DNA of 44,512 nucleotides from a virus: the IMG/VR virus record IMGVR_UViG_3300036766_000358, positions 1 to 44,512 of that record; one strand, written 5' to 3'. Below the pieces are notes generated by a model. It searched no databases. It worked only from the letters and a program-made list of their open reading frames with translations, and was not told the origin of the DNA. Positions within the stretch are counted from its first letter, which is position 1; every line of letters begins with the position of its first letter. Shown one piece after another: positions 1-44,512 of this stretch. The position numbers were made by a program, and so were the translations under genes.

Positions 1-127
1 TATCGTTATCCGGTCCCCTCGTTCCCCCCTACCCCCGTCAAAACGTGGCGATGGCCGGCAACCCATGACCATTATAAGTGTTTACACGCATTAACATAAT
101 GAACTGATGATAAGTTCTATTATGTCG
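1..127. repeat. Terminal direct repeat, left copy
   Basis: Bases 1-127 are identical to bases 44386-44512. The sequence is non-coding except for the last codons of the terminase-small-like gene. An exact 127-base end overlap is what a de Bruijn assembler with k=127 leaves when it closes a circle. I therefore read it as a sign of a complete circular or permuted genome, not as a biological terminal repeat. Confidence 0.95.
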
Positions 128-701
128 CATGCATGTTCCCTTTATTATCAAGTACTTGCGGATTATTTGACACTTCATCGCCCCCATTATCAGGCTCCAA
201 CACTACATCTTGTACATCGTCAATACTTTGACTATCCACAATGGACGTGGTGGCGTAAGATCGCTCGGAGATGCGGGAGACCAGGGCAGTCAGATGGGCC
301 ACATTGGCGGTGGATTGACCCCGTTCCAGCCGTTCTTTATCGTAAAAAATCCCATACATTCCAGCGAGTTGGTAGGCAGATGCATCTTTTAATCTCGCAT
401 CAGTAAGGTGGGAGAGGAGCTTAAGCTGCACGCCGGCCAATATATCGGAGCGATTTTTGGCGTATAGCGATACATCTAAATCGTCTGGCATCAGTGGGCT
501 CAGGCGTTGGCTGAGGGCATGAGAGGATATGGTTACGCCGTCCTTTACCAGGTAATCTGCGATTTCCTGATAACTCAATCCCTTGAGCCGTAAATCCAGG
601 GCTTTTTGGGCTTGTGCTTGCGAGAGTTTGTATCCGCGATATTTGGAAGGTTGTTTTACGGTTGGTGCGAGTGCCGAGCCTTGCTCATCTTGGGTAGGCA
701 T
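120..701 (-). CDS. Putative terminase small subunit (HTH protein)
   Basis: A 193-residue protein with a helix-turn-helix-like segment near residues 33-50 (KALDLRLKGLSYQEIADYL) after a basic N-terminus, then a helical middle and an acidic, Asn-rich tail. On the circular map it lies upstream of an HNH gene, a 55-residue basic protein and the large terminase, the usual place for the small subunit, which recognises phage DNA. No Shine-Dalgarno precedes the ATG. A promoter-like pair (-35 at 732-737, -10 at 708-713) ends 6 nt before it, suggesting a leaderless message. The stop codon lies inside the terminal repeat. A transcription regulator is the alternative reading. Confidence 0.6.
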   Translation of the reverse strand: MPTQDEQGSALAPTVKQPSKYRGYKLSQAQAQKALDLRLKGLSYQEIADYLVKDGVTISSHALSQRLSPLMPDDLDVSLYAKNRSDILAGVQLKLLSHLTDARLKDASAYQLAGMYGIFYDKERLERGQSTANVAHLTALVSRISERSYATTSIVDSQSIDDVQDVVLEPDNGGDEVSNNPQVLDNKGNMHAT

Positions 702-707
702 ATGGAG

Positions 708-737
708 TATATATCATGGGTAAGTGCTTGGAGTCAA
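708..737 (-). promoter_or_regulatory. Leftward promoter of the terminase small gene, start codon close to +1
   Basis: On the minus strand TTGACT (732-737) and TATATA (708-713) are separated by 18 nt. The ATG at 701 begins 6 nt after the -10 box and there is no Shine-Dalgarno. This is consistent with a leaderless transcript. Confidence 0.45.
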
Positions 738-1053
738 GGGCCGGGAGGATGCGGCCTACGCGCTACGCTGAGGGCCGGGGAATTACAGGAGGGGCAAGGT
801 AAACTCCCCCCCCTACCCCCCTCTTATGATAAGGGGATTCTTCCGGTCCAGGTCAGTCCCCTGCGGCTCCTTCCGTTCCGGGGGCTCTGAGGTTTATATG
901 TCCTGGGCTCTGCGCCCCAGGACGACCCGCTTTCCCTGGTGGAGATATGTCGATATATCTACCAGATCATTTTCGGCATGTCAAGTAAATTTATTTTCAC
1001 ATTTGATATCAATAACTTACCATGCTTTTACCCACCAACACCCAAAATAAGGC

Positions 1054-1082
1054 TTGACATTATATTATTATCATAGTATAAT
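1054..1082 (+). promoter_or_regulatory. Consensus sigma70-type promoter, rightward
   Basis: TTGACA (1054-1059), a 17-nt AT-rich spacer and TATAAT (1077-1082) match the bacterial sigma70 consensus exactly. It drives the five-gene rightward operon whose first gene starts at 1134 behind a strong ribosome binding site. Confidence 0.85.
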
Positions 1083-1133
1083 CCATACATAAGCTCGATC
1101 ATGGGGATCGGGCGGGAAGAGGAGGATAAGGAA

Positions 1134-1331
1134 ATGAATATACAGGACATGATACAGGTAGGCGTAAAACGCCGCGGAGATACGTATCAAGGCTTCTTGG
1201 AAGTGAAACACCCAGACTTGAATAAGAAATGGACTAAAATCATTTCCGTATGTCGTATTTGTTATGACCATGCCCTGCAAGATGCAGAAAAGCTCAAACA
1301 GGACTATGTTGACATAAATCAACTTCCGTAG
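1134..1331 (+). CDS. Small protein, first gene of the rightward operon
   Basis: A 65-residue hypothetical protein. I chose the ATG at 1134 because GAGGAGGATAAGGAA precedes it at good spacing. An upstream in-frame ATG at 1101 has no ribosome binding site and would read through that purine-rich signal. The protein is mixed-charge with aromatic residues in the middle (GDTYQGFLEV) and two cysteines near residues 43-46. It resembles small early phage proteins only in kind and I do not recognise it. Driven by the consensus promoter at 1054-1082, it may act early in host takeover, which is inference from position only. Confidence 0.65.
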   Translation: MNIQDMIQVGVKRRGDTYQGFLEVKHPDLNKKWTKIISVCRICYDHALQDAEKLKQDYVDINQLP

Positions 1332-1349
1332 AAGGAAGGGAGAAACCAC

Positions 1350-1496
1350 GTGACACTAAAATGCAAAAAATGCGGCCATCAGTGGCAGAGCCGCGTGAAG
1401 GTCCCGGTCGAATGCCCCCGCTGCAAGAGTTACAATTACAAGGAGTATGCTGAGGTCGCAAAGGAAGGAAAGGAGAAAAATAATGAAATTTGTTGA
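1350..1496 (+). CDS. 48-residue zinc-ribbon protein
   Basis: GTG start at 1350 preceded by GGAAGGGAG. The product has a clear two-knuckle zinc ribbon, CKKC at residues 5-8 and CPRC at 22-25, followed by a charged Lys/Glu tail. Its stop overlaps the next gene by 14 nt, typical of a compact operon. Such ribbons bind nucleic acid or partner proteins, but the target cannot be inferred here. Confidence 0.7.
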   Translation: MTLKCKKCGHQWQSRVKVPVECPRCKSYNYKEYAEVAKEGKEKNNEIC

Positions 1497-1698
1497 ATGG
1501 TTTGAGAAACAGCACGGACAACGATTGATATATAAATCTCCACCTTTTTTGGCCGCAGATGACAATGAATTACGCCACATGTGCGACATTGGGAATATGG
1601 CAAAGCTGGAATTGGAGAGGCGGGTACTGTATGATCGGCGGTGGGATAGCGCTCTGTGGGCCTGGCAAGCGACAACAGAGGTCATCACCCGTGATTAA
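1483..1698 (+). CDS. Hypothetical 71-residue protein
   Basis: ATG at 1483 sits behind AAGGAAAGGAG, a strong ribosome binding site, so I prefer it to the in-frame start at 1447. The product is predicted helical and Trp/Arg-rich (MKFVEWFEKQHGQRLIYKSP and a C-terminal WALWAWQATTEV-type segment). No family is recognised. It overlaps the preceding and following small genes, so it is the middle gene of the rightward operon. Confidence 0.65.
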   Translation: MKFVEWFEKQHGQRLIYKSPPFLAADDNELRHMCDIGNMAKLELERRVLYDRRWDSALWAWQATTEVITRD

Positions 1699-1804
1699 CT
1701 CAGCCCTCAAACAGGCGAATGAGGCCATCGATAGGGCGAACGCGGCCATCCTAAAAGCCCAGGCCGCATTACAGAAAATCTTGAAAGGAGTACCAAAACC
1801 ATGA
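1691..1804 (+). CDS. 37-residue helical peptide
   Basis: GTG at 1691 lies inside the end of the preceding gene (8-nt overlap), with GAGG about 9 nt upstream. The product is an alanine-rich amphipathic helix (KQANEAIDRANAAILKAQ) of coiled-coil character with a short Pro-Lys tail. It ends in an ATGA overlap with the next gene, suggesting translational coupling. It is too short for family assignment. Confidence 0.5.
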   Translation: MINSALKQANEAIDRANAAILKAQAALQKILKGVPKP

Positions 1805-1944
1805 AAACAGAACGACACCTGCAAACCTGCTCCTGCCGGCAATGCCAAGAAATGGAACTGTCCGACGTCGTTATGGGCCTATCCGTGGCCGGGGGCGGTG
1901 GAGCGATTATATGGCTCTGCCTGATTCTCCTATTTTCACTGTAG
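1801..1944 (+). CDS. 47-residue single-pass membrane protein
   Basis: The ATG at 1801 overlaps the preceding stop (ATGA). The N-terminus carries a CSCRQC cluster, followed by one hydrophobic helix (VMGLSVAGGGGAIIWLCLIL) that ends at the C-terminus. It is probably an inner-membrane miniprotein and function is unknown. Its 3' end overlaps the convergent minus-strand gene by 38 bp. Confidence 0.55.
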   Translation: MKTERHLQTCSCRQCQEMELSDVVMGLSVAGGGGAIIWLCLILLFSL

Positions 1945-2131
1945 GCTTCCGTCGGGGTGCCCGAGACTTGACCACTATCTCCACGTTCAGGTCGGGGCAC
2001 CCTTCCGGGCACACCAGCGCGATGGAATCCCCTACCCGAAAAATCTCCAGATCGTTCGCCATGACCTGCCCCGGATACACGATTTTCCGTCGATAATTGT
2101 GCTTGCATCCCACTAAAACCTGTCCTTCCAT
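1907..2131 (-). CDS. Hypothetical 74-residue protein, last early leftward gene
   Basis: Starts at MEGQVLVGCKHNYRR (ATG at 2131, GGGGTC upstream). An upstream in-frame ATG at 2203 would add 24 poorly conserved-looking residues. The body looks like a small beta-rich domain (IVYPGQVMANDLEIFRVGDS, then VEIVVKSRAP) with a basic C-terminus. Its 3' end overlaps the convergent rightward operon. About 200 nt without a convincing gene precede it. Function unknown. Confidence 0.55.
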   Translation of the reverse strand: MEGQVLVGCKHNYRRKIVYPGQVMANDLEIFRVGDSIALVCPEGCPDLNVEIVVKSRAPRRKPTVKIGESGRAI

Positions 2132-2330
2132 GTCGTGACCCCACTTTATTGTTGATAAGTGCCTTCCCGGTGCCTTGCCAGCTCCCACAATGGCATATCG
2201 CAACCATGGAGCCCGTATTACCCTATATTTTATTGGGGTGAGTGGCTAAAGTAGGACCCATGGTATTAAAACGACACTATAAGCGGAAATTTGCCACGTT
2301 CCGTTCGCCAGGCAAGCTTTTTTGCCGGCA

Positions 2331-2516
2331 TCAGAACCCACAATTACCATTCCGTGACCTCGATGAGTCCGAAACATGCCCATTTCCGATCCGTGTTTCC
2401 GGCCTTTCGATCTCGCGGAGCTGATCTGCCAGGTCCGCAATTAAATCCGTGATCCCGGCCCGCGCCTTCACCAGGGCGTCTATTTTCGCCTGGATACACT
2501 GTTTTTCGTAGGTCAT
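2331..2516 (-). CDS. Small coiled-coil protein
   Basis: A 61-residue protein overlapping the end of the preceding gene by an ATGA junction. Residues 8-40 form an amphipathic heptad-like helix (AKIDALVKARAGITDLIADL), followed by a polar tail. It is probably a helical adaptor. Unknown function. Confidence 0.6.
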   Translation of the reverse strand: MTYEKQCIQAKIDALVKARAGITDLIADLADQLREIERPETRIGNGHVSDSSRSRNGNCGF

Positions 2517-3022
2517 GGCGTCCTCTCCCTTTCCAATTCCTTGATCGACTCCGAAAACCCGAGTCCTGGGTAGTCCCGATCCAAGACCCGGAGGTCATCG
2601 ATATATTCGAGGGCCGTGATCTTCCGCTCGACGCGCCGCATAATCAGGTCGATGCACCGCTTCGCCAACATGGGATCGTGGGCGTCGATCTCGGGATCCC
2701 GGCGCACGAGCTTCGTGGAAGGCCACGGCTTCTTGAATCCCTGCACCCGCTCCCAAGTAATATCAGGATATCGAACCCAAATACTTTCCGGTGCAGACTT
2801 CTTGCGCTGTAAGATAAATTCTGAAAATTCGGCCACATTGTTCGGCACACCGGCCAACACCCGCCAATGCCACGCGCAATAATATTTTGCGGTATCGCCC
2901 CCGCCGGCAGATTGCGTCCCTAACATTTGACAGATAATATGCCCTGTGTCCCAGGAGCAGTTAGGATTCTGGTAGTGCTGCGATACCGGCGCATTTAATT
3001 TTGGATTATCGTCGCGTCTCAT
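2513..3022 (-). CDS. Conserved-looking hypothetical, replication region
   Basis: A 169-residue protein directly after the replication initiator gene (ATGA overlap), so co-translated with it. The N-terminal half has Cys/His pairs (NCSWDTGHIIC, then YYCAWHW) that might bind metal. The C-terminal half is helical and Arg/Asp-rich (AKRCIDLIMRRVERKITALE). The position suggests a helicase loader or other replication partner, but no Walker motif is visible and I do not recognise the family. Confidence 0.65.
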   Translation of the reverse strand: MRRDDNPKLNAPVSQHYQNPNCSWDTGHIICQMLGTQSAGGGDTAKYYCAWHWRVLAGVPNNVAEFSEFILQRKKSAPESIWVRYPDITWERVQGFKKPWPSTKLVRRDPEIDAHDPMLAKRCIDLIMRRVERKITALEYIDDLRVLDRDYPGLGFSESIKELERERTP

Positions 3023-3930
3023 TTTTTATCTTTCGACTCCATTTCCATTTTACGGGCCAGTGATGCCGCCAACTCCGCGGCGAAGTTGGGTCGGGGTCCC
3101 GAGGGCTCCACATAGGGCCTTGGTAACTCTTTTTGTGCGAGCATGTGCCCGTGCTCATCCTCCCACCGCTTCCCATTCAGCCATGTCGCCGGATGCGGGA
3201 TGAACTTCCCGTCGTCCCGTTGCCATTGCTCGCTTTCCTTGGCCAACCTCAACCCCGTTGCGATCTTTTCGAACAGACCATTCGAGAAATCCAATTTACC
3301 CCATACTTTTTTTGCAGCTTCCTTCCCGACCTTTCTTGGATATTCGGAATAGAAGGCATCGAAATCCCCCCTGGGGGGTATGGGGGGTATTGTTCCTGTT
3401 CCTGTTCCTGTTCCTGTTCTTGATTCGCCATAGTCTTTCGGTAAGCCTTCGCCAAAGCCTTCGCCTAAGCCTTTCGATGTTTTAGGCTCACAACACCTCT
3501 CAGAAAAGGCTTTGCCAAAGCCTTCGCCTAAGCCTTCGAGGAAGGATTTAATATGTTGATATATTTCAACTTTAAGTGAACACTCTGGTATCTCATCCCA
3601 GGCGACAGCCCAGGACTTCACAACATTGGGTGACTCCGGTGGATTATAAGAAATGGCCTTCTGAATCCACATAATTCTCGCTGTGTGGTCCACTTTTATC
3701 ATGTCATGTCGTTGAATTTCGCAGAGAGCACGCCTAAAATCTCTCAAATTCCACTCGATGCCCTCTGAAATTGCAGCCTCACCGAAGGGAATTATGCCGG
3801 GAATGTTGGTCGTGAATGGTCCGGTTAATAGGTACTGCCAGAGAGATTGTGCGTTCGGTTTTGGGCGGGATAAGGACTTGAATTTTGAGTCGCCCCACAT
3901 ACGGACATCAATCTTTCGATAGCGGGCCAT
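3019..3930 (-). CDS. Phage replication initiator / replisome organiser
   Basis: A 303-residue protein of the DnaD/phage-O-like type. Residues 1-120 (KIDVRMWGDSKFKSL onward) look like a winged-helix DNA-binding domain. A flexible Gly-rich linker follows, with a repeated GLGEGFG motif, a Gly-Thr dipeptide run and PPIPPRG. The C-terminal module has FYSEYPRKVGKEAAKKVW and FIPHPATWLNGKRWEDE, a signature common in phage replication proteins. With no phage polymerase or helicase here, it probably recruits the host replisome. Its leader contains a terminator-like hairpin (3940-4034). Confidence 0.8.
   Translation of the reverse strand: MARYRKIDVRMWGDSKFKSLSRPKPNAQSLWQYLLTGPFTTNIPGIIPFGEAAISEGIEWNLRDFRRALCEIQRHDMIKVDHTARIMWIQKAISYNPPESPNVVKSWAVAWDEIPECSLKVEIYQHIKSFLEGLGEGFGKAFSERCCEPKTSKGLGEGFGEGLPKDYGESRTGTGTGTGTIPPIPPRGDFDAFYSEYPRKVGKEAAKKVWGKLDFSNGLFEKIATGLRLAKESEQWQRDDGKFIPHPATWLNGKRWEDEHGHMLAQKELPRPYVEPSGPRPNFAAELAASLARKMEMESKDKK
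3391..3420 (-). repeat. Hexanucleotide repeat (GGAACA), 5 units, in the replication gene
   Basis: Five head-to-tail copies of TGTTCC on the plus strand, the last imperfect, encode alternating Gly-Thr in the interdomain linker. Loss or gain of a unit keeps the frame, so linker length can drift by slippage. G and C homopolymers flank it (3366-3389). Confidence 0.9.
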
Positions 3931-3939
3931 TTCTACCTC

Positions 3940-4034
3940 GGGGAAATAAAAAGCCCCAGAGGGAAGCGAGAGAGCGGAGGGAATTGCCGGCCCGAAGGAA
4001 GAACAAAACCCACTCTCGCCCCTTTCTGGGGCTT
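3940..4034 (-). terminator. Terminator/attenuator-like hairpin in the replication-gene leader
   Basis: On the minus strand AAGCCCCAGA and its complement (4025-4034 with 3951-3960), plus CTCTCGC with GCGAGAG (4013-4019 with 3966-3972), form a long stem with a 40-nt loop, followed at once by TTTTTATTT. This is the shape of an intrinsic terminator. It lies about 20 nt before the replication gene start and after a TTGACA promoter, so it may act as an attenuator. Confidence 0.7.
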
Positions 4035-4083
4035 CTTAAGATACCGAAATTTTAACACTTCAAGTTATCCCTCCGCACCACAC

Positions 4084-4112
4084 ACACTATCAGTACGTTT
4101 TTTCCTTGTCAA
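4084..4112 (-). promoter_or_regulatory. Candidate leftward promoter for the replication genes
   Basis: A perfect TTGACA (4107-4112), a 17-nt spacer and a weak TAGTGT -10 (4084-4089) lie in the 216-nt gap between the 4147-4371 gene and the replication gene, upstream of the hairpin at 3951-4034. Confidence 0.45.
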
Positions 4113-4146
4113 GGGGCAAGATAACCAGATACCTTCTGATCTTTCG

Positions 4147-4371
4147 TCACAATGACTCCCCCAACATCTCCTCGACCCTTTCCAGCGCCGCCAAATCCAA
4201 ACTTACAATGAAGCACGCCCTCGGCTTCCCGGATGTATAATAATACCTGGAAAAAGAGGCCCGCCAGCCCTGGGCTATGTATTCCTCAACGACGGATTCA
4301 TCGACATAGCGCACTACACGCACTACTTGAACAATACCTCTTGTTGAAGTCTTAATGCCGCTATCTGGCAA
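4147..4371 (-). CDS. Hypothetical 74-residue protein after the methylase
   Basis: TTG start at 4371 supported by GAGGAG five nt upstream, inside the end of the methylase gene (49-nt overlap in another frame). The protein is compact and mixed alpha/beta (VQVVRVVRYVDESVVEEYIA, then RACFIVSLDLAALERVEEML), without cysteines or membrane segments. Function unknown. A role alongside the methylase is possible but rests only on adjacency. Confidence 0.6.
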   Translation of the reverse strand: MPDSGIKTSTRGIVQVVRVVRYVDESVVEEYIAQGWRASFSRYYYTSGKPRACFIVSLDLAALERVEEMLGESL

Positions 4372-4934
4372 TATTTCTCCTCAATTTCGATGCCGATAGC
4401 TTTCCGACCCAAATCCTTTGCGGCCCGCAGCGTGGTCCCGGAACCCATGAATGGATCAAGAACGACGCCGGGTGCAAACTCCACACACCATTTTATCAAC
4501 TCTAAAGGCTTTTCCGTTGGATGACCGAATTTGTGTGCCGCGGCGAACCATGAGAATTTCTTGATCGGTCTATCAATATTAGTCCAGGCAAGCTCACAAT
4601 CAGACAGCGTGCCGATGATTCTCTTTTTATCCCAAACCAACCAGCCCCTCGATGGCGGTAGCTCAAAATGATTGCCACCCCAAATAATGACCGTACTCCC
4701 CATATTGATTATGGTCGGGAAAATGTCGCTGTCCGGTTTCTTGTCCCACTTTCGGAAATCGGAATACTGAGATGCGGCTCCCCATGTCCCCCCCTGCATC
4801 CGATCACCTATTCCATGCGGCGGATCTGTCACAACCATATCCACGGGCTGAAGTTCCGGCATAATCTCCCGGCAATCCCCATGATAGATCGTAATGCCGG
4901 GTTCTTCATAGTACGGTTTGATCACGGTATCCAC
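4323..4934 (-). CDS. DNA adenine/cytosine-N4 methyltransferase
   Basis: A 203-residue beta-class N6/N4 methyltransferase. Catalytic motif IV is near residues 35-40 (VTDPPHG) and the AdoMet motif I near 160-168 (DPFMGSGTT), the order expected for this class. FGHPTEKP lies between them. The catalytic tetrapeptide is DPPH, not the commoner DPPY or DPPW. It probably methylates phage DNA against host restriction, and no partner endonuclease is next to it. It overlaps neighbours on both sides. Confidence 0.9.
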   Translation of the reverse strand: MDTVIKPYYEEPGITIYHGDCREIMPELQPVDMVVTDPPHGIGDRMQGGTWGAASQYSDFRKWDKKPDSDIFPTIINMGSTVIIWGGNHFELPPSRGWLVWDKKRIIGTLSDCELAWTNIDRPIKKFSWFAAAHKFGHPTEKPLELIKWCVEFAPGVVLDPFMGSGTTLRAAKDLGRKAIGIEIEEKYCQIAALRLQQEVLFK

Positions 4935-5275
4935 ACCCTCGCCCCTACCTTCTCCAACACCGCCACCGCCTCCATATCCCCATCCCTCGCCCCCGCAATG
5001 GCCGCCCCGTACCTCCCCCGCCGCCCGTCCGGCAGTGAGACCTTACCATTCACGTTCTGGTGGACTAACCCCGACTGCCCCGACTTAGGCTTCCGGCCCG
5101 GCTTCCGGGGTGCGGCCCTGGGGGCATCGCCCCGCCGAATATTTCGGTAATGGGCCTGGGCGCACCTGTCGGTACAGAACCGGGAACGCGGGGAGTCCGC
5201 GGGGATATGGGCATCGCAGTAGGCGCAAGGATGCTCCCGCATGTCGGACTTTGCCAGCTTTTTAGCGGACATCAT
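4922..5275 (-). CDS. Zinc-binding hypothetical protein
   Basis: A 117-residue protein with an N-terminal zinc module (CAYC at residues 17-20 and FCTDRC at 34-39), then a basic Pro/Arg/Lys linker (APRKPGRKPKSGQSG) and a small alpha-helical C-terminus. The linker resembles flexible DNA-binding tails. It sits between the methylase and the 82-residue gene, with short overlaps on both sides. Exact role unknown; DNA binding is inferred. Confidence 0.65.
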   Translation of the reverse strand: MMSAKKLAKSDMREHPCAYCDAHIPADSPRSRFCTDRCAQAHYRNIRRGDAPRAAPRKPGRKPKSGQSGLVHQNVNGKVSLPDGRRGRYGAAIAGARDGDMEAVAVLEKVGARVWIP

Positions 5276-5520
5276 AACGGCAACCTCCCTTGCCCCGACT
5301 TTGCCGCAAGCACGTCACGCTTCCGGCCCCTGGAATTATTAGCTTCCCGCGCCACCCGACGCGCCTCGATGTAGTCATCACCCCGCCAGATACAATTCAG
5401 ATCGTTATCCGGGGGCATGAAATGGTTCGCCGTACCGTAGGCCCGATACGGGGATGACTCATCCGGTCGCCAGACAAAATAAGACTTCCCCTTGGCGCGT
5501 GTCCAACTCCAGTCCGTCAT
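5272..5520 (-). CDS. Hypothetical 82-residue protein
   Basis: Joined by ATGA-type overlaps to the RusA gene upstream and the zinc protein downstream. It is aromatic and basic (WSWTRAKGKSYFVWRP at the N-terminus), ending in Arg/Lys-rich sequence (RGRKRDVLAAKSGQGRLPL). No recognised domain. It is probably part of the recombination/replication operon. Confidence 0.6.
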   Translation of the reverse strand: MTDWSWTRAKGKSYFVWRPDESSPYRAYGTANHFMPPDNDLNCIWRGDDYIEARRVAREANNSRGRKRDVLAAKSGQGRLPL

Positions 5521-5909
5521 GATGACGCATCCCTCAAACTCACCACGACTCGGTCCTTCCCATCATAAAAGAGCCGGGCTCCGTCAATCCCGACGATCAG
5601 ATTATCATTCTCAATGATCCTCGCTGATTGCAACGCGTCCGAGATCGCCTTACAGAGATTGTCCAGGTCACAACGCCGCCTGGTGGATCTATGAACATTG
5701 AACGATAGGATACACGGCGTGGTAATCGCCTCGTACAGGTATTGCTTGTTCGCCTCTTGCCGGAAGCACCAGGCCAACGACTCCCGGTTCTTGAGATATC
5801 GTTGCGCCCGCTTCGTGAACCGGCCCGGTCCGGTCATCCTTTGATAGGGGATTAAGGCGAAGCCCTCAATGTAGGCATCAAAAAGGATCTGAATGGGGCG
5901 CTCTTTCAC
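5517..5909 (-). CDS. rusA: RusA-family Holliday junction resolvase
   Basis: A 130-residue protein with the RusA signature CDLDNLCKAISDAL (Asp81 and Asp83) and NDNLIVGID (Asp102), the acidic residues that bind the catalytic magnesium ions. RusA dimers cut four-way DNA junctions symmetrically, resolving recombination and replication intermediates before packaging. Its place in an operon with a methylase, a replication initiator and an annealing-protein candidate fits phage recombination-dependent replication. Confidence 0.85.
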   Translation of the reverse strand: MKERPIQILFDAYIEGFALIPYQRMTGPGRFTKRAQRYLKNRESLAWCFRQEANKQYLYEAITTPCILSFNVHRSTRRRCDLDNLCKAISDALQSARIIENDNLIVGIDGARLFYDGKDRVVVSLRDASS

Positions 5910-6127
5910 TCATCCACCTCAAAGGGTTCCGATTCGACGAGGATCGGCTGTCCAATTCGTTCGCCGCCCATAGTTTCAAAATGACCAGTCGTCAACGTCC
6001 ACATCTTGACGGGCCCATCTTTATACCTACAAAACTGCACCCATCGCTTCTCCGTCCGCATTATTTTCTTCTTCGGGCTATGTGGGGGAGTTATGGTGAA
6101 TTCATCCCAATAGACAACAGGAAACAT
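5906..6127 (-). CDS. Hypothetical 73-residue protein upstream of rusA
   Basis: Overlaps the rusA start by 4 nt. It is predicted beta-rich and basic in the middle (HSPKKKIMRTEKRWVQF), with an acidic C-terminus (VESEPFEVDE). The ATG at 6127 has no strong Shine-Dalgarno. The frame is open a little further upstream without a better start. No family recognised. Confidence 0.5.
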   Translation of the reverse strand: MFPVVYWDEFTITPPHSPKKKIMRTEKRWVQFCRYKDGPVKMWTLTTGHFETMGGERIGQPILVESEPFEVDE

Positions 6128-6172
6128 GTCCGCTGCATGGGTCTTACCTGTGTTGGTACCTATTATCGTCGG

Positions 6173-6352
6173 TCATTTCTCCTCCATATGCACAAATTTT
6201 ATAAACATCTTTGTTGTAGTTTCTTCGTCTTTTATCCCACAGTCAAAACAGATAAGCTCGCTGTGCTTACCGTAAGGCCGTAGCTCTTTTTGTTCTCCGC
6301 AAAAAGTACACCTTAATTTCCCTTCTGCCTTTATAAAGCCAGGCCCGCTCAC
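6173..6352 (-). CDS. 59-residue zinc-ribbon protein
   Basis: GTG at 6352 overlaps the preceding stop (GTGA) with GGAGAA just upstream. Two CxxC knuckles (CTFC at residues 15-18 and CFDC at 35-38) are separated by 16 residues, a typical treble-clef or zinc-ribbon spacing. The tail is acidic (HMEEK). A short gap of 45 nt separates it from the next gene. Function unknown. Confidence 0.65.
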   Translation of the reverse strand: MSGPGFIKAEGKLRCTFCGEQKELRPYGKHSELICFDCGIKDEETTTKMFIKFVHMEEK

Positions 6353-6555
6353 TTCTCCTCTCCACCGGCAAACCCACGGCCCATCTCCTCCGTGCTTTCT
6401 ACTCTCACTTCAAACATCTTGTCGTAGCCAGATGTCGTTGCGACAACAGATATAACTTTTGGAACGTGCTTTGGCATCATTACTGATTCGAGCCAGTATT
6501 GTATAGCCATTACCATGGTGGCCTGATTAAGCTCTAATGTGTTGTTCCCGATCAT
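6349..6555 (-). CDS. Hypothetical 68-residue protein
   Basis: I place the start at the ATG of MIGNNTLELNQ (6555), after AAAGGGGGAG. An in-frame GTG 15 nt upstream lacks a ribosome binding site. The N-terminal half is an amphipathic helix (MVMAIQYWLESVMMP), the second half beta-like (VISVVATTSGYDKMFEVRV). No recognised family. Confidence 0.55.
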   Translation of the reverse strand: MIGNNTLELNQATMVMAIQYWLESVMMPKHVPKVISVVATTSGYDKMFEVRVESTEEMGRGFAGGEEK

Positions 6556-6599
6556 ATCTCCCCCTTTCACCTATTCTACAGCAACCCTTTGGTCGGTCA

Positions 6600-6839
6600 T
6601 TAGTCCTCCTCCGGATCTGGCCAACACCGTAAATCCTCATTCATAGCCACCAACTCCTCAATCCTTTTCTGCTGCCGTTCCATCTCGGTGATGGCCCAGG
6701 GCAAATAAACGAGAGCATGATTATAAAATATTTTACCTTCGTCTGAAAGTTGATAGTCCAAATCTTCCGAAACTATTTCGCGATCTTCCACGGCAATAAA
6801 GTTACACAACGCTTTCATCTTCTGGATGTCGAATATCAT
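6600..6839 (-). CDS. Hypothetical 79-residue protein
   Basis: Starts at an ATGA overlap with the membrane protein gene upstream. Acidic, helical protein with an aromatic stretch (IFYNHALVYLPWAITEMERQ) and a C-terminal coiled-coil-like helix. A 28-nt gap follows. Function unknown. Confidence 0.55.
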   Translation of the reverse strand: MIFDIQKMKALCNFIAVEDREIVSEDLDYQLSDEGKIFYNHALVYLPWAITEMERQQKRIEELVAMNEDLRCWPDPEED

Positions 6840-7009
6840 GGCTTCTCCTCATCTTGGATGGCAAGGGCACCAACTACAGAAAACACAAATGACAGTATTA
6901 TGACCGCCATAAAGGCCATCTCACCCGGCAGATAGTGGCCCGCAATCCCGCACGAGACCCCAAGGGAGAAAGTTACAAGTGCCCATCTGATGCTACTGTT
7001 TATTTTCAT
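6836..7009 (-). CDS. 57-residue two-helix membrane protein
   Basis: ATG at 7009 within the end of the preceding gene, stop overlapping the next start. Two hydrophobic helices (residues 9-26 and 31-50) are joined by a short GHYLPGE loop, with charged ends (KINSSIR and QDEEKP). A small inner-membrane hairpin. It could be a holin-like or superinfection-exclusion protein, but it lies in the early operon, which argues against a lysis role. Confidence 0.6.
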   Translation of the reverse strand: MKINSSIRWALVTFSLGVSCGIAGHYLPGEMAFMAVIILSFVFSVVGALAIQDEEKP

Positions 7010-7202
7010 GGAGTTCCCCGTTTTCCTCGTCCATCCTCACCGCCCGCCCACGCTCCACCAGCAATATCGCCTTCTCTTCCCGGTAGAATTCCACGATTGC
7101 CCCGGCCATGACCTTGATCCGGCCGACCGGGGTGTGGAATTCTACGTCCTGGGTGAGGGTGACGATCAATTTGTAAAGTACCCCATTTCTCTCAGCATGC
7201 AC
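6993..7202 (-). CDS. Hypothetical 69-residue beta-rich protein
   Basis: GTG start at 7202 is the best available; no clear ribosome binding site is seen, so a start further in is possible. The sequence reads as a small beta barrel (VLYKLIVTLTQDVEFHTPVG, then KVMAGAIVEFYREEKAILLV) with an acidic C-terminal tail. It overlaps both neighbours. Confidence 0.55.
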   Translation of the reverse strand: MHAERNGVLYKLIVTLTQDVEFHTPVGRIKVMAGAIVEFYREEKAILLVERGRAVRMDEENGELHENKQ

Positions 7203-7336
7203 CTGATGGTTCTTTTGACATGAGTATCATCCCCCTTACCCAGAAATGGAATGATTTTATCCGCACACTGCCTACACAGAGGCGGATCATTGATAGATAT
7301 GGGCTGTCCGCAACCACCAACGCAAAGCACATTCAC
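7166..7336 (-). CDS. 56-residue zinc-binding protein
   Basis: GTG start at 7336, four nt after the stop of the previous zinc protein and after a purine-rich GGCAGGGCGG. Cysteines at C5, C9, C21 and C24 (CVGGC and CRQC) suggest one zinc knuckle, followed by a basic C-terminal helix (THVKRTIRCMLREMGYF). A longer reading of the frame would overlap the preceding gene almost completely and is less likely. Confidence 0.55.
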   Translation of the reverse strand: MNVLCVGGCGQPISINDPPLCRQCADKIIPFLGKGDDTHVKRTIRCMLREMGYFTN

Positions 7337-7337
7337 G

Positions 7338-7550
7338 TCAGCTACCGCCCTGCCTATCCTTCGCACACGTCCAGCACTCACCGTAATCCGGCTTCTTGAA
7401 ATTTCCGCACAAGCAAATATATTCCCCGTCCTCCGCACAATCCCCGCACAACTTCCCCTCATCCGTGAAGAAAATATCCTCCCCCTCCGGGATGATCTCG
7501 CCGCAACTTCCGCACTTGGTTGGCCAGTTGGCTTCAGTGGGGTTAGACAT
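7338..7550 (-). CDS. 70-residue double zinc-ribbon protein
   Basis: Eight cysteines in four pairs: CGSC, CGDC, CLCG and CWTC. This is consistent with two zinc sites of LIM or double zinc-ribbon type. The sequence between them is acidic (EDIFFTDEGKL). The ATG overlaps the end of the preceding gene. Small treble-clef proteins like this usually bind DNA, RNA or RNA polymerase; no specific target can be inferred. Confidence 0.7.
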   Translation of the reverse strand: MSNPTEANWPTKCGSCGEIIPEGEDIFFTDEGKLCGDCAEDGEYICLCGNFKKPDYGECWTCAKDRQGGS

Positions 7551-7728
7551 CCGATGCCCCTAATGTCCCGTGGGGCCTATTGTTTTCAGGTAGGCCATCC
7601 TCCCGCTTCTCGAACGCAGGGATCTCGTCCCAGGGATCGGCTTTCGCCGCCACGGAATCCTTTTCCAGTGCCGCATAGACGAGGCGGAGGGTCTCGGAGA
7701 GTGGGTATGCGGTGGGTTCCTCGCTCAT
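7543..7728 (-). CDS. Hypothetical 61-residue protein
   Basis: A short acidic helical protein (SEEPTAYPLSETLRLVYAAL) with a polar C-terminus. It overlaps both neighbours by a few nt, with GGAAGG near its start. No family recognised. Confidence 0.5.
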   Translation of the reverse strand: MSEEPTAYPLSETLRLVYAALEKDSVAAKADPWDEIPAFEKREDGLPENNRPHGTLGASDV

Positions 7729-8423
7729 CTCACCTTCCCAAATGTCCTGGATATGGTACGCACCCCCCGCAACCCTGGGATACCCAGATCCACATCCTTG
7801 ATGCTCCTCGCCCTCGAATTACAGGCCGGTTCATTTGACATGAGTAAATTGATATCACTCGGATGCGATGCTACGTGCCTCACCAGCATCAATAGGCTGG
7901 TAACTTCCGCCGACCACACCTCGGACGTATGACTGCCGGCCACGGAGGGAACGGCTCGTTTCAATTCTATGGGTGGTAATTCCATGGGGGCCGATATAAT
8001 CTCCTCAGCCATTTCCGGCTCCCCGGCGGCTTCAAAGGCGGTGGCCTCCGCCAGCCGGGTCTCCTCTTCCCGCTTCTGGGCCTCAGCCAATTGTCTCGCC
8101 GCTTCTTCGCGCCGTAGCCGTTCCTGCTTTTCCTGGTAGGCATTGACCTTCATTTTAATGAGAGCCAATGCTTCATCTTTCGGTTCTGTGAGGCTCTTCT
8201 TCATTTTGAGGACAATCTGATATCGATCTTTCAGGGGATCGAATTTCAGGTCAATCTCTTTCTCCAGCGCCTTGATATCCTTGCCGAGTTCGATTGCACC
8301 GACATATTCCTTGTCCTCCGTGACGACTAAGCCCCTCGCCGTGACAAGGGCCGACTGGATCTGCCTGTCCAGGTCCAGTAGATCGGACGGCTTGACTATG
8401 ATCTCTATGGCATTATTTTCCAT
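7725..8423 (-). CDS. Coiled-coil protein next to the annealing-protein candidate
   Basis: A 232-residue protein. I start it at ATG 8423 (GGCGGGGGTG upstream, 11-nt overlap), not at the longer 8450 start. Residues about 55-150 are strongly heptad-like and charged (KEKDIKALEKEID-type, then long Arg/Glu/Ala-rich helices), followed by a small globular C-terminus with HVASHPSDINLLMSNEP. Proteins of this shape commonly accompany phage ssDNA-annealing proteins, so a recombination partner is possible. Not identified by motif. Confidence 0.65.
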   Translation of the reverse strand: MENNAIEIIVKPSDLLDLDRQIQSALVTARGLVVTEDKEYVGAIELGKDIKALEKEIDLKFDPLKDRYQIVLKMKKSLTEPKDEALALIKMKVNAYQEKQERLRREEAARQLAEAQKREEETRLAEATAFEAAGEPEMAEEIISAPMELPPIELKRAVPSVAGSHTSEVWSAEVTSLLMLVRHVASHPSDINLLMSNEPACNSRARSIKDVDLGIPGLRGVRTISRTFGKVR

Positions 8424-9507
8424 GGTCACCCCCGCCCGCCTCAGCCTCAATAATGAATGCCTGCATTTTTACCAGCGTCGCTTGTGCCCATTTCGTCGAG
8501 GTAAAAAGGTGAGAGAAGTCCCTTGCCGACATTTTCTTTCCCCCCTTCTCCTCTTCCGAGAATTGATGGAGGGCTTCTTCCGCACTCATCCATGGCGGGA
8601 ATTGTACGACCTTATCCATGGCATCCATGATCTTTTTCTGTAATTCCTCGGATGCGGGATCGCGCGCAGGCTGGGAAGTTTCCGACGCGGCGGGTCTGGC
8701 GCTGGCCTCCTGCGTTTCATCGGCGACCAATGCTTGCAATTCCTGACCATATTTCCCTTTTTTCGATGAGATTTTCACGATCACACCGGAGGCCATGAAC
8801 TTCAACGCATTCTCACCATGGGAATCGGAGAATGTCGAATGTTTCGTACCATTGGAGTCGATAATGTCATACCGCTTCCAGGTATTTCCTTCCTTCCCTC
8901 CGGTGACGATTTTTACATCTTTGATGGTAAGGGGGCCACCCGTCGGGGCCGTGTTGGATCGCTGGCCGGATGATTCACTGCCCGTCATTTCCTCCGCTGG
9001 TGTCGGTTTATACCCCGCCAGCACAACCACCCATGACAGCACATTGCGGAATGCTTTTGCGGCGGCCCTGGTTTGTGCCATAGACCGAAGCTGGAACATC
9101 GGGACACGCTCATCGCCGACCTTAATTTTCACACCATCCCGCCATTCATACTTCGACCGGGTACTCCACTTATCCTCATCATTCAGGCACATGGCCTCCG
9201 CTGCCGATACTTCCTGCCCATTCCGATCCAGGACAACGGCTCTGGCCAGGAAGCCCTGTACAGTCCCATATTCCAGGAATTCCGTAGATGCTATCTTCAC
9301 CGAGAGGCCATAGAACCGGCCCAACATTGACCAATCTTCGAATTCCAGATATTGCTCCCCGTTCATCATCACTTTCTTTTCTTTTTTATCGAGAACATCC
9401 TTGAGGACCGCCGCCGATTGCCGGGCCTCTTCAAGGACTACCTCCGGGGCCCTCATCAGTTGCAGCCCGGATTGCTCATCTTGATATGTGATTATTTCTC
9501 CTGACAT
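8413..9507 (-). CDS. Putative ssDNA-annealing / recombination protein
   Basis: A 364-residue protein with a strong ribosome binding site (GGAGGGCTT). The N-terminal domain has the signature YLEFEDWSMLGRFYGL and, later, QLRSMAQTRAAAKAFRNVLS with AGYKPTPAEEM, seen in phage proteins beside recombination genes. Residues about 200-260 (YDIIDSNGTKHSTF and following) look like an OB-fold nucleic-acid domain, then a low-complexity linker and a helical C-terminus. Together with RusA it suggests a phage recombination module of Rad52-like or RecT-like type. The family call is from memory of motifs and is tentative. Confidence 0.55.
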   Translation of the reverse strand: MSGEIITYQDEQSGLQLMRAPEVVLEEARQSAAVLKDVLDKKEKKVMMNGEQYLEFEDWSMLGRFYGLSVKIASTEFLEYGTVQGFLARAVVLDRNGQEVSAAEAMCLNDEDKWSTRSKYEWRDGVKIKVGDERVPMFQLRSMAQTRAAAKAFRNVLSWVVVLAGYKPTPAEEMTGSESSGQRSNTAPTGGPLTIKDVKIVTGGKEGNTWKRYDIIDSNGTKHSTFSDSHGENALKFMASGVIVKISSKKGKYGQELQALVADETQEASARPAASETSQPARDPASEELQKKIMDAMDKVVQFPPWMSAEEALHQFSEEEKGGKKMSARDFSHLFTSTKWAQATLVKMQAFIIEAEAGGGDHGK

Positions 9508-9797
9508 AAGCCCTCCTTGTCATAGTCCGCGTCGTTCCGCGCATTCTCGCACCTGGCGCACCCACACCCCGCCACATCCCCCGAACACGGGACCGCCCCG
9601 GCATCCTGCGTATAGGTGATGCCATCGTCTCCGAACCCCACGCTGATATGCTTCCCTAAATCGAAGCCCTGCAACACAAGCCATTGATTGCGCCACGCTA
9701 CGAAGGCATGGCCGGGACGAAAGGCCATCTCTTCGATGATAGCTGCGGAGAGGAGTGCGGTCTTGATTTTCGGTGAAATTTCTGGTAAATTGCTCAT
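9492..9797 (-). CDS. Hypothetical Cys-rich early protein
   Basis: A 101-residue protein. The N-terminal two-thirds are globular (FRPGHAFVAWRNQWLVLQGF), the C-terminus carries CSGDVAGCGCARC, a possible metal-binding cluster, then an Asp/Asn-rich end. It overlaps the start of the annealing-protein candidate by 16 nt, suggesting coupled translation. Function unknown. Confidence 0.55.
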   Translation of the reverse strand: MSNLPEISPKIKTALLSAAIIEEMAFRPGHAFVAWRNQWLVLQGFDLGKHISVGFGDDGITYTQDAGAVPCSGDVAGCGCARCENARNDADYDKEGLCQEK

Positions 9798-9850
9798 GGT
9801 TGTTTTTCCTCTTCGGCCTCCGTCATTCCAGTGGCGGGGGCCAACTTATT

Positions 9851-10171
9851 TCAGACCGCGTGTGTCCCTTCTACGCCCCTCGCTTCCCTATCCTTCGTTC
9901 GACTATCAAGCCAGTGCAAAGCCTCTTCCAGCTTCGTGATGGCTATTGAGTTTTCCCGGCACTTGAATTGCGAGGACTGGTAGTACTGTATCCGCTGAAG
10001 AGCCGCTTCTATCACCCCTTCGACGAAAGCACCGTTTGGAGTTTCCCGTTCCTCTCCTCGGCCCAGTGGACCATCCTGCCAACGTATATTGATCCCATTA
10101 CCAATCACTGAACCGCCGGCAGGATTCCCCTCGGTATCTGTTGCATTTATCACTTCCAAGACTTGACGCAT
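9851..10171 (-). CDS. Acb2/Tad1-like cyclic-nucleotide sponge candidate
   Basis: A 106-residue protein. Residues 23-37 (IGNGINIRWQDGPLG) and 45-60 (PNGAFVEGVIEAALQR) precede CRENSIAITKLEEALHW at 71-87 and a final DREARGVEGTH. From memory this matches the Tad1 branch of the Acb2/Tad1 domain, small phage proteins that oligomerise and sequester cyclic signalling nucleotides of Thoeris and CBASS defence. A good ribosome binding site (GAGGGGGTGAGG) precedes the ATG. Its early-operon position fits counter-defence. The family is moderately certain and the ligand unknown. Confidence 0.6.
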   Translation of the reverse strand: MRQVLEVINATDTEGNPAGGSVIGNGINIRWQDGPLGRGEERETPNGAFVEGVIEAALQRIQYYQSSQFKCRENSIAITKLEEALHWLDSRTKDREARGVEGTHAV

Positions 10172-10175
10172 AACC

Positions 10176-10328
10176 TCACCCCCTCCCCTTCTTAAGATCC
10201 TGGTAAACCCGCCGATATCCTGTCCACCTGAGCTGCCCCGTCACTTGATGGCGAATAAGCCTGGAATCCATATTCCGGGCCAATGCGTCAGCTTTCCGAC
10301 GCAGTAGCTTTGCTTTCGTTCCTCTCAT
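10176..10328 (-). CDS. 50-residue basic protein
   Basis: ATG at 10328 with AGAGGG upstream. The product is very basic and helical (MRGTKAKLLRRKADALARNM, then QLRWTGYRRVYQDLKKGRG), suggesting nucleic-acid binding. The start overlaps by ATGA the end of a 34-codon reading frame that runs through the tRNA-like segment. It is followed 4 nt later by the Acb2/Tad1-like gene. Confidence 0.6.
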   Translation of the reverse strand: MRGTKAKLLRRKADALARNMDSRLIRHQVTGQLRWTGYRRVYQDLKKGRG

Positions 10329-10350
10329 GCAAGCCCTCTTTCCGTTTGAC

Positions 10351-10427
10351 GCGGGACGCCCAGAATTGAACTGGGATCGCGGGAGAAAGGAGGCGCCCTA
10401 TCCCCCGCAGGCTCCAAGCCGCCCCGC
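10351..10427 (-). ncRNA. tRNA-like cloverleaf element (possibly a degenerate tRNA)
   Basis: On the minus strand this 77-nt segment begins GCGGGGC and ends GTCCCGC, which pair as an acceptor stem. A canonical T-arm is present (CCCAG, loop TTCAATT, CTGGG at 10359-10375). Two further arms can form (GGCT/AGCC and GCGGG/CCCGC). There is no normal anticodon stem and loop and no CCA, so it is not an ordinary functional tRNA. A short reading frame also crosses it. Confidence 0.3.
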
Positions 10428-10432
10428 ATGAC

Positions 10433-10648
10433 TTAATACGACCCCGACCCCGACCCCGACCCCGACCGCGACCGCGACCACGGCCACGACCACGACCCCG
10501 ACCGCGACCACGACCACGACCCCGACCGCGACCACGACCACGACCCCGACCGCGACCACGACCCCGACCACGACCGCGACCACGACCCCGACCACGACCA
10601 CGACCGCGACCCCGACCCCGACCCCGACCCCATAATAGCGGTATTCAT
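10433..10648 (-). CDS. Ser-alternating low-complexity protein from a hexamer array
   Basis: A 71-residue product starting MNTAIMGSGSG. The ATG overlaps the previous stop (ATGA). After the first six residues it is nearly all X-Ser dipeptides with X = Gly, Arg or Trp, ending in Tyr. Only one base of each hexamer varies, at the first position of the X codon; one unit also changes Ser to Pro. Similar slippage-prone low-complexity genes occur in phages, and function is unknown. In the frame of the upstream gene the same DNA would read Gly-Arg throughout. Confidence 0.5.
   Translation of the reverse strand: MNTAIMGSGSGSGSRSWSWSGSWSRSWSGSWSRSGSWSWSRSGSWSWSRSGSWSWPWSRSRSGSGSGSGSY
10439..10631. repeat. 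GC-rich hexamer tandem array, about 31 units
   Basis: Tandem hexamers of the form GACCNC on the plus strand (N = C, G or A, never T), with one extra A-to-G change near 10493. A 24-bp higher-order unit (X = Arg, Gly, Trp, Trp in the X-Ser frame) recurs three times in the middle. Copy number is likely to change by slippage, always in frame. Confidence 0.95.
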
Positions 10649-10917
10649 TTTTGATCCTTTGGCAGGTTGTGTTTCCATGGGAAAGCATCCGTGATGGAAT
10701 CCAAATTGATGATTGCATCGCCAACGGGCTCCACTTCATTAAGTTTTCCATCCTTGATCGCCTGCATGAATCGCCCAGAATCAGCGACCCATGCCGCATC
10801 CTCCAATAGGAGGAATTGCCCATCTCTTCCTGTGATCCTGCCCGTCAGGTAAAAAGTAACGGTGCGGAAAAAATACGCCTTGCCTATCTCAAATGCCTGT
10901 ACTTTCTCGTTAGCCAT
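10645..10917 (-). CDS. Hypothetical 90-residue protein
   Basis: I start it at MANEKVQAFEIGKAYFF (ATG 10917), which has GGAGGATTT directly upstream. The protein reads as a small beta-rich domain (RTVTFYLTGRITGRDGQFLL) followed by a helical part. Its TGA overlaps the ATG of the repeat gene. Beyond the TGA the same frame stays open as (Gly-Arg)n through the whole array, so readthrough would add a long Arg-Gly tail. Confidence 0.65.
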   Translation of the reverse strand: MANEKVQAFEIGKAYFFRTVTFYLTGRITGRDGQFLLLEDAAWVADSGRFMQAIKDGKLNEVEPVGDAIINLDSITDAFPWKHNLPKDQK

Positions 10918-10944
10918 AAATCCTCCATTATTTAATAATGCCAA

Positions 10945-11091
10945 CTATCTCGGCACCACCCATCCCACCACCCGCCCCTGCATCGCACACGCTGACAGAA
11001 ATATCCGCAGCGCAACATTCTTCCGCGCAGGGCGCATCAGGCGGGTCAAGCGGTCCGCCCGCTTAATCCAGTCCTTGCCGATGATCTGCAT
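10945..11091 (-). CDS. 48-residue basic protein
   Basis: ATG at 11091 behind GGAGGAAAG. The product is rich in Arg (KRADRLTRLMRPARKNVALR) with a hydrophobic C-terminal half (IFLSACAMQGRVVGWVVP). Probably a small helical nucleic-acid- or membrane-associated protein. Unknown function. Confidence 0.55.
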   Translation of the reverse strand: MQIIGKDWIKRADRLTRLMRPARKNVALRIFLSACAMQGRVVGWVVPR

Positions 11092-11212
11092 ATTCTTTCC
11101 TCCTTCGATCATGTCCAGGCTCCGCAATCACCGCCAGGAGCGCAATGACCCCGACGGCGATAGCAAAGCCGATGGCAATCCAACCCAGCACCGGGATGAT
11201 GGTGTCAGTCAT
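11063..11212 (-). CDS. 49-residue single-pass membrane protein
   Basis: I choose the ATG at 11212 (GGGGGCTCTA upstream): a short polar start, one long hydrophobic helix (IPVLGWIAIGFAIAVGVIAL) and a charged basic C-terminus. It overlaps the next gene by 29 nt in another frame. It is the first or second gene of the early leftward operon. Confidence 0.55.
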   Translation of the reverse strand: MTDTIIPVLGWIAIGFAIAVGVIALLAVIAEPGHDRRRKEYADHRQGLD

Positions 11213-11336
11213 TAGAGCCCCCAAAAAAAGAATCGCCCCCGGCCCAACTGTTCTCGCCAGAGGTGGAGCTGGATTTTCCCGGATGAGTCCGGTGAGGGGG
11301 CGAAATTGGATTATCTTTGGATGGTGGCGAGAACAT
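11205..11336 (-). CDS. Possible leaderless 43-residue peptide
   Basis: The ATG at 11336 lies 7 nt after the -10 box of the early promoter, so translation could begin at the 5' end of the message. The product is Ser/Pro/Gly-rich (MFSPPSKDNPISPP) with no recognisable fold. Its stop overlaps the next gene by 8 nt, which would allow coupling. The same DNA forms the long inverted repeat at 11249-11335, so it may be an untranslated leader. Confidence 0.3.
   Translation of the reverse strand: MFSPPSKDNPISPPHRTHPGKSSSTSGENSWAGGDSFFGGSND
11249..11335 (-). promoter_or_regulatory. Structured early leader: 11-bp inverted repeat
   Basis: TGTTCTCGCCA (11249-11259) and TGGCGAGAACA (11325-11335) are perfect complements enclosing 65 nt that contain a second hairpin (CCGGA, TGAG loop, TCCGG). 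The repeat starts within a few nt of the predicted transcription start. A long 5' RNA fold at an early promoter could act in antitermination or translation control. Confidence 0.5.
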
Positions 11337-11343
11337 GAAAACA

Positions 11344-11372
11344 AGTAAACCACAGGCGATTTCACTTGTCAA
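11344..11372 (-). promoter_or_regulatory. Early leftward promoter
   Basis: TTGACA (11367-11372), a 17-nt spacer and TTTACT (11344-11349) on the minus strand. Its TGTGGTTTACT region is shared with the promoter at 37276-37304 (TGTGGTTTATT). It is placed to drive the whole early operon down to 1907. Confidence 0.7.
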
Positions 11373-11532
11373 GCATTTTGTGATATTTATTTTTTACTCG
11401 GTGGGCTTATCGGGACGGAGAAGGACCTGGAGATTGAAGGCGAGGTTGTAGAGGCTACCGATTGAAAGTACCCGTACCAAAGTTAACATCTTCAACTCCG
11501 ATTAAGCCTTTTCTGATTGACACTTAGTTCTC

Positions 11533-13443
11533 CTATGTTGCCAATAAGCCAGCATCCCGTAATAACTGTTTCAACTGATTGACTTCTATCTCTAAGTTCC
11601 CTAACGTTGCCCCAGACGTATCGGCGTTAGCAGCAGCTTGAGCCCCAAGCCTTGTTGCCACTTTTCCAGTATCTGTTATAGATCCAGTACAGTTTATTAA
11701 GACTATATGGAGTGCGGATGGATCTATTGTGATTGTGCCTGGAAAGTTTTCTATCGTAATCTCATTAGCAGTTGCTATAACACTTATAGTTGTATTTGAA
11801 GAACCCCCGGTAATATGGTGCTTAAAACCGCTTAAAGCTATAGTGGTTGTATTTTTTGACCGGAAGTTCTCGACCGTAATTCCTTCTGTTGTTGCGTCAT
11901 CTGATAAGAAATAAGACCCAGCAGGTGCATTAAGATCACAGTTTTTAATTGACACCCCGATCATACCGGCAAGATTAATAATATCAGATGTATCAGATGA
12001 TACCTTAATAAAGTTTATACCTTCGAACCCGATATTCTTACCTCCTCCACTGGCTCTAACGAAAACTTGGGCAAAAGAAGCGTGTTGCTGAGATATGACA
12101 CCATGTTTTATGAAATAACCATTAGTGTTTGCCCCCACTATGGTGATTAAATCGGTGGTGTTTAAGAAAGCCGCTTCGAGATATATCCCATCTATTACCG
12201 ATCCGCATACATTATTTACAGCAAGAGCTTTGCCTACCCCTGCTCCAATAAGAAGGTTGTAGAAATTTACGGCAAAGATTGTAGTTGTTCCCGCTGAGTT
12301 TAATGTTATGGCTGTCTCCATTAGCCCGTTATCGGACAGAACGCTACACGCATAAAAAGATGAAAAACTCCCAGAACCCCCCGTACCCACCAAGTTAATT
12401 CCGTTTTGGCAGTCGATCATATAAACAGAATAGTAGTCATTGTGAGTTGAAGCGTATAAGTAAAATGCCCACTTCCCAGTCTTTACATTTTTTACTTGTA
12501 CTCTGCGAATGGTGTTATAGTTATTATTTGCGTAAAAACCGTGCCCATTTTTCGAGTTACAATCTAAGCAGAAGTTTTCCACCGTTGAGAACAACCCACC
12601 CAGGTTAATCGCATCGTCGTCATAACCTAATATGATACGTGTTCCTTGATTTTGTAAGGCAGTTAGACCAGCACCAGTAAGTGCTTGTCCGTCTGTGGCA
12701 AGACTTATGACAGATGCCAGGGGGTAATCCCCTTTTTGAAGTTCAACATCAACACCAGTGCTAATTGCCAAAGGAATCGTTCCAAACCATTCTTCTTTTA
12801 CTTTCTTTAATCCGGTCACATCCCCCGCCGCAAACCCACTCAACCACTGGTGCATGGGGTTGCCGACGACGGGACCGTTGATGGTGAGGGTAAAGCCGTT
12901 GGCAATAATTATTCCAGGTGCCATGGGCCGAAGGGATACCGTAGCCGGAACCGTCGTATTCCCCTGTAGCGTCACCGTGGATGACAAAATCATCTCCCGA
13001 TTAGTGATCGCGGTAATGTCGGTATCGTTCGTCCAGAGCCCTGGAGTCAGCGGCGCGAACCCCCCTCCCGTCTGAATGACCTTACCCAGGAAATTGTCGG
13101 ACCCGTCAACCAGGCCGAATTCCTGCCAGACATTTCCGGTTCCAGCAGCGGGTACGGAAGTCCCGAAATAATCTCCAGCGACAATGGGGACGGTGGGCCA
13201 GTCATAGAGGGATAGTCCGTTCGCATCCGTCACCACAAGCCGATAATTCCCATCTCCGTAAAAGGCCACCATACCCCTCGTGTCGCCGGTGACGGGATTG
13301 GGGGCTGCCGTGGTCTTATCCGCATCATACCAGACGGCTTTCAGGGTACTGGTCCCGGCGGCGTAGTGGTAGACCTTCACGCCGGGATAGGGCATCCCTT
13401 CGGCATCTATGAATTGATGGGAATAGAATCTGGAGTCACCCAT
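11533..13443 (-). CDS. Tailspike / fibre protein with beta-helix
   Basis: A 636-residue protein. Residues 1-85 form a module (FYSHQFIDAEGMPYPGVKVY to NGLSLYDWPTVPI) shared with the 405-residue protein at 18998-20215, so probably a virion-attachment domain. The middle is a long Gly/Asn/Thr/Ile-rich region typical of right-handed parallel beta-helix tailspikes (GIIIANGFTLTINGPV; NCSKNGHGFYANNNYNTIRR-like turns). The C-terminus ends in a short coiled coil (NLEIEVNQLKQLLRDAGLLAT). It probably binds and may degrade a host surface glycan; catalytic residues cannot be assigned. It overlaps the preceding stop by 1 nt. Confidence 0.8.
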   Translation of the reverse strand: MGDSRFYSHQFIDAEGMPYPGVKVYHYAAGTSTLKAVWYDADKTTAAPNPVTGDTRGMVAFYGDGNYRLVVTDANGLSLYDWPTVPIVAGDYFGTSVPAAGTGNVWQEFGLVDGSDNFLGKVIQTGGGFAPLTPGLWTNDTDITAITNREMILSSTVTLQGNTTVPATVSLRPMAPGIIIANGFTLTINGPVVGNPMHQWLSGFAAGDVTGLKKVKEEWFGTIPLAISTGVDVELQKGDYPLASVISLATDGQALTGAGLTALQNQGTRIILGYDDDAINLGGLFSTVENFCLDCNSKNGHGFYANNNYNTIRRVQVKNVKTGKWAFYLYASTHNDYYSVYMIDCQNGINLVGTGGSGSFSSFYACSVLSDNGLMETAITLNSAGTTTIFAVNFYNLLIGAGVGKALAVNNVCGSVIDGIYLEAAFLNTTDLITIVGANTNGYFIKHGVISQQHASFAQVFVRASGGGKNIGFEGINFIKVSSDTSDIINLAGMIGVSIKNCDLNAPAGSYFLSDDATTEGITVENFRSKNTTTIALSGFKHHITGGSSNTTISVIATANEITIENFPGTITIDPSALHIVLINCTGSITDTGKVATRLGAQAAANADTSGATLGNLEIEVNQLKQLLRDAGLLAT

Positions 13444-14879
13444 TACGGATTGGCCTCCACGTTCTGTTTTATCAATTCATCCACCGTCAAGAATGCTGGT
13501 TTCTCGGTATTGATATTTTTTTGTGTGCCATAGACCACTTGGGCAAGCGCGGCAAGCTTCGGATAATCCATCGTGAATCCACCGGACATGATGGAGACGA
13601 GGGCTTTCCTGCCTAACTTGGTTGTAATCGCTCTTGCAATAATTTCCGGACCCTCGGCCATGATAGCGGCGGCGGCAATGGCTCCCTGTGGACTTCCCGT
13701 GGCCGCACCGCCGACAGCTCCCCCAAGCGCCGTTCTTGCCAATACGCGCCCCGATCCAAAGTTTGCACCGGGGGGGGGCATCAATGGCCTTATTTTAATC
13801 ATCTCATTCAGGACCGTCTTAATCTGATGAAATTCCGCGGGATCAAGAGATTTCCTGAAGAATTCGGAGTCCTTGCTTTTGTCCAGCCATTTAAGGATCT
13901 GTTTTGGCTGAATATATTCATAGCCTGTCCCGGCCTGTGGGGAGATGCTTTTCTTGATAATTTCCGCCAGATCGGCACGGGCTATTTCCTTACGGTATGC
14001 ACGGTTTGCTTCTTTCAATATGGCCCCGGTAGATCCTGGGACATTGGATGCGGCATTGTCGAGGTCTTTCCAGATCGCAGAATAGAGCTGTTTGTAGGCT
14101 CCATGCTCCTCGCCCCCGGCGGCACGTGTCGCCCCGACTCGTTGCCCTATCCGTTGTAAGTTGGCCCATAAATCCTGGAAAGACATTGCCCCAGTCTTTG
14201 AGGCTCCCTGTAATTCCTGTGAAATCGTGTTGATGGTGGGATTCTTTAGTCCCTGTACAATCTGCGCCTCCCTGGATACCAGCTCATCGGCTTGATTCGA
14301 TAGGTTTCTGACGGATACGGCAGGATTTTGCGTTTTCAGCACGTCATACAATGGCCCTGATTCTACGGTCTGAATGATATTCGGTAAATCCTTCGCCTGT
14401 TTTATGGCTTCGCCATGCTGCACAATGGAGGCTCCAGGTAATCTTTTTCCTATCGTCCGAAGTAAACTTCTCCCGGCCCCCAATGCAGCCCCTACCGCTA
14501 TTGGGGTTGCTGCGCTGATAGCGATAGCCTTTAGTGATGGTTCCGTGATTCCAAGCATCTGATTTGCAATTTCCCCGGCCCCGCTACCGATAGCCTGCCC
14601 CACCACGCTACCGGCTCCCGGTCCGCCTATGGCGGTTCCAATAGCCCCCCCAGCCATACTGCCTGCGGTTGGTATTGCCGATGCCTTAATAAAATCAGGA
14701 ACCTTAAATCCGGGTTGCAATGCTTCTTCTTGTGCGGTTGGAGGCGGAGTTGCAATCGGGATTGACCTTGCTTGAGCGAATACCTCCGTCATATCCTTGT
14801 CCGTCGGCGGATTGTGATCATTCCATTCAAATCGAACCTTCTTACCTGTCTGCGTATCCTGTACGGTATAGGTCGGCAT
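13443..14879 (-). CDS. Putative ejection (internal virion) protein, gp16-like
   Basis: A 478-residue protein with a long Gly/Ala-rich hydrophobic region at about residues 70-135 (GSMAGGAIGTAIGGPGAG and following), likely membrane-interacting, then extended helical sequence and a second Gly/Ala patch near 390-420. This design fits P22-type ejection proteins that cross the host envelope during DNA entry. It is the last of three adjacent candidates. A run of nine G at 13770-13778 encodes Pro-Pro-Pro-Gly and is a place for sequencing or slippage errors. Confidence 0.6.
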   Translation of the reverse strand: MPTYTVQDTQTGKKVRFEWNDHNPPTDKDMTEVFAQARSIPIATPPPTAQEEALQPGFKVPDFIKASAIPTAGSMAGGAIGTAIGGPGAGSVVGQAIGSGAGEIANQMLGITEPSLKAIAISAATPIAVGAALGAGRSLLRTIGKRLPGASIVQHGEAIKQAKDLPNIIQTVESGPLYDVLKTQNPAVSVRNLSNQADELVSREAQIVQGLKNPTINTISQELQGASKTGAMSFQDLWANLQRIGQRVGATRAAGGEEHGAYKQLYSAIWKDLDNAASNVPGSTGAILKEANRAYRKEIARADLAEIIKKSISPQAGTGYEYIQPKQILKWLDKSKDSEFFRKSLDPAEFHQIKTVLNEMIKIRPLMPPPGANFGSGRVLARTALGGAVGGAATGSPQGAIAAAAIMAEGPEIIARAITTKLGRKALVSIMSGGFTMDYPKLAALAQVVYGTQKNINTEKPAFLTVDELIKQNVEANP

Positions 14880-15980
14880 TTATTCCACGTTCAATATTTT
14901 AAACTTAGGAGCTTGGGGCGATTCCTTGCCTTGCCCTCCCGTGGTGGGGAATAGGGGGTTCGCTTCAACATGTTTTCGCCACTGCCTGCTGAATCCATCA
15001 AGCGAACCATGTTCCGCGCGGTAATCATCCATCGCATTCGCGTATTCAATGCGACGGCCAGCAACCTTTCTCCATGTAGCGATAATGATCGCATTTCCTT
15101 CCGGTGTCTTCTCTATGCCGGGTGGGATTGAAGCCAGATATTTCCGGTCCTGATCCGACATCTGTCCAGGCATCCCGGCCCCCGCACTGGGATTTCGTAA
15201 CGTCAAGGCAAACTCTTTCATGATAGAGACCACCGCCTGCTTATTTCCGATATTTGGATCTATTTTAAATCCAAGGCTTTGTGCGAAAGCTGCAATCTCA
15301 GTTCCAATGGGCGTCAATTTACCGACGTTCACATCCCTCAATAGGGATTCCGTCCTACTGATTTTGTCCATCATGTCCGTGGCGAGGGTGGCTGATTCCT
15401 GAGCTTTATTATATAGTTGGCCAAGACCTTTACCGACCTCTTGTGCTTCGGCTGATTCTTGTTTTATTGTTACATTTTGAGATGGAACTTTCTTGGATTC
15501 CTCGTAAGCTTTTACTAATTCCTGGCCCGATGCATTTGGCTTATCTTTCAGGAAACTTTCCGAGAAAGTCTGAAATTCATTGAGCGATTCCTTGTTAATC
15601 ATATCGGGAACCTGTACTTTTTTTGCACTGGATAATCCGATCCTTTTCATATATTCCCAGGGCTGTCCTGACTTATCATGGTAAATGATCTTTTCATCCG
15701 TCTCACCGGCTAATTCAATAGGTCCGCCGAGATCTTTTGACAGATTGGCATTATAGTATTCCGTTGCCGCCTTCCCACCTTCCGGCCCCTTGGCTAAGGA
15801 TTCCATGACAGTCAGCTTGTTTCGGATAGCTTGCTGATTATTTTGGGCTTGCTGCTGCTGTACCATCTGATCCCGGTAATCCTGCAATGCCTTGAATTCC
15901 TGTTGCTTCTGTTTCATCTCGGATACCTGCAAGGCGGGTCCGAGAAGATCAAGTGCTTTTGGGACGAAAAGTTCAGCCAT
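14880..15980 (-). CDS. Putative ejection protein, coiled-coil
   Basis: A 366-residue, Gln-rich helical protein. Residues 18-60 are a strong coiled coil (KQKQQEFKALQDYRDQMVQQ), and the C-terminal half contains LRNPSAGAGMPGQMSDQDRK and VAGRRIEYANAMDDY. The length, helical content and place between a Gly-rich small protein and a hydrophobic large one match podovirus internal virion proteins. No enzymatic motif seen. It abuts the next gene by a TAA/ATG junction. Confidence 0.55.
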   Translation of the reverse strand: MAELFVPKALDLLGPALQVSEMKQKQQEFKALQDYRDQMVQQQQAQNNQQAIRNKLTVMESLAKGPEGGKAATEYYNANLSKDLGGPIELAGETDEKIIYHDKSGQPWEYMKRIGLSSAKKVQVPDMINKESLNEFQTFSESFLKDKPNASGQELVKAYEESKKVPSQNVTIKQESAEAQEVGKGLGQLYNKAQESATLATDMMDKISRTESLLRDVNVGKLTPIGTEIAAFAQSLGFKIDPNIGNKQAVVSIMKEFALTLRNPSAGAGMPGQMSDQDRKYLASIPPGIEKTPEGNAIIIATWRKVAGRRIEYANAMDDYRAEHGSLDGFSRQWRKHVEANPLFPTTGGQGKESPQAPKFKILNVE

Positions 15981-15985
15981 GTCTT

Positions 15986-16675
15986 TTACCCCAACTGATA
16001 ATGTGGAATCCCGGTGGATTGGGACGGTGAATAACTGCTCTGGGGCTGATTCATGTACTGCTGCAAATTATACAGGTAGGGCAATTGTGCCAATGTCTGT
16101 CCTGTAGCCCCGTAAAGGCCCCCCGTGACCGCCCCCTGCGAGACCCCAAGGTTGGCTATATTCCCGGAGATATTGCCCGCCGTACCCATCAAATTGGCTG
16201 CCGTACCCGTGGCATTGGTGGCTTCAGTCCCCGCCCCAGCCCCGAATCCCGCCAATCGGAACTTATCTCCGATCTGCCGGTCCCGTTCCGTTGCCAGTAA
16301 TCCGGCAAGGAATTGAGCCTTGGCGACTTGGGCTGGACCGGAGTTCGGATCTCCCGTAGTCGCGGCATTGGAAGAAAGCTGTTGTAGGCCCGTCGAGGAG
16401 GCCAACCCGTAGCCCGCGCTCAGGGTCGGATTCTGGACATCCTGGGTCAAGCCCGGTAGCGTTTCCGCTCCTGTCTTGGCATATTTAAGGCTGATATCCC
16501 GGAACGGGGCCCCTTCACCATACACCTGCCTCTGGAAGTCCAGGAGGTTGTTTTGGAATGCCTCCTGACCTCGGGCGGCAGATTTTATCGCCTTGGATTG
16601 CTCTCTGGCCCCGAGGTAATTCAGTCCACCACTCACAGCCATGGCCCCGACAGTAGCCGTCACCGGATCAAACAT
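15986..16675 (-). CDS. Putative ejection protein, gp7-like
   Basis: A 229-residue protein beginning MFDPVTATVGAMAVSGGLNY, with a helical basic stretch (GAREQSKAIKSAARGQEAFQ) and a Gly/Ala/Thr-rich C-terminal half (AGFGAGAGTEATNATGTAAN). The early segment resembles small internal virion proteins of short-tailed phages. It overlaps the GNAT gene start by 8 nt and precedes the other two ejection candidates. Confidence 0.6.
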   Translation of the reverse strand: MFDPVTATVGAMAVSGGLNYLGAREQSKAIKSAARGQEAFQNNLLDFQRQVYGEGAPFRDISLKYAKTGAETLPGLTQDVQNPTLSAGYGLASSTGLQQLSSNAATTGDPNSGPAQVAKAQFLAGLLATERDRQIGDKFRLAGFGAGAGTEATNATGTAANLMGTAGNISGNIANLGVSQGAVTGGLYGATGQTLAQLPYLYNLQQYMNQPQSSYSPSQSTGIPHYQLG

Positions 16676-17102
16676 TGGCGTATCTCCTCATCATGGTCCT
16701 GGTAGGTTCATACCTCTTCTTTTCCCATTTCTGGATGTCATTCTGAAAACAACAGAATTCGAATACGGTAGCATCGAGTTTCCTTGCATCCCTAATACAG
16801 AATCGGTACAGCTTGCTTGCCGTGTCACCACCCCTGTAGACAGGTCGCAAATATAGGTGCTGTCCAACAGCATGTATTTTGCCAGTCGAAGGTTCGGGAA
16901 ATATAAAATAATCCATGAATCCAATGATATGATTTTCTCTGGCAATATGAATGTGATATATTCCTGAATTCATTAAATTTTCTGACATTTTTAACCACCA
17001 ATCCCGCCTGGGTTCGTATGTCGGGGCAAGTTCCAGTACCATAGAAAGCCATAGTCCGGATATCTCTTCAAGGTCTCCCGCTGTTGCCAGAGCTATAGTC
17101 AT
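16668..17102 (-). CDS. GNAT-family N-acetyltransferase
   Basis: A 144-residue GNAT. The acetyl-CoA-binding motif A is around residues 85-100 (LYLRPVYRGGDTASKLYRFC), preceded by the typical N-terminal ATAGDLEEISGLWLSM. It lies among tail and ejection genes and overlaps both neighbours. The substrate is unknown. It could acetylate a virion protein or, if linked to the sugar cassette, an amino sugar; the second idea is inference only. Confidence 0.8.
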   Translation of the reverse strand: MTIALATAGDLEEISGLWLSMVLELAPTYEPRRDWWLKMSENLMNSGIYHIHIARENHIIGFMDYFIFPEPSTGKIHAVGQHLYLRPVYRGGDTASKLYRFCIRDARKLDATVFEFCCFQNDIQKWEKKRYEPTRTMMRRYANV

Positions 17103-17617
17103 GTTGTCAACAATCCCGCCATTCGCATAACCGCCTTCAGTCCATTCACGGAAGTCACCACGGCATTCAGGTCCGTCACGACCTGGTTGACATCCCCCCG
17201 TATCTCCGTTTCCGCTGTATTGAAATTGGAAACCAGCGTATTCAGATCTGCTTTCAGTTCATTTATCAGGGCTATCTCTTCCGCACCATAAGCACCTACC
17301 GCATCCGGTTCCGTGACACTCACTGCGGACTGATTATTGCTCAGGCTCACCGTGGAGGCCGCCGCATCCGCCGACGTCGCCGCCTTATCCAAGCCGGAAT
17401 GACTCCCGGATCCGTGATGCTGATAGGAAGTCACCGTCAAGAGCCCTGCATGAGTCAAGGCTGATACATTCACGGAATCCAGGGACCCAGTTCCAGCACT
17501 CCCGAATAGGAGAATATGGATCATCAAAAGATAGTCATAGACCTCCGGGTTGGTCGCCATGAGTGATATCGGAGGCCCCTCCCATGCTGGTCCTGATCCA
17601 AGTATCGGTCCCGGCAT
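17099..17617 (-). CDS. Structural protein with coiled-coil C-terminus
   Basis: A 172-residue protein. The N-terminal half is low-complexity (Gly/Ser/Ala). The C-terminal half is helical (ALINELKADLNTLVSNFNTA and heptads after it) and ends GLKAVMRMAGLLTT. INELKADLNTL recurs almost exactly in the 405-residue protein at 18998-20215, and an AGLL-T ending recurs in the 636-residue tailspike, so these proteins probably share trimerisation or attachment modules. Confidence 0.6.
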   Translation of the reverse strand: MPGPILGSGPAWEGPPISLMATNPEVYDYLLMIHILLFGSAGTGSLDSVNVSALTHAGLLTVTSYQHHGSGSHSGLDKAATSADAAASTVSLSNNQSAVSVTEPDAVGAYGAEEIALINELKADLNTLVSNFNTAETEIRGDVNQVVTDLNAVVTSVNGLKAVMRMAGLLTT

Positions 17618-17618
17618 A

Positions 17619-19001
17619 TTATCGCCCTAAGCTTTCCGAGGTTAAATAAACCCCTGTAATCAAAAACTCAACCGCGTCTGACTCCACTATTTCCACTTCC
17701 AGATCATTCCCGATCCCGATGTTGGTAATATCTATATAAGGATTTTGATCCCCAGCTTGACCCAGGTCTATTTCCTCATAATTCGTCCAGTCACCCTGAT
17801 CGAATCGCCACCGGACATTTGCAACGGGTGACGGCACGTCAGTATTGGCGACCCCGCGCTTGACACGAAAGCGGAGCCGATTCACCCGGCCAGAGGTCCC
17901 ATCCTGGGATAGTGCCACCATGAATCTACGGTAAACCCTGATATCCAGGCCATTATCATCCAGATAATCTTTGGACCACTCATACACCAGACCGTCATTA
18001 TTGTACGATCCGCAATAGGTTTTGCCATTCAAGATCATCTGTGAGGCGAAGGGAAGACGATTCCATGATCCATTTTCCCATGTATTGTCTTCCGAGAATA
18101 ACCCTTTCACGTAATCGTAGACGAAACAGCGACCATCGATCGGCGCGGTCCACCGTATCTTACCCTCCGTCCTAAAATCATGCCCATAAATCGTTGACGG
18201 GCTGACCAGCGTATCCAGTTCGGCCCGGTATGACTTAGATATGACCTTTGGGGAGGCCCCAACAAGCTGATAAAAGTCGCCATCATCCCCGAACCAATAG
18301 AGGGTGTCGTTTGCCGGGACAACTGAATATCCGGCTCCCGTCCCTTTCTCAATGAAGAACTTACGAGCGAAAACCGTAACCCCACCGACGTTAGTCCAAA
18401 CCTCAATTGACTTGGACTTGAACAGGTGAATATCCCGGCCCATCACCTTCATGTAGGTGATAACTTCACCCTCCGACAGCACACTATTGTAATTTGCCGC
18501 AGGCCAAGATTCGGCGTTGCCCGCTGCGGACCAGACAAAATCAACGGCATTATGACCCGCCAACAGGCAATAAGAATCTAATGTATCAACAAACTTTGCG
18601 GCGACTGGTGAGCCGCCCAACAATGCTGTATTTCCTCCTGTGATTTTAACAGGAGAGCCCCCGTCACAAATGATGATTGTGCCGTAATGATTCGCCCATG
18701 TCGGTCTGTAAATTCCAGATAAAGCGGCCCCCGTATATTCTGAGATGGATGGAGCCAACTGAAATACCCGTCCTGATTCCGAGATTCCATAGCCGTAATC
18801 CTCCGGGATCAACAGGTCCACGGGATTGTCGATGCCGATGTCCCATTTTTCAATAAATCCGGGACGCTTTTTCCAGTTACCGGCATCCGTCATAAAACCA
18901 TTGCGAATATCAATCTGGTAAGGTACCAAGGTTTCCTCGGGATCAAGATCCTTGTAGGCCATTGGGTTCAGGGCCACATTCCTGGTTTGTCCTCGTATCA
19001 T
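17619..19001 (-). CDS. Packaged-DNA stabilisation / tail accessory protein, P22 gp10-like
   Basis: A 460-residue protein. I start it at the ATG of MIRGQTRNVALNPMAYKDLD (19001), which overlaps the preceding stop (ATGA); a TTG at 19025 would add eight residues. WKKRPGFIEKW, IIICDGGSPVKITGG and beta-propeller-like repeats through SYNNDGLVYEWSKDY match gp10-type proteins that plug the portal tail after packaging. It lies downstream of the gp4-like gene, as in P22-type head-completion modules. Confidence 0.65.
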   Translation of the reverse strand: MIRGQTRNVALNPMAYKDLDPEETLVPYQIDIRNGFMTDAGNWKKRPGFIEKWDIGIDNPVDLLIPEDYGYGISESGRVFQLAPSISEYTGAALSGIYRPTWANHYGTIIICDGGSPVKITGGNTALLGGSPVAAKFVDTLDSYCLLAGHNAVDFVWSAAGNAESWPAANYNSVLSEGEVITYMKVMGRDIHLFKSKSIEVWTNVGGVTVFARKFFIEKGTGAGYSVVPANDTLYWFGDDGDFYQLVGASPKVISKSYRAELDTLVSPSTIYGHDFRTEGKIRWTAPIDGRCFVYDYVKGLFSEDNTWENGSWNRLPFASQMILNGKTYCGSYNNDGLVYEWSKDYLDDNGLDIRVYRRFMVALSQDGTSGRVNRLRFRVKRGVANTDVPSPVANVRWRFDQGDWTNYEEIDLGQAGDQNPYIDITNIGIGNDLEVEIVESDAVEFLITGVYLTSESLGR

Positions 19002-20215
19002 GGCTCCCAGAAAATTGTTATCCAACCACGGTTAAAGGACGTAGAATCAAAGGTCGCTGCGTCGAAATCTCCACCGGTAGCCCTGAATATGGTTACGTTT
19101 GTTGCATCAATATTATCAATCCAGGCTCCGGGTCGTAGCGTATTTATGTCCGCTTTTAATTCGTTAATAAGATCTGCATCGGGTTGCCCATAAAAAGCAT
19201 CAGCATCCGCAGATGTTGTCAATGATCCTATGCTGACATGTCTTTGCATTGGATAATAAATTAGATTATCATCTCTCCGTATCAGCACTTCAACGTATCG
19301 GATCTTGGAAAGTGTTAATCCGTGGGCTACTGAAACCGAACTCGTACTATCCATATTCCAATCGCCAATATTGACTACAGCCACACGCAGCCCACCATGC
19401 CGCTCCACGTTCATATTGGCTATTTCGGCAATACTGACAGTCAAGAAAGTCCCTTGGATTGTCTTTCCGGTCAAGGTTTGCGTTGCACCTTCCGTCACCA
19501 CGTCCGCCGGGTAACTCAACATCTGGAAATTGGTCCCATCATAAATCACGGCGACGATTTGACTGGCTTTAATGTCACCGGATACTGTCGCTTGGTCATA
19601 ATCCTTTTTTATGTTCTTAACTCCGAATCCATCCACATTCAGGGCCGAGGCCCCTGTATTGGCGATTGCAGCCTTGAAATAGAATACCTGACCTGTCACG
19701 TAGGCTGTGATAGGCGGATCAGTCGTAATGACGTAGGTATTCGGGGTTCCACCGCCTCCCGTGCTGAGTGCATACTTCTGATTCGTATCCACGGAAAGTA
19801 GGGGTATGAAGGCTGTCCCATCATTCACGCCGAGTTCGGAAAACTTATTGCCCGCCGTATGCTTGAGAAACATCTGCCAACGATTCGCCGTACCAGCATT
19901 CGGATAGGAAAGACCGTAATTCCCCTCCCACATCGTCGCCATGTCCTGCGTGATTCGGACATTATCCCAATCGTAGAGGACATTGCCCAGGGCATCCGTG
20001 ATTTTAATCCGGTAATCCCCGTCGGCGTAGAACCACGCATAACCACGGGAATCCCCCGTTACGGGCTGACTCGATTCCGTGGTCTTTCCTTCATCGGCCC
20101 AGACGGTTTTATCGTTCGATGAACCGGAGGCGTAATGATAGACCTTCACTCCGGCATACGGAGTGCCCGCCTCATTGACAAACTGTTTGGCCCAGAACTG
20201 ACTTCCTCCATTCAT
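18998..20215 (-). CDS. Tail fibre/spike paralogue with shared N-terminal module
   Basis: A 405-residue protein. Residues 1-90 (FWAKQFVNEAGTPYAGVKVY through GNVLYDWDNVRI) are clearly homologous to the start of the tailspike at 11533-13443. The middle is beta-rich (STGGGGTPNTYVITTDPPIT), followed by DLINELKADINTL, almost identical to part of the 172-residue structural protein. The C-terminus ends WITIFWEP. Probably a second receptor-binding or adapter protein on the same baseplate-like hub. Confidence 0.7.
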   Translation of the reverse strand: MNGGSQFWAKQFVNEAGTPYAGVKVYHYASGSSNDKTVWADEGKTTESSQPVTGDSRGYAWFYADGDYRIKITDALGNVLYDWDNVRITQDMATMWEGNYGLSYPNAGTANRWQMFLKHTAGNKFSELGVNDGTAFIPLLSVDTNQKYALSTGGGGTPNTYVITTDPPITAYVTGQVFYFKAAIANTGASALNVDGFGVKNIKKDYDQATVSGDIKASQIVAVIYDGTNFQMLSYPADVVTEGATQTLTGKTIQGTFLTVSIAEIANMNVERHGGLRVAVVNIGDWNMDSTSSVSVAHGLTLSKIRYVEVLIRRDDNLIYYPMQRHVSIGSLTTSADADAFYGQPDADLINELKADINTLRPGAWIDNIDATNVTIFRATGGDFDAATFDSTSFNRGWITIFWEP

Positions 20216-20229
20216 CTTTCAGTCCCCTA

Positions 20230-20258
20230 TTGACATAACTGAGCATAACTAATATACT
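20230..20258 (+). promoter_or_regulatory. Promoter of the opposite-strand HNH gene
   Basis: TTGACA (20230-20235), 17 nt and TATACT (20253-20258) on the plus strand. The HNH start codon at 20269 begins 10 nt after the -10 box, so the message would have a leader of only a few nt. There is no Shine-Dalgarno. Confidence 0.75.
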
Positions 20259-20268
20259 TAATTTTGCT

Positions 20269-20823
20269 ATGGATAATATACCTACTCATTGCAAATGTGG
20301 ATGTGGTGAAAAAATTCCAGAAAAAACTATAAAAAGATATAAACAGCCTCATTATAAGAGATCCTTCAAGGAAATTGGATTTATAACAGGCCATCAATTC
20401 AGAGGATTCAGACAGAGAGGTTGGAAGGGTGGTAGAATTGTTACCTCGCAAGGATATATTGAAATTAGGGAACCTAACCATCCCCATGCCTCTCAAAGAG
20501 GCTATGTAAAAGAACACCGCCTTGTCATGGAACAACATATAAAACGCTACCTTGAACATACTGAGGTTGTTCATCATATAAATAGGATACGAGACGATAA
20601 TAGGCTTGAAAATCTTATTATTCTCACCCATTCTGACCATAATGCTATTCATGAAGAAAACAGAAATTATGCTAATAAGTTTACCGAGCAACAGATAATT
20701 GAAATTAGAAAAATATACCATAATCAAATTATGTCCCAAAGACAATTAGCCAAAAAATACAATGTTACGCAAGGAACCATATGTCATATTATTAACCATA
20801 AAAGCTACAAACATATCATGTAA
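20269..20823 (+). CDS. HNH homing endonuclease on the opposite strand
   Basis: A 184-residue protein with an N-terminal Cys module (HCKCGCGEKIP), an HNH core (TEVVHHINRIRDDNRLENLI near residues 98-117, then HSDHNAIHEENRN) and a C-terminal helix-turn-helix (SQRQLAKKYNVTQGTICHII). It is AT-rich compared with its neighbours and the only plus-strand gene in the structural block. It resembles the HNH protein at 41680-42126 (MEQ, RYL, EVVHHIN, IRDD). Probably a recent selfish insertion between two tail genes, carrying its own promoter. Confidence 0.85.
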   Translation: MDNIPTHCKCGCGEKIPEKTIKRYKQPHYKRSFKEIGFITGHQFRGFRQRGWKGGRIVTSQGYIEIREPNHPHASQRGYVKEHRLVMEQHIKRYLEHTEVVHHINRIRDDNRLENLIILTHSDHNAIHEENRNYANKFTEQQIIEIRKIYHNQIMSQRQLAKKYNVTQGTICHIINHKSYKHIM

Positions 20824-20843
20824 TAATATATTACTCATCACCA

Positions 20844-21026
20844 CTACTCATCGCAGGTCCCCGTGTTGGCGTTGACTCCGAAGTCCTTGTACTCCTCATC
20901 GCAGATACGAGTCTTCGCACCCAGCTTAGGAATGCCGAAAAAGTATGGATATTCCAGGTGATCCATTTTCTTTTCAAGGTGGACAATTTCATTTTGAATG
21001 ACAACCGTCGCCTCTTGAAGTGCCAT
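20844..21026 (-). CDS. Hypothetical 60-residue protein
   Basis: Helical N-terminal half (LQEATVVIQNEIVHLEKKMD, coiled-coil-like) and a Cys-containing C-terminus (RICDEEYKDFGVNANTGTCD). The ATG overlaps the previous stop. It is followed by the opposite-strand HNH insertion. Function unknown. Confidence 0.6.
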   Translation of the reverse strand: MALQEATVVIQNEIVHLEKKMDHLEYPYFFGIPKLGAKTRICDEEYKDFGVNANTGTCDE

Positions 21027-21286
21027 TAGATCAACTCCATCTGCCGGAACAGATCTTGCCTGTTTTCATATTGAAAGAGTTTACGTTCAAACGGGGCACA
21101 TTCCTTACCAACACAGGTCGGGCAGATCGGATGCATACAGAGCCTGCAAAACCCGCCCGGATCGGAAGGCCCATCCGAGGCCCTTAGTGCCCAGTGTCGC
21201 CCACAATGGATGCAGCCCATGGTGTCGAACTCCTTTTGTCCGCCTGGACCTGTAATTGTTGCATAGCCATCCCTCTTATTCGACAT
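21026..21286 (-). CDS. Zinc-finger protein in the structural region
   Basis: An 86-residue protein started at MSNKRDGYATITGPGG (ATG 21286; the longer reading runs back through the upstream gene). CIHCGRHW, CRLC and CPTC give three cysteine pairs, a likely treble-clef with one or two zinc ions. Small zinc proteins of this kind are common near phage head-completion genes, without known function. It overlaps the upstream gene by 11 nt. Confidence 0.65.
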   Translation of the reverse strand: MSNKRDGYATITGPGGQKEFDTMGCIHCGRHWALRASDGPSDPGGFCRLCMHPICPTCVGKECAPFERKLFQYENRQDLFRQMELI

Positions 21287-21722
21287 GTCGGAGGTTTGCC
21301 TCACAGAGAGCTGTGCCACTGGACACGACCACGAACTGCAATCCCAGCCCATTCGCCGCCGTCGCTGGGGCAACAATACCATTCTCCGGCAATGTCACCC
21401 ACCTGAAGGTCGCCTGTTGGTTGATGGAGAATGAGAGCATGATAGCCCCCGCCGTGTAGGTCGGCTCCACCGTATGATTTTCCGCACCCGTGGCAAGGGA
21501 AGCCGGGTCCGCCGGGTCCAGGGCTTGCGGAGTTATCGCGGTAGCCGTACCCGCCGCCGTGAATCGTTTCAATTGCATGTTGAATGCCTGATCCGCCGGA
21601 GTCGCCGCCGATCCGAATAGGATCTCGTAAATCTTGGGTCTAATCGTGGTTGCAGAGGCCAATCCCAGAATAGTCGTTGTCGCCGCTGCATTCTGATTGC
21701 CACTGGTCGAGTATCGTCGCAT
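21276..21722 (-). CDS. Putative decoration / head protein
   Basis: A 148-residue, beta-rich protein beginning MRRYSTSGNQNAAATTTILG. ALDPADPASLATGAENHTVE, MLSFSINQQATFRWVTLPEN and a C-terminal ALCEANLRHVE are recognisable as a common phage structural protein type. It lies between the gp4-like gene and small genes. It may decorate the capsid or tail. The call is from family memory; function is not established. Confidence 0.55.
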   Translation of the reverse strand: MRRYSTSGNQNAAATTTILGLASATTIRPKIYEILFGSAATPADQAFNMQLKRFTAAGTATAITPQALDPADPASLATGAENHTVEPTYTAGAIMLSFSINQQATFRWVTLPENGIVAPATAANGLGLQFVVVSSGTALCEANLRHVE

Positions 21723-21734
21723 GGTTTCCCCCTG

Positions 21735-22598
21735 CTAAAAGAATGTAGCCTTATTGTGGAAGTTTGTCATCACCTGTTTCGTACTCGGGAATATTTCTGC
21801 CCGCGCTTTCATGTATTCGTATTCCAGGGCCTTTCGTTCATCGAGAAGTATCCCATGATCGAAGGACATATCGTAGGCCAGCCGGAACATGAGGTATCGG
21901 GTCCATCCTGCGGGCATGTCCGGGTTCTCACCAGCCCCCATATCATATAGTGGGCGTTTATAGGCATATCGAATCAGTTCTCCGTTCGTGTAGGCCGTGG
22001 CCGTGACCCAGGTTGTACCTGACGTTCCACCCTCCTCCCAGAATAGCCGATATGAAGATCCGGTCACCGGCTTGTTTATCGTTGCCGATGTGTGCCCCAT
22101 AATGCAGCGGTAATTCTCTCCGTCCGACCCTATGACTTCGCTGGTCGTGCCTACGGAAGTCGGGGCCGGCCAGATGTGCAGTTTTTGGCAGGATAGATTC
22201 TTGTTAATCTGAAGATAGATCTTTTCCACATCCCCGGTTTCGTCCTTGTCGTCCAATGCCTCGTACTGCTCTTTGGTGATGATATACACAGATACGTCAT
22301 CTCCCGACGTGTCCCGGTAATAGGCGGTTTCAATTTCCCGGATATCGGATGCCAAACCGTCGTCCGGCGTGTAGACGTAACCTCCTGCCTGCAACTGCAC
22401 CGTGGCGGTTTTCAATGCCCACAGATTCTTTTCCAGGCCAGTGCCCTTGAGGTCTTCTTCCCGGATGATGAGATTTAATGCCTCGATGCCACGGGTTAAT
22501 TGTTCCGTGGAAATAACAGAGCCACGCAAGGCCCCTATCTTGCGATACGATGCCATAATGAGTTGAGTTCTGGTTAAGTTGCTATCGAACGTTTGCAT
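21735..22598 (-). CDS. Head completion / tail accessory protein, P22 gp4-like
   Basis: A 287-residue protein. The N-terminus (TRTQLIMASYRKIGALRGSV, then GIEALNLIIREEDLKGTGLE) is the diagnostic helical start of P22 gp4-type proteins, which bind the portal and form the tail neck. A beta-rich middle and a helical C-terminus (ARAEIFPSTKQVMTNFHNKA) follow. P22 gp4 also has muramidase activity; no catalytic residues can be assigned here. Confidence 0.7.
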   Translation of the reverse strand: MQTFDSNLTRTQLIMASYRKIGALRGSVISTEQLTRGIEALNLIIREEDLKGTGLEKNLWALKTATVQLQAGGYVYTPDDGLASDIREIETAYYRDTSGDDVSVYIITKEQYEALDDKDETGDVEKIYLQINKNLSCQKLHIWPAPTSVGTTSEVIGSDGENYRCIMGHTSATINKPVTGSSYRLFWEEGGTSGTTWVTATAYTNGELIRYAYKRPLYDMGAGENPDMPAGWTRYLMFRLAYDMSFDHGILLDERKALEYEYMKARAEIFPSTKQVMTNFHNKATFF

Positions 22599-22601
22599 AG
22601 G

Positions 22602-22913
22602 TTAATCCCTATCCAGGACGATAAGTATTGTTCCGCTTGCCACGCCGGAAGTGGCTATGTTCAGGTTTCCGACCAATCCGATTTTATCATCCTTAATGCT
22701 CTGAAGTGCCGTTGTGCAGGTTTGTGTAAATACCGTGGGGCCGCCAACGCCGTCCGTTATAATTGCGGTATGAGTCGTAGTTGTCGGATTTTGCCACACT
22801 ATCTTTTTTACCTTGAATGCTTTCCCGGTTGGGAACCCGATGCCGGAAGCCACGTCTATGGCAGATGTGAATGTATCCAATACGCATTTTTCTACGGAGA
22901 AAAAATTTGCCAT
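22602..22913 (-). CDS. Small structural protein
   Basis: A 103-residue, beta-rich protein (FPTGKAFKVKKIVWQNPTTT, then IGLVGNLNIATSGVASGTIL) of the size and composition of small virion decoration or neck proteins. It ends 3 nt before the gp4-like gene starts. No recognised family. Confidence 0.5.
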   Translation of the reverse strand: MANFFSVEKCVLDTFTSAIDVASGIGFPTGKAFKVKKIVWQNPTTTTHTAIITDGVGGPTVFTQTCTTALQSIKDDKIGLVGNLNIATSGVASGTILIVLDRD

Positions 22914-22923
22914 TGCGGTCTCC

Positions 22924-23064
22924 TTATTTATTCATTACATAAATTATTATGGCCGCCCACATCATTTTCATACAGTGGTGCATGTCCATTGAATAGCAGG
23001 TATCTGACGCAGGCAGTGCGGCGGCGTCATTTGTAACGGACCAAAATGAACCCACATAAATCAT
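22924..23064 (-). CDS. 46-residue small membrane protein
   Basis: The ATG at 23064 overlaps the preceding stop (ATGA). The product has a polar first half and a C-terminal hydrophobic segment (MKMMWAAIIIYVMNK). The start/stop coupling is the main support. Unknown function. Confidence 0.45.
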   Translation of the reverse strand: MIYVGSFWSVTNDAAALPASDTCYSMDMHHCMKMMWAAIIIYVMNK

Positions 23065-23312
23065 TCTATCCTTTGTACGGCCAGTTCTATCGCAAGCCCC
23101 AAATCTCTTTGTCTCACATCCGGGAATTCCTTAATCAATTTTGCATACACCTGGTGCCGTTTATACTCCCCGGAGGTGTCCGTAAATGCCTCTTGTTCCC
23201 TGACTAAGACCTCCGCCCGAATTGCATAATCCGGCAAAGTATTATCTACTGGAACGGGAAACAGTGAAAGTAACCATAACGCAAATCTCTGAATTGTTTT
23301 TTTCATGCGCAT
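23061..23312 (-). CDS. Small membrane-anchored protein of a common phage type
   Basis: An 83-residue protein with a basic N-terminus and one membrane segment (MRMKKTIQRFALWLLSLFPV), then a soluble helical domain (SGEYKRHQVYAKLIKEFPDV, RDLGLAIELAVQ). I recognise the SGEYKRH...AKLIKEFP pattern from small phage proteins near tail fibre genes, whose function is unknown. It could be an i-spanin-like or tail-associated protein. Confidence 0.6.
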   Translation of the reverse strand: MRMKKTIQRFALWLLSLFPVPVDNTLPDYAIRAEVLVREQEAFTDTSGEYKRHQVYAKLIKEFPDVRQRDLGLAIELAVQRIE

Positions 23313-23314
23313 CC

Positions 23315-24142
23315 TTATGCCGGATCTATGGTCGATATCGGATTCCCAGCCGTGGTTGTGACCGTAGCGGTCCAGGCCGAAGTAATATCATCCGTGCCAT
23401 AGACTGTCAACGTACCTGCAGCAATCGCAGCCTTATTCCGCAATAAATAAAGGGCCTCCTTGACCAGTCTACCGGTGCTACTGCCTCCGGCGACGTTTCT
23501 GCCCAGAAGGGCATCGGCAATTTCTTGCCCGGCATCTGTTGCCAATGCAGCCGCGTCAATGGCCCCAGCCGCAAAAGCTGTCGAGGGGATGCCACCTGTC
23601 GCCACAGAGACCCCTGCCGTTACACTCCCAACGGCTCCGGTCACAGATCCCACGGCTCCCGTTACAGAACCTACCGCACCGGTCACTGACCCTACAACCT
23701 GCGTTGTTTTGATAGTAGTTCCAGACAAGTCAACGACTGTTGTCGGCGCACCCAAGTTTGCCCAATCTATTCCCGCTTCTCCCGTAGCAGATACATCCAG
23801 TGTATTGGCAGGGGTCGTAGAGCGAACTAAATCGTCAACAGTAACGGCAGTTGTATCTATATAAATCATTACCTCATCCCACTCATTACCAGCAGCATCG
23901 ACGCACTGAATCATAACACGGTCGCCGTTCATTTCTCCCGCAGTAAGAACTATCTTTACAATTCTTCCAGATACCGGAGTAACGGTAGGAAGATTGGTTA
24001 AGTTCGTCAATGCCGCCTCATCTGTACTAATTTTAAAATCCCCCGCAGCCAAGGTCGGATTAGCCTTAAATGCAGGACGGTTTAAACTATCCACCAAGGC
24101 AATATCAAAAGTGTAAGCTGTATTCTTCTTTGGGTTTGGCAT
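23315..24142 (-). CDS. Fibre-associated protein with VTGAVGS repeats
   Basis: A 275-residue protein. An N-terminal Ig-like or BppU-type module (AYTFDIALVDSLNRPAFKAN to MIYIDTTAVTV) is followed by tandem VGSVTGA heptapeptides and a helical/beta C-terminus (TGRLVKEALYLLRNKAAIAA). Such proteins attach or extend phage fibres. Its ATG overlaps the stop of the tailspike gene before it by one nt, so the two are co-translated. Confidence 0.6.
   Translation of the reverse strand: MPNPKKNTAYTFDIALVDSLNRPAFKANPTLAAGDFKISTDEAALTNLTNLPTVTPVSGRIVKIVLTAGEMNGDRVMIQCVDAAGNEWDEVMIYIDTTAVTVDDLVRSTTPANTLDVSATGEAGIDWANLGAPTTVVDLSGTTIKTTQVVGSVTGAVGSVTGAVGSVTGAVGSVTAGVSVATGGIPSTAFAAGAIDAAALATDAGQEIADALLGRNVAGGSSTGRLVKEALYLLRNKAAIAAGTLTVYGTDDITSAWTATVTTTAGNPISTIDPA
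23622..23695 (-). repeat. 21-bp tandem repeat, about 3.5 units
   Basis: Three to four degenerate copies of a 21-bp unit encode the heptapeptide VTGAVGS. The copies differ mostly at third codon positions, so the protein repeat is conserved better than the DNA. Confidence 0.8.
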
Positions 24143-26157
24143 TAACGGGATAACCTCATCAGCGAATCGAAATAATCCAAGTCTAATGTCTTGTCTGCTG
24201 TTGTATTGTTTTTAACTTGAGTAACTGGGATAAGAGTAACGGTCGGAATAGTAGCCGTAGCTGTTACTTCTGTGCCGCCGTTTATAGAAAACCCAACAGT
24301 GGTTGAATTTACTCTCCGCAACCGAAGCGTTACCCACGCTGTTGATGTTGCCGCGAGCGCTGCTGTTCGTGTTTGGGATGCGCCAGAGCGTGTCACTCCA
24401 TACCAAGAGGTATCCGCGTATAATTTCTCGAAATAAATTCCGTCAGCCCCTGGGTCGCTTGTGGGGTTATTCATCATACCAAACCGAAATTGCGCGTTAG
24501 TGTCATTCGTGTTGATACGACATATCAACTGCATATCAAAATAATCAGCAGGCAGTATAGGACCTAATGTTGCAGAGCCGTATAAAATAATTAAGACGTT
24601 ACCCCCAGAAGTCGCACTTGTACTCAGACGTATCATGCCTGGATGATTTGCTTCTGATGCTATCAACGCACAAGTTCCACCGCTGCCAGTAACAAGAGCC
24701 CAGCCCATTTGCCCTATGTTAAGAGTGGTAGTTGAACCAGACATAAAATCGTCCCAGACCTGAGAATACATCTTTGGGTTTAACAACCGTTCTTTCTCTT
24801 CCAGTGCTACTGACCTATCGGCACTTACCTCGATGATTTCGTTTATTGTACATGAAGAATAGGTTGGAGTGATGATAGCGAAGAAGTGACTTAAACTTCC
24901 AATATATATCCCGACATTGGCCCCGGAAACAAGCTGCGGTGCCGTAAGACATTCTAACGTGCTCGTTTGTGTTATCATCAGAGCCTTGTTTGTACCAGCC
25001 GCAGGACAGTTGTAATACGCCCCGACGTCAGACTGTAACATTGCCCCGTCTAATGCAAGGACTGCATAGCTAACATAACTTGTCGTGTTGTGCCCAGCAA
25101 TGTAAGAACGTTGAACACTGACCCAGCAGTGAGCATCTAAGTATATTCCAAGGTTTGGATCTCCGTCACCTGCACCAGAAGTGATCGTAGTAGCAATATA
25201 TGAACCAACAATAGCAGCTTTTGCGTTATAAAAATGGAGTCCACGCCCACGATACCCAGTTACTAAGCTATTAAGAAACTGCATTGTCGAGTAATCACGC
25301 AATAAGATAGCCTTGTCAGCGGTACTTGGCATTATCAATGCACACGTTCGATAAGTGATATCCATACTCTGGTCATATCGGGTATAGGCACCGGTGAATG
25401 TGCAATAGTAAAGAGCCGCATCCCTACTCCCAGAGCCATATACTTGATATGTATCAGCGGGGAGAAATTTAACCCCTTCTATCAACACTCTCTCGCATGA
25501 ACTGAAATTAACACTATATGCAGTTCCTGTTGAGGTTATATTCGGACAGCCCGCAGGGTCATAGACCTCATAGGTTGTTGTAGCATCGGGAGTTGTGCTA
25601 TACCAATTCCCGACGATACTGTAACGAGTAGCTGTGTTGTCTAAGATAACATACCAGTTTGCGACATTGTCGAAAGGAACAGCAACATACCCAGTGCCCC
25701 CGGTAAGCTTTAAGAACATCCCTACTCGTGCACTTGGGGTCAATGCCTTGCTGGTATCGTAGAAGTAAGAAAAATCCGCGGTGGGGGTGGAGTTTATCGG
25801 GAAATTGTTGGTGTTACCCCCGCTTGATGTGCCGCTATCCACGGCCACATTAGTGAAGGAGTTCGGGGTCGCGTTGAAATAACCTCTGATTGTAAGAGTT
25901 GCACCCTCTACAAATTTTTTGCCGAAATACCATTTTGCGCTGTTTACAGCAGTGGGAGTATGAGTGCCGGAAGCCACATGGATTGTACAAGAGGTTTTAT
26001 TTGTACTCGGAATAAGCGCAAGGGCCGCTGACATCTCAAGTTTTGGGGTCGAGGTTGTTAATCCATCGTTGCTGTCACTCCCATTCGCCGCGACGTACAA
26101 ATTTGCCGGAGTTGTTGGAAGTCCCGCCCCGCCTCTATGAACAACCAATTGCCCCAT
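24142..26157 (-). CDS. Tailspike with parallel beta-helix
   Basis: A 671-residue protein. It opens with a Gly-rich stretch (GAGLPTTPANLYVAANGSDS), the N-terminal cap of many pectate-lyase-like proteins, then repeated rungs (SFTNVAVDSGTSSGGNTNNF; SSCERVLIEGVKFLPADTYQ). The C-terminal half is a separate domain (QVWDDFMSGSTTTLNIGQMG through TQVKNNTTADKTLDLDYFDS) resembling a concanavalin-like lectin fold. It lacks the N-terminal module of the other two fibre genes. Probably binds or cleaves host polysaccharide. Confidence 0.75.
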   Translation of the reverse strand: MGQLVVHRGGAGLPTTPANLYVAANGSDSNDGLTTSTPKLEMSAALALIPSTNKTSCTIHVASGTHTPTAVNSAKWYFGKKFVEGATLTIRGYFNATPNSFTNVAVDSGTSSGGNTNNFPINSTPTADFSYFYDTSKALTPSARVGMFLKLTGGTGYVAVPFDNVANWYVILDNTATRYSIVGNWYSTTPDATTTYEVYDPAGCPNITSTGTAYSVNFSSCERVLIEGVKFLPADTYQVYGSGSRDAALYYCTFTGAYTRYDQSMDITYRTCALIMPSTADKAILLRDYSTMQFLNSLVTGYRGRGLHFYNAKAAIVGSYIATTITSGAGDGDPNLGIYLDAHCWVSVQRSYIAGHNTTSYVSYAVLALDGAMLQSDVGAYYNCPAAGTNKALMITQTSTLECLTAPQLVSGANVGIYIGSLSHFFAIITPTYSSCTINEIIEVSADRSVALEEKERLLNPKMYSQVWDDFMSGSTTTLNIGQMGWALVTGSGGTCALIASEANHPGMIRLSTSATSGGNVLIILYGSATLGPILPADYFDMQLICRINTNDTNAQFRFGMMNNPTSDPGADGIYFEKLYADTSWYGVTRSGASQTRTAALAATSTAWVTLRLRRVNSTTVGFSINGGTEVTATATIPTVTLIPVTQVKNNTTADKTLDLDYFDSLMRLSR

Positions 26158-26634
26158 TTATCCCCCTATAATATCCAGGTACAACCCAAACTCATCCCAC
26201 GTCACCTTAAAGTTCGCTGGTTTCCCAGGACGGCCCTGCACAGTTTTCGTCACCTGATTCGATAAGGCACTCCTATTTCCAGAAGCGTCCAGAGCTTCTA
26301 CCGCAAACGTCCAAACCCCATTAGCAACCGTGGCCTGATAGGATGTGCCGATAGCGATAGGCGTGGCGTTAAGTGGCACACCCGATGCCAGTTGAATAAT
26401 TCCGCAAGGGACCTCATCCGCCGATGCTATGGTAGGAATCGGTCCAGGCCCGCTGACGGCATAGACATTATATTTCACACCCGTAATCGCCGCACCAGTG
26501 CAGTCCGTGGTAACGGCATCCCATGTCAGGGATGGGTCCACAACACCGCTCTTCATCAGCATCGCCGGCGGGGAACATCCAGTCAGCAGGATCAATAAAG
26601 CCACACACAGAACTTTAAGGTAAGAAATAGACAT
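26158..26634 (-). CDS. Outer-membrane lipoprotein with Fn3-like domain
   Basis: A 158-residue protein. The ATG at 26634 is favoured by GGAAGGGG at good spacing. A signal peptide ends in a lipobox (LLTGC near residues 15-20). The mature part is beta-rich (DPSLTWDAVTTDCTGAAITG, then TIASADEVPCGIIQL and SALSNQVTKTVQG), consistent with a fibronectin-III-like fold. Just after the endolysin, it could be an outer-membrane lysis (o-spanin-like) or surface-exclusion protein. Confidence 0.65.
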   Translation of the reverse strand: MSISYLKVLCVALLILLTGCSPPAMLMKSGVVDPSLTWDAVTTDCTGAAITGVKYNVYAVSGPGPIPTIASADEVPCGIIQLASGVPLNATPIAIGTSYQATVANGVWTFAVEALDASGNRSALSNQVTKTVQGRPGKPANFKVTWDEFGLYLDIIGG

Positions 26635-27010
26635 ACCCATCCCCTTCCTTTTTCCAAACCTGCGGGTTCATCCGGTTATCAACATGCCACCCGCCCTCGT
26701 AGTCCTTGTATGTCCAGCCGGGGTAGACTCCGATCCCTCCGAAGCCCATACTAACGATGTGGGTCCATTGGTCTCGCATGGAGATTCGAGTCAGGATAAT
26801 AAAATCAATCGCCCGGCCCGAGTAGTGATATGAACGAGGGGCGTGACCTTGGGAGTCGTAGGCTGCAGTCACGATAATTGGAAAGCCAACCATGTCACGA
26901 AGGGTGTCCAGTTTAGAGACCAGATATAAGTCCATGTTTTCACCCTTATTGACTCCGTGATGGTCATTGAAGTCGGTCGGTTTGAAGTGTTTGATGTCGG
27001 CCCAGTTCAT
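26615..27010 (-). CDS. Endolysin, M15-type peptidase
   Basis: A 131-residue enzyme of the peptidase M15 / VanY-like family. Zinc ligands are predicted at His62 and Asp69 (SYHYSGRAIDF, the SxHxxGxAxD motif) and His109 (GGWHVD). FPIIVTAAYDSQGHAPRSYH contains the conserved core before the first motif. M15 phage enzymes cleave peptidoglycan cross-links. It lacks a signal peptide, so a holin is needed; candidates lie just upstream. Confidence 0.85.
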   Translation of the reverse strand: MNWADIKHFKPTDFNDHHGVNKGENMDLYLVSKLDTLRDMVGFPIIVTAAYDSQGHAPRSYHYSGRAIDFIILTRISMRDQWTHIVSMGFGGIGVYPGWTYKDYEGGWHVDNRMNPQVWKKEGDGYVYFLP

Positions 27011-27225
27011 TTATTATCCTGCTCCTCTTTCGCCGTCATAAACTCAAACTTCGCCTGCTCCATGAATCCGAGCATGGTTAGATAATAGGTTTCATCATCC
27101 GTGGCCCATGACGTTGTAAAGCGATGCTCTTTGTCGATTGTCAAAATAAGAACAGCGGACAACCCATCCGTTTGATATTCCTCAAACGCATGATTCAGGA
27201 CACGTTCGACGCTTTCTAACCTCAT
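27007..27225 (-). CDS. Hypothetical 72-residue protein in the lysis group
   Basis: I start at MRLESVERVLNHAFEEY (ATG 27225, GGGGTC upstream). It is helical at the N-terminus and beta-like in the middle (LSAVLILTIDKEHRFTTSWA), with an acidic C-terminus. It overlaps the endolysin start by 4 nt. Unknown function. Confidence 0.6.
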   Translation of the reverse strand: MRLESVERVLNHAFEEYQTDGLSAVLILTIDKEHRFTTSWATDDETYYLTMLGFMEQAKFEFMTAKEEQDNK

Positions 27226-27226
27226 G

Positions 27227-27445
27227 TCAGTGACCCCATAACATCGTCCCAAGTATCCCAACCACCGTGGTCAGGGTCGATATGATCCAGACGATAATCC
27301 ACGACGGGCGATCCAGCTTATTCCAGATTCCGTCCAACTGGTCGTGAATTTCACCCAATCGCCGATCCACCCCCTCCTTGAATAGGTTGTACTCTCCTCG
27401 GGGGAGGTGGTCTTGTTCGTAGTGAGACGCATTATCTGAATCCAC
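27227..27445 (-). CDS. XhlA-like membrane protein, possible holin partner
   Basis: A 72-residue protein: a charged helical N-terminus (LFKEGVDRRLGEIHDQLDGI) and a single C-terminal membrane helix (IIVWIISTLTTVVGILGTML). This is the layout of XhlA/hemolysin-type small phage proteins that act with a holin. It lies one gene upstream of the endolysin. Start is GTG without a clear ribosome binding site. Confidence 0.65.
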   Translation of the reverse strand: MDSDNASHYEQDHLPRGEYNLFKEGVDRRLGEIHDQLDGIWNKLDRPSWIIVWIISTLTTVVGILGTMLWGH

Positions 27446-27447
27446 CG

Positions 27448-27651
27448 TTACTTGAGCCCAATCTGTTCACTTGTCTTGTCCCCATCCTTGGTAAGGAAGC
27501 CGTGCAAAACCCACCCTACTGCGATAATGGCCGCAATTAGGTTTGTCTTCAGTTCTGGGGTTAGATCAAATCCTAAATCGACAACCAAGCTCACGATGAC
27601 CGTAGCCAACGGTGTCGCCGAGGTCTTCCAGTTTTTAAATATGAAATTCAC
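27448..27651 (-). CDS. Putative holin
   Basis: A 67-residue protein from a GTG at 27651, chosen because GGAGGG precedes it by 6 nt; an ATG at 27714 would add 21 residues. Two hydrophobic helices (residues 11-28 and 38-52: TPLATVIVSLVVDLGFDLTP and LIAAIIAVGWVLHGFL) and a charged tail match small phage holins. It lies directly upstream of the XhlA-like gene and two genes from the endolysin. Confidence 0.65.
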   Translation of the reverse strand: MNFIFKNWKTSATPLATVIVSLVVDLGFDLTPELKTNLIAAIIAVGWVLHGFLTKDGDKTSEQIGLK

Positions 27652-27716
27652 GTTGAACCCTCCTGTCAGTGAATTCAGCTTCCGGTAGAACATCAGTTCT
27701 TGCCAGAGATTCATTT

Positions 27717-27962
27717 TCAGAATGATCCTGTCCGTTTCCGAGTCAATAAATCATCTCTAACTTCGGAGGGTGATCCTGGCCAATGTATCAGCTCAGCCTT
27801 TTCAATTGATGAACCTTTTCGTTGAAGCGTTTCAAGAAATTCCCGCGTAATGCAATCTGGGCAATTCCTACTGTTGCATCCGTATACCTGCTCTCCATCC
27901 TTCCGATCCCTTTCGCAGCCGTGGCCACCCACCGCCACAATCTCAACCCGAAATTGTCCCAT
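27717..27962 (-). CDS. Conserved small phage protein of unknown function
   Basis: An 81-residue protein with RVEIVAVGGHGCERDRKDGE and CNSRNCPDC, ending LIHWPGSPSEVRDDLL. I recognise this Cys-rich pattern as a recurring small phage protein near lysis genes. The cysteines probably bind a metal. It starts after the secreted protein gene and precedes the holin candidate. No activity known. Confidence 0.65.
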   Translation of the reverse strand: MGQFRVEIVAVGGHGCERDRKDGEQVYGCNSRNCPDCITREFLETLQRKGSSIEKAELIHWPGSPSEVRDDLLTRKRTGSF

Positions 27963-27973
27963 GACAAGCCCCC

Positions 27974-28429
27974 CTATTTCCCGAATGCCCCATACCCGGC
28001 CACACCCAGGGCCACAAAGTCCACCATGACACGTGCCTCATCCCCTCCGGAGGCCGTGTTGTAGCCGTAGCCCACCGTAATGATCTTGAGAAATGACCGA
28101 ACCCCGATCCCCGCATTGATGGGGAAGTTGTTCACCTCTTTCTGGGAGAATCCCGCATACAGCACAGGATTTACCAGGCAGATTCCCTTCACCTTCACAC
28201 ATAGACCGCTGTCCAATATCTCCGAGGCTGAAAAACCCTCATCGACATGATTTATGCGGACCCCCATCGAGGGATAGGCGTTGGGTTTCATAATGTCTTC
28301 TGTGTTCAATGTGAGATCAAGCCACGGGTCCTGCGGTTCCTGGGCATGCGCCTTCCCTGTTCCGTAAATCAATAATCCCACCAGTACCGCCATACCTACG
28401 ATAATCAGACCACAGTCACGAAGTTTCAT
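27974..28429 (-). CDS. Secreted protein, possible outer-membrane beta-barrel
   Basis: A 151-residue protein with a Sec signal peptide (GLIIVGMAVLVGLLIYGTGK, cleavage after AHA). The mature part is Gly-rich with alternating hydrophobic strands (LVNPVLYAGFSQKEVNNFPI, IITVGYGYNTASGGDEARVM), suggesting a small porin-like barrel. Its ATG overlaps the stop of the methyltransferase/DUF115 gene. It may alter the host surface, for example in superinfection exclusion. Confidence 0.6.
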   Translation of the reverse strand: MKLRDCGLIIVGMAVLVGLLIYGTGKAHAQEPQDPWLDLTLNTEDIMKPNAYPSMGVRINHVDEGFSASEILDSGLCVKVKGICLVNPVLYAGFSQKEVNNFPINAGIGVRSFLKIITVGYGYNTASGGDEARVMVDFVALGVAGYGAFGK

Positions 28430-30087
28430 GTTATTGCCTCCCTATCTGAAATATTATCCTTGGATGCCCAAGAGACAAGACTGTCTCCGTATATTCTTAC
28501 GGACTTCACGAGTCCGAGACCTTTCCCGGTACTGTAAAGATTGAAGAAGTGTTGCATGAAAGCCAGGTAGCAAGGGGTTGTCTTGAATGTCTTGCCGTTG
28601 ATCTCAACCTCAAGAACATCCTTTATTTCTCCGACCCCGGTGATCCCGGCGGCATAATCCTTTGCCGTGATGTGGCAATCGAATCCGAACATATGGATAT
28701 CCCGTGCCCCCAGCATCATGGATAAAGAGAAGGCCCCAAGGGAGACAGATCCCACGGCATTTATCATGGACATGGATTCTATGCCGAACTCCCGGCAGTA
28801 TTCTCCCATGGGAATACCGCGCTGTGGAACGAGGAAATAAAACAGTTTTCGGCCTTGATCCTTTAATAATTGAAATACTTCCGGTTTGCATTGACACATC
28901 AGGAGATGAGTCACGTCGGGATGGGTTCCATGGAAGGATTCAATAACGTCATCACTGGCGTCCATGGCGATCACGTAATCCGGGATAATCTCTCGGTCCA
29001 GGCACCACCGATACATTCGTTCTATGGCGTAGACGGTGGCCCCGCTGTCCCGGAGTTCCTTGATCCTTTCTTCATATCCATCTACAGAGGGCCCCCCGCA
29101 GACGATCACGGCGGTACTGTCCGGGTGAGTATTTATCAGTTCCGTGACCATTGGAATTCCGGATGACAAGATCCACCGGATATTTTCCCGGCGTTCCTTG
29201 AGCGGGAATTTGCAGGATACCCGTATCGGCGGAAGCAATTGCTTATCACCGAAAAGGTGTTGATGAATCGTCCGCGCCTCCTGTGGGTTCTTGTTGGATA
29301 TCTCCATTGGATCGGCCTTACCCCACAGGGATTCGATATTCTCATCCAGGTGAAGATCCTCGAATCCACAGCACCGCATGACGTACCAGAGCGTATTCCC
29401 GGTGAATTGGTAGGTGTGGGCATTCTGAAATAGGCTGTTCTTATCCCAGGTGTAAAACCCGGGAACCGAAACGTACAGTACCCCATCATCCGATAGGAGG
29501 CCTCTAATCCTGGAAAGGTCCCGTTTCAGATCCAGGAAGTGTTCAAGGACATGATGCAGGATGATGAGGTCCGCTTTCTTTCCGTAGGATTCGAGGATAT
29601 CAATCCCACCATGAAAAAGATTACGTCCCTTTTCTTGCCCGGCCCTGACTGCATTTTCGTCATAATCAACGCCGACCGTCTCACCCTCGAACTCAGCCAA
29701 CAGGTTCCCATTGCCACACCCGACATCGAAGATAACTTTCGGATCCGGCAATTCAAATTCATCCATCATCCGCTTGACGGAATCTCGGGTCCGGAGGTAG
29801 GGTATGTCCTCGCCATCACGTGACAGCATATCCCCTACATCGCTGTAGATATTCCGGTAATCGTTCTTGTAAAACCGCGCAAATGATTCTTCGGTCATCC
29901 TGGGATTCGCGTACAGGATGCCGCATTCCACGCAGAGGCAGAGGACATATTGGATGCCATAGCGATCTGTATTCGTGATGGGAACGGAATTGTCAGTACC
30001 ACAGAAGCAATTGACCTTCTCTGTGGCGTAAATACCCTGTTCCACTTTCCGATTGAACAAGTTAGCATAGAAAGCGGAGGGGGTCAT
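28426..30087 (-). CDS. Methyltransferase fused to DUF115 (Maf-like) protein
   Basis: A 553-residue two-domain protein; the ATG at 30087 has GGAGG eight nt upstream. The N-terminal part has a Cys pair (CFCG at about 27-30), LCLCVEC (49-55) and a class I AdoMet-binding motif, FDVGCGNGN (120-128), with LEHFLDLK following. From about residue 325 the C-terminal part is DUF115-like: VIVCGGPSVD (328-337) and PDYVIAMDASD (369-379). DUF115 proteins include Maf glycosyltransferases that add nonulosonic acids to flagellin. It lies in the capsid block; a link to the sugar cassette is inferred. The methylation target is unknown. Confidence 0.75.
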   Translation of the reverse strand: MTPSAFYANLFNRKVEQGIYATEKVNCFCGTDNSVPITNTDRYGIQYVLCLCVECGILYANPRMTEESFARFYKNDYRNIYSDVGDMLSRDGEDIPYLRTRDSVKRMMDEFELPDPKVIFDVGCGNGNLLAEFEGETVGVDYDENAVRAGQEKGRNLFHGGIDILESYGKKADLIILHHVLEHFLDLKRDLSRIRGLLSDDGVLYVSVPGFYTWDKNSLFQNAHTYQFTGNTLWYVMRCCGFEDLHLDENIESLWGKADPMEISNKNPQEARTIHQHLFGDKQLLPPIRVSCKFPLKERRENIRWILSSGIPMVTELINTHPDSTAVIVCGGPSVDGYEERIKELRDSGATVYAIERMYRWCLDREIIPDYVIAMDASDDVIESFHGTHPDVTHLLMCQCKPEVFQLLKDQGRKLFYFLVPQRGIPMGEYCREFGIESMSMINAVGSVSLGAFSLSMMLGARDIHMFGFDCHITAKDYAAGITGVGEIKDVLEVEINGKTFKTTPCYLAFMQHFFNLYSTGKGLGLVKSVRIYGDSLVSWASKDNISDREAIT

Positions 30088-30124
30088 AACGACCGCCTCC
30101 GCCTCAGATCCGTTTTCCACGGTA

Positions 30125-30874
30125 TTAGACAGGGAGTTTGTCATAGACGATGTAGATCCATCCTGCCGCTCCCACAAGCGTCGTTGAGGTTGTGTTGTTG
30201 TAAACAATCGCCGTTACTCCTGAATAAATGGGTGACCGCCGCATGAACTCCGATGTGGCTGCCGTGGCCATGAGGAGGGCTCCCCGGCTGAGTATCGCCG
30301 TAACAGAGACAAGCAGCTCTTCCGCGAAAGCATAGCCTGTTGCGGACACGGGTCCGGCTATGATGTAGCCCGAGGGGGTCCCGGAAACTCCGATGTTCAG
30401 AAGCGCCGTTGTTCCCAGCGTCGAAGTCCGAAGGAAGCAATCATGTACCTGAGAATTCGCCGGGATGGAATACCCGTTAGCCCAGACCGACCCGGTGGCC
30501 GTCAGGCTACCCGCCGCTGTCAGGCAAAAAGGAACCACCATGACATTTCTAATCTTTTCCGTATCGATCTCGATCCGGTGCTGCGATTTCGTCAAGCCCG
30601 AGATGAACACGGATTGCCCGGATGCCGTAACCACACACAGATCTACTGTCGTCACGCTGGAATCCACCCAGAACTGAATGACCCCATTCGTCATTGTGTT
30701 AGCGAGGGTCGCGGCGGTGTAGACAATCGCGGTCCCGGCGCTGGAACTGTAAATCGTCGCCGGGCTCCCGGTTCCAGCCGTGAGTACGCTGAAAAGCCCG
30801 GTATCATCATCAATCGGACTTTGCGTCCGCTTATTCACCAACTGAACATAAAATTCTACGAAGTTACTGGCCAT
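30125..30874 (-). CDS. Virion structural protein (fibre or decoration)
   Basis: A 249-residue beta-rich protein (VEFYVQLVNKRTQSPIDDDT, AGTGSPATIYSSSAGTAIVY, then RSPIYSGVTAIVYNNTTSTT). It follows the coat and small beta protein genes in order. The N-terminus resembles capsid or head-fibre modules. It ends about 38 nt before the methyltransferase/DUF115 start. Confidence 0.55.
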   Translation of the reverse strand: MASNFVEFYVQLVNKRTQSPIDDDTGLFSVLTAGTGSPATIYSSSAGTAIVYTAATLANTMTNGVIQFWVDSSVTTVDLCVVTASGQSVFISGLTKSQHRIEIDTEKIRNVMVVPFCLTAAGSLTATGSVWANGYSIPANSQVHDCFLRTSTLGTTALLNIGVSGTPSGYIIAGPVSATGYAFAEELLVSVTAILSRGALLMATAATSEFMRRSPIYSGVTAIVYNNTTSTTLVGAAGWIYIVYDKLPV

Positions 30875-30886
30875 GTCTGATCTCCT

Positions 30887-31147
30887 TTATACTCTTGCAA
30901 TACCAAACGCAATCCAAACGAATAAATCATTGTTTGCGGTGGTCACAGTGAACGTATTCCCTGATACGGTATCGCAGTAGGCGCCTGTCGCACTGGTCGC
31001 ACTGCTTACGAGAGCCGCTTTCACAACCGCTAAGTTCGGCACCGTAACAACCGTGGAAGTGCCGGACCCGCCGGCAACACCCCATGCGATATCCGTAAAG
31101 CTCCCAATAGATTGAACCAAGGCTCCTGCTTTTGCTGTTAATGCCAT
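30887..31147 (-). CDS. Small structural beta protein
   Basis: An 86-residue protein with alternating hydrophobic strands (GSFTDIAWGVAGGSGTSTVV, then VSGNTFTVTTANNDLFVWIA). It is directly after the major capsid gene and before the larger beta protein, as decoration proteins usually are. Not assigned to a family. Confidence 0.55.
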   Translation of the reverse strand: MALTAKAGALVQSIGSFTDIAWGVAGGSGTSTVVTVPNLAVVKAALVSSATSATGAYCDTVSGNTFTVTTANNDLFVWIAFGIARV

Positions 31148-31173
31148 GCTTATTCTCCTTATTTATCAGTCGC

Positions 31174-32229
31174 TTAATCAGCCACAGCCGCACTGAAGCA
31201 ATGGACGACCCCACTATCCTCCACGGTGGCCCGATCAAAATAGAGTCTTTCTACGCCCCGGATCTCATGAGCCTCAAAGGTCATATCGTGACCGATGTCG
31301 CTTTCCTCTTCGCCGAACTTGGAGCGCTGCCCCCATACCACCGCGGCGGCCTGGGCTCCCAGGAACAGATTGTGTGCAACCTGAATCGTGGAACTTACCA
31401 GGTTGATCCGTTCGTATTCATAGATCAGGGTTCCGTTCCAGGACCCCTTGAACGATGAACCCGTGAAAAGAGGGGAATCACTGTTTGAACCAGGAGGGAT
31501 GTTGAGCTGGGCATTTCTCCATGCGGCATCGTTGTTCACCATATCCCGGATGGAATAGGTATGCCCGCAGAAGGTAAACCATTCCTCGTAATTCTTCCCG
31601 TTCTTGACTCGCATAGGCCGTATTTTCGCCGTCGCATTGACCGGAATCAAGGCTTTCCGCTTGCAGATATCGATCATGTTGGTCGTGAGTTGATCCGCCG
31701 CATTATCCACCGCGGTCAAGGCTACTGAATGGGTCGCATTCCAATTTGAATCCAGCGCTCCATATAGATACCGGCCTCTGACCCGTCCATGCGCCGTATC
31801 TGAATTATTGGAAAGTTGGGTCGTAATCTCCTCATCCAGGTCCAGTTGTGACTTGGTTTGCAGTGCCCGTTTCGCCTTTTCCAGGAGCCGGAATCCCACA
31901 CGCTTCTGCGACATCGGGATATCCTCTACTTTGATGACGTGCCGTACGTTGTCGATCGTCAATCGCTGATAGTAGAAATCGACACGCCCCTCATTGCCCT
32001 TGGCCTTGGCATTCCCCACGACCTTTCCACCCTGCATCTGACCCATGATGCCCACGGTGATCGCATCTCCTGGCTCCTTGGTCAGATCTTCATCGAGATA
32101 GATAATGGAATCCTCGGATGTTCCCATCAGATTCTTCCACCACATCATCCCGATATATTCCTCGAAGATGTCATTATTCCATTGCTCTTCACTTAAACCG
32201 TGTGTGGTAAGTATTTCTACGTAAGCCAT
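31174..32229 (-). CDS. Major capsid protein (N4-gp56/DUF4043-type)
   Basis: A 351-residue protein. The N-terminus (LSEEQWNNDIFEEYIGMMWW, DEDLTKEPGDAITVGIMG and VRHVIKVEDIPMSQKRVGFR) fits the N4-gp56/DUF4043 capsid family. It is preceded by the scaffold gene (with an HNH gene between) and a portal gene further upstream, the standard head order. An alternative is a P22-type coat, since other head genes are P22-like. Confidence 0.75.
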   Translation of the reverse strand: MAYVEILTTHGLSEEQWNNDIFEEYIGMMWWKNLMGTSEDSIIYLDEDLTKEPGDAITVGIMGQMQGGKVVGNAKAKGNEGRVDFYYQRLTIDNVRHVIKVEDIPMSQKRVGFRLLEKAKRALQTKSQLDLDEEITTQLSNNSDTAHGRVRGRYLYGALDSNWNATHSVALTAVDNAADQLTTNMIDICKRKALIPVNATAKIRPMRVKNGKNYEEWFTFCGHTYSIRDMVNNDAAWRNAQLNIPPGSNSDSPLFTGSSFKGSWNGTLIYEYERINLVSSTIQVAHNLFLGAQAAAVVWGQRSKFGEEESDIGHDMTFEAHEIRGVERLYFDRATVEDSGVVHCFSAAVAD

Positions 32230-32266
32230 TTTTGCTTTCCTTTCAACGAGTTATAAGTCCGGATCA

Positions 32267-33073
32267 TCAATATTTTATAACCCGAGTTTTTTTCCTACTA
32301 TTACACGATTGACACAATGGCTGAATATTACTAATCCAGTTTGTGCCGCCTCTTGTTAATGGGACAATATGGTCTTTTGTTAATTTGATATCCGGCTCAG
32401 GCCTACCGCAACACGGACAGCGGTGATGGTACTGCCGTTTCAACAATTCCCATTCATCCCATGTGAATAACCCTTCAGCGTTCGCCTTGCGAGACCGCTT
32501 GAGATGGGCGTGTTTATTCTGCATGAATTTGTGATGTTCGCTGGACTTCATCCTTCTCTTGGCATCACAATCCCTTGAGCAGTAAATTTTCTCCATTATT
32601 GCCCTTGCATTCCTACCCGTCATTTTTTCACCACAGAATGCACATTGCTTTTCAGGAATTGTGGCACTACGTCCAGAATCCGAACATTTAACGGAACAAT
32701 ACTTAGAATTATTTGAGGCCCCCACAAACACGATCCCACATACAGGACATGGCCTCGATTGAATCGTCTTCATCGCTACATGCTTGCATTCCACGGAACA
32801 ATATTTTGCATTTTCTTTCGCTGGAATAATCATGAATTGTTTTCCACATTGCTCACAATTCTTTTCCATCTTGGGCTTGATGCAGCTTTTTGAGGAGCAT
32901 TCTTTTGAGCAATATTTTGATTTACTTCCCGTCCTATCAGAGTAAGGATTACCAGGAACCTTGGCCCGGATAGCAAGAAATAAAATTCCACATTGTTGAC
33001 ATATCCTCTGGACCGGACCACCCTTCCAGGATATATTCTGTTCCCCTGTCTTGAATCCATTAAAGGGTTTCAT
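32267..33073 (-). CDS. HNH endonuclease with four tandem zinc ribbons
   Basis: A 268-residue protein started at MKPFNGFKTGEQN (ATG 33073). Four copies of a Cys-x2-Cys ... Tyr-Cys-Ser-x2-Cys ribbon (for example CQQC with KYCSKEC, CEQC with KYCSVEC, CPVC with KYCSVKC, CAFC with YCSRDC) are followed by a basic linker and an HNH domain (CPCCGRPEPDIKLTKDHIVP, then NWISNIQPLCQSCNSRK). It separates scaffold and capsid genes, so it is probably a homing endonuclease insertion with unusually many zinc modules. Confidence 0.85.
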   Translation of the reverse strand: MKPFNGFKTGEQNISWKGGPVQRICQQCGILFLAIRAKVPGNPYSDRTGSKSKYCSKECSSKSCIKPKMEKNCEQCGKQFMIIPAKENAKYCSVECKHVAMKTIQSRPCPVCGIVFVGASNNSKYCSVKCSDSGRSATIPEKQCAFCGEKMTGRNARAIMEKIYCSRDCDAKRRMKSSEHHKFMQNKHAHLKRSRKANAEGLFTWDEWELLKRQYHHRCPCCGRPEPDIKLTKDHIVPLTRGGTNWISNIQPLCQSCNSRKKTRVIKY

Positions 33074-33074
33074 A

Positions 33075-34001
33075 TCAGTGAATTGCCTCCATGATGCCGT
33101 CCAGGGTCTTGAATCCCGTCTTTTTCTTCTCTTCCTGGTGATCCGAGCCCTTAACATCCGTGAGGCCCTTGGGTTCCTTGTTTTTCTTATCCATCCGATC
33201 CATGAAGGTTTTGGTCACTTCTTCCGTTATTTTGGGACGAAGCTCCTTTTCGACCTCGGCGCGGATGGACTCCACGATCTTTTCCGGGTCCGGTCCATAC
33301 TTGGTATGAAAATCGTGTTCCCGCATGATTTTCAATGCTTCCAGTACCGGGGCATGGGAATTCAGGACCCGAAACTGTTTTTCCCGATCCTGACCGTAGA
33401 CCTCATTGAATTTTACCAATGTGGAAGTAACGGTCTCCTCCCCATACTGTGCCGTTGCAGCAGCTTCCGAGGCGGCGACCTTCCCTCGGACCTCCGCCTC
33501 TCGCTCCCTGAGTTCCGCAGAAGATTCCGTGGAGACGTTATCCTTTTCCGGATCGTAAGTTCCATCGATCTTCTTTCCGAGAACATCCATCTGTTTCTTG
33601 AGGTCGATGTTGGCCTGGTTGAGCTTATTGGCCCAGGCCGCGGTATCATTCTGCCGCTTCTCAAGAGAGATGGCCTTTTTCTTCCAGGGGTTGTCCTCGG
33701 ATTCAAAATCGGAGACAGGCTTGACCTCGGCCTTGACCTCTTCGACTACTTTTACTTTTTCTTTTTCCCCTTTTTCTTTTTCGGATACATCTTTTTTCTC
33801 CTCTTTGACGGCTTCCTTTTTCTCGGAAACCTCTTTTTTCTCTTCCGGTTTCAGGTCCAGGGTGACCTTTTTCTCCTCTTTCTTTTCCGGTTCCGTCTCA
33901 AGAGATGCGACCTTTTCTTTTGGGGCCGCTTCTTTCTTCGGAGAACCGCCTAAGAATCCACCCAATCCGAGACCATTATCCTGTTTTTCTTTGACCGCCA
34001 T
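33075..34001 (-). CDS. Capsid scaffold protein
   Basis: A 308-residue protein. Residues about 20-110 are nearly all Lys/Glu/Val/Ser (KEEKKVTLDLKPEEKKE), followed by coiled-coil helices (DTAAWANKLNQANIDLKKQM, REREAEVRGKVAASEAAATA) and a charged helical C-terminus (EVEKELRPKITEEVTKTFMD). Position between portal and coat, and this composition, are typical of scaffolds that direct procapsid assembly. Strong ribosome binding site (AAGGAGGAG). Confidence 0.75.
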   Translation of the reverse strand: MAVKEKQDNGLGLGGFLGGSPKKEAAPKEKVASLETEPEKKEEKKVTLDLKPEEKKEVSEKKEAVKEEKKDVSEKEKGEKEKVKVVEEVKAEVKPVSDFESEDNPWKKKAISLEKRQNDTAAWANKLNQANIDLKKQMDVLGKKIDGTYDPEKDNVSTESSAELREREAEVRGKVAASEAAATAQYGEETVTSTLVKFNEVYGQDREKQFRVLNSHAPVLEALKIMREHDFHTKYGPDPEKIVESIRAEVEKELRPKITEEVTKTFMDRMDKKNKEPKGLTDVKGSDHQEEKKKTGFKTLDGIMEAIH

Positions 34002-34468
34002 TACTCCTCCTTATGGCCTTCCGCTTGCGCGGTGATGGCCGCTATGACTTCAGGTTCGGCAAGTGCCACAGCCTGAGATGTCCTTAAAATCCAACGTCCA
34101 CCTGATGCAACCGGGACGAGCTTCAATTTTTTCAGCTTATTTCTGGTGACATATGCCATGGCCGCCGGGGCTGTCTTGAAATCCTTCTTTTCCCAGTCTT
34201 CTGGCATCGTCTCATCCCGTGCCTGAGATTTTTCCATTTTTCTTTCTGGGTTCTCGGGGGCCGACTCCTTGGAATGCTTAATTGTGGCCCTCCGGAACAA
34301 TCCGCCAGGCCCAGATATTTCCAGTAACCGCTCCCCATCTTCAACAGGAAACTCCCCAATGGGGTTACAGATGACCTGCCCGGTCTTCGAAGATCGGGCG
34401 AGGAGAGGAATGGGGAGTTCGACAATCTTGGGACATCGGCCCAGGTATTCAATCGGAATGGTTTGCAT
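34001..34468 (-). CDS. Head-region hypothetical protein
   Basis: A 155-residue protein started at MQTIPIEYLGRC (ATG 34468; GAGG six nt upstream). A globular N-terminus (ICNPIGEFPVEDGERLLEIS) is followed by a Lys/Glu/Arg-rich linker, then a helical C-terminus (AMAYVTRNKLKKLKLVPVAS). It lies between the portal and scaffold genes and overlaps the latter by one nt. Possibly a capsid assembly factor. Confidence 0.55.
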   Translation of the reverse strand: MQTIPIEYLGRCPKIVELPIPLLARSSKTGQVICNPIGEFPVEDGERLLEISGPGGLFRRATIKHSKESAPENPERKMEKSQARDETMPEDWEKKDFKTAPAAMAYVTRNKLKKLKLVPVASGGRWILRTSQAVALAEPEVIAAITAQAEGHKEE

Positions 34469-34694
34469 TTTCATCCTCATTTAGTTTTTTGGTGAGCCAC
34501 GGTAAATCCGGGACCATGAAATATTTCGTGTTCTTGACTTTTAGAATACGAACACCCGCCTTTTTGTCATCGATCAATTCCGTTACTTCGTGGCGATGAA
34601 TATCCAGATCGTTCTTCTTGAAATATTCGATGTTCTTCTGCGTAATAGTCTGAGAATCGGATATTTCAGAATGAGGGATCACGATTTCACGCAC
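34449..34694 (-). CDS. Hypothetical 81-residue protein after the portal
   Basis: Starts within the portal gene's last 8 nt. Charged, mixed alpha/beta (VIPHSEISDSQTITQKNIEY, IHRHEVTELIDDKKAGVRIL), ending in an acidic tail. The start is GTG and is uncertain. Function unknown. Confidence 0.55.
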   Translation of the reverse strand: MREIVIPHSEISDSQTITQKNIEYFKKNDLDIHRHEVTELIDDKKAGVRILKVKNTKYFMVPDLPWLTKKLNEDENANHSD

Positions 34695-36657
34695 TTCCCA
34701 CGCTCTCTTTCTGCATTTGCCCTTTCATCATTTCCTTTTGCATGTCTCCCTTCATCTTCTCGTGCTGCACATCCCCTTTCATGGCTTCCTTGGACACCTC
34801 GCCCTGAATCTTGGAGATATGGGCGGGTTGCTGCGGATTGGCCATGATCGCCTGGACCAGGGACGGCATCCCCATTTTTTGAGCAAAAGCGGCCTGCTGT
34901 TCCGCAGGGAGTTCCGTCCATTGAAGCGTCAAGTTGATCTTGGGGTCCGCCGGCGGGGGTTGTGATGCCTGTTCCAACTGCTTCAATATAGCTTCCTTGT
35001 CCCGTAGATCCGACATTTGTATCAGGAAACGGACCCAGAATGGGCCGAATGGAAGAATCTGAGGGAGCAGGTTTCCGATGGTCTGGAGTTGCTCTTGCTG
35101 AATCGTGGTCACATCGGGAAGGTCTTCAACAATCACGTCATACTGACTTTGCTTTATGGCCGCGATGTGATCCTTGGAAAGGGACACGGTCCGCGATTTA
35201 TTGAGATCATCCGTGATGTAAACAATCTTCTCTTCCGTGAAATTCTTCTGGATGAGTTCCAGGACGACATTGGCCAGGATGACTCGTGTTCTCCGGATGT
35301 TGTCATTCTGTGGCGCGACGATCATATCCGTCATGGCCTGCTTTCGGGCAATGCCTATCCCGGACCGAACCTCCGATTTCTCGCCCAGCGCATCCGGGTT
35401 GACTCCCGTGATCTGCCGGTAATCGCTTTTGGCCTGATTGTGCATATTGAATTGTGTCACGGCCAGATCCAGGTTCTTTTCAAGCCGGAACTTTTCCATC
35501 CCGCCGCGCCGCAATTTCACCTGTCCGTCTGGTCGAGCTACTTCCGTCGCCAGTTCGTTTTCATTGGATACCGCATCTTCCTCATAAATGGATTGATTTG
35601 TGCTGAGAAGATGCAGCGCCTTCGATTCACGTTTATTGATCGCATCCTGCATCGTCAATGAAATAAAAATACGGCTGTACGGTTCCCCGGACTTTTTACG
35701 GTCCGCAAAATATGGGATGAATTTGAAATATGTCCGGTCTACTTCCTTGTGCTCGAACAGTACACCGCCGGAGAATACCCCGACATACATCTTGTGAGTG
35801 AGCCGTTCAATTTTACGGTATTCCCTTCCCGATGCTTTTATTTCCTTCATCTGCCCCGTGGAAATATCTTCCGAATCCACGGAAGTTCCATCCGAAAAGA
35901 AAAGCATGGTTTTCTTTTCCAGTACCTTGTATTCGCATTCCACAATTCGGATGCGTTCATTTTGTGGATCGATGTAATTATCCTTCTTGAAGCTATCGAT
36001 ACTCCCCAGTAGGCCCGCGTGATTATCCGTTACCATCCCGGATATTTGAATGGACTTGTCCGGGTAGAGTTCCTTTGCCTCGTCCACGTCCACCCATTTC
36101 GCGCGACAGATGAACTTTGCATCCTTATTCCAGTCGTATCGCTTGGAATTGGGGTCCGGGAAGATGGAAAAGCAGTCCTCATGCCGTATCTGAATATCCG
36201 GCTTGAACATATCATCAAAGGTTACAGAGGCTTCCAGGACTCCGAATCCGCCCGTGAACCCATCCTCGACCATTTCCCGTTCCTCGAACTCAAGCTGTGT
36301 ATTCTGGCGGATATAGAGGAAGAGGTCGGACAGGGTATTGGCGACGGGTTCATCGGTAGGGGAGTTCCGGCCCCGATAGCCGATCCGGGTTCGGGTCTTC
36401 ACGAATTGACCGACCATCCGATCTATGGTGACCTTAACTTGATTATTGACGGTGGGGGGTTGATGCCTATTTTTTAGTTCTGTGAGTTCTTCGGAGGTCC
36501 ACTGATCCCCTTCCTTGTACTTATGGCACGTCATCATGTTTTCACGTGCCGATACCCAGGTAGGGCTATTCAGTGCGGATGAAAAGTATCCATCCACCTT
36601 AACCAGGATGTCGCGATCTTCTTTTTGACTTTTACTGAGCTTTTCGGATTGCGCCAT
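34687..36657 (-). CDS. Portal protein, P22-like
   Basis: A 656-residue protein. EGDQWTSEELTELKNRHQPP and TVNNQVKVTIDRMVGQFVKT followed by YDWNKDAKFICRAKWVDVDE and LHLLSTNQSIYEEDAVSNEN form the P22-type portal core. The C-terminus is unusual: Lys/Met/Gln repeats (MKGDVQHEKMKGDMQKEMMK), probably a helical barrel tail. It forms the dodecameric DNA channel at the capsid vertex. It is the first structural gene after a 635-nt regulatory gap. Confidence 0.85.
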   Translation of the reverse strand: MAQSEKLSKSQKEDRDILVKVDGYFSSALNSPTWVSARENMMTCHKYKEGDQWTSEELTELKNRHQPPTVNNQVKVTIDRMVGQFVKTRTRIGYRGRNSPTDEPVANTLSDLFLYIRQNTQLEFEEREMVEDGFTGGFGVLEASVTFDDMFKPDIQIRHEDCFSIFPDPNSKRYDWNKDAKFICRAKWVDVDEAKELYPDKSIQISGMVTDNHAGLLGSIDSFKKDNYIDPQNERIRIVECEYKVLEKKTMLFFSDGTSVDSEDISTGQMKEIKASGREYRKIERLTHKMYVGVFSGGVLFEHKEVDRTYFKFIPYFADRKKSGEPYSRIFISLTMQDAINKRESKALHLLSTNQSIYEEDAVSNENELATEVARPDGQVKLRRGGMEKFRLEKNLDLAVTQFNMHNQAKSDYRQITGVNPDALGEKSEVRSGIGIARKQAMTDMIVAPQNDNIRRTRVILANVVLELIQKNFTEEKIVYITDDLNKSRTVSLSKDHIAAIKQSQYDVIVEDLPDVTTIQQEQLQTIGNLLPQILPFGPFWVRFLIQMSDLRDKEAILKQLEQASQPPPADPKINLTLQWTELPAEQQAAFAQKMGMPSLVQAIMANPQQPAHISKIQGEVSKEAMKGDVQHEKMKGDMQKEMMKGQMQKESVGSA

Positions 36658-36742
36658 ATGCCGACCCGGATATTCAAGGCGGCAATGGTGGGCTTTTTAG
36701 GCAAGGCGACCGTTGCGGACTTACGTTTTTCCTCTACTTCAT

Positions 36743-36833
36743 GGTGTCAACTATTGTGGAGTTGACCGGCGGAAGGGCATCCGAACCAGTCTGGTGGCTG
36801 TCACACCATTTTAACTCCACAACACTTGACACC
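36743..36833. repeat. Imperfect 21-bp inverted repeat (operator-like)
   Basis: The arms 36743-36763 and 36813-36833 are complementary at 18 of 21 positions (GGTGTCAA, then TTGTGGAGTT in each). The 49 nt between include ACCAG-T-CTGGT. There is no T-tract, so it is not a normal terminator. Its TTGTGG element also occurs in the promoter at 37276-37304. Confidence 0.6.
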
Positions 36834-37051
36834 ATTTCATCAAGACATATATTTTCTAAGGGGTACCAGGCAGGCACCCGTGAACCAATCTTAAAAAGGC
36901 ATGAAATAAGTCAGGTCGCGCAATTTACTCGGGGATGTACCTTATATCGTGGGTACCAACACGCCAGGCCGTGTCCGACAGCCGACACGATAGCTAATAT
37001 CTGCCTTTTTGTTCTGACTTTGTTTCCCCTCATATCCAGTATTGATCATGC

Positions 37052-37267
37052 TCATACTGGGGATCGCCCTTCCCCGGACTTTACCGGTTCGGCAGGGTGT
37101 AAACTCACCCCACAAATCCTTGGCGGCCATTCTTTTTTCCGACTCTCATCTTCCTGAAGGCGTAGTCGCCACCGTTTTACGGTTTCGAGTTTAATTCCCC
37201 AGGATCTGCGGGATGAGAACGTTTGAGACCCGCCGTTTTTATGAATATAAAATGGTAAATAATTCAT
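37052..37267 (-). CDS. Possible leaderless small HTH-like protein
   Basis: The ATG at 37267 lies 8 nt after the -10 box of a TTGACA promoter. The 71-residue product has IKLETVKRWRLRLQEDESRK, which loosely resembles a recognition helix. If real it could regulate the structural operon. No ribosome binding site and no clear family, so this is a weak call. Confidence 0.3.
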   Translation of the reverse strand: MNYLPFYIHKNGGSQTFSSRRSWGIKLETVKRWRLRLQEDESRKKEWPPRICGVSLHPAEPVKSGEGRSPV

Positions 37268-37275
37268 AGCCACAT

Positions 37276-37304
37276 AATAAACCACAACTTTTTTACTTTG
37301 TCAA
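37276..37304 (-). promoter_or_regulatory. Leftward promoter upstream of the structural operon
   Basis: TTGACA (37299-37304), a 17-nt spacer and TTTATT (37276-37281). The last spacer bases and -10 (TGTGGTTTATT) match the early promoter at 11344-11372 (TGTGGTTTACT). It overlaps the start of the cassette's last gene and may drive the virion genes. Confidence 0.6.
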
Positions 37305-37472
37305 GACCCCGACCCTCATTCTCACGATACCGCACAGTTCTTGTGGTCTATGTTTCTGTTGGCAGGAGGGGCAATCCAGGAGACCCCGGTTCCTCATCTC
37401 CGATTCCAAGGTCAGGAGTAGAGCCTTGGCGTGCCGGTACATGTTTTGGAGTATTTCGTTTTCAATTTCCAA
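37293..37472 (-). CDS. 59-residue zinc-binding protein at the cassette end
   Basis: I start it at TTG 37472 (GGGGGA upstream, 11-nt overlap with the radical SAM gene); a GTG at 37493 is possible. A helical N-terminus (EIENEILQNMYRHAKALLLT) precedes CPSC and a later Cys (CQQKHRPQELC), a likely zinc knuckle. Last gene of the sugar cassette. Unknown function. Confidence 0.5.
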   Translation of the reverse strand: MEIENEILQNMYRHAKALLLTLESEMRNRGLLDCPSCQQKHRPQELCGIVRMRVGVLTK

Positions 37473-38277
37473 CGGGAATCCCCCAAAACTCACAGTCCTT
37501 GCACAATGGAACCTCGGATCTTCGGCCTTCCCGGTGCGCCTTCAGCCATTCCATGCGCTTTTGGCTGTTCCAGAGATCGGCCAGCGTGGAGGTATTGAGA
37601 TTTCCTAATAGACCCTCCCGGTCCGGGCTGAGGCGATTACAGATGTACAGATTTCCTTGCCAATCGATAGACGGGTGGTTGAGAAAATCAAGGCAGATCC
37701 CTATTTCCGGGATTGCAGGAGCACTTTTCCGGTACCCCCGGCTCCCGCCGGGAACATGGAGCGCCCTGCCAATGATCCGGATGGCTCCGGAATCCTTCAG
37801 GTTTCTATATTGGAACATTCTTTCCGGTTCCAGATCCCCGACGATTTTGACAAGGACCAGGGGAGACCTGTCTCCCTTTATTTTCAGAAATGAAGTGAGT
37901 TGACGCCACTGGTTTTCGGCCTCCGTATCGCCACGGAACACGGATAGCGTCAGGGAATCTATCCTTCCGATCATCATCGTCCGATCCATGAGCCGCATAC
38001 CGCTGGTCACGATGTTCGTGATAAAATCACTACAAAACAAAGATATGGCCTCCTCGAAATGACCATATTGTAGGGGTTCCCCATCCCGATGAAACTGAAT
38101 CGTGATCCCGCCCGGCAATTCCGCGTGAATATTGCGAAGCAGGCCGATATCCATATCCCCATATTCCAGGGATTTATTTATTTTTGGGTCCTGATGGCCG
38201 CAGAAGTGACAGGATTTCTCGCATCGGCTGGTCAATTCAATGTTAACCCGAGACAGGCCGTTAAGATTTGCTTTCAT
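37462..38277 (-). CDS. Radical SAM protein with SPASM-type C-terminus
   Basis: A 271-residue protein. The CxxxCxxC cluster at Cys19, Cys23 and Cys26 (CEKSCHFC) binds the catalytic 4Fe-4S cluster. Further cysteines at the C-terminus (CLDF, CNRLS, LCKDCEFW with GNLNTSTLADLWNS) form a SPASM/twitch-like auxiliary cluster site. The start at ATG 38277 overlaps the aminotransferase stop by 17 nt. SPASM enzymes usually modify peptides or small molecules; with an aminotransferase and sugar synthases beside it, a role in sugar or peptide modification is plausible. Confidence 0.85.
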   Translation of the reverse strand: MKANLNGLSRVNIELTSRCEKSCHFCGHQDPKINKSLEYGDMDIGLLRNIHAELPGGITIQFHRDGEPLQYGHFEEAISLFCSDFITNIVTSGMRLMDRTMMIGRIDSLTLSVFRGDTEAENQWRQLTSFLKIKGDRSPLVLVKIVGDLEPERMFQYRNLKDSGAIRIIGRALHVPGGSRGYRKSAPAIPEIGICLDFLNHPSIDWQGNLYICNRLSPDREGLLGNLNTSTLADLWNSQKRMEWLKAHREGRRSEVPLCKDCEFWGIPVGN

Positions 38278-39178
38278 CCCACCCCAGAACCTGATCCCGC
38301 CAGTCACAGTCAACCGCTTCCTCGAACTTATGGGACAGATAATCCGTTACCCGGCCCGTGTGGCCCTTACCGATCACCGATCCGTTTATTTTCGTTATGG
38401 GGACCACACAGTTCGGCGTATTCGTAAAAAAAGCCTCATCGCAATTCATGACGTCATAGAGTTCCAGGTTCCGTTCGAATACCTCTATTTTCAATTTCCG
38501 GGCCAGGTCCATGACATATTGCCGGGTAATTCCACGAAGGATGTTTCGCGGTTCCGGGGTAAAAAGTTCCCGATTCTTGACCATAAAGAAATTGGAACCG
38601 CTTCCCTCGGCAATGAATCCGTCCGGATCTAAGAGCAGTGCCCACGCGGTCGGGTCGGCCCGACGGACCTCCATATCGGCCATTTTGTAATGCATTCGGG
38701 ACCGATTCTTGACCTTGGGTTCCAGGAGGGATGCCGGGATGGTCCGTTGCGACGGGATGACGGCATGTACCCCGTGATCGTAGGTCCGGGACGTGCCCGC
38801 GGTGATCCATCGCAGCGGAAAGGTCGTCATCATCACCCAGGGGTCCATGGAAAGCCCCATACGGCCGTAAATCGGCAGGGTTCCTCGGGACACGTTTATC
38901 AGGGACCGGATCTCATCGGTATCCGAAAACTCCTTCCGGTTCGCCATGAGCAAATCCTTGTGAGCCAGGATCAGTTCTTCCCTGGTGTACGGGATCGAAA
39001 TCCCCAGGTATTTCATGGAAGCGTACAGGCGATCCATGTGTTCCTGGAATTTGAATGGGATGCGATTAAAGGTCCGGGTCATCTCGAATACCATTGACCC
39101 GAACATCAGGGCTTCGTCATAAACGGAGACAACCGCCTCGGTCTCAGGTAGGAATATTCCGTTTTTCCAGACTCGCAA
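38261..39178 (-). CDS. Class IV PLP aminotransferase
   Basis: A 305-residue fold-type IV aminotransferase (branched-chain / D-amino-acid type). It starts RVWKNGIFLPETEAVVSVYD, has KVKNRSRMHYKMADMEVRRA around the PLP lysine region and IAEGSGSNFFMVKN, the conserved E...GSN.F motif. I use the TTG at 39178; another TTG at 39187 is possible, both after GGAGG. It overlaps the cytidylyltransferase end by 35 nt. It would supply an amino group to a keto-sugar or amino-acid intermediate; the substrate is unknown. Confidence 0.8.
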   Translation of the reverse strand: MRVWKNGIFLPETEAVVSVYDEALMFGSMVFEMTRTFNRIPFKFQEHMDRLYASMKYLGISIPYTREELILAHKDLLMANRKEFSDTDEIRSLINVSRGTLPIYGRMGLSMDPWVMMTTFPLRWITAGTSRTYDHGVHAVIPSQRTIPASLLEPKVKNRSRMHYKMADMEVRRADPTAWALLLDPDGFIAEGSGSNFFMVKNRELFTPEPRNILRGITRQYVMDLARKLKIEVFERNLELYDVMNCDEAFFTNTPNCVVPITKINGSVIGKGHTGRVTDYLSHKFEEAVDCDWRDQVLGWDESKS

Positions 39179-39806
39179 GGAACTCAATGACCTCCGTAAT
39201 GTGGAATTGATTATGGCCGAAGTGATCGAAAACACTTTTGACCGATTCGTAGTCACTTTGCGTGTTTACGTCCAAACGCAGACGAGAGCCCCTGAATTCT
39301 TCAGGGCACAATGGTTCAATGACTTGTCCTGCCCGATGCCAGGTTTTATGGGGATGTTCCCGGAGATACGGGTCCTTGATGACATTGTCCATGACTTCGA
39401 GTTGGGTTATATCGTAAATTTCGCAACCTATTCCATCCGGATATTCCGAAAAGCGATAATCCCCGGCATTGGAAACGAGGCACGGTGTTCCTCCAATGGA
39501 AAATCGAAGACTCAATGCCCGGTCAATTTCCTCGGCTTCAACACAAGGGTTGTCCCCAGGAACACGGACTATGAAATCCGCCCTCATCTCTTTTGCCACG
39601 TCGTAATGCCTGCCGATCAGATCATTCTCGTCCCGGTCTGGAGCATCCTCTGGCCAGATAATACGAATCTCGTCCACCCGGTTTGACCGCCCGACCCGTT
39701 CCAGAATATTCTCCAGCATCGTTCTCCCGGCCATCGGTAAAAGAACCTTTCCCGGCAGCCGGGTTGAATTCATCCGGGCTTGAATTAGGCAAACTACGCG
39801 GGACAC
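39144..39806 (-). CDS. SpsF-like cytidylyltransferase
   Basis: A 220-residue protein of the SpsF / CMP-nonulosonate synthetase-related family. ARMNSTRLPGK (residues 10-20) is the nucleotide-binding signature. DFIVRVPGDNPCVE and YPDGIGCEIYD are further conserved segments. Such enzymes activate acidic sugars as CMP derivatives. GTG start at 39806, GGAGAG nine nt upstream. It follows an HNH gene that appears inserted between it and the synthase gene. Confidence 0.85.
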   Translation of the reverse strand: MSRVVCLIQARMNSTRLPGKVLLPMAGRTMLENILERVGRSNRVDEIRIIWPEDAPDRDENDLIGRHYDVAKEMRADFIVRVPGDNPCVEAEEIDRALSLRFSIGGTPCLVSNAGDYRFSEYPDGIGCEIYDITQLEVMDNVIKDPYLREHPHKTWHRAGQVIEPLCPEEFRGSRLRLDVNTQSDYESVKSVFDHFGHNQFHITEVIEFLASLEKRNIPT

Positions 39807-40408
39807 TGCCTATTGCTCTCCTTCCAGTATTTTCCAAGAACTATTCTTCGTAATGTGCTATAGGATATTCCGTATTTTTTAGCCAAGTTAGATGGTTCTT
39901 TGTTTCCAATAGCCTCACTTCTCAATAGATCGACACTCCTCCATGATAATTTCGCTGTATTTGTTTTTTCTATATCCCACTTTTCAGGGTTTTTTACTCT
40001 TGGATGATTATTTCCACTAACATGAAGACTTGGATTTAATCTAAATGGATGGTTATCTCCTCTTTTCAGTTTTTCCGGATGAAGTCTTGCTCCACTTTTA
40101 TTACCAGTCGCCATTCTTCCTTTTCTAACGGCATCTTGCATATTATCTTTATGGGTTCCCAAGAAAAGATGGTCTGGGTTTACACAATTCCTTACGTCAC
40201 ATTTATGGCAAACAAGCATTCCTTCAGGAATAACTACATTAGCATACTGGGAGGCTAACCTATGAACAAGAACACGTATAACCTTGCCGTTTTGACTATG
40301 ACTCCAAGACCCATATCCCCCTCTATTTATAGGTCCATTCCAAAACCAGCAAGTTTCTGTTTTTGTAACTCTACTGAAAAATTTATCCATCATTACTTTT
40401 GCGTTCAT
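39794..40408 (-). CDS. HNH endonuclease with HTH tail
   Basis: A 204-residue protein: an N-terminal HNH_3-type domain (TETCWFWNGPINRGGYGSWS, then LVHRLASQYANVVIPEGMLV, CHKCDVRNCVNPDHLFLG) and a C-terminal helix-turn-helix (EPSNLAKKYGISYSTLRRIV) for DNA binding. AT-rich relative to the surrounding sugar genes and separating the synthase from the cytidylyltransferase. The ATG has GAGGAA seven nt upstream. Confidence 0.85.
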   Translation of the reverse strand: MNAKVMMDKFFSRVTKTETCWFWNGPINRGGYGSWSHSQNGKVIRVLVHRLASQYANVVIPEGMLVCHKCDVRNCVNPDHLFLGTHKDNMQDAVRKGRMATGNKSGARLHPEKLKRGDNHPFRLNPSLHVSGNNHPRVKNPEKWDIEKTNTAKLSWRSVDLLRSEAIGNKEPSNLAKKYGISYSTLRRIVLGKYWKESNRQCPA

Positions 40409-40409
40409 T

Positions 40410-40823
40410 TCAAGGTTCCTCTGTATATCTGGAATTCAATATTATAGAAGCCACTCTCTGCCCAGTTATTCCGTGCATTTCGCCAATGGTCTTCATCGAA
40501 AATCCAAGGGATCGCATTTTTAAAATATCAGCGTTTCTATTTAGGAATCTTTCTTTCATCGGGTTATTTTTACGGATTTTATTTTTATTCTTTAAGATAA
40601 AGAATCCTTCAGATCCCTTTATGTGTATATTGTGCGATTTTGCGAGATCGTTAATTTCATACAAAGAAACGGAACCCATTCCATCTATGTTTTCCAAATC
40701 GCTGATATCCACCGCTTTAAGATCTTCGACCGTGAAAATTTGGCCCCGATTGAGATTGTTGGCACTTCTCACGGAAATGCCATCGAATAATTGAAGAAGA
40801 ACTGTTTTATCATTCACGGGCAT
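40410..40823 (-). CDS. HhH and HTH domain protein
   Basis: A 137-residue protein. An N-terminal helix-hairpin-helix-like segment (DLKAVDISDLENIDGMGSVS) and a C-terminal helix-turn-helix (FSMKTIGEMHGITGQRVASI) suggest DNA binding. AT-rich like the following HNH gene, so it may travel with it. Good ribosome binding site (GGAGGG); the start overlaps the synthase stop by one nt. No nuclease motif is seen. Confidence 0.6.
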   Translation of the reverse strand: MPVNDKTVLLQLFDGISVRSANNLNRGQIFTVEDLKAVDISDLENIDGMGSVSLYEINDLAKSHNIHIKGSEGFFILKNKNKIRKNNPMKERFLNRNADILKMRSLGFSMKTIGEMHGITGQRVASIILNSRYTEEP

Positions 40824-41683
40824 TATTTCACCCTCCTCAATTTCTCCAAGATCGGTAATTCTTCCGGCAAGACCCGTATTTCGCCGCTTCCCAGTGCCAA
40901 TTCAAAGTCCCGGATCTCACAAACCAACTTTTTCAAGCCCGTAGGCTCGATGGAGGCGGCCTGATCGCTGCCCCAAGATGCCCTTGATAGAGTAATATGC
41001 ACTTCGAGTATAGAGGCCCCCAAAACCACCGCGCAGAGACTGGCATAGATACCGGGATGGTGATTAGAGTATCCGATGGGGAAGGATGGATAAAAACGTT
41101 GGAATGTCTCAATGCGTCGCAGGTTAAGGTTCCACGTGGAACATGGGTAGGTGGAGGTCGTCACGAGTAGGGCCGTATCGGTAGTTCCAATGACTCCCAA
41201 GGCTTCCAATACCTGTTTCTCCGTACTCATCCCCGTGGACATAATTACTGGTTTTCCGGTCGCCTCTATCCGCTCAAGCAATTCCAGGTCCGTCAGACAC
41301 GCGGAGGCCACCTTGTAGGCCGGTACATCAAACTTTTCCAGGAAATCCACGGACTCTATGTCCCAGGCGGAGGCAAACCACGGGATTCCACATGCCCGGC
41401 AATAGGTATCGATGCGGGAATAATCCTCGATCCCGAATTCCAGGCCGCGTTTCAGATCGCCGTTGGTTGTTCCAAACGGGGACTCTCGGGGCCGGGCCAG
41501 CTCTTCCCTGGTGTACACCACATCCACGGTCCGCTTCTGGAACTTCACGGCATCACAACCCGCATCGATCGCCACGTCAATCAACTTCTTGGCTGTTTCC
41601 ACGGACCCGTTCGCATTAAGACCAATTTCTGCTGTAATAAAACAAGGATATGTATTCCCAATCTCCTTATTTCCTATTTTCAT
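40823..41683 (-). CDS. NeuB/SpsE-family nonulosonate synthase, SAF domain absent
   Basis: A 286-residue TIM-barrel synthase. AEIGLNANGSVETAKKLID (18-36), VKFQKR (46-51), WFASAWD (102-108), STGMSTEK (149-156), IGYSNHHPG with His208 and His209, EVHITLSR with His229 and SDQAASIEP match the NeuB/SpsE/PseI family, which condenses PEP with an amino sugar. The usual C-terminal antifreeze-like (SAF) domain is missing; the protein stops after the barrel. Products might be sialic, legionaminic or pseudaminic acid type; which is not decidable. Start overlaps the HNH stop (ATGA). Confidence 0.85.
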   Translation of the reverse strand: MKIGNKEIGNTYPCFITAEIGLNANGSVETAKKLIDVAIDAGCDAVKFQKRTVDVVYTREELARPRESPFGTTNGDLKRGLEFGIEDYSRIDTYCRACGIPWFASAWDIESVDFLEKFDVPAYKVASACLTDLELLERIEATGKPVIMSTGMSTEKQVLEALGVIGTTDTALLVTTSTYPCSTWNLNLRRIETFQRFYPSFPIGYSNHHPGIYASLCAVVLGASILEVHITLSRASWGSDQAASIEPTGLKKLVCEIRDFELALGSGEIRVLPEELPILEKLRRVK

Positions 41684-42126
41684 GTAAATCTTCCCGTTTT
41701 ATTTCTCATTCTTCTTTTCACGGTTTCTTTAGAATGTAAACTTATGTGTTCCCTGTGATTCAATAAAACTAAATTTTCAATTCTGTCGTCATCCCTTATT
41801 CCATTGATATGATGGACTACCTCATTTTTAGTTAAATATCTTCCTATTTTTTGTTCCATTAAAAACCTATTTTGACGGATATATCCTTTTCCCATTTTAT
41901 TGGCAAATGGATGTTCCGGATTATAAATTAACCAATAACCATTGCATTTTGTTTTTCCTTCCTTCCATCCTATCTTATTTCCTACCGTGAATTTTGTTGC
42001 TGGATTATGCCCGACAATAAACCTTGGTATTACGGAATGTTTCTCGAAATGCCATTTTTTTAAATAAATTATACCATTACATCCACAATCGCACTTTCTG
42101 CAAGCTATTATATCTCCACTCTTCAT
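41680..42126 (-). CDS. HNH homing endonuclease
   Basis: A 148-residue protein. The ATG at 42126 has GGAGG directly upstream, preferred to an in-frame TTG at 42138. An N-terminal Cys cluster (CRKCDCGC) and the HNH core TKNEVVHHINGIRDDDRIEN match the plus-strand HNH protein at 20269-20823, so the two are paralogues. AT-rich insertion between the large terminase and the synthase. Confidence 0.85.
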   Translation of the reverse strand: MKSGDIIACRKCDCGCNGIIYLKKWHFEKHSVIPRFIVGHNPATKFTVGNKIGWKEGKTKCNGYWLIYNPEHPFANKMGKGYIRQNRFLMEQKIGRYLTKNEVVHHINGIRDDDRIENLVLLNHREHISLHSKETVKRRMRNKTGRFT

Positions 42127-42192
42127 GTTATCCTCCAATTTTTAGGAGTATAACAAATTCTTAATTAGGTGTCAATATCTGTTATTTATGCC

Positions 42193-43668
42193 TCATATGG
42201 TTTTCCAAGAAAGAGCCGGAGTCCCCCGGCGTACCTGTTTTGCCCGCCCCCCCAATGCACGACGGGTCGAAGAAGAGAAATATTCCGTCAAACATAACGC
42301 ATCGGCCCGGTTCGGACTCATCAATCCCCGTTTCTTCATGTCCCGTTTCGATTCCACCTTGATCTTTGGCAGCTCCACATATTTGATCGTCGTCAATTCC
42401 CCGATCAGCACATCGTCATTGGGAATTGAAATCAGCCGGGCCTCGAACAATTCCCGGACCGACCACCATAATTCGTCCCGCAACCCCGCAAACCGCTCAT
42501 CATCGGATGCCGATTCCGACACATTCACATCCGTCACCTTCACCCGATCCAGCCGAGTCCTCAAATGCCCCGCGACGCCCCATCCGATCCCAATACTATC
42601 CACCATCAACAGGTCCGCCTCCGCATCCAGAACACGTCGAATCACCCACCCGATCAACACCTCCGATTCATGGGTATTCATCTCATCCAACGATATGACC
42701 CGAGGCCCCTTCCGCCGAAGCAATATCGAGGGGTCCCCTCCGCCACCCACGTCCAGGCCAAACACCTCGGGGTCGTCATCTAACGCCTCCATCTCAAGAT
42801 CCACACACTGCATGACCCAGTCCCAGGGAATCAAAACATTCGGGTCCGCAAGCGGGGGTAGACCCAATACTGTAATCCTAAAATAATTCGAGTCCCGTCC
42901 GTACTTTTTTTGCTTAAACTCTATCGATGACTTCGCAACACGTTCCGAATCTTCCGCATTCCACCGGATCGGTATCCAGTGAGCCCGATCCTTAAACTGC
43001 GTATCAATCGCATATCCGGATGAATGATTCGGATTGAAGATCACGATTGCAAAATTACACTTCCCGGTCAGCGTCGATTCCAGTGGCGAAAATACCGCAT
43101 TCGGTACATCACTCGCCTCATCGACGATCAAACACATATAATCTTCGTGAAACCCAGCCAACGTAGCCGCCTGCTCCTCCTGGGACCCCTTCACATTCGT
43201 CGTCCTGGCCACCGCGAACCATTCCTTCCCACCCGATTCCTTCCAAAACACCTTATCCGACTGCCAAACCAGAAAATCCTTAATCTCACTCCCCCGCAAC
43301 CACTTACTGATCTCCGCCCATAAAATATCCTTCAACTGATGCTTCGTCGGTGCCGTACACGCTATTTTCGGATTCGGGAAACAACACAAAAACCAAGCCA
43401 CCACCCAGGAAGTCCAAGCGTCCTTGCCTGTCCCTTTCCCACTCATAATAGAAATCCCAATCTTCGATGCGTACCGCTCCTCCTCCTTATTCAGTTTCGC
43501 GTCCTCCGATTTCTTGATCTTACAAAAAACAAGCCGCCTCAACTCCTCCAAAGCGGCCTCCTGCTGCTGACTCACGGACGTAACATTCAACGCCTCCTTC
43601 ACGAACTTCAGCGGATTCTCCTTCCACGAAACCCAGAGACGCTCTATGTCCGATACCTTACCCGCCAA
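42193..43668 (-). CDS. terL: Terminase large subunit
   Basis: A 491-residue protein starting at TTG 43668 behind GGGAGGAGA. ATPase: Walker A SGKGTGKD (76-83) and Walker B CLIVDEAS (179-186). Nuclease: Asp306 (FGLDVGGGGD), Asp357 (LLMVDSIGIG) and Asp456 (SPNRADAL), the RNase H-like metal ligands. It drives DNA into the procapsid and cuts the concatemer. The basic small protein and HNH gene lie between it and the terminase small subunit. Confidence 0.95.
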   Translation of the reverse strand: MAGKVSDIERLWVSWKENPLKFVKEALNVTSVSQQQEAALEELRRLVFCKIKKSEDAKLNKEEERYASKIGISIMSGKGTGKDAWTSWVVAWFLCCFPNPKIACTAPTKHQLKDILWAEISKWLRGSEIKDFLVWQSDKVFWKESGGKEWFAVARTTNVKGSQEEQAATLAGFHEDYMCLIVDEASDVPNAVFSPLESTLTGKCNFAIVIFNPNHSSGYAIDTQFKDRAHWIPIRWNAEDSERVAKSSIEFKQKKYGRDSNYFRITVLGLPPLADPNVLIPWDWVMQCVDLEMEALDDDPEVFGLDVGGGGDPSILLRRKGPRVISLDEMNTHESEVLIGWVIRRVLDAEADLLMVDSIGIGWGVAGHLRTRLDRVKVTDVNVSESASDDERFAGLRDELWWSVRELFEARLISIPNDDVLIGELTTIKYVELPKIKVESKRDMKKRGLMSPNRADALCLTEYFSSSTRRALGGRAKQVRRGTPALSWKTI

Positions 43669-43836
43669 TTATCTCCTCCCCCTCTTCCTACCCGTAGGAC
43701 GCCATATTGAATGCTCCACCGCATCCAATATCCGCTCCAAACTCTTCGCCTTCCGCTTCGTCGTCCTCCGCGCCTTTACCCCTCCCGGCGTCCTCACCCG
43801 ATACCCACCCTTCACCCGCGTTATCTTCACCGGCAC
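43669..43836 (-). CDS. 55-residue basic protein between HNH and terL
   Basis: GTG at 43836, within the end of the HNH gene. The product is very basic (VKITRVKGGYRVRTPGGVKA, then TTKRKAKSLERILDAVEHSI) and ends two nt before terL starts. The pattern is one I recognise from small phage genes beside terminases. Probably nucleic-acid binding. Confidence 0.65.
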   Translation of the reverse strand: MPVKITRVKGGYRVRTPGGVKARRTTKRKAKSLERILDAVEHSIWRPTGRKRGRR

Positions 43837-44315
43837 TCATCACCTCGCCACAACGGAATCACCCCAGAGTCCGCACCACCCAATCTGTGCCACCGCATAT
43901 GATCCCCTTGATTCGCAAACACCATCAAATTAACAGGATCATTATTTTTGTTATTTCCATCTTCATGGTGCACCACCATGCCAGTCTCCAGCTTAAAAAT
44001 TTCCCCAACCACTCGCCTTGCCAAAACCTGATGCCAGCGGCCCTGATGATAATTCGGATTCGCTATCGCCTTGTAATAACATCCTTCCGTGCAAAATATC
44101 CGTCTCTTATTCCGTACCGTAGACCGGACCTTCTTAAACTCCAAACCACACTGAAAACATTTTACCAAAATCCAAGCATTCGCTTTCGAAGTATCAATGC
44201 CCCGCTTGTTTAGATAATATTTTATCGCCTGCCGGGTCACTCCCTCCATATTACCCAACATCTGCAACGAATATAACCCGCTCTTCCATAAATCTATAAT
44301 TCGCTCCCTTGACAT
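43827..44315 (-). CDS. HNH endonuclease with HTH, terminase region
   Basis: A 162-residue protein. The N-terminal helix-turn-helix (YSLQMLGNMEGVTRQAIKYY) is followed by a Cys module (VKCFQCGLEF with FCTEGCYYK) and an HNH core (TGMVVHHEDGNNKNNDPVNL). It separates the small and large terminase genes. The ATG lies 6 nt after a -10-like box, and no ribosome binding site is visible. HNH genes next to terminases can be homing elements or packaging nucleases. Confidence 0.8.
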   Translation of the reverse strand: MSRERIIDLWKSGLYSLQMLGNMEGVTRQAIKYYLNKRGIDTSKANAWILVKCFQCGLEFKKVRSTVRNKRRIFCTEGCYYKAIANPNYHQGRWHQVLARRVVGEIFKLETGMVVHHEDGNNKNNDPVNLMVFANQGDHMRWHRLGGADSGVIPLWRGDECR

Positions 44316-44351
44316 AATATAACATTACAACTGCAAGATAATTATGTCAAG
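44308..44351. promoter_or_regulatory. Promoter and inverted repeat over the HNH start
   Basis: CTTGACATAAT (44308-44318) and ATTATGTCAAG (44341-44351) are perfect 11-bp inverted arms. On the minus strand TTGACA (44345-44350), a 17-nt spacer and TAATGT (44322-44327) lead to an ATG at 44315 only 6 nt further on. The repeat covers both the -35 and the start codon, so it could be an operator or an RNA-level switch. Confidence 0.5.
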
Positions 44352-44385
44352 CCTTTTTATTGCAACTGGGAATCATGGGGGGGTA

Positions 44386-44512
44386 TATCGTTATCCGGTC
44401 CCCTCGTTCCCCCCTACCCCCGTCAAAACGTGGCGATGGCCGGCAACCCATGACCATTATAAGTGTTTACACGCATTAACATAATGAACTGATGATAAGT
44501 TCTATTATGTCG
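44386..44512. repeat. Terminal direct repeat, right copy
   Basis: Identical to bases 1-127. It duplicates the left end and should be counted once in a circular map of 44,385 bases. The 70 nt before it (44316-44385) plus bases 1-119 form one intergenic stretch between the HNH gene and the terminase small gene. Confidence 0.95.

Follow-up and report, generated by a model that had tools for sequence, protein, structure and literature searches.

Why would a phage carry, among its capsid genes, a gene that joins a methyltransferase to a Maf-like domain? The window, an IMG/VR virus record in full length (44,512 bases), comes from an uncultured tailed phage of the P22-like type, as judged from its P22_portal (E 4e-103) and Phage_capsid_3 profiles. 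We lean towards the reading that a nonulosonate, made and CMP-activated by the phage, is transferred to a virion protein by the Maf-like transferase, with the methyltransferase half modifying the sugar or glycan. The domain identities, the intact motifs, the co-occurrence with NeuB and the position in the capsid block form the sequence and fold basis of this reading; from these we infer the donor sugar, the acceptor, the methyl acceptor and the timing of expression. Few studies deal with the glycosylation of phage virions, and we found no report of nonulosonates on them in the open-access literature searched, which excludes most subscription journals.

A two-domain gene in the capsid block

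The initial annotation described the ORF at 28426-30087 on the minus strand as a methyltransferase fused to a DUF115 domain, with the motifs VIVCGGPSVD and PDYVIAMDASD. Both motifs are present. Since the two domains score above their Pfam cut-offs and are conserved in about 20 distinct phage proteins, the fusion is not a chance one. The start ATG lies at 30087, with GGAGG upstream at an 8-nt spacing; a longer frame is present and is not needed. The gene and its neighbours are:

28426..30087, minus strand: Zn-site methyltransferase and Maf_flag10/DUF115 fusion, 553 aa (Pfam, predicted structure, Foldseek, family alignment)
29236..30087, minus strand: N-terminal half, CxC/CxxC site (C27, C29, C52, C55) and SAM methyltransferase (residues 101-225) (Pfam, Foldseek, alignment)
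28426..29235, minus strand: C-terminal half, Maf_flag10 (PF01973) with GGPS and GxD motifs (Pfam, profile, Foldseek)
30125..30874, minus strand: c250, 249 aa, Ser/Thr-rich (24%), capsid block, candidate acceptor (synteny, distance correlation)
30887..31147, minus strand: c87, small capsid-block protein, 86 aa (synteny)
31174..32229, minus strand: major capsid protein, Phage_capsid_3 / phrog_334 (profile)

The position in the capsid block holds as annotated: downstream of the Phage_capsid_3 gene come the 86-aa protein, the 249-aa protein and then the fusion, in the same order in relatives. There the fusion gene usually overlaps c250 or sits a few bases away, the exception being L113, with an HNH gene between them. 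HNH endonuclease genes also occur in and around the capsid block and sugar cassette of the window (39794-40408, 41680-42138, 43827-44315 and 32267-33157, the last judged by sequence only). A GNAT acetyltransferase, possibly a further modification enzyme, is encoded within the late structural block (16668-17102).

Relatives of the fusion were found with an alignment, as scanning viral contigs with the single sequence gave no match. The full-length protein had no match in the annotated phage collection, and neither did a profile scan of bacterial genomes made with one short pattern. MAGs labelled Nitrospira, Moranbacteria and Magnetococcales contain relatives of the capsid protein; the binning, and likewise the host label, is uncertain.

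The N-terminal half looks like an intact methyltransferase

Methyltransf_23 matches residues 101-225 (E 2e-14, 53.9 bits versus a cut-off of 27), and SAM motif I reads DVGCGNG at residues 121-127. All 21 full-length fusion proteins in the family alignment keep, without variation, the cysteine pairs pointed out in the initial annotation, C27/C29 and C52/C55. Pfam's Methyltransf_13 zinc-binding domain, the model of the sugar C-methyltransferase type, gave no match at E 0.01. AlphaFold2, run with 25 family sequences, modelled the protein with a mean pLDDT of 90.7 at full length and 91.3 for the C-terminal half alone. In Foldseek, the best PDB matches of the whole model were the sugar C-methyltransferases MtmC, TcaB9 and KijD1. 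The TM-scores were low (0.3-0.4), so domain packing differs from that of the matched structures. The methyltransferase domain looks intact, and its substrate is predicted from fold likeness.

A variant of our reading is that this half methylates the virion protein, for example on Lys, instead of the sugar. Lys methylation accompanies nonulosonate glycosylation in the flagellins of Aeromonas and Shewanella (PMC9290775), but the closest folds here are those of sugar C-methyltransferases, a resemblance rather than a substrate test, and we consider the variant rather unlikely.

The C-terminal half is closest to Maf

PF01973 (MptE-like; Maf_flag10/DUF115) matches residues 312-474 (E 6e-17, 62.4 bits versus a cut-off of 34.6). 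Within its GxGPS-type and LG...GxD motifs, P333, S334, G460, G468 and D470 are invariant in 25 sequences. A profile search with this half gave Maf (5mu5), one of the flagellin glycosyltransferases that decorate bacterial flagella with sialic-acid-like sugars, at E 3.2e-12 versus 2.4e-4 for archaeal HPPK/MptE. Foldseek ranked 5mu5 (E 5.9e-8) ahead of HPPK/MptE (3.2e-6) and of SteA and the human CMP-sialyltransferase ST8SiaIII (6.7e-4), and the whole model aligned to 5mu5 across 615 columns. By both profile and predicted fold, the half is nearer to Maf than to MptE, and no other family came out ahead. TAL-effector matches in the profile search were set aside as repeat artefacts, no stretch of which passes alone. 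The PseD model NF050051 scored 30 bits versus a cut-off of 670. The protein ends about 80 residues past the PF01973 match, in a stretch modelled as mixed strand and helix with no helical bundle.

Since the known acceptor of Maf is flagellin (PMC11339370), and phage-encoded changes to bacterial surface nonulosonates are known (PMC12053666), the enzyme might decorate LPS, capsule or flagellin on the surface of the infected host, for instance to block superinfection, and not the virion. However, the gene is part of the structural block, next to c250, and keeps that place while the cassette moves (see below), and no Maf-like C-terminal helical domain follows the Maf_flag10 core. We therefore regard decoration of the host surface as quite improbable.

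We give a smaller chance still to a reading that has nothing to do with sugar transfer, with the C-terminal half as a pterin pyrophosphokinase of the MptE type or some other nucleotide-binding enzyme. PF01973 is named MptE-like, and archaeal HPPK is the second-best fold, but Maf leads in both searches, no pterin gene was recognised among the subset of window ORFs scanned, and the gene is tightly associated with NeuB and a CTP transferase.

The window encodes a sugar cassette

Between 37.4 and 41.7 kb, the window holds a four-gene cassette:

40823..41683, minus strand: NeuB-type synthase, 286 aa (PF03102 E 9e-70, 235 bits)
39144..39806, minus strand: SpsF/KdsB-type CTP-dependent cytidylyltransferase, 220 aa (PF02348 E 1.7e-16)
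38261..39256, minus strand: class IV (PLP) aminotransferase (PF01063 E 2e-47)
37462..38313, minus strand: radical SAM/SPASM protein with conserved N- and C-terminal cysteines (PF13186, alignment)

The synthase scored 220 bits with NeuB_NnaB (cut-off 400); the NeuB/PseI models have 327-329 positions, and their tail is unmatched. The cytidylyltransferase, at 61 bits, exceeds the PF02348 cut-off of 22.6 and lies below equivalog cut-offs. The pathway had been called potentially complete, which is too strong: none of the cassette genes was recognised as making the aldehyde that NeuB uses, and this precursor would therefore have to come from the host. The ORF at 40410-40823, flanked by NeuB and an HNH gene, encodes a protein of 137 aa whose helix-hairpin-helix domain is like that of the RNA polymerase alpha C terminus; a role in transcription or DNA binding is possible.

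The transferase and NeuB occur together in relatives

To sample relatives independently of the sugar genes, we used the major capsid protein, obtaining 42 contigs, none rated at least 90% complete. NeuB was present on 21, PF01973 on 32 and CTP_transf_3 on 22. All 21 NeuB-positive contigs carried PF01973/DUF115, and relatives with DUF115 that consistently lack the synthase were not seen in this sample, in agreement with the co-conservation that the initial annotation had proposed to examine. The 11 contigs with DUF115 and no NeuB are fragments that break off at, or close to, the places where the cassette usually lies; three of them start inside it. Three near-complete contigs (G018, G028, G037) have neither gene.

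Among contigs that include the capsid slot as well as the stretch upstream of TerL, a coverage judged by hand from contig ranges and maps, 12 had both genes and 3 had neither (Fisher 12/0/0/3, P 0.002). Over all 42 contigs, P was 0.0005; as the counts include many fragments and near-copies and are not independent, both P values are only a guide. Since the negatives fall on separate branches of the capsid-protein tree, absence is not a property of a single clade.

The correlation between NeuB and DUF115 distances (partial r 0.65) was discarded as evidence: it is gone when the genes are not adjacent and reflects linkage. For c250, the partial correlation was 0.62 with capsid distance removed and 0.60 in the distant-cassette set, values that linkage may explain, c250 being the direct neighbour; for TerL it was 0.55 (n=12). 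In Ser/Thr content, c250 does not exceed its counterparts in relatives that lack DUF115, which gives no support to c250 as the acceptor.

The cassette moves while the fusion stays in place

The cassette occupies three sites. In the window, L002-L004 and L021-L023, it lies between TerL and portal in the order NeuB-SpsF-aminotransferase-radical SAM; in others (e.g., L056, L084 and L140), it precedes TerL in the order NeuB-aminotransferase-radical SAM-SpsF. At the third site, directly after the fusion gene, L064 has all four genes, and L010, L012, L138 and others have NeuB-SpsF only. Thus, the cassette relocates among relatives yet stays paired with the fusion, which keeps its place in the capsid block.

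Cassette type, two-gene or four-gene, tracks the DUF115 tree with one change (94/96). Residue 478 (28654-28656) is Tyr with the four-gene cassette and His with the two-gene cassette; from this sequence pattern near the GxD motif, it is a possible donor-specificity switch. Residue 472 (28672-28674) is listed beside it.

Transfer looks essential and methylation optional

DUF115 occurs alone, without the methyltransferase, in L140/L141 and L164 (= L144). Since the L140 and L164 genomes hold the full cassette, transfer looks like the essential core of the module and methylation like an extra, optional but recurrent. In L126 (5971-8581), the fusion is followed by a second, stand-alone DUF115 gene and then NeuB and SpsF, a pair of transferases that may share one sugar or serve different acceptors. 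In L148-L150, DUF115 is joined to a different methyltransferase. The slot after c250 in the NeuB-less L165 (16458-17932) and L106 (3306-3998) holds a gene (phrog_1574) assigned as GT2-like, weakly, at a score below the Pfam cut-off; in L165, a Methyltransf_24 gene follows it.

Of the interpretation first offered for the locus, a Maf-like transfer step tied to the cassette is supported. The methylation step is not supported in the form given: the domain looks intact but is absent from some genomes that have everything else.

The pair recurs in unrelated phages

NeuB and DUF115 lie side by side not only in several relatives but also in unrelated phages. Among 50 unrelated NeuB-bearing viral contigs, PF01973 matched in 20 (6 above the curated cut-off), and in 11 it lay at most 2 kb from NeuB. 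By comparison, a random-word contig sample had DUF115 in 3 of 29, apparently all one phage type (P 0.005), a rough comparison, as the random contigs are shorter on average. In L069 and L040, the PF01973 gene immediately precedes NeuB, and in L069 NeuB is directly followed by a separate methyltransferase gene. Both are large phages whose long sugar islands (L040, 6757-13590; L069, 6766-15525) encode aminotransferases, an epimerase, a DUF115-like gene, NeuB, a CMP-synthetase and a methyltransferase. Three fragments of another phage (L198, L205 and L207) have DUF115 and no NeuB on the fragment; in L207 (6537-7745), it sits amid structural genes, so DUF115 is not in every case dependent on a synthase gene of the phage.

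That a cargo gene and a sugar cassette independent of it were simply co-inherited in one phage lineage is the least probable explanation, for although shared ancestry accounts for part of the co-occurrence and the sample is mostly fragments, presence and absence change on several branches, the cassette moves but stays paired, and the pair recurs outside the lineage.

A proposed model for sugar-coated virions

A model that fits our preferred reading, nonulosonate transfer to a virion protein, is as follows. The fusion would be made from the late structural block as a virion-modifying enzyme. With the host supplying the precursor aldehyde, PEP, CTP and SAM, the NeuB-type synthase and SpsF-type cytidylyltransferase would make a CMP-activated 3-deoxy-2-ulosonic acid, which in the four-gene type the aminotransferase and radical SAM enzyme may alter further. 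The Maf_flag10 domain, as a CMP-nonulosonate glycosyltransferase, would attach the sugar to Ser/Thr of a virion protein, the likeliest candidates being its neighbours in the block, the 249-aa c250 and the capsid protein; either before or after this step, the N-terminal Cys-site SAM methyltransferase would methylate the sugar or the glycan. Phages of this kind probably sugar-coat their own particles.

A Maf-type transferase is known in kind; its capsid-block setting is unexpected. Whether these genes amount to a widespread, unrecognised phage system, in which a capsid-block Maf-type transferase and a mobile NeuB/SpsF cassette matching the transferase subtype, with an apparently live methyltransferase where that of flagellar Maf is degenerate, put nonulosonates on virion proteins, is a more tentative proposal, to which we give somewhat less than an even chance. 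If our preferred reading is right, most of the sugar activation as well as the transfer step is provided by the phages themselves, which would make a compact soluble system for placing nonulosonates on protein shells and might give the particle a shield against recognition.

Comparison with known systems

The sugar C-methyltransferases MtmC, TcaB9 and KijD1 consist of a Cys-site N-terminal part, a SAM methyltransferase and a second Rossmann-like domain. The phage fusion has the same three parts, but its second Rossmann domain is PF01973, and the overall TM-score is 0.36. With CMP-sialyltransferases, its C-terminal half shares a weaker but significant fold match (ST8SiaIII, GT29); Maf itself is described as Cst-II-like (PMC11339370), Cst-II being a GT42 enzyme. 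Unlike these enzymes, the phage half would have another acceptor and shows, at 11% identity, no sequence-level membership.

In mycobacteriophages, proteins of the capsid and the tail tube are reported to carry glycans (Freeman et al. 2023, cited in PMC12619734). The glycans proposed here would likewise sit on virion proteins; in the present case, a nonulosonate synthase, a cytidylyltransferase and a Maf-type transferase would be involved.

The closest likeness is to Maf of Magnetospirillum magneticum (PDB 5mu5). In Maf, the N-terminal Rossmann domain is described as degenerate, its methyltransferase-like motifs being weak, and precedes a Cst-II-like Maf_flag10 domain (PMC11339370; PMC9290775). 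The phage fusion also has a Rossmann/methyltransferase-like part before PF01973 and is accompanied by nonulosonate partner genes. It differs in that its N-terminal domain carries a four-cysteine site and reaches the score of a full SAM methyltransferase, the C-terminal helical domain is missing, and its neighbours are capsid genes, not flagellin. Thus, from the profile and fold results and the published Maf architecture, the domain order is that of Maf, with the methyltransferase scoring as intact and the helical C-terminal domain absent. If our reading is correct, this likeness hints at a possible origin of the methyltransferase-like N-terminal domain in flagellar Maf from a functional methyltransferase.
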